A stretch of DNA of 22,881 nucleotides from a virus. Positions 1 to 22,881 of the stretch are shown here, piece by piece. The stretch covers positions 1 through 22,881 of the IMG/VR virus record IMGVR_UViG_3300021425_000204. The stretch is one strand, 5' to 3'. The notes below the pieces were generated by a model. It had not been told where the DNA came from. It saw only the letters and a program-made list of their open reading frames with translations, and searched no databases. Within the stretch, counting starts at the first letter, position 1, and each line of letters starts with the position of its first letter. The translations under genes and the position numbers were made by a program.

Positions 1-2646
1 ATTTATCATGATGGGTCTGATAGTGTCATTTATGACGGCGGTACAGGTAATTTAAAGTTGTTAGGTACAAATGTTGTTATAAACAACGCCGGTAATACTG
101 CAAATTTAGCCACTTTTAATGATGGCTCTGATGTCAGATTATTTTTTAATGGTAGTCAAAAACTAGCCACCACCTCTACAGGCATCGACGTAACTGGCGT
201 TATCACCACAGACGGTATGACTACCTCTGCTGACATTAACTTTGGTGACGATGATAAAGCAGTGTTCGGTGCTGGCTCAGATCTACAGATTTACCACGAT
301 GGTAGTCATAGTTATGTCAAAGACGCAGGCACAGGAATTTTGTATGTACAAGGCTCTGGTCAAGTTAGAGTCGGAGGTGCAGACGGCACTACAGGCGTAG
401 AAGTAAATGAAGGTGGAGATGTAAAGTTACGTTATAACAATGCTAATAAGCTAGCTACCACCTCTACAGGCATCGACGTAACGGGTACTGTGACGGCTGA
501 TGTTTTGACTGTTAGTGATGGAACAGAAACAACGTCTATTCCTGCAACTGCTGATAGAGTGGCTTTTACAGGAGCATCATCAAACTTTATTCAAAGCAGT
601 ACCTCGCTATTTGTTCAGCCAACGGGAGATTTAGTTTTAAACGGCACTGGCGCAGAAATTATGCGTCTTAAGTCAAGCAAGGTCGGTATTGGCACTAGCA
701 GTCCCCAAAGACAGCTTCATGTTTCAGCAACTGCTAATAACACACATATAGCCATTGAAAGAGATGGGGCAGATAATCCTTCAGCTTTAATATTAGGAGC
801 AAATCAAAATAAAACTGAAATAATATCAAGTGCGGCAGAAGAATCTACAAGTGGCGTACCTTTAACGTTCTTAACTGGCAATACAGAACGCATGCGTATT
901 GACTCTAGCGGGAATGTCGGTATTGGTGTTACTAATCCTACTACTTTGTTAACTTTAAATGCAGATACCTCATCAACCCCACAATATTCTGGATATACAG
1001 CAGGCGGCACACACATTTATTCCTTGGGTCGTGATGGAAGCAATGGTTTAGGGTTAAGCGCATACGGAACTTTAACTTTCCGCACAGGAGCTACTACTGG
1101 TTTTACATCTGGTTCAGAAGCCATGCGTATCGACAGCTCTGGTAATGTTGGGATTGGGACGACACCTAGTGCGTGGACTTCTAATTATGATATTCAAGCA
1201 TTGCAGATTACTAATGGTGCTGTTTACGGTGCCACAAGTGATTTTAATGTAGTGCAAAATGCTTTTTTTGATGGAAGTAATTTTAAGTATAAAACCACAT
1301 CAGGTGCGGCACGCTATCAGCAAAGCCAAGATAATCATGTTTGGTATAGTGCACCATCAGGAACGGCTGGAGCAACTGCTACATTTACAGAACGCATGCG
1401 GATCGACTCAAGCGGGAATGTTGGTATTGGTACTAGCTCAGCAGATGGTACTCTCCATGTACATTCAGGATCTGCTGGAACCATAACAGCCGCCGCCGCC
1501 GCAAATAATTTAGTAGTAGAAAACAGTGGCCCAGTTGGCTTATCTCTTTTGTTTGATGATTCCGCCAATAACGCATATGGAAACATCTATTGGGGAAATG
1601 AAACAGACGGTAGTGGTGACGGTAAAATTACATATTTTGGCTCAACGTATGTAGTTCCTGCAGATAGACAAAGTATGGTGTTTGATACTGCTGGCACTGA
1701 AGCCATGCGCATTGATTCACGCGGTCGGTTGGGTCTGGGGACTAGTTCGCCTGATGGAATATTGGATATTGAAGGCGATTTTGAATCAAGCAAAGCATTA
1801 GTTTTAACAAATACAAAAGGTACAGGCACAGTATCTTACATAAGGTCGCACGGCGGTAATGGCGAGACATTAGCTTTTTATCACGATGGAAGTATAAGGC
1901 AACTATGGGATTCTAGCGGATACACTGCTTTTGAAAATGGCGGCACTGAAGCCATGCGTATCGACTCTAGCGGCAACTTGTTGGTTGGTAAGACTTCTAC
2001 CAATTTTGGTACAGCAGGTTCAAGGCTGTCAGCCGCAGGAGAAGTGCAAGGAACTGTAAGCGGTTCTGCTGTTGCGGCTTTTAATAGACTTAGCAGTGAC
2101 GGAGAAATTGCATCTTTTTGGAAGGACACAAGCCAAGTCGGTAGTATTGGTGCTACTGGCGGTGATTTATATATTGATGGAGCAGGCGGCCAAGTTAAGT
2201 TTTATATTTCAGGTTCAGTTAAATATGAAATGGATGGGGCACAGTTTTTTGCAACAACTGACAACGCAAACGACCTTGGAGCCGCTTCGTTTAGATGGGA
2301 CGATGTCTACGCCACTAACGGCACCATTCAAACCTCTGACCGCAATGAAAAGCAAGACATTGAAGCACTGTCAGATGCGGAGCAACGTGTCGCTGTAGCC
2401 GCTAAAGGATTGCTACGTAAATTCCGCTGGATTAATTCTGTAGAAGCTAAAGGCGACGAAGCACGTATCCACTTTGGCATTATTGCTCAAGACCTACAAG
2501 ATGCGTTTACTGCTGAAGGCTTGGACGCTGGACGCTACGCAATGTTTACCTCAACAACTTGGACTGATGAAGAAACTGGTGAAGAGCGTTCACGAATGGG
2601 TGTGCGTTACTCTGAGCTACTTGCTTTCATCATCGCCGCTATTTAA
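1..2646 (+). CDS. Tail fibre/tailspike protein with C-terminal peptidase S74 chaperone (5' partial)
   Basis: The frame is open from base 1, so the true start lies left of the window; the TTG at 58 is not a credible start because in-frame codons 1-19 continue the same IYHDG-type repeat. The body is beta-rich repeats: KLATTSTGIDVTG occurs twice, and MRIDSSGNVGIG-type motifs occur six times (ATG codons at 661, 892, 1123, 1396, 1705 and 1954), as in trimeric fibre shafts. The last ~100 residues are an intramolecular chaperone (endosialidase-type, S74): a Ser-Asp-Arg-x-x-Lys motif begins at base 2335. The Ser-to-Lys spacing of five matches the self-cleavage dyad of this family (Ser911/Lys916 in the K1F endosialidase). 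GIIAQDL and the YSELLA helix follow. Inferred role: host receptor binding, with the chaperone released after trimerisation. Which sugar or protein it binds cannot be told. Confidence 0.9.
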   Translation: MYHDGSDSVIYDGGTGNLKLLGTNVVINNAGNTANLATFNDGSDVRLFFNGSQKLATTSTGIDVTGVITTDGMTTSADINFGDDDKAVFGAGSDLQIYHDGSHSYVKDAGTGILYVQGSGQVRVGGADGTTGVEVNEGGDVKLRYNNANKLATTSTGIDVTGTVTADVLTVSDGTETTSIPATADRVAFTGASSNFIQSSTSLFVQPTGDLVLNGTGAEIMRLKSSKVGIGTSSPQRQLHVSATANNTHIAIERDGADNPSALILGANQNKTEIISSAAEESTSGVPLTFLTGNTERMRIDSSGNVGIGVTNPTTLLTLNADTSSTPQYSGYTAGGTHIYSLGRDGSNGLGLSAYGTLTFRTGATTGFTSGSEAMRIDSSGNVGIGTTPSAWTSNYDIQALQITNGAVYGATSDFNVVQNAFFDGSNFKYKTTSGAARYQQSQDNHVWYSAPSGTAGATATFTERMRIDSSGNVGIGTSSADGTLHVHSGSAGTITAAAAANNLVVENSGPVGLSLLFDDSANNAYGNIYWGNETDGSGDGKITYFGSTYVVPADRQSMVFDTAGTEAMRIDSRGRLGLGTSSPDGILDIEGDFESSKALVLTNTKGTGTVSYIRSHGGNGETLAFYHDGSIRQLWDSSGYTAFENGGTEAMRIDSSGNLLVGKTSTNFGTAGSRLSAAGEVQGTVSGSAVAAFNRLSSDGEIASFWKDTSQVGSIGATGGDLYIDGAGGQVKFYISGSVKYEMDGAQFFATTDNANDLGAASFRWDDVYATNGTIQTSDRNEKQDIEALSDAEQRVAVAAKGLLRKFRWINSVEAKGDEARIHFGIIAQDLQDAFTAEGLDAGRYAMFTSTTWTDEETGEERSRMGVRYSELLAFIIAAI
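163..482 (+). repeat. Direct repeat pair in the tail fibre gene (32 bp, 163-194 and 451-482)
   Basis: Two 32-base segments, 163-194 and 451-482, are identical except for one base (C at 168, T at 456). They encode the same LATTSTGIDVT peptide, 288 bases apart and in frame. They mark duplication of a shaft module and could support in-frame deletion or module exchange by recombination. Seen directly; the recombination role is inferred. Confidence 0.85.
661..1999 (+). repeat. Six dispersed MRIDSSGNVGIG-type modules in the fibre shaft
   Basis: In-frame copies start at 661 (degenerate, MRLKSSKVGIG), 892, 1123, 1396, 1705 and 1954, spaced 231, 231, 273, 309 and 249 bases. Copies 2-6 keep the core MRIDS; copies 5 and 6 are diverged after the core. 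Spacer sequences are unrelated in detail. This fits a shaft that grew by module duplication with later divergence between modules. Confidence 0.85.
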
Positions 2647-2662
2647 CTAGGAGACTAAGACA

Positions 2663-2980
2663 ATGGCTACATGGACTATCGCAAACCTTGAGCGTAACGT
2701 GGCAGACGGCGGTGTAACCGTTGCACACTGGCGTGTTACTGAATCTGAAACTGTTGGTACTGGCGACGACGCTGTTACCCACACTGCCTCTGCATACGGC
2801 ACTGTAGGCTTTACACCTGACCCTGATGCTGATGACTTTGTTGCTTACGACAGTCTGACAGAAGAAGTAGTTATGGGCTGGGTACACGCAGAGGTAGACA
2901 AGGATGCTACTGAAGCGGCACTGACAGCTAACATTGAAGCGCAGAAGAATCCTGTATCTGCTGACGGTATGCCGTGGTAA
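2663..2980 (+). CDS. Small conserved phage protein next to the tail fibre
   Basis: This is a 105-residue soluble acidic protein starting with MATWTIANLERN and ending QKNPVSADGMPW. The start is set by a good ribosome site (CTAGGAG, 2647-2653) ten bases before the ATG. It follows the fibre stop by 16 bases and precedes the next ATG by three, so it is part of the same operon. Proteins with this opening and the ending QKNP...PW recur next to fibre genes in marine phages, as far as I recall; no biochemical role is known to me. No signal peptide or membrane segment is visible. A fibre-assembly or baseplate accessory role is a guess from position only. Confidence 0.75.
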   Translation: MATWTIANLERNVADGGVTVAHWRVTESETVGTGDDAVTHTASAYGTVGFTPDPDADDFVAYDSLTEEVVMGWVHAEVDKDATEAALTANIEAQKNPVSADGMPW

Positions 2981-2983
2981 AAC

Positions 2984-3655
2984 ATGCGCTACTTTGTGTT
3001 TTTTGTTCTTGTGACTTTGTCACTGTCAGGTTTTGCTCAGAATAGAGCAGAGGTTGAAGGAGAAGTAGAAGTAGAAGGTATTCCTTCTGTACTACCAGAC
3101 AACGATCAAGAAGGTGACTTGAACAGCAACACACAAGTCGGTGGTAATAACACAGAAGGTAGTTACAACAGCAGCAAGACGTACAACGGAGCAGGTTCAA
3201 GTGGTATGCCTGTCAACACAGCAATCAGCCCTAGTTTGATGTCTAACGGTTCTGAAAGCTGTCTCCAAAGTATTACAGGTGGTGTGCAGTTGGTGGGTCT
3301 TGGTTTGTCCTCTGGTAAGTACATGCAGGACACTGAGTGCAACAGAAGGAGAGACAGTATTACTCTTTCTAACATGGGTATGAAAGTAGCAGCAGTATCG
3401 CTAATGTGTCAAAACCCTAACGTATGGAGAGCTATGATGATGTCTGCTACTCCTTGCCCTATCATCAAGAATGGTAAGTTAATAGTAGGCAAAAGCGCTT
3501 TACTAGAAATTAAACGTAACCCTGAGTTGCACATTGTGGACTACTCAGAAAGCAAGGACTACTACGACAACATACTAGGAGTTGGCTCGAATGACACGAC
3601 TGAGGTTGAAAGCACTACTAGCGTTTCTGCTCGTTTCCGCACCAGCGTACAGTAA
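2984..3655 (+). CDS. Exported protein of unknown function with four cysteines
   Basis: The 223-residue product opens with a clear Sec signal peptide: a short basic start, a Phe/Val/Leu core, then Ser-Gly-Phe-Ala before Gln19, with likely cleavage after Ala18. There is no lipobox Cys, so it is not an obvious outer-membrane spanin lipoprotein. The mature part has an acidic Val-Glu stretch, an Asn/Ser/Gly-rich low-complexity linker (about 45-75), then a folded-looking region with Cys93, Cys119, Cys142 and Cys158, consistent with periplasmic disulfides. Its end overlaps the next gene by 65 bases in another frame. It sits between the fibre and holin genes, so a part in lysis or envelope modification is possible; I do not recognise the family. 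Confidence 0.7.
   Translation: MRYFVFFVLVTLSLSGFAQNRAEVEGEVEVEGIPSVLPDNDQEGDLNSNTQVGGNNTEGSYNSSKTYNGAGSSGMPVNTAISPSLMSNGSESCLQSITGGVQLVGLGLSSGKYMQDTECNRRRDSITLSNMGMKVAAVSLMCQNPNVWRAMMMSATPCPIIKNGKLIVGKSALLEIKRNPELHIVDYSESKDYYDNILGVGSNDTTEVESTTSVSARFRTSVQ
3577..3581 (+). promoter_or_regulatory. Ribosome binding site deciding the 3591 start
   Basis: AGGAG lies nine bases before the ATG at 3591. The TTG at 3582 directly abuts this motif and so is too close to use it. This supports ATG 3591 as the start, which also gives a compact signal peptide. Confidence 0.65.
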
Positions 3656-4430
3656 CGAGATTGACGACCTAGTTAACGCTAGTCAGTCCATACGTGACAC
3701 GTTTAAGTACGGCATCAAGGCTGTTGGTGGTTTACAGGCTTACGCACCTTTAGGCGGCATTGCACCAACAGGGACTGTAGACCAAGGCAAGATTAGCTAC
3801 AACCAGTCTAAGGCTTACAACGATGCTCTAGCTGCTGTACAGAACGCTACGTACACTTATGATCCTGGCGCTCAAGAGTACTTTGATAATCAGGCACAAC
3901 AGGCCATGAATGAAGTCAACGCCGCTGTAGATGCGTACGTACAAGCTGCTCAGGTAGTCATTGAAGTAGCCACGGTTAACGAGATGGCTCAGGACGCACA
4001 GGAAGCTGGAGACGAAAGAGGTGCTATGGCACTACAGGAGTACATTGAAGCTAACGACGTTGTACTGTCGGACGCAGAGGTAGACTTCTACAACGAGTCT
4101 TTGGACAACGTAGAGTCCGCTGCTCAGACCGCTGCTGCGTACTTTGCTGTTGCTAATGACGAAGAACTGGTAGCTACAGCGGACGAAATGGCGTACGACA
4201 TTAGAGTTACCTATGCAGAGGCTGCTACTTCTTTCTTTGACGTCGCTACTTCAGCAATGTGGGTATCATTTGACGGTGGTGAAACAATACAAGGTTTAGC
4301 TTTAGGTGGATACTTTGTAACTGTTGAGTCTGTTCTTATTGAAGGTGAAGACACAGAATTCTTCAGGACTTCACCAGAAGGCGGTTGTTGGTTTGCTCCG
4401 GACTATGAGGCGTGTCTAAATGGCGCTTGA
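3591..4430 (+). CDS. Exported Ala-rich protein of unknown function
   Basis: The ATG at 3591 (AGGAG nine bases before) gives a 279-residue protein. The N-terminus is a textbook signal peptide: Arg/Lys-rich start, Leu/Ala/Phe/Val core, then Ala-Pro-Ala-Tyr-Ser, with likely cleavage near residue 21. The mature protein is acidic, rich in Ala, Asp, Glu and Tyr, and looks mainly helical, with a short beta-like tail and two Cys close together near the C-terminus (Gly-Gly-Cys and Glu-Ala-Cys). Its whole signal peptide is encoded inside the out-of-frame overlap with the upstream gene. It overlaps the next gene by 11 bases. No lysozyme, amidase, peptidase or transglycosylase motif is visible. Location next to the holin suggests an envelope role; function is unknown. 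Confidence 0.75.
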   Translation: MTRLRLKALLAFLLVSAPAYSNEIDDLVNASQSIRDTFKYGIKAVGGLQAYAPLGGIAPTGTVDQGKISYNQSKAYNDALAAVQNATYTYDPGAQEYFDNQAQQAMNEVNAAVDAYVQAAQVVIEVATVNEMAQDAQEAGDERGAMALQEYIEANDVVLSDAEVDFYNESLDNVESAAQTAAAYFAVANDEELVATADEMAYDIRVTYAEAATSFFDVATSAMWVSFDGGETIQGLALGGYFVTVESVLIEGEDTEFFRTSPEGGCWFAPDYEACLNGA

Positions 4431-4950
4431 TGATCTAGAGTTAAACATAGGTGGACAGTCGTTTAAGGGTGTTTACGTAGCAGTAGTAGTGTCCTTTGCG
4501 TCAACTATTGCTGGTGGTATCTGGACAGCTTCAGAATTCTTTGGCCGTCTAGAGGCTCAGGAAGCCGCTGTAGAGGCTGCAGGAGTAACTGCTAGTACCC
4601 TACAGGCTAGGTTCGAAGATTTGCGTGAGAGCCAAACAGAAGCCTTACAGGGCTACCAAGTGACCATAGCTAACATGCAGCAGTCACTAGAAGACAATGA
4701 CGTAGCTAGTCTACAGGGTAAACTGGCTGAACTAGGCACAAACCTAGAAGCGATCATGGAAGCACAGAAGGAATTGTTAGACCTACGTGACCGTGTAGCA
4801 GCAGTAGAAAAGTCTAACGCAGAAGCAGTACTAAGGGTAGACAACAGGCTTGAGTCACTCAAAGACACTAACGAAAGACTTAAGCGTATACAAAAAGAAA
4901 TAGACGATATCTGGCTTGGCCTAGATTCCATAGCAAATCCTTTGGGGTAA
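4420..4950 (+). CDS. Membrane-anchored coiled-coil protein (possible spanin-like or lysis accessory protein)
   Basis: The product has 176 residues: a short polar start, one hydrophobic segment at about 17-36 (Val/Ala/Ile-rich, with Gly), then a long charged helical region (about 40-165) with Leu/Ala heptad-like spacing and many Glu, Arg, Lys and Gln. One TM plus a long coiled coil is the layout of inner-membrane spanins (Rz-like) and of some tail/ejection accessories; no sequence identity to either is evident by eye. It starts inside the previous gene (11-base overlap) and ends three bases before the next ATG. In the run of membrane genes leading to the holin, a lysis role is the best guess. 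Confidence 0.7.
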   Translation: MALDDLELNIGGQSFKGVYVAVVVSFASTIAGGIWTASEFFGRLEAQEAAVEAAGVTASTLQARFEDLRESQTEALQGYQVTIANMQQSLEDNDVASLQGKLAELGTNLEAIMEAQKELLDLRDRVAAVEKSNAEAVLRVDNRLESLKDTNERLKRIQKEIDDIWLGLDSIANPLG

Positions 4951-4953
4951 CGC

Positions 4954-5139
4954 ATGACAAAGACAGAAGAATTACTAGCTAGAATCGAAGGTCACGAAAA
5001 AGAGTGTGCTGTACGTTACGAAATGATTCAAATGCAGTTAGACGAAGGCGGTAAAAGATTTGACAAGCTAGAGCGTATGGTTCTGTCTATCTACCCTTTT
5101 ATTATAGCTAGTATTGTTGTTGCGGAGTACTTCAGATGA
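4954..5139 (+). CDS. Small tail-anchored membrane protein, XhlA-like
   Basis: A 61-residue protein with an N-terminal charged helix (about 1-40, with LLARIEGHEKE and KRFDKLERM) and a single C-terminal hydrophobic helix (about 42-59). This is the shape of the haemolysin XhlA family found next to holins in many phages, where it assists lysis. The match is by layout and short motif, not by a search. Its TGA overlaps the start of the holin gene (ATGATGC at 5136), so the two are probably translationally coupled. Confidence 0.65.
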   Translation: MTKTEELLARIEGHEKECAVRYEMIQMQLDEGGKRFDKLERMVLSIYPFIIASIVVAEYFR

Positions 5140-5480
5140 TGCAAGCACTAATTGGTCCTATTGTTAACCTTGTGGGCGGACACTTGCAGCGCAAGGCAGA
5201 AGAAAAGAAAGCTGTACATGAGCGTAAAATGGTAGCCATACAGCAAGACGCAAACTGGGAAAACATACATGCAAACAACGCGGCTAACTCGTGGAAAGAC
5301 GAATGGTTTACCATCTTGTTTTCAGTCCCTTGTGTACTTGCGTTTTTTCCCTCTATGGTTCCTGTAGTTATGGCGGGCTTTGAGGCACTAAACGGCATGC
5401 CTGAGTGGTACAAAGGATTCTTAGGTGCTGCTGTAGCAGCGTCGTTTGGGCTACGTGGTTTAGCTAACTGGAAGAAGTAA
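5136..5480 (+). CDS. Holin, three-transmembrane (phage/GTA holin) type
   Basis: The 114-residue product has an amphipathic N-terminus, a charged central segment (HLQRKAEEKKAVHERKM), the sequence NSWKDEWFTILFS, a hydrophobic hairpin at about 57-86, a Pro-Glu-Trp-Tyr turn, and a last hydrophobic helix with AAVAASFGLRG. This is the pattern of the holin family shared by phages and gene transfer agents (Holin_3TM). Holins form the inner-membrane lesions that time lysis. The start overlaps the preceding stop (ATGA), and its TAA is immediately followed by the next ATG. No lysin gene follows it, which is unusual for a holin locus. Confidence 0.8.
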   Translation: MMQALIGPIVNLVGGHLQRKAEEKKAVHERKMVAIQQDANWENIHANNAANSWKDEWFTILFSVPCVLAFFPSMVPVVMAGFEALNGMPEWYKGFLGAAVAASFGLRGLANWKK

Positions 5481-8400
5481 ATGGCATTACGACCTACTAA
5501 AGGAATGTTTACAGGATCTAAAGAGACTAAGACTTTGCCTGGAGAGTCTGGTCCTTTTGACCCTAATGCTGGCACAACAACTAATATTAAAGAGCTTCTT
5601 GATGACATTCCAGAAATGCCGGAAGATCCTGAAGAGCCGCCAAGACCTGAAGACACCATAGCTGAAGCTTTTGCAGGCTGGGACGCATTTATTGCTGAAG
5701 TTCTTCAGTACATCGAAGACCAAGCCTCTGACGACATCGACCGTGTGTACCTCGCTCAAGAGCTACAAGAGCTTCAAGATTTGTTTGAACAATATGAAGC
5801 TGGTGAAATAACCGCAGAAGAGTTTCTTGAGTTTGAACCTGACTTTATTTTTGACGTTCCAGGAGCAACAGAATATTGGGAAAACCTTAATAACGTTGTT
5901 TCTCAGTCTGAAACAGAAGCACCAGAACAAGTTTTACTTAATGAAGATGAATTTAACGAACAGTTTCCAGATATTGATCCTTCTGAATACACTGAATCAG
6001 GCACATGGACTGACCCTGAAACAGGAATTATATACGTTATTAACATCCCACCTGAAATAGAAGAACCCGAAGAAGAAGAAGAAGAAGAAGGCGGTGGTGG
6101 AGGAGGTGCAGCCGAAGAAGCTGACAAAGAGGCTGAACAATCACAGAAAGAAACAGAAGCGGAACAAACTCAAAAAGACGCTGAAGCAGAGACTACAACA
6201 AAAGAAGAGGAAGCAGCTGAAAGAGCGCAAAAGGACGCTGACGCTGAAACCCTTGATAAAGAAGAAACAAGAGCGGAAGAAGAACAAAAAGAAATAGAAG
6301 CGGAACAGTTAGATAAAGAAGCTGAGCAAGGAACTAAGGACGCTGAGCAAAGAGATAAAGAGGAGGCTGCAGAACAGGAAGCTAAGGACACTGCTGCAGA
6401 AGAATCACAAAAAGAAGCCGAAGCAGAAACTACGAGAAAAGAAGAAGAAGCTGCTGAAGAAGCAAGCAAGGAAGCTGAGGCGGAAACACAACAAAAGGAC
6501 GCCGCTGAACAACAACAAAAAGACGAAGCTTCAGAACAAAAGGCTAAGGATGAGCAGGCAGAGTTTCAAGCTAAAGAAGACGCGGAACCTCCCGTAACTG
6601 ACATTGAAACAGACGACACTACAGGTACTTCTGCTGACGTTTATTCGGGCATGGAAGACAGTATTGTTGCACGTCAAATTCATGAAGCTATTATTAATGA
6701 AACTGACCCTGAAGTTAGGGACGGATTAATTAATGATTGGGAGCGTTACACCGGACAACAGTGGGACGACACTTACTTAGAAGAAGACCCCTATGAAGAT
6801 TACGAGCCTGATGTTGATCCTCCTGAACCTGTAGGTTACGTTTATGATGAAGTAGAAGGAACAACAAGACCTGTTTATCAGTTACCTGAAGACGGTACTA
6901 CGGTTTATGACGATCCTGGTCAAGCCGAAAGCGCTTACAAAGAGCAGCAAGAAGCCGAAGCTGAAACCCGCGAAAAAGACATGGCTGAAACTCTCGAAAA
7001 AGAAGAACAAGCAGAGCAAGAAGCCGAAGAAGCAGAAAAAGAAGAGTCTGAGCGTATTTACAAAGAAGCTGAACAGTCTGAGAAAGATGCTCAAGCTGAA
7101 ACTGAGCGTAAGGAACAAGAAGCTGCCGAACGTGCTGATAAGGAAGCACGGGCTGAAACTGAACAAAAGGAAGCTGAGGCTGCTGAGAGAGCAGATAAAG
7201 AAGCTCAAGCTGAGACAGAACAAAAGGAAACTGAAGCTGCCGAACGTGCTGATAAAGAAGCTCAGGCCGAAACACAGCAAAAAGAAGAAGCTGCTGCTGA
7301 ACAAGCTGAGAAAGATGCTCAGGCTGAACAGGAATCTAAAGAAGCTGAAGAAGTAGCTAAAGACGCAGAAGAAACTGAAAAGGAACAACAAGCAGAACAA
7401 GAAGCTAAGGACACTGCCGCTGAGGAAGCACAGAAAGAAGCTGAGGCAGAAACAGCAGACAAAGAAGCTCAGGCTGCTGAAGAGGCTCAAAAGGAAGCCG
7501 AAGCAGAAACTGCTGATAAGGAAGCTCAGGCTGCTGAAGAGGCTCAAAAAGAAGCTGAAGCTGAAACACAACAGAAAGAAGAAACAGCAGCAGAAGAGGC
7601 TCAAAAGGAAGCTGAGGCAGAAACTCAGGAAAAGGACGCAGCTGAACAACAGCAAAAAGAAGCAGAAAACCAAGAGAAAGAAACTCAAGCTGAGCAACAA
7701 GAAAAAGAAGCTGAGAATCAAGAAAAGGAAGAAGCTGCTGCAGAACAAGCTAACAAAGAAGCCGAAAATCAAACTAAAGAAGAGCAAGCGGCTGAACAAG
7801 CTACTAAAGAGGCAGAGACTCAGGAAAAGGAAGAGATAGCAGCTGAGGAAGCTGAGAAGGACGCTGAGCAGACTCAGAAGGAAGCCGAAGCTGAAACTCG
7901 GGAAAAGGAAGAGGTAGCTGCTGAGGAAGCCAGAAAAGAAGCTGAAGCAGAAACCGAAGCTAAGGACGCTGAAGAGGCTGAAAAAGACGCTCAAGCTGAA
8001 ACCGAAGAGAAAGAAGAAGCTGCCGCAGAAAGAGCAGAGAAGGAAGCTCAGGCAGAAACTGAGCAAAAGGAAGAAGCAGAAGAAGCTAGAAAAGAAGAAG
8101 CCGAAGAAATAGCTAAGGAAGCTGCCGAAGAACTGCAGAAGGAAGAAGCTGAGCAGGCTGAAAAAGATCAACAAGCTGAACAAGACGCTAAGGATCAACA
8201 GGCTGCTGAAGAAGCAGATAAGGAAGCCGAAGAGCAAGCTAAGGAAGCTCAAGCAGAAACCGAAGACAAGGAAGCTGAAAACCAAGAGAAAGAAGAAGTA
8301 GCTGCAGAGGAAGCTGACAAAGAAGCTGAGGCTCAAGAGAAGGACGCTGAGGAAGAAGCCAAAGAGCAACAAGCAGCAGAGGAAGCAGATAAGGAAGCTG

Positions 8401-9365
8401 AAGAGCAACAAAAGGACGCTGAGGAAGCTGCTAAGGACGCTGAGGAAGACGAGAAGGAACAACAGGCTGCTGAAGAGGCTGACAAGGAAGCTGAGCAAAC
8501 TCAGAAGGACGCTGCGGCAGAAACTGCAGAAAAAGAAGAAGTAGCTGCCGAAGAAGCTCAGAAGGAAGCCGAAGCTGAAACAGCAGAGAAGGAAGCTGAG
8601 GACGAAGCTAAGGACGCTGAAGAGGCTGAAAAGGAAGCTGCTGCTGAGACTCAAGAGAAGGAAGAAGCTGCAGCAGAAAGGTCAGAGAAGGAAGCTACTG
8701 CTGAAACTCAGGAAAAAGAAGAAGCAGAACAAGCACGTAAAGAAGAAGCTGAGCAAGCACGTAAGGAAGAAGCAGAGCAAACACGTAAGGAAGAAGTAGC
8801 AGCAGAAGAAGCCGCTAAGGAACAAGCAGCTGAAGAGCAAGCTAAGGAACAGGCTGCTGCTGAAGAAGCCGCTAAGGAACAACAAGCGGCTGAAGAAGCT
8901 ACCAAAGACGAGAATGCTCAGAAGGACGCTAGTGCAGAAACCGAAGCTAAGGATGCTGAACAAGCCAATAAGGACGCTGCTGACGAACAGCTAGAAAAGG
9001 ATCTTGAGTCGTCTGAGCAGGAGCGTAAGGACGCTGAAGAACAAGCTAAGGACACTACAGGAACTGGAGACGGCACTGGTGACGGTACTGGTGAAGGCGA
9101 AGGTACTGGTGAAGGAACCGGAACAGGTGAAGGTACTGGAACAGGTGAAGGTACTGGTGACGGAGACGGTGTTGGTGGTACAGGCATGATGACTGCTAAG
9201 CCCAAAGAAGTTGATTTTACTAAGTTCATGTCAGGTATTACTTATGAGTTGCCCACTTTAGAAGAAATAGGTCAAGCACCACAAGTTGACTACGTAGCGT
9301 CTCTGGAAGAAACATTAGGTCCAATCGGAATAACAAGCAGTTTGTTTAAGGAATATATCGGATGA
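5481..9365 (+). CDS. Giant Glu/Lys/Ala-repeat protein, putative virion filament or tail component
   Basis: The product has 1294 residues. In order: an acidic N-terminal domain (1-~195), an E-run then a G-run (~196-208), charged repeat block 1 (~210-368), a non-repetitive acidic domain (~369-485, with Trp and Tyr), charged block 2 (~486-1190), a Gly/Thr/Glu linker (~1192-1234), and a short C-terminal domain (~1235-1294, ending LFKEYIG). The blocks repeat AE..KEAEAET..KE-type units and lack Leu, Ile and Phe almost entirely, so they look like single charged alpha-helix or very loose coiled coil, not a classic coiled coil. The gene is fused by adjacency to the holin (TAA-ATG) and overlaps the tail adaptor (ATGA). 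A virion role is inferred from this position and from the conserved-looking ends. I do not recognise a characterised homologue; similarity to SMC/SbcC-type helices would be compositional. Confidence 0.8.
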   Translation: MALRPTKGMFTGSKETKTLPGESGPFDPNAGTTTNIKELLDDIPEMPEDPEEPPRPEDTIAEAFAGWDAFIAEVLQYIEDQASDDIDRVYLAQELQELQDLFEQYEAGEITAEEFLEFEPDFIFDVPGATEYWENLNNVVSQSETEAPEQVLLNEDEFNEQFPDIDPSEYTESGTWTDPETGIIYVINIPPEIEEPEEEEEEEGGGGGGAAEEADKEAEQSQKETEAEQTQKDAEAETTTKEEEAAERAQKDADAETLDKEETRAEEEQKEIEAEQLDKEAEQGTKDAEQRDKEEAAEQEAKDTAAEESQKEAEAETTRKEEEAAEEASKEAEAETQQKDAAEQQQKDEASEQKAKDEQAEFQAKEDAEPPVTDIETDDTTGTSADVYSGMEDSIVARQIHEAIINETDPEVRDGLINDWERYTGQQWDDTYLEEDPYEDYEPDVDPPEPVGYVYDEVEGTTRPVYQLPEDGTTVYDDPGQAESAYKEQQEAEAETREKDMAETLEKEEQAEQEAEEAEKEESERIYKEAEQSEKDAQAETERKEQEAAERADKEARAETEQKEAEAAERADKEAQAETEQKETEAAERADKEAQAETQQKEEAAAEQAEKDAQAEQESKEAEEVAKDAEETEKEQQAEQEAKDTAAEEAQKEAEAETADKEAQAAEEAQKEAEAETADKEAQAAEEAQKEAEAETQQKEETAAEEAQKEAEAETQEKDAAEQQQKEAENQEKETQAEQQEKEAENQEKEEAAAEQANKEAENQTKEEQAAEQATKEAETQEKEEIAAEEAEKDAEQTQKEAEAETREKEEVAAEEARKEAEAETEAKDAEEAEKDAQAETEEKEEAAAERAEKEAQAETEQKEEAEEARKEEAEEIAKEAAEELQKEEAEQAEKDQQAEQDAKDQQAAEEADKEAEEQAKEAQAETEDKEAENQEKEEVAAEEADKEAEAQEKDAEEEAKEQQAAEEADKEAEEQQKDAEEAAKDAEEDEKEQQAAEEADKEAEQTQKDAAAETAEKEEVAAEEAQKEAEAETAEKEAEDEAKDAEEAEKEAAAETQEKEEAAAERSEKEATAETQEKEEAEQARKEEAEQARKEEAEQTRKEEVAAEEAAKEQAAEEQAKEQAAAEEAAKEQQAAEEATKDENAQKDASAETEAKDAEQANKDAADEQLEKDLESSEQERKDAEEQAKDTTGTGDGTGDGTGEGEGTGEGTGTGEGTGTGEGTGDGDGVGGTGMMTAKPKEVDFTKFMSGITYELPTLEEIGQAPQVDYVASLEETLGPIGITSSLFKEYIG
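7080..7300 (+). repeat. 57-bp (19-residue) tandem repeats, first set, in the giant repeat gene
   Basis: Three consecutive 19-residue units start with AAERADKEA and continue with an AET.QKE-type half. The codons differ between copies at synonymous sites (for example GCTGCCGAACGT versus GCTGCTGAGAGA), so the protein repeat is better kept than the DNA repeat. Boundaries are approximate. Confidence 0.75.
7422..7649 (+). repeat. 57-bp (19-residue) tandem repeats, second set, four copies
   Basis: Units start at 7422, 7479, 7536 and 7593, each encoding EEAQKEAEAET plus eight further residues. The first two are identical in protein (tail ADKEAQAA), the third and fourth diverge in the tail. Synonymous codon differences separate all copies. 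This is the clearest local period within the longer, irregular charged block. Confidence 0.85.
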
Positions 9366-10009
9366 CATACTTGAACCTTATGAACAACGTGCTACGCAGA
9401 CTGCGTGAAGAAGAAACCACGTCGGTTACTAGCACTACTTATAACAAGATGGTTAGTGACTTTATTAACGACGCTAAGAAGTTAGTAGAGGAGTCTAACG
9501 ACTGGTCAGCCTTGAGAAGCACTATTACTGTTTCTACTACAGCTGACGACAATACGTATTCCTTGACGGACTGTGGTGACAACGTAAAAGTTATGTGTGT
9601 TCTTAACGACACTAGTAACGTCTTTATGGAGTACCAAAGTAAGGACTGGTTTAACGAGCAACTGTACATCAATAACGCTGCTACAGGCGCACCTATGTAC
9701 TACACGTACAATGGCCTTGACGCTAGTGGTGACACGCAAGTACTCGTAGGTCCAACACCAGACGGTGTGTACAACTTGCGGTTTGACGTGATTAAACGAC
9801 AGGCTGACTTGAGTGCTAACACTGACACACTGCTAGTACCTTCACAACCTGTGATACACCTAGCTGTTGCTTTGTTGGCTCGTGAACGTGGTGAAACAGG
9901 AGGAACTTCTACTGCTGAGTACTTTGGTATTGCTGATAGGTACTTGTCTGACGCTATCGCAATAGACGCAGCTAAGCATCCAGAAGAAATGTACTTTAGG
10001 ACTATCTGA
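9362..10009 (+). CDS. Tail tubular protein A-like head-tail adaptor
   Basis: The 215-residue product starts MTYLNLMNNVLRRLREE and has a helical N-terminus, a beta-rich middle (NTYSLTDCGDNV to VGPTPDGVYNLRF) and a C-terminal helical part (VIHLAVALLARERGE to LSDAIAIDA). That layout matches the T7 gp11/P22 gp4-type adaptors that sit below the portal and start the tail. The following gene is gp12-like, as in T7. It starts with ATGA inside the end of the repeat-protein gene and ends one base before the next ATG. The assignment rests on fold-like pattern and order; identity to T7 gp11 is low by eye. Confidence 0.65.
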   Translation: MTYLNLMNNVLRRLREEETTSVTSTTYNKMVSDFINDAKKLVEESNDWSALRSTITVSTTADDNTYSLTDCGDNVKVMCVLNDTSNVFMEYQSKDWFNEQLYINNAATGAPMYYTYNGLDASGDTQVLVGPTPDGVYNLRFDVIKRQADLSANTDTLLVPSQPVIHLAVALLARERGETGGTSTAEYFGIADRYLSDAIAIDAAKHPEEMYFRTI

Positions 10010-10010
10010 T

Positions 10011-11519
10011 ATGGCTCAAGAACTACGTAGCATTAATCTTGTAGCACCAGCGTTCAAAGGTATTAACACCGAAGATTCGCCGTTGGCACAAGACCCGTCG
10101 TTTGCAGAGATTGCAGACAACGCTGTGATTGACAAACGTGGTCGTATTGCGGCACGTAAGGGTCATAGTGTTATTACAACTGACAAGACAGCGTTAGGCT
10201 CTGGTTCTATCAGAGCTATAAAAGAGTTTGAAAGAAGTAGTGGTAGCAACGTAGTTCTGTCTGTAGGCAACAACAAGATATTCACAGGCACTACTACGCT
10301 TACTGACGCTACACCTGGTAGCTACACGATCACAGCAGACAACTGGAAGATTGTTAACTTTAACGACAAGGCGTACTTGTTTCAAGCTTCCCATGCACCT
10401 TTGGTGTACGACGGTACTTCCGTAGTCCGTCTAGACTCAGTAGCGGGTGCTGCTGGTGTTGTGCAAGGTAATGAAGTTTGTTCTGCTTATGGGCGTCTTT
10501 GGGTAACAGGCCTTAGCACCAGTCCTTCTACTGTTTATTGGTCTGACTTGTTGATAGGTCATGACTACTCAGGCGGCACTAGTGGGTCCATTGACATATC
10601 CAAAGTCTGGCCTGACGGGTACGACGAGATTGTTGCTTTGGCTGCACACAACGGCTTCCTTATCATTTTTGGTAAGCACAGCATTGTGGTGTACCAAGGA
10701 GCAGAAGCACCAGCTACAATGACATTGGTAGACACTGTAGCAGGCGTTGGTTGTGTAGATAGAGACACTGTGCAGTACACTGGTACTGACGTACTGTTCC
10801 TATCACACACTGGTTTGAAGAGCTTTGGACGCACAATACAACAGAAGTCCATGCCTGTTAGCAGTCTGTCAGGAAACATTACTAAGGACATCATTAATGC
10901 CCTGCAGACAGAAAACACATTCTTTAGGTCTGCTTATAGCCCTGAAGAAGGTTTTTACTTACTAACTTTTGTAGGTCAGGACAATACCTACTGTTTCGAC
11001 GTTAGAGGCACAACAGAAAACGGTTCTTACCGTGTCACTCGTTGGCCTTCTACAGGCTTCACAGCCTACACACGTTTGGACAACGGTGACTTTTACATAG
11101 GTACGTCCGAAGGTATTAGTCAGTACGTGGGTTATCAGGACAACGGTTTAGGCTACCGCTTTAAGTACTACAGCCCAAGTTTGACATTTGGTGATAGCTC
11201 CCGCATCAAGATTCTTAAGAAGCTGAAGCCTACACTTGTTGGTGCTAACAACGCAACAGTATTTATGAAGTGGGCGTATGACTTTGAAGGTACGTACGCA
11301 ACAGCAGAGTTTACAGTAGGAGACCAGATTACTGGTTTCTTCGGTGAGAGCGAGTACACAACTGTGGAGTTCACAGGTGGCGCTTTGACCAACCAAAGAA
11401 GTTTAAACGCAACAGGCTACGGAACTAGTGTTGTTGTAGGTTTAGAAGCAGAGATTGACGGTTCACAGCTGTCACTACAGGAGATCAACGTAATGGCTTT
11501 GATAGGTAAATTACTATGA
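10011..11519 (+). CDS. Tail nozzle / tail tubular protein B-like (stabilisation) protein
   Basis: The 502-residue, beta-rich protein opens with a motif common in podoviral tail nozzle/stabilisation proteins: SPLAQDPSFAEIADNAVIDKRG (the 'everything assigned to a gene must be read as virion part' start), followed by blade-like repeats such as YWSDL, DEIVALAAHNGFLIIFG, VDRDTVQYTGTDVLFLS and THTGLKSFGR. These resemble the beta-propeller of P22 gp10/T7 gp12-type proteins, which close the tail tip and hold fibres. It follows the adaptor by one base and overlaps the next gene (ATGA). Confidence in the virion tail role is good; which subfamily is less sure. Confidence 0.7.
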   Translation: MAQELRSINLVAPAFKGINTEDSPLAQDPSFAEIADNAVIDKRGRIAARKGHSVITTDKTALGSGSIRAIKEFERSSGSNVVLSVGNNKIFTGTTTLTDATPGSYTITADNWKIVNFNDKAYLFQASHAPLVYDGTSVVRLDSVAGAAGVVQGNEVCSAYGRLWVTGLSTSPSTVYWSDLLIGHDYSGGTSGSIDISKVWPDGYDEIVALAAHNGFLIIFGKHSIVVYQGAEAPATMTLVDTVAGVGCVDRDTVQYTGTDVLFLSHTGLKSFGRTIQQKSMPVSSLSGNITKDIINALQTENTFFRSAYSPEEGFYLLTFVGQDNTYCFDVRGTTENGSYRVTRWPSTGFTAYTRLDNGDFYIGTSEGISQYVGYQDNGLGYRFKYYSPSLTFGDSSRIKILKKLKPTLVGANNATVFMKWAYDFEGTYATAEFTVGDQITGFFGESEYTTVEFTGGALTNQRSLNATGYGTSVVVGLEAEIDGSQLSLQEINVMALIGKLL

Positions 11520-12364
11520 TAGATTTAAATCAATTATTAGGTTTAGGTGCTTTAGGCGCTGGTGGTTTACTTACAGGTAAAGCTTATCAACGCCTTGGCG
11601 AAATTGGTGAACAAGCAAGAAGGGAAGCAGGCGACATTGCTACTACTGGTGTAGAGCAAACACGGTTTATGCCCTTCACAGTAACGACAGGAACAGGAGG
11701 AGCATTAACTACTACTCCTGAAGGTGGTCTTACTGTAGGCTTGTCTCCAGAGGAACAAGCGTTCCAACAGCAGATGTTTGGAGGTGCAGGTCAGTTTTAT
11801 CAACAGGCTATGCAACCTACGCAGGCACGTGAGCAGGCTGTCTTTGAACGAATTAGGGAAGCACAACGTCCTGAAGAGGAACGTCAGAGGCTTGCTACTG
11901 AAGAGCGTCTAGCGGCACAAGGACGCTTAGGTTTGCGTACAGCGCAGTTCGGAGGCGCTCCTGAGCAGTTTGCTTTGGCTAAGGCTCAGGAAGAAGCACG
12001 TAACCAAGCGATGCTAAGTGCAATGCAACAGGCGCAAGCTGAGCAGATGCAACAGGCACAGCTAGGTGGTCAGTTCATGGGCGCTAGTTACACACCTCAA
12101 GCGCAAGCATTGAACGTCCTACAAGCAGGTATGCCAGCTGCACAAATGGCGCAACGTGGTCAGCTGACTGGTGCTGGTTTGTTCGGTGAAGCACAAATGG
12201 GTGGACTTGAGGCACTGCTTGGTTCAGGTCTTGGACAAGCTAACCTCTACGGTCAACTAGGTACTGGTCTCCTGTCAGGACTGTTGACACCACAGCAAGT
12301 TGGCATGGGTGGCGGTGTTACTGAGATTGTTAACCCACTGTTTGATCTACTAGGTATAGGTTAA
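11516..12364 (+). CDS. Probable ejection / internal virion protein, Gly-Gln-Ala rich
   Basis: This 282-residue protein has a hydrophobic Leu/Gly/Ala N-terminus (about 6-24), a linker with Thr and Gly, a long helical region rich in Gln, Glu, Arg and Ala (about 80-190, including an AQFGGAPEQFALAKAQEEA stretch) and a Gly/Leu-rich C-terminus with further weakly hydrophobic segments. Composition and position directly after the tail nozzle gene fit small ejection proteins (as T7 gp13/gp14), which enter the host envelope on DNA delivery. There is no recognisable catalytic motif. It starts by ATGA overlap with the preceding gene and is followed by a strong ribosome site for the next. Confidence 0.6.
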   Translation: MIDLNQLLGLGALGAGGLLTGKAYQRLGEIGEQARREAGDIATTGVEQTRFMPFTVTTGTGGALTTTPEGGLTVGLSPEEQAFQQQMFGGAGQFYQQAMQPTQAREQAVFERIREAQRPEEERQRLATEERLAAQGRLGLRTAQFGGAPEQFALAKAQEEARNQAMLSAMQQAQAEQMQQAQLGGQFMGASYTPQAQALNVLQAGMPAAQMAQRGQLTGAGLFGEAQMGGLEALLGSGLGQANLYGQLGTGLLSGLLTPQQVGMGGGVTEIVNPLFDLLGIG

Positions 12365-12370
12365 GAGGAG
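12364..12370 (+). promoter_or_regulatory. Strong ribosome binding site before the 12378 gene
   Basis: AGAGGAG is seven bases before ATG 12378. It is one of the few strong, non-overlapping ribosome sites in the rightward block, suggesting higher translation of this probable virion protein than of its ATGA-coupled neighbours. Confidence 0.6.
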
Positions 12371-12377
12371 AAAACTA

Positions 12378-13532
12378 ATGGCTAAGTTTTCACAAGGAAT
12401 AATACAGGGTCTTATGCAGCCTGCATTTGGTCAAAACCTGTATGAAGTAGGTAGAGCAGCAGCAGCTGGTCCTGCTATGACTAGAGCGTCACAGCGAATG
12501 AAGGAACAACGTGAGCAAACTCAACGTGGCGTTACTGGTGGTTTGTTTGGTTTGGAACAGGCAGCAGCAGAAGGCCGTGACTACCAAGAAGCTATCGGTT
12601 CCCTTGTTGGCTTAGGTGCTACACCTGAGCAGATTGCACAGGCAGAACAGCGTGGACAAGTTAAGCGTCAGGCTACTGTTCAACAACAGCAAGCAGAGCA
12701 GAACGAAACTCAAAGACAACGTCTTGAGGTTGATGCAATAGCAAAAGCAGAGGAACAAGGCAGGGACGACATAGCTGACGGTCTTAAAGGAGCTAGCGAA
12801 AAAACATTACGTGATTATTTACTAAAAGACATTAGCCCACAAGGAGAATGGAAGTCTCTAGGTGGAGACAGTAATACGTTGTTCAACTCTACAACAGGAG
12901 AAACTAAAACAGTTTCAGTAGGTGACGCCTCAGCAGTACCTCAGCTTAAGCCCGAAGAAGTAGCAAAACTAGCCAAAGAAGGTCTCATTGATATGAATTC
13001 TTTCTTAGATTTTGCTAGAGGTGGTTTTAAAGACTACAACACACTACAACCAACGGCTCAAACAGAAGACAAAGAGGCTCCTGTTATTGCTTCTTCTTTA
13101 AAAGCAGCAGACAACGTTTTGCAAACTATCGACAAAGCCCTAGATTTAACAGGAGACTACTGGAGATTAACTTACGACATAGGTAAGTTTAGCCCAGCTG
13201 GACAGTCTCGTCCTTTGGCTAACAAAATAAACACGCTAAAGGCTAATCTTTCGTTTGATAGACTGCAAAAAATGAGAGACGAGTCTAAGACAGGTGGTGC
13301 TTTGGGTCAAGTATCTAATATTGAACTTAGATTATTAGGCTCTTCCGTTGCTGAACTAGACCCAGCTTCAGAAGATTTTAAACAACAACTACAAACTGTA
13401 AGGAGACATTACGAGTCATTCAAAGCGTCCTTGCTTGGTCAAAAGCCACCAGGCGAACGCTACATTGAAAACGAAGGTAATTTATATTACGTAGATGATG
13501 ACGGTAATTTTGTTGATCTTGGAGAAATGTAA
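12378..13532 (+). CDS. Probable internal virion protein, helical
   Basis: The start is fixed by AGAGGAG (12364-12370), seven bases before the ATG. The 384-residue product has a Gly/Ala N-terminus (residues 1-40), a Gln/Glu/Arg-rich helical region (about 40-130), a mixed central region, a helical segment with KAADNVLQTIDKALDLTGDY, and a tail ending YYVDDDGNFVDLGEM. No enzyme motif is visible. Position second in the three-gene run after the nozzle gene, and the helical composition, suggest an ejection protein of the T7 gp14/gp15 kind. Identification of a specific homologue is not possible by eye. Confidence 0.6.
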   Translation: MAKFSQGIIQGLMQPAFGQNLYEVGRAAAAGPAMTRASQRMKEQREQTQRGVTGGLFGLEQAAAEGRDYQEAIGSLVGLGATPEQIAQAEQRGQVKRQATVQQQQAEQNETQRQRLEVDAIAKAEEQGRDDIADGLKGASEKTLRDYLLKDISPQGEWKSLGGDSNTLFNSTTGETKTVSVGDASAVPQLKPEEVAKLAKEGLIDMNSFLDFARGGFKDYNTLQPTAQTEDKEAPVIASSLKAADNVLQTIDKALDLTGDYWRLTYDIGKFSPAGQSRPLANKINTLKANLSFDRLQKMRDESKTGGALGQVSNIELRLLGSSVAELDPASEDFKQQLQTVRRHYESFKASLLGQKPPGERYIENEGNLYYVDDDGNFVDLGEM

Positions 13533-13534
13533 TA

Positions 13535-15328
13535 ATGTCTGTAGTTACTGATCCTGAACTGATAAAGAAGTTAAAGGAAAAACAACAAAAGGATATTGAC
13601 ACACCTGTTGGTGTTGTTACTGACCCTGAGTTGATAAAGACCCTTCAACAAAAACAAACTAAGCTGATCGAAGACATGCCTGTTGAGCCTGTTGAAGACA
13701 CTAAACCTTCTGCAGTTGAGGAAGGTAGTGTTATAGGTGACTTTGGTAGGACTGCTGCGTCTATCGCTACTGCAATCGCTGCAGAACCTTTAGCAGGTCT
13801 CTACGGTCTAGCTTCTTATGCTGCAACAGGAGGAGACTTTAGAAGAGCCGTCAAAGACATTGAACAAGCAAAGCAAACACTTACTTATATGCCAGAAACC
13901 AAAGGTTCTCAAGAATCACTACAGGCTATCGGTGAGTTTATGGCTCCTTTAGCTGAAGGTATAGAAACTGTAAGTGACAATTTTGCTGACGTTACTTTTG
14001 AGTACACAGGATCACCTAATTTAGCTGGTGTTGCTGCTGCTGTTCCTTTAGTAGCTTTGGAATTAGCAGGTATAAAAGGAGTTCGTGCAGCAGGAGGTGG
14101 CGTTGTAAAACTAAAGGATGCAGACATAAGAAAAGCGCAGAAAGCGTCTTTGTTAGATCCTGAATTAAAGTACGACGGTTCCGTAGCGGAAGTTAAGCTT
14201 GATCCAAAAGGCCGTCTTGTTGAAGACAAAGTAGGCAAAAAACTAGTGGAAAACGGCATAAGAGAAAACGACGTTGCTGTAATTACCAAAAGTTCAAAGC
14301 CTACAAAAACTCAAATGAAAGAAATGATTAAAGTGTTTGAAGCAGGCAGAGGTAATGATGTAGTTGCTATGTCAAGCAGAACTACTAAGCCTATTGGTGT
14401 TTCTATAACTAATCGACTTCAATCGTTAAAAACAACAAGAGCGGGTTTAGGCAGAAGACTACAGGGCATTGTTGATAGTGACTTAGGCAACACAAAAGTA
14501 GACATTAGTTCCTCTATGGACGAAATAAACAAGACCCTTAATGCTGAAGGAATAAAGCCTAGAGTTAATGCTCAAGGTAAAATTGTATTGCCAAAGGACT
14601 GGTACAAAGGTACTCGTTTTGAATTAAAGTCTTTAGCGGGTGTTCGTAGAACTATAGAAGACTCTTACAAGTTAATGTCTATGACTTCTACTTATGGTGT
14701 TACAGATTTAAAATCAGCGCATAAACTAAAGAAAAACTTAGACGAAATGATAGACGCTTCTAAGTTAACTGAAGACGGCGTACCTGCAAACACTATTAGA
14801 CAAGTAGCTAATATGCGAGCACGTGTAAACGCAGAGCTTTCTAAAGTTCCTGAGTACGCTTCAGTTAATAAGGAATTAGCCAATGTAATTCAAGCTATGG
14901 CTCCTTTTGAAAAGTATTTAAAGCCAGGACAAAGCTGGTCAGATGCCAAAGTTGTAGAAGTAGTAGGAGCTTCAATGAAGAATTTAGCGTCCGATTCTGC
15001 TAGTGCGTCTTCTCTTGTACAGGACTTAGCAGCAATGGAAAAGTACATGAGACAAGCAGGCATTGCTTTTGGTGATGATCCTAAAGCTTTAATACGATTT
15101 AGGCAAACTCTTTCTGAAAATTTCAATGTCGTGACTCCTTCTGCAGATGGTGCAGTAGGTAGAACAGTGGGTTCAGCTGCTGTTTCTCTTGCTTTAGGAA
15201 ACAAGTTTGGTGCTGGTCACGATGCTGCTCGATTAATAGGAGCAGGGATGAAAAAAAGAGAAGCAAAGAAGATTGCAAATCAAAATAAGAAAGCATTCAA
15301 CTTAATGAAGATGGCGGTAAACGAATAA
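13535..15328 (+). CDS. Large internal virion (ejection) protein
   Basis: This 597-residue protein is the last gene of the rightward block. Residues 3-19 and 27-43 are a duplicated VVTDPELIK-x-L motif with a 24-residue period. Two Ala/Gly/Leu-rich hydrophobic segments follow (about 72-98 and 161-181), which could insert in a membrane. The remainder is mostly charged helices, with a basic tail (KKREAKKIANQNKK). Membrane-capable segments plus helices at the end of a tail-gene run fit the long ejection proteins (T7 gp15/gp16 position), though it is much shorter than T7 gp16 and shows no lytic transglycosylase motif. The stop lies three bases before the shared hairpin terminator. Confidence 0.6.
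   Translation: MSVVTDPELIKKLKEKQQKDIDTPVGVVTDPELIKTLQQKQTKLIEDMPVEPVEDTKPSAVEEGSVIGDFGRTAASIATAIAAEPLAGLYGLASYAATGGDFRRAVKDIEQAKQTLTYMPETKGSQESLQAIGEFMAPLAEGIETVSDNFADVTFEYTGSPNLAGVAAAVPLVALELAGIKGVRAAGGGVVKLKDADIRKAQKASLLDPELKYDGSVAEVKLDPKGRLVEDKVGKKLVENGIRENDVAVITKSSKPTKTQMKEMIKVFEAGRGNDVVAMSSRTTKPIGVSITNRLQSLKTTRAGLGRRLQGIVDSDLGNTKVDISSSMDEINKTLNAEGIKPRVNAQGKIVLPKDWYKGTRFELKSLAGVRRTIEDSYKLMSMTSTYGVTDLKSAHKLKKNLDEMIDASKLTEDGVPANTIRQVANMRARVNAELSKVPEYASVNKELANVIQAMAPFEKYLKPGQSWSDAKVVEVVGASMKNLASDSASASSLVQDLAAMEKYMRQAGIAFGDDPKALIRFRQTLSENFNVVTPSADGAVGRTVGSAAVSLALGNKFGAGHDAARLIGAGMKKREAKKIANQNKKAFNLMKMAVNE
13541..13660 (+). repeat. 72-bp-period tandem duplication at the ejection protein N-terminus
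   Basis: Two in-frame copies, starting at 13541 and 13613, encode VVTDPELIKKLKEKQQK and VVTDPELIKTLQQKQTK. The bases differ at several synonymous sites, so this is not a recent copy. A short DPELIxxL linear motif kept twice suggests a binding peptide. Confidence 0.8.
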
Positions 15329-15351
15329 AAAAAGGGGTCATAAGACCCCTT
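15327..15351. terminator. Bidirectional intrinsic terminator between the convergent blocks
   Basis: A perfect 8-bp stem, AAGGGGTC (15332-15339) and GACCCCTT (15344-15351), encloses a four-base ATAA loop. On the minus strand it is followed by a run of seven T (complement of 15327-15333), so it is a strong terminator for RNR-block transcripts. On the plus strand only a short TAAGTTT follows, so it is weaker there. It lies between the stops of the ejection protein (15328) and RNR (15356). Confidence 0.9.
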
Positions 15352-15355
15352 AAGT

Positions 15356-17227
15356 TTACAACTCACAGTTATTACCAGTGCAGGCTAACTGTTGAGACCC
15401 TTCCGTCATGTCTGAGTCTTCTGAGATTGCCCAATCAATGGTCTCAGGAAACTCTTTCTTCAGCTTCTCATAGGTCTCTAAGTCTATGGGTTCATAAGGC
15501 GCTTGTTGGTACGTATGTTCGGAATAAGGGAGAAAACTAACTCCACTTATCTTGTCGAACTTGTTGTACAACCACTGACCCACTTCCAAGAACTCATCGT
15601 CACGGTAGTAACAGGTCATAGACGGCTTATGTTCACACCAGTAGTCCTGGTAAATTTCCCATAGCTCAAGTTGTTCCATTGCTCCCATCTCAGACGCTAC
15701 CACAGCGCCTTCAGGAGACTTTATTGGGAAGGAGAATACCTTGGTACTAGGAGACATTACGTCGTCCTCTACGGGTATTCCTGCTCCTTCAAGGACTGTA
15801 CACAGTGGGTCTCTTGCGTCTGCTCTGACTCGTCTAATGTACTGGTGTGCGTATCGTGGATGTATACCACTAGCAGAATCCACCAGTTGACTAACAGTAC
15901 CAGAAGGCTTAACGGCGGTGATAGCGCAACTAGTATTAATAGCCAGTCGGTCAGCCCATGATTTATTCGTAGCGATAGCCTCTTCACGTAACTCAGTAAG
16001 CCATGTCTTGAGTACACCTTTGTCTCTCCTTCCCGACAACGTCGGATGATCCATGATGCCCGTCAAGCTAACACCAAGCAGTGCTTCCTCCTCTGTGTTG
16101 TTCTTCCATACCTTACGTAAGTAACGGAAGTCTGTTAAGGTAGCCTGTAAAGTTCCAAGGATAGTCGCAACACGAACTTTTCGTTTGAGGTCTGACAACG
16201 TATCGGATGCCCTGACAACAACTTCCGATAGATTACAGAACTGGTAAGGTCGGAGGATGATTTCGCTACATGGATTAGTTCCAAAATCATAGGTAGCATC
16301 TCGTCGCTCGTTCTTTGCAGCTTGTTTTTGGCTTGCAACTCTAGAGAACATACCTCGTTCTCCTGAACGGGACTCGTATAAACTTTTCCATTCATCTAAA
16401 AATGCCTCAAAGTCTGGCTTCTCAGTATAACACGCTGAGTTGTTCGCTAGTCCTCGTTGTGGATTGTCTTGCCACCACTGACCTGACTTACACCGTCGTA
16501 GTCTATCGTCAGTGAGGTTACTGAGACTGATGAGAGCACTTCGCCTAACTCCGCCGACGACAACGATTTGTGCAATCTTACAGCAGATATCGTGACACTC
16601 GATTGAGGAAAGCTTACGTCCAGCAGACGCCCTAAAGACCTCTGTGGTAAATTTAAAGAGGTCAACAAGAGGCTCCGCACCAGACGCTCTACCTCCAAAG
16701 GTTTTAAGGGCTGACCCTGCAGGTCGTACTCCAGATACGTCCCACTTTGGAAGCTGACCTGAATACAACAGGCTAATAAGTTCTCTGTAGGCTTTAGCCC
16801 ATCCAATTTTGCTGTCAGCGACGTGTATAACGGTATCCGTGTCATGAAAATCCTCTGCTACTTCTGGCAACTTAGAAATGTACTGTCGTTCAACACTAAA
16901 GCCGACACCTGTGCCGCACATAAGTACGTACATCATTTCGTCAAAAGCTTTAGGGTGGTCAATAGGTAAATAAGAGCAGTTAAAACCTGCTACGTTGTCA
17001 CGGTCAAGAGCCTCACCTGCAGTCATCAAGGCTCTCATGCTAGGCATAACGTCTAGGTTGTGAATATCAGAAAAAATACCATTAGCTTCCTCAAGAGTAA
17101 GTCTGCCTTTTTCAACCCAGAAGTTGAGGTAACGGTCGATAGTTTCTTCCCAGGTTTCACGTCTTTGTTCTTCAGGCAAGTACCTTGCGTACCTGCTTTT
17201 GTGTATGTACTGTTGGTATGCGTCCAT
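15356..17227 (-). CDS. nrdJ: Class II (adenosylcobalamin-dependent) ribonucleotide reductase
   Basis: The enzyme reduces ribonucleotides (triphosphates in the monomeric family) to deoxyribonucleotides using a 5'-deoxyadenosyl radical from coenzyme B12. The 623 residues keep the full cysteine set: Cys84 (FNCSY) and Cys331 as the redox pair, Cys320 in NPCSEI as the radical cysteine with Asn318 and Glu322, and a C-terminal pair Cys616/Cys621 (CxxxxC) for re-reduction. Spacing Cys320-to-Cys331 (11) equals that of Cys408/Cys419 in the Lactobacillus enzyme. KPSGTVS and a monomer-type N-terminus (RETWEET) agree. It is shorter than that 739-residue enzyme. No partner subunit gene is needed or seen. 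Its ATG shares a base with the DUF3310 stop (TAATG), and AAGGAA lies upstream. It is the last gene of the leftward operon. Confidence 0.93.
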   Translation of the reverse strand: MDAYQQYIHKSRYARYLPEEQRRETWEETIDRYLNFWVEKGRLTLEEANGIFSDIHNLDVMPSMRALMTAGEALDRDNVAGFNCSYLPIDHPKAFDEMMYVLMCGTGVGFSVERQYISKLPEVAEDFHDTDTVIHVADSKIGWAKAYRELISLLYSGQLPKWDVSGVRPAGSALKTFGGRASGAEPLVDLFKFTTEVFRASAGRKLSSIECHDICCKIAQIVVVGGVRRSALISLSNLTDDRLRRCKSGQWWQDNPQRGLANNSACYTEKPDFEAFLDEWKSLYESRSGERGMFSRVASQKQAAKNERRDATYDFGTNPCSEIILRPYQFCNLSEVVVRASDTLSDLKRKVRVATILGTLQATLTDFRYLRKVWKNNTEEEALLGVSLTGIMDHPTLSGRRDKGVLKTWLTELREEAIATNKSWADRLAINTSCAITAVKPSGTVSQLVDSASGIHPRYAHQYIRRVRADARDPLCTVLEGAGIPVEDDVMSPSTKVFSFPIKSPEGAVVASEMGAMEQLELWEIYQDYWCEHKPSMTCYYRDDEFLEVGQWLYNKFDKISGVSFLPYSEHTYQQAPYEPIDLETYEKLKKEFPETIDWAISEDSDMTEGSQQLACTGNNCEL

Positions 17228-17514
17228 TAATTTATTTCCTTTATCAGTCGTTCAATGTACCAGCGACACTTACGTAAGTCCTCTACTGGCTTTCCTTTGT
17301 AGTCGTAGCGCCATAAGTACTTCAATGCGTTACCCTTTAAGTAGCCTCTGAACTCGTGTTCAGGCATGGACGCCTTGATTGCTTCTATCGCTTCGACAGC
17401 ACCTTTGTTGTAATGATCCGGTTTGTTCACAGGGTCTACAGGTTTCCTAATAGACAAGTTGTTTAGTGCTGTTAATGTGTCCCATTCTTCAGGACTAGCT
17501 TGGTCAATACTCAT
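17227..17514 (-). CDS. DUF3310 family protein
   Basis: The 95-residue product contains the family core: VNKPDHYNKGAVEAIEAI, then FRGYLKGNALKYLWRYDYKGKP, EDLRKCRWYIERLI. DUF3310 proteins are common in phage replication modules; no activity is firmly established (some databases label them nucleotide kinase, which this sequence does not by itself support). I chose ATG 17514 because AAGAGGAAG (17521-17529) lies six bases before it; a frame continues upstream to 17553 but would overlap the previous gene more deeply. The stop shares a base with the RNR start, so the two are probably co-translated; a link to nucleotide supply is inferred from this. Confidence 0.85.
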   Translation of the reverse strand: MSIDQASPEEWDTLTALNNLSIRKPVDPVNKPDHYNKGAVEAIEAIKASMPEHEFRGYLKGNALKYLWRYDYKGKPVEDLRKCRWYIERLIKEIN

Positions 17515-17683
17515 AAGTCTCTTCCTCTTTAAATTCCTCATCAAAGAAGTCAAACCTGTTGATTAGTTTGTCTTCAAACCTGTCAAGCAACTGTTCAGAA
17601 GTAATCTCCAATGCTTCCAATAAGTCGTCAGGATCATACAGCTTCAGTAGCTTTTCCTTCATCTCCCCCAAAGTTAGTGACAT
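17504..17683 (-). CDS. Small acidic protein of unknown function (59 residues)
   Basis: ATG 17683 is preceded at ten bases by AGGAG (17694-17698), favouring it over a TTG at 17689. The product starts MSLTLGEMKEKLLKLYD and continues DPDDLLEALEITSEQLLDRF, ending in an acidic EEFKEEETYEY tail. The LxLYDPDDLLEAL-type pattern recurs in small phage early proteins near DUF3310 and endonuclease genes, as I recall. The gene overlaps endonuclease I by 50 bases and DUF3310 by 11. Good ribosome site and operon packing make it likely real; function unknown. Confidence 0.6.
   Translation of the reverse strand: MSLTLGEMKEKLLKLYDPDDLLEALEITSEQLLDRFEDKLINRFDFFDEEFKEEETYEY
17521..17529 (-). promoter_or_regulatory. 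Ribosome binding site deciding the DUF3310 start
   Basis: AAGAGGAAG on the minus strand ends six bases before ATG 17514, inside the 59-residue gene. It favours this ATG over the upstream in-frame start at 17553. Confidence 0.65.
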
Positions 17684-18047
17684 AGTCAATTAACTCCTGC
17701 AACGTGTTCAACGTGTACCATAGTATTCCCTCTTTGTCGCACCACTGTGACATTGTCATCTTGGCACCTTTTCTTATTTTTTTGTTGGGCTGCATAAGCA
17801 CAAACACTAGTTGTTGTCCTGTAGGCAAGCTGTCTCTGACGCTGGTGTACTTCTTGGTGTCTCCGTCTCTGAAGTACCCTTTACACTCAACAAGGGTACC
17901 AGAAGCATTGTGAACAAAGTCAGGACGATAGTTACGCTCAATAACGTATGGAACTGTGAACGGCTCATAGTCAAAACCCTTAAGTATCTTGCTGACATCT
18001 TCTTCAAACGTGCTTCTAAATGCTGATTTCTTGGACCTTCGGCTCAT
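17634..18047 (-). CDS. Endonuclease I (T7 gp3-like Holliday junction resolvase)
   Basis: The 137-residue protein matches T7 endonuclease I from its start: AFRSTFEEDVSKIL aligns with the T7 AFRSGLEDKVSKQL region. Active-site residues are present: Glu15, Asp43 (RPDF), Glu54 and Lys56 (VECKG), the PD-(D/E)xK set. T7's Glu20, Asp55, Glu65 and Lys67 correspond. The family cleaves branched DNA such as Holliday junctions and helps degrade host DNA; it works as a domain-swapped dimer. AGAGGTG (18053-18058) lies five bases before the ATG. It overlaps the upstream nuclease gene by 32 bases and the downstream 59-residue gene by 50. Confidence 0.9.
   Translation of the reverse strand: MSRRSKKSAFRSTFEEDVSKILKGFDYEPFTVPYVIERNYRPDFVHNASGTLVECKGYFRDGDTKKYTSVRDSLPTGQQLVFVLMQPNKKIRKGAKMTMSQWCDKEGILWYTLNTLQELIDYVTNFGGDEGKATEAV
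17694..17698 (-). promoter_or_regulatory. Ribosome binding site for the 59-residue gene
   Basis: On the minus strand AGGAG lies ten bases before ATG 17683. It is inside the end of the endonuclease I gene and supports the small gene as translated. Confidence 0.55.
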
Positions 18048-18879
18048 TGAACACCTCTACTAAATAGCGTGGTCCTGACGAATAAGCAAAGGCTCTTACG
18101 TTAGGCCAACAGTTTTTCTTATAGGAACAGTAGGAACAGCCAGTGTCCAACTTCATGTTGCCACTCTTGCCGTCTTCCTTTGGCTGGTAGCAGTGCTTTG
18201 GTGGCTCAGGTTGCTCCACCATTGCTTTGATGTGGTCAATACGTTCACCAATGTCGTAACCGATCTTCTCATGGACAGGTGCTTGAGTGTCCTCATCGTC
18301 ATACATGAGGTACGTCAAGTGACCGTTCTGCTTGTCCATGGCTAACCATCCGTACTTAGTTTGGCCTTCTGCTCTTGCATATCCCTTAATTTGAGAAACG
18401 TAGCCAAACGGGTCATCAAAAGCGAGACCTCCGTCTTTGAATTTTCTAAACCCATAAGTGGACACGCTTTTAACATCAGTGACAACGCCGTCAATTTTGC
18501 AGTCCATAGAGCCACTAATACCGTTAACTTCACACTTTTTCTGTTCATCCGTCACCTCGTGACCCGCTGCTCGTGTGAGGAATAGTAACATCTCCTCAAT
18601 CAAATGCCCGTACAGAAACTTAACGTACGTATGGCCCTGCATGTCGTCCATCTTTTCTACGTCATTCCAAACGTTCCAAAGGAAGCGGTCACTGCGTCCT
18701 ATGTTGGACATGCGTAACTTCCTTGAGTCGTCACGCTTCTGTGTAAACTCATGGCGCATGAGACGCTTAACGCCTTCACCAAAGGCTTCTATACATTCCT
18801 CAATGTCTACGCCTTCAGGTACTTGTTTAGTTTCTACCAGGTCATAGATGTCTTCTACTAGTGTGTAGATGTTTTTCAT
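18016..18879 (-). CDS. PD-(D/E)xK nuclease, Cas4/RecB-like, with a cysteine cluster
   Basis: The 287-residue protein has the RecB/Cas4-type motifs: LRMSNIGRSDRFLW (about 55-68), GHLIEE (91-96, motif I), GSMDCKIDG (123-131, with Asp126), TDVKS (134-138, Asp135-x-Lys137) and QIKGYA (163-168, QxxxY). Cys230, Cys248, Cys251 and Cys257 form a C-terminal cluster that could bind an Fe-S cluster or zinc. No N-terminal cysteine partner like that of Cas4 is seen near the IGR motif. In T7 this operon place belongs to the unrelated gp6 exonuclease, so this protein probably supplies the exonuclease for recombination or host DNA breakdown. It begins nine bases after the polymerase stop, with AAGG before the ATG. 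Confidence 0.85.
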   Translation of the reverse strand: MKNIYTLVEDIYDLVETKQVPEGVDIEECIEAFGEGVKRLMRHEFTQKRDDSRKLRMSNIGRSDRFLWNVWNDVEKMDDMQGHTYVKFLYGHLIEEMLLFLTRAAGHEVTDEQKKCEVNGISGSMDCKIDGVVTDVKSVSTYGFRKFKDGGLAFDDPFGYVSQIKGYARAEGQTKYGWLAMDKQNGHLTYLMYDDEDTQAPVHEKIGYDIGERIDHIKAMVEQPEPPKHCYQPKEDGKSGNMKLDTGCSYCSYKKNCWPNVRAFAYSSGPRYLVEVFNEPKVQEISI

Positions 18880-18888
18880 GGTTTAGCC

Positions 18889-20526
18889 TTAGTGGGTTTC
18901 TGCCCACGTAGTTCCGATTTGGTACTCTCCGTCCAACGGACATCTGAGTTTAAAGTGTACGCCTGACGCCTTGAGACATTCGACCGCAAGCCAACCGAAT
19001 TTCTCTGCTTGTTCTTTAGCCACCTCCGATTGTACTTCATCATGTATATTACCTATAAACTTGTAGTCAATATCCCATTGTTTTGCATAGTCGTCAAGGA
19101 TAACCAAAGCCTTCTTCATGACGATAGCACCAGCAGCCTGTAGTAGTGTATTTAGTGCAGCATGTTCAGATCGAATCCTGAGATGTCTACCATCAAGTCC
19201 TCTGAGATAGCCTCGTTGAGCTGCTCTAGTAGTGTGTTCTCGTAGACTTTCAAGAGCAGGTGTATTTCGTAGGAATCTCTGTTTAAGTTGTGCGCCAGTT
19301 CTTGCGCTTCCTCCAACGATAGATCCGATTTTGGCATCGCCTGCTCCATAGAGGAAAGCGTAGATGAAAGTCTTTGCTTGAGGTCTTGTTTCAAGCCCAG
19401 CAGCCATTTGGTTTCTTGTATGAATGTCTTCGGTGAGTAGGACATTAGTAAATTCCTTATCGTTCATGTAGTGAGCTAACATACGTAGTTCAAGACCACT
19501 AGCGTCAAAACCTACGAGCTTCTTACCGTTAGGGACTGTCCAACAGGAGCGACACTCTTTACCGTAAGGACTATGACCAGCTGGAACTTGAGCCATATTA
19601 GGATTCTGGTGTGTCATGCGACCAGTAACAGCACCATTGCTAATGACTCTTCCGTGTACTCTACCGTCTTCCTTGGTAGCTTCCAGCCACGAGAGTACCT
19701 GCGCGTGGCGCTTCTGAAGCAACAGATATTCCAAAACTTTTGCCGCTTCAGGGACATGATCGTTTTGTTTAAGCGTCTTTTCGTCAACAACGGGCTTTCC
19801 GCTTGGCGTGAGTTCCGACCATACTGCACCTTTTGTTTCAAGTCTCTCTGCCACTTGTTGCCGTGAGCCGACATTGAAAACCGTAACCTTGTCTTTAAGA
19901 CGCTTCTTGGTCTTCTCAGAATACCTCTCTTCGACAATGGGTGGAAACATCTCTTGTAGTTCGGACTGTATGTCATTCATGCCTTCCTTAAACGTAGCGC
20001 AGAGGTTGTTAGCTAAGTCCTGGTCAAGAAGCCAGCCGTTGTTTTCCTGCTGCTGTACTATCCACTGAACCTTGTGTTCAAGTTCCAAGCACTCCTTGTT
20101 TTCCCATTTGTCCATACCACTGACTAACTTCTGGTGTACTGCTTCAGTGACTGCTACGTCCTGTATGCAGTAGTCAATCATCTCCTGTGACAGACAAGAA
20201 AAGTCAGAATGGTCACCTTTGGGAAAGCCCAACTCATTCCCCCAATTCCTCAAAGAGTGACCACCTGACTTGCTAGGGTCAAAAAGACGTGAAAGTACCA
20301 AAGTATCGACTATGCGCTCAGAGGCCACAGAAACGTCCCAGAGACGTTTTAGGACAGGTATGTCGTACCCTATCAGGTTGTGTCCAACGACGCTCACAGA
20401 GCCTCTCAGAGCCTCACAGAGGCTGTCTGGAGTGGTATGTACAGTATCAACACCATTTTCCCTGGTTACTACGCACCAAATGGTCGTTGGGTCTAAACCG
20501 TCAGCTTCAAGATCCAAATAAATCAT
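18889..20526 (-). CDS. polA: DNA polymerase, family A, T7 gp5-like, with 3'-5' exonuclease
   Basis: This is the replicative polymerase of 545 residues. Exonuclease residues: Asp5 and Glu7 (LDLEADG), Asp55 (GHNLIGYD), Tyr119 and Asp123 (YCIQD). Polymerase motif A is FDASGLELRML (Asp341, Glu346), motif B is RPQAKTFIYAFLYGAG (Arg381, Lys385, Tyr389, Tyr393) and motif C is NIHDEV (His495, Asp496, Glu497). Position 389, equal to Pol I 762 and T7 Tyr526, is Tyr, the residue type seen in many virulent phages. It is shorter than T7 gp5 (704) mainly because the thioredoxin-binding loop between the thumb helices is absent: only a short linker (about 198-215) precedes the VFNVGSRQQ segment. Its start overlaps the HNH gene by 20 bases. 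Confidence 0.95.
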   Translation of the reverse strand: MIYLDLEADGLDPTTIWCVVTRENGVDTVHTTPDSLCEALRGSVSVVGHNLIGYDIPVLKRLWDVSVASERIVDTLVLSRLFDPSKSGGHSLRNWGNELGFPKGDHSDFSCLSQEMIDYCIQDVAVTEAVHQKLVSGMDKWENKECLELEHKVQWIVQQQENNGWLLDQDLANNLCATFKEGMNDIQSELQEMFPPIVEERYSEKTKKRLKDKVTVFNVGSRQQVAERLETKGAVWSELTPSGKPVVDEKTLKQNDHVPEAAKVLEYLLLQKRHAQVLSWLEATKEDGRVHGRVISNGAVTGRMTHQNPNMAQVPAGHSPYGKECRSCWTVPNGKKLVGFDASGLELRMLAHYMNDKEFTNVLLTEDIHTRNQMAAGLETRPQAKTFIYAFLYGAGDAKIGSIVGGSARTGAQLKQRFLRNTPALESLREHTTRAAQRGYLRGLDGRHLRIRSEHAALNTLLQAAGAIVMKKALVILDDYAKQWDIDYKFIGNIHDEVQSEVAKEQAEKFGWLAVECLKASGVHFKLRCPLDGEYQIGTTWAETH

Positions 20527-20833
20527 ACTGTAGCTCTTCAGGCTCCACGTAGTCAGTTTCTAAGTAGTCCTTTTCTTCCGTTGTCTTTTTTCTGTGACAG
20601 TTAGAGCAAAGGACGATACAGTTTTCTAGTTCTTTATGTATTTTGTCCCATGTATATAGATATCCTTTCGACATCTTAAAGTTTTTCTTGTTTCTGTCAA
20701 TGTGGTCAAGCTCTAGCGCTTCAGGTATTTCGTTGTAGCCACACTCTTGACACCCCTTTTCCATCTTGTACTTTCGTATGTACGCTTTTTTTTCTAACTT
20801 GCGTAAATAGTCTCTTCTTCTTGCAGAGTACAT
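20507..20833 (-). CDS. HNH endonuclease
   Basis: A 108-residue basic protein with a complete HNH/zinc pattern: Cys28-x-x-Cys31, LDHID (Asp43, His44), Asn71, Cys76-x-x-Cys79 and His80 (CSNCHR). It starts MYSARRRDYLRKLEKK, a basic DNA-binding-type opening. Free-standing HNH genes in phages are often homing endonucleases, but some take part in packaging or recombination. Here it lies between primase-helicase and polymerase, with its ATG sharing a base with the helicase stop (TAATG) and its end overlapping the polymerase start by 20 bases. That tight packing suggests a long-settled resident or an insertion that reused the neighbours' stop and start. Homing activity is inference. Confidence 0.9.
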   Translation of the reverse strand: MYSARRRDYLRKLEKKAYIRKYKMEKGCQECGYNEIPEALELDHIDRNKKNFKMSKGYLYTWDKIHKELENCIVLCSNCHRKKTTEEKDYLETDYVEPEELQYDLFGS

Positions 20834-22440
20834 TAAAAGTCCTCGTTTGTATTAGGATTTGCGACTTCCTGTAACCTCCCTGTTTGTTTGTCGTACTGCA
20901 GCCAACAAGCGGGTCCAGTTTCACCTGTGTACCTATTCTTGAGGACTCGAACAGTAGTAGTGTTCCTTACGTCTTCGTTTTCGTTCTGCTGATCACGTTC
21001 CATACCTATGACAATGTCGGACAGCTGAGCGATGGCTTGTGAACCACGTAGTTCACCTAAACTGATCTGCGCTCCGTCCTCATGTGCCTTGCCTTGTGAC
21101 CTGCGTAAGTGTGACACGAGGAACAAGCAGATGCCTGTTTCAGCTACGAGTGTGCGTAGGCGTGTCATGATCTCGTCAATGGCTTTTCTCTCGTCTCCTG
21201 ACTCTTGGGAACTGACGACGATGGACAAGTGATCCAAAACGACGTACCTGCAGTCAAGTGCTTTTGCCATGTAGCGAACACGGGCGAGCAGGTTATCTGC
21301 TGAAGTTGACCCCCAATGGTCAAATAAGTAGTAACGTCCTGTTCCCAATGTGGCTTCCCAGAATGGCCGAAGCTCGTCCACTGGCGTGTCCTCTTCCAAG
21401 TGTAAGGGCCTGTTTGCCGCCACCGACATGATACCAAGACTTGTTCGGGCCAAATCTTCCTCAAGCGCCAAGACTCCAATATTGCCTTCGCATCGGCGTA
21501 GTAAATCGTACTCAATTTCTCTGATAAATTGGGACTTTCCCATACCACTGCCGCTTGTGATCGTGACCAACTCATAAGGCCGATGTCCTCTTGTTAACTC
21601 ATTGAGGCCGTTCCAAGGATAAGGTATGGACTTCACCTGGCGCTTTTGCACCAGTGTGTCCCATGTGTCAGTCCCTGCTACAATGCCGTCAGGACGATAG
21701 ACCTTCGCGTTCCACCATGCTTGCGTAAAGTCCTTAACACGGTTCGCCATGAGCATGTCACTGGCGTCCTTCAGAGGTAACTTTACTATTTTTAACTTGT
21801 TGGGGCTAAAGAGGTCCTTGACTTGTTCCAGAGCGGCGTCACCAGCCTTGTCATTGTCAAAGCAGAGTACCACTTGGTCGTACCCTTCAAGCCACTCCAG
21901 CTGTTCCTTGATCTCTTTGGCTGCAGAGGACGCACCAGCACGTAGTGACACCACATCGTACTGCTTGTTAAACATCTCGTACACGGCTAAGGCGTCAAGT
22001 TCACCTTCCGTGATTGTTATGAACTTGTTAGTAGTGCATTGTTGTTGTCCGAAGAACCCAGCATTCTTTGGGTCTCCGTTACTAAAAAAGTTTTTGGTTT
22101 TGACTTCTCTGACTTTGGCTGCACATACTTCACCCGTATGTACGTCATAATAAGGGTAGTAATGTTTAACTATTTCACCTGTAGTACCGTACTCAACGGT
22201 AACGCCAAAGCGCATACAGGTTTCTTTGGATATTCTTCTGTTGGGTATTGCTGCCACTGTACCAAACACCTGTAGTGGCTTTGCTTTTGCAATGGGTATA
22301 ACTTCGGACATGTCACCTGTTCCACTTGTATGGTAGTCACAAACGGCACTAAAGCAGTGTGTAGAACCGTCGTCGTAAATAGCAAGGGCGTCCGAAGAAT
22401 TACACTTGGGACACCCTTCATGTCTCACAAAGTTAGCCAT
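20833..22440 (-). CDS. DNA primase-helicase, T7 gp4-like
   Basis: The 535-residue bifunctional enzyme unwinds DNA ahead of the polymerase and makes RNA primers. Residues 10-34 hold a zinc-binding motif (Cys10, Cys13, Cys29, Cys34). TOPRIM follows with ITEGELDA (Glu145) and CFDNDKAGD (Asp195, Asp197). The helicase domain has Walker A TSGSGMGKS (Lys302), identical to T7, Glu-rich motif ALEEDLA, Walker B VVLDHLSIVVS (Asp403), FLVSHLRR (His444), and KNRYTG (Arg503, probable arginine finger). GKAHEDG and ELRGSQAIAQLSD also match T7. It ends Asn-Glu-Asp-Phe, an acidic tail with terminal Phe as in T7 gp4. One base separates its ATG from the SSB stop. Length is close to T7's 566. Confidence 0.96.
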   Translation of the reverse strand: MANFVRHEGCPKCNSSDALAIYDDGSTHCFSAVCDYHTSGTGDMSEVIPIAKAKPLQVFGTVAAIPNRRISKETCMRFGVTVEYGTTGEIVKHYYPYYDVHTGEVCAAKVREVKTKNFFSNGDPKNAGFFGQQQCTTNKFITITEGELDALAVYEMFNKQYDVVSLRAGASSAAKEIKEQLEWLEGYDQVVLCFDNDKAGDAALEQVKDLFSPNKLKIVKLPLKDASDMLMANRVKDFTQAWWNAKVYRPDGIVAGTDTWDTLVQKRQVKSIPYPWNGLNELTRGHRPYELVTITSGSGMGKSQFIREIEYDLLRRCEGNIGVLALEEDLARTSLGIMSVAANRPLHLEEDTPVDELRPFWEATLGTGRYYLFDHWGSTSADNLLARVRYMAKALDCRYVVLDHLSIVVSSQESGDERKAIDEIMTRLRTLVAETGICLFLVSHLRRSQGKAHEDGAQISLGELRGSQAIAQLSDIVIGMERDQQNENEDVRNTTTVRVLKNRYTGETGPACWLQYDKQTGRLQEVANPNTNEDF

Positions 22441-22441
22441 G

Positions 22442-22813
22442 TTAGAAGTCTGCGAGTTCTCCTAGTTCCATCTCCGCTTCTTCTAAAACTTTTACTGCTT
22501 CCAAGTAAGTAGACACACCGTGTACAGGATGTGGCTGACCTAGCTTGTACTTAAGGCGCACCTTAGAGTTATAAGGTACTTCACCTCTGTAAGGATTACC
22601 TTCAGCGTCAAATGTCCGTACGTCGTACTTTGATTTGAACTTACGCTGCTTAGCACCTTGGTAGTCCTTGATCTTAACACCTAGTGCCGCTAGTTCACTG
22701 GCGTCGTCCTCTGACATAGTGATAGTCATAGAGAATTGACCAGTGTCCTGGCCGTTGAACACGTCGTGCTCAGTTAGGTTACTAAAGTTACAAATGCCTT
22801 CGATTGTTGCCAT
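22442..22813 (-). CDS. Single-stranded DNA-binding protein, T7 gp2.5-like
   Basis: The product coats single-stranded DNA and links helicase and polymerase. I start it at ATG 22813 (123 residues) because CGGAG (22823-22827) lies nine bases before it; an in-frame ATG at 22864 would give 140 residues but has no ribosome site and sits directly after the promoter box. The C-terminal half has an OB-fold-type strand pattern, NSKVRLKYKLGQPHPVHGVSTYL, resembling the SKLKVKYSL region of T7 gp2.5, and an acidic tail ending Glu-Leu-Ala-Asp-Phe. It is shorter than gp2.5 (232). The gene is first in the leftward operon and the next gene starts one base after its stop. Alternative: an SSB of the DUF2815 kind. 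Confidence 0.8.
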   Translation of the reverse strand: MATIEGICNFSNLTEHDVFNGQDTGQFSMTITMSEDDASELAALGVKIKDYQGAKQRKFKSKYDVRTFDAEGNPYRGEVPYNSKVRLKYKLGQPHPVHGVSTYLEAVKVLEEAEMELGELADF

Positions 22814-22822
22814 TGGAATAAT

Positions 22823-22826
22823 CTCC
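22823..22826 (-). promoter_or_regulatory. Ribosome binding site deciding the SSB start
   Basis: On the minus strand CGGAGAT reads at 22827-22821, with GGAG nine bases before ATG 22813. It makes the internal ATG the better start than ATG 22864. Confidence 0.65.
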
Positions 22827-22870
22827 GTTGCTTCTTGGGTTGCGACTAGATCCTCTCTAGCCATACTAAT

Positions 22871-22879
22871 ATTATACCA
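22871..22879 (-). promoter_or_regulatory. Extended -10 promoter (TGG-TATAAT) for the leftward operon
   Basis: On the minus strand TGG-TATAAT reads at 22879-22871, an exact consensus -10 with the TGn extension used by the housekeeping sigma factor. A start near 22864 would leave a leader of about 50 bases before the SSB ATG 22813. The -35 region lies outside the window, so its strength cannot be judged. Confidence 0.6.
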
Positions 22880-22881
22880 CA

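Follow-up and report, generated by a model that had tools for sequence, protein, structure and literature searches.

The window, a 22,881-nucleotide stretch of viral DNA, contains a 1294-residue open reading frame, LONG, a long acidic modular protein that we infer to be a virion-anchored fibre. Its features and those of its neighbours are listed below.

1..2646, + strand: separate tail fibre with an S74 chaperone at its C-terminus, cut off by the edge of the window
5136..5480, + strand: holin-position gene, 114 aa, directly upstream of LONG
5481..9365, + strand: LONG, 1294 aa open reading frame
5481..5585, + strand: N-terminal tail of LONG, residues 1–35, with a short motif KGMFTG...LPGESGPFDPN
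5613..6071, + strand: acidic N-domain, residues 45–197, alpha/beta in the AF2 model (pLDDT mostly 75–85)
6108..6581, + strand: block 1, residues 210–367 (~158 residues), first array of AExxxK[E/D] units
6582..6929, + strand: middle domain, residues 368–483 (116 residues, non-repetitive), 70–79% identity to ten other loci
6930..9047, + strand: block 2, residues 484–1189 (~706 residues), second array of AExxxK[E/D] units, 81 lysines
9054..9188, + strand: Gly/Thr/Asp/Glu hinge, residues 1192–1236, with tandem repeats
9189..9362, + strand: C-terminal anchor, residues 1237–1294, family signature FxPFMxx[LI]xYxP...DYxxxL
9362..10009, + strand: tail adaptor, SU10_adaptor family by Pfam match, ATGA overlap with LONG
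10011..11519, + strand: nozzle, P22 gp10-like tail protein (phrog_5107; phrog_578, head closure)
11516..15328, + strand: three genes (282, 384 and 597 aa) at the ejection-protein position, assigned by position only

LONG begins at an ATG, and its stop codon overlaps the next ATG at 9362. The reading frame and its composition bear out the original prediction of a 1294-residue protein with two charged blocks almost free of Leu, Ile, Val and Phe (L, I, V, F, M, W, Y and C together make up 2.5% of block 1 and 2.1% of block 2), and the acidic N-domain, Gly/Thr/Glu hinge and short C-domain lie as they had been described. That prediction was silent on the 116-residue domain between the blocks and on the AExxxK[E/D] rule. 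The first ~44 residues are 77–84% identical to those of three relatives (L034, L037 and L038), whose lysine-poor middles are wholly unlike that of LONG despite the matching N-terminal tail. The acidic N-domain shows weak homology to relatives of the Cys-rich type (L161 and L164).

The gene had also been placed between a holin and a tail adaptor. The adaptor assignment stands (60.7 bits against Pfam SU10_adaptor, cut-off 27); the upstream gene matches only the unnamed phrog_2524, but its positional counterpart in a relative (G001) is a clear holin by phrog_3427 and PF11351 (GTA_holin_3TM, 75.5 bits). Downstream, nozzle homologues are annotated as phage stabilization or tail structure proteins, and the last two genes at the ejection-protein position (384 and 597 aa) vary between relatives. 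A tape measure protein was considered and rejected for LONG, which has no such profile match and lies in a podoviral gene set of adaptor and P22 gp10-like nozzle; one relative gave a weak low-complexity match to a tape measure family (phrog_4197).

Blocks 1 and 2 together make up the array: 95 seven-residue AExxxK[E/D] units, mostly separated by 0–3 residues. In block 2, all testable lysines carry Glu at −4 and Glu or Asp at +1, and the motif occurs 76 times; shuffles of the same composition yield 2.9 copies and never more than 10, and first-order Markov sequences yield 11 and never more than 22. The 95 copies comprise 95 different 21-mers and 66 different 7-mers. Recent DNA slippage was rejected as the origin of the array because no two of the 95 copies share the same 21 nt and codon choice varies freely. 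A scan of GTDB spoke against a cellular source of the motif as far as the matches listed go: most of these were unspecific K/E-rich proteins in which many lysines fall outside the motif, or else short repeats without variation.

The rule is under selection between related phages. None of the 298 codon changes at the motif Glu and Lys alters the residue (Glu 0/133, Lys 0/165), compared with 9/196 at Ala and 306/674 (45%) at the x positions, and the 51 substitutions among 125 changes at the E/D position are all E–D swaps. Low dN/dS values were obtained in the arrays (0.03–0.14, mostly 0.05–0.14), against 0.26 in the C-domain. A DNA-level signal (AARGA, Shine–Dalgarno-like) does not account for this pattern, as lysine codons are silently changed in 165 of 714 comparisons. 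Nor is avoidance of proteases by an acid after Lys a general property, because array arginines often lack a following acid and only 175 of 1121 lysines outside the arrays have one. The total fixation of lysine, with no arginine in 165 codon changes, seems to exceed what helix stability alone would need.

The charge spacing of the blocks is optimised for an alpha-helix. Glu-to-Lys pairs at i+4 are strongly enriched (80 observed, 28 expected, z 14.4), and acid–acid contacts are fewer than expected at spacings of i+1, i+3 and i+4 (z −3.5 at i+4). Block 2 contains 34% Glu, 5% Asp, 11.5% Lys and 2.3% Arg, with 0% Pro or Gly, giving a net charge of −182 over 706 residues (~−0.26 per residue). No coherent apolar stripe was found in the array (R 0.34, shuffles 0.29 ± 0.03), in contrast to other spacer types of the family, those of coiled-coil relatives (R 0.53–0.69); a canonical coiled coil was rejected on this ground, together with the mixed unit spacing of 7, 8, 9 and 10 and the ~2% content of L, I, V, M, F, W, Y and C. 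AF2, run with only six aligned sequences, predicts block 1 as one continuous helix (residues 226–365, 140 residues, pLDDT mostly 80–89). AF2 is prone to over-predict long helices for such charged sequences. The i+4 pairing, acid–acid depletion, missing stripe and AF2 helix support the original idea of an alpha-helix without ordinary coiled-coil packing. The array shares with single alpha-helices (SAHs) the enrichment of opposite-charge i+3/i+4 pairs and the lack of a hydrophobic seam, whereas block 2 departs from their rough balance of Glu against Lys and Arg. The best reading is a highly negative, non-bundling single helix, which would be helical in solution. Of the stiff ~100 nm block 2 proposed earlier, the helix is supported, but the straight rod is weakened because the 106 nm refers to contour length alone and the net charge is unlike that of balanced SAHs.

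A gene is found at the position of LONG in all 141 related loci inspected, and in 133 of them its stop overlaps the adaptor start (ATGA). Every array of at least 15 motifs in IMG/VR for which a downstream flank is present adjoins an SU10-type adaptor. The family is modular: the C-terminal signature is conserved, lengths range from 411 to 2042 aa, and the interchangeable middles include the motif array, coiled coils with heptad stripes, collagen (PF01391), Cys-rich repeats, disordered stretches and DUF4214. Alleles are swapped sharply between phages that are otherwise 97–100% identical. In each phage checked, no other protein is as acidic as the LONG-type one, with family net charges of −0.11 to −0.24 per residue. 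Two collagen-bearing relatives (L063 and L103) match tail-fibre PHROGs, the sole family members tested to do so. Collagen repeats imply three chains in those relatives and, by analogy, the family may be trimeric.

The view that LONG has no characterised counterpart holds in the collections searched. A search with the repeats masked, as had been suggested, returned a large gene family and no known non-structural family; no relatives were detected in named phages, and the N-domain of LONG gave no match there. The conserved N-domain of a relative and a Cys-rich variant matched no known family. The acidic N-domain of LONG has no fold match in the PDB, and fold searches overall returned no PDB or viral match, those with the relative's N-domain carrying little weight because the model was poor (mean pLDDT 53). 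PHROG and Pfam profiles gave no tail-fibre family match for LONG. Matches to phrog_11232 and TrAA12-like proteins are weak and confined to the Gly/Thr/Asp hinge; as low-complexity matches, the Pfam one below cut-off, they were not taken as homology. Literature searches found no description of such a protein or array.

We tentatively propose, at somewhat under even chances, that LONG is a long modular virion-anchored fibre of a marine short-tailed phage, with the AExxxK[E/D] helix as its spacer. The conserved C-terminal ~50 residues would dock at the neck or tail, in the adaptor/nozzle region, and the exchangeable N-terminal domains would lie at the far end; the spacer between them would vary from phage to phage. 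Each unit would form an ion pair within the helix, from Glu at i to Lys at i+4, of the kind found in designed AEAAAKEAAAKE helices, and acids at −4 and +1 enclose each lysine. Such an array could fold as a strongly negative single alpha-helix, which would therefore neither bundle with its neighbours nor stick to DNA. With contour lengths of ~24 nm and 106 nm, it would be semi-flexible over that distance, not a straight rod, and would display the N-terminal domain on a long, non-adhesive spacer. On the virion, the array would probably form a long rod of high charge. Among the whisker, ejected tether and envelope-crossing filament first envisaged, the collagen and Cys-rich middles of relatives favour an outside fibre. 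Against the proposed reading stand the separate S74 tail fibre gene, a charge far more negative than that of studied single alpha-helices, the leaning of AF2 towards long helices and the strictness of the lysine fixation.

An unlikely alternative is that LONG is ejected or lies inside the virion: it would be stored in the head or tail and, on release, make or steer a route through the envelope, its acidic rod avoiding adhesion to DNA and the tail channel. The gene does lie inside the tail operon, and Gly/Ala-rich hydrophobic helices in the N-domains of many relatives look membrane-active. Other podophages are known to eject large proteins. SU10 ejects five proteins (PMC9509320). Against this, LONG of this phage lacks a hydrophobic N-domain, three other genes already occupy the ejection-protein position, and collagen triple helices, Cys-rich repeats and DUF4214 in relatives better fit an exposed fibre. 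We consider it distinctly unlikely that the array, still within a virion fibre, is a disordered polyanionic brush: its net charge and the clearly disordered look of other family middles (L048) are compatible with one, but the i+4 pairing, i+3/i+4 acid–acid depletion and Pro/Gly avoidance are helix signatures needless in a coil, and AF2 predicts a helix.

P22-like needles have a variable distal part, and LONG is elongated with one conserved end. It could be imagined as a tail needle or plug, a long trimer that seals the nozzle with its conserved end in place of a P22 gp26-type gene product, since profile matches revealed no needle gene after the nozzle. This is very improbable, as the gene precedes the adaptor and does not follow the nozzle, LONG matches no needle family, and the range of lengths and the collagen and Cys-rich variants are unlike known needles. 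There is equally little likelihood of a non-virion late cytoplasmic or lysis-time factor, co-transcribed by chance. Adjacency to the holin-position gene would suit such a factor, whereas the translational overlap with the adaptor, modules of structural type, lack of an apparent signal peptide and allelic exchange resembling that of a host-recognition gene do not.

Charged repeats of low complexity are commonly written off as filler that drifts. Contrary to that view, the LONG repeat obeys an almost exception-free four-position rule, its Glu and Lys unchanged despite many silent changes. In sequence, the array is a naturally occurring equivalent of the stiff linker helices designed by engineers. 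Rigid EAAAK linkers, AEAAAKEAAAKEAAAKA, and designed helices with (i+4)E,K pairs (Marqusee & Baldwin 1987, cited in PMC7175214) are used to keep domains apart and share with the array an Ala-rich A-E-x-x-x-K-E pattern, with Glu first and Lys at +4. Unlike these linkers of fixed 5-residue period, the array is natural, variably spaced and strongly net negative, with ~95 units and polar x positions. SAH or ER-K domains of myosin-6 and myosin-10 (PMC5347031, PMC4183817) are also E/K-rich, with i to i+3/i+4 pairs, no hydrophobic seam and a predicted long monomeric helix; they are near charge-balanced, with K/R runs and variable patterns, whereas in LONG every block 2 lysine occupies one fixed context and arginine is scarce. 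Podovirus long tail fibres docked on an adaptor are known from SU10 (gp12/gp13 on gp11; PMC9509320). LONG resembles these as an elongated, modular, exchangeable protein encoded in a structural operon with an SU10_adaptor-family adaptor, but differs in matching no fibre family, in its conserved C-terminal end and in the additional S74 fibre.

The slot beside the adaptor is hypervariable: fibrous modules with no relation to one another are traded there among uncultured marine podophages, which probably reflects the way phages reach or recognise hosts. The array offers a natural test of the length limit of a single ion-paired helix and of the reason for Lys over Arg. A further, unlikely possibility is that it is more than a spacer: a protein polyelectrolyte of ~100 strictly constrained sites whose caged lysines are needed one by one, whether for some binding or covalent chemistry that recurs along the array or for a class of non-bundling helical filament interchangeable with collagen and coiled coils on particles. 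Protein engineers could draw on the arrays as a collection of long, soluble helical spacers shaped by natural selection. In one relative (L061) the unit is AExxK[D], placing the E–K pair at i+3, likewise a helical pairing.

The open reading frame at 5481-9365 (+ strand) encodes a protein of 1294 residues. Its two charged blocks span residues ~210-367 (block 1) and ~484-1189 (block 2). It also has an acidic N-domain and a short C-domain preceded by a hinge of Gly/Thr/Asp/Glu, much as the original prediction held. The blocks are separated by a middle domain (residues 368-483) that was absent from that account. Apolar residues make up 2.5% of block 1 and 2.1% of block 2, which contains no Pro or Gly, and the net charges are -38 and -182, respectively, about -0.25 per residue. 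Opposite the repeat array, an antisense ORF of 590 aa (6882-8654, - strand) is a by-product of the array's codon pattern and not a gene.

Lysine-centred alignment of the blocks reveals a rule, AExxxK[E/D], where x is a free position. In block 2, Glu lies at -4 of all 80 testable lysines, Glu or Asp at +1 of 81/81 and Ala at -5 of 76/80, while the three x positions are unrestricted save that the first is never Ala. The whole protein contains 95 motifs, all distinct at the 21-nt level and comprising 66 distinct peptides, with spacers between consecutive motifs of 0 (22 times), 1 (10), 2 (31), 3 (24) or more residues (7). Block 2 holds 76 motifs, versus 2.9 in shuffles (maximum 10) and 11 in first-order Markov sequences (maximum 22). 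Family-wide, 807 of 999 distinct lysine contexts read AExxxK[E/D] and 77 read AExxK[E/D], the dominant form at the related locus L061; looser relatives exist, with a fair number of non-motif lysines (L009/L013). Diverged members (L319, L357, L375, L401 and others) carry Gly-containing 'TKDGE' / 'SKDGEVETTLPDG' repeats ahead of the C-terminus in addition to AExxxKD arrays, again with Asp directly after Lys.

The motif is under selection. Between related phages, dN/dS of the array is mostly 0.05-0.14 (lowest 0.03), and that of the same protein's C-domain is 0.26. All 73 lysines aligned between the window and the related locus L002 are kept. Across 13 non-independent pairs, counted only in well-aligned stretches (local identity at least 0.7), changed codons altered the residue in 0/133 cases for motif Glu, 0/165 for Lys and 9/196 for Ala; the successive x positions, a control under the same identity filter, gave 65/200, 120/230 and 121/244. 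The last acid was altered in 51/125, every one a Glu-Asp swap.

The charge spacing of the array is of the alpha-helix type. Glu-to-Lys pairs at +4 are enriched (z 14.4) and Lys-to-Glu pairs at +4 slightly depleted; acid-acid pairs are depleted at +1, +3 and +4 (z -8.1, -2.6 and -3.5) and enriched at +5 (z 7.2). Because motif spacing is mixed (7/8/9/10), there is no constant seam, and stripe coherence is 0.34 versus 0.29+-0.03 in shuffles, which together rule out a coiled-coil stripe; the coiled-coil middles of relatives reach 0.62 (L071), 0.53 (L034) and 0.69 (L185). AlphaFold2 (residues 1-520, six sequences) predicts a single helix over 226-365, with pLDDT mostly 80-89. The charge pairs, stripe coherence and model thus support the predicted alpha-helix without ordinary coiled-coil packing. 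The contour of block 2 is 106 nm at 1.5 Angstrom per residue. The persistence length of single alpha-helix (SAH) domains does not exceed a few tens of nm, so block 2 is more likely a worm-like filament than a straight rod. SAH domains are stabilised by Glu-Lys/Arg pairs at i to i+3/i+4 (PMC4183817), and a designed peptide, AEAAAKEAAAKEAAAKA, whose unit is the array unit of the window protein, forms a rigid monomeric helix and is used as a linker (PMC7175214). Designed SAHs rich in Arg aggregate (PMC5347031), which may offer a reason why the motif keeps only Lys.

With the neighbouring adaptor as bait, IMG/VR yielded 480-525 stretches encoding a relative per scan. Among 141 loci inspected, the ORF directly upstream of the adaptor was complete and at least 400 aa long in 83, was cut by the contig edge in 57 and was apparently broken in one (L014). 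This position is conserved, and in 133/141 loci there is a 4-nt overlap between the gene's stop and the start of the adaptor. An apparent frameshift within the repeat array, in L014 and in G002/L010, reflects either assembly error or a broken gene. Complete family proteins span 411 to 2042 aa, and rule-based sorting divided the 83 into motif arrays (24), GFATPED-type repeats (16), GFATPED-type repeats with collagen (6), collagen (4), Cys-rich (4) and others, coiled coil or disordered (29). Pfam matches confirmed collagen in L063, L103 and L186 and identified DUF4214 in L164. In a second search, a DNA pattern scan independent of the adaptor, arrays also appeared in diverged relatives among the matches listed; there, all array ORFs with at least 15 motifs and the downstream flank in hand adjoin the same adaptor, at adaptor identities down to 52%.

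The long acidic protein is the most acidic one in the genomes checked, with -0.11 to -0.24 charges per residue across the family and -0.11 to +0.04 in other proteins of at least 200 aa. Family C-termini share the signature FxPFMxx[LI]xYxP...DYxxxL, often ending in GM[LF]. In many members GM[LF][TSV] occurs near the N-terminus (window residues 7-10) and again at the C-terminus, and within the proteomes searched no other protein contains [KSGT]GM[LF]. For the N-domain that many relatives share, the structure model was poor, and distant homologues could escape the sequence and fold searches. The Cys-rich version (L141, L161, L163, L164, L165) has 4-6% Cys and repeats such as CPEGTxKAGQTVSxLxDCG; nearly all members outside it have no cysteine. 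At the same gene position in L105, L111, L152 and L186, a short helical repeat, 'NAGFATPEDVGTAL...', recurs over long stretches; Pfam does not list it under a fitting name.

The middles are exchanged as modules. Residues 1-44 of the window protein are 77-84% identical to those of L034/L037/L038, whose middles are unrelated and K-poor, and adaptors are >80% identical across middle types. Against L002, the far flanks are 98-100% identical, the gene's first ~1600 nt are replaced and the remainder is about 91% identical. Against L061, 97% identity ends exactly at position 5481 and the sequence is then unrelated up to the adaptor. Similar variation affects the tail fibre and the final two genes of the + strand (12378-13532 and 13535-15328, at the ejection-protein position). 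These two are hypervariable, and the window's 597-aa protein has no similarity to its 898/905-aa counterparts in the close relatives G001 and G006.

Gene order in G001, a near-complete relative of 37.4 kb
First part: terminase, portal, scaffold, capsid, tail fibre, DUF7936, small genes, holin
After the holin: long acidic gene, adaptor, nozzle, three genes at the ejection-protein position
End: RNR and replication genes, on the opposite strand

We infer that the long acidic protein is a virion-anchored fibre lying outside, with its C-terminus at the neck. The outside location is favoured because collagen, Cys-rich and DUF4214 modules occupy the same slot; the presence of another fibre gene in the genome makes this reading uncertain. 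Rival explanations are that the protein is ejected, that it forms a needle, that it is not a virion protein at all, or that the array is a disordered brush.

Judged by RNR and primase, the closest named phages are podophages of roseobacters and pelagibacters (about 50-64% identity), in which tblastn detected no adaptor homologue. A downstream 282-aa protein (window 11516-12364) contains RFMPFTVTTGTGG, which resembles the FxPF stretch within the family's C-terminal signature; the two might share a docking site. In G001, a QueC-like queuosine biosynthesis gene (30899-31588) lies between the portal and scaffold genes. G021, the 58-kb contig of L099, carries a second adaptor gene about 36 kb from the first, through tandem genome copies, a chimera or real duplication. 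In public records, the nozzle-family proteins H13, H20 and H21 (Slicky01, CHOED) go under the names 'dimodular nonribosomal peptide synthetase' or 'amidase', almost certainly misannotations.
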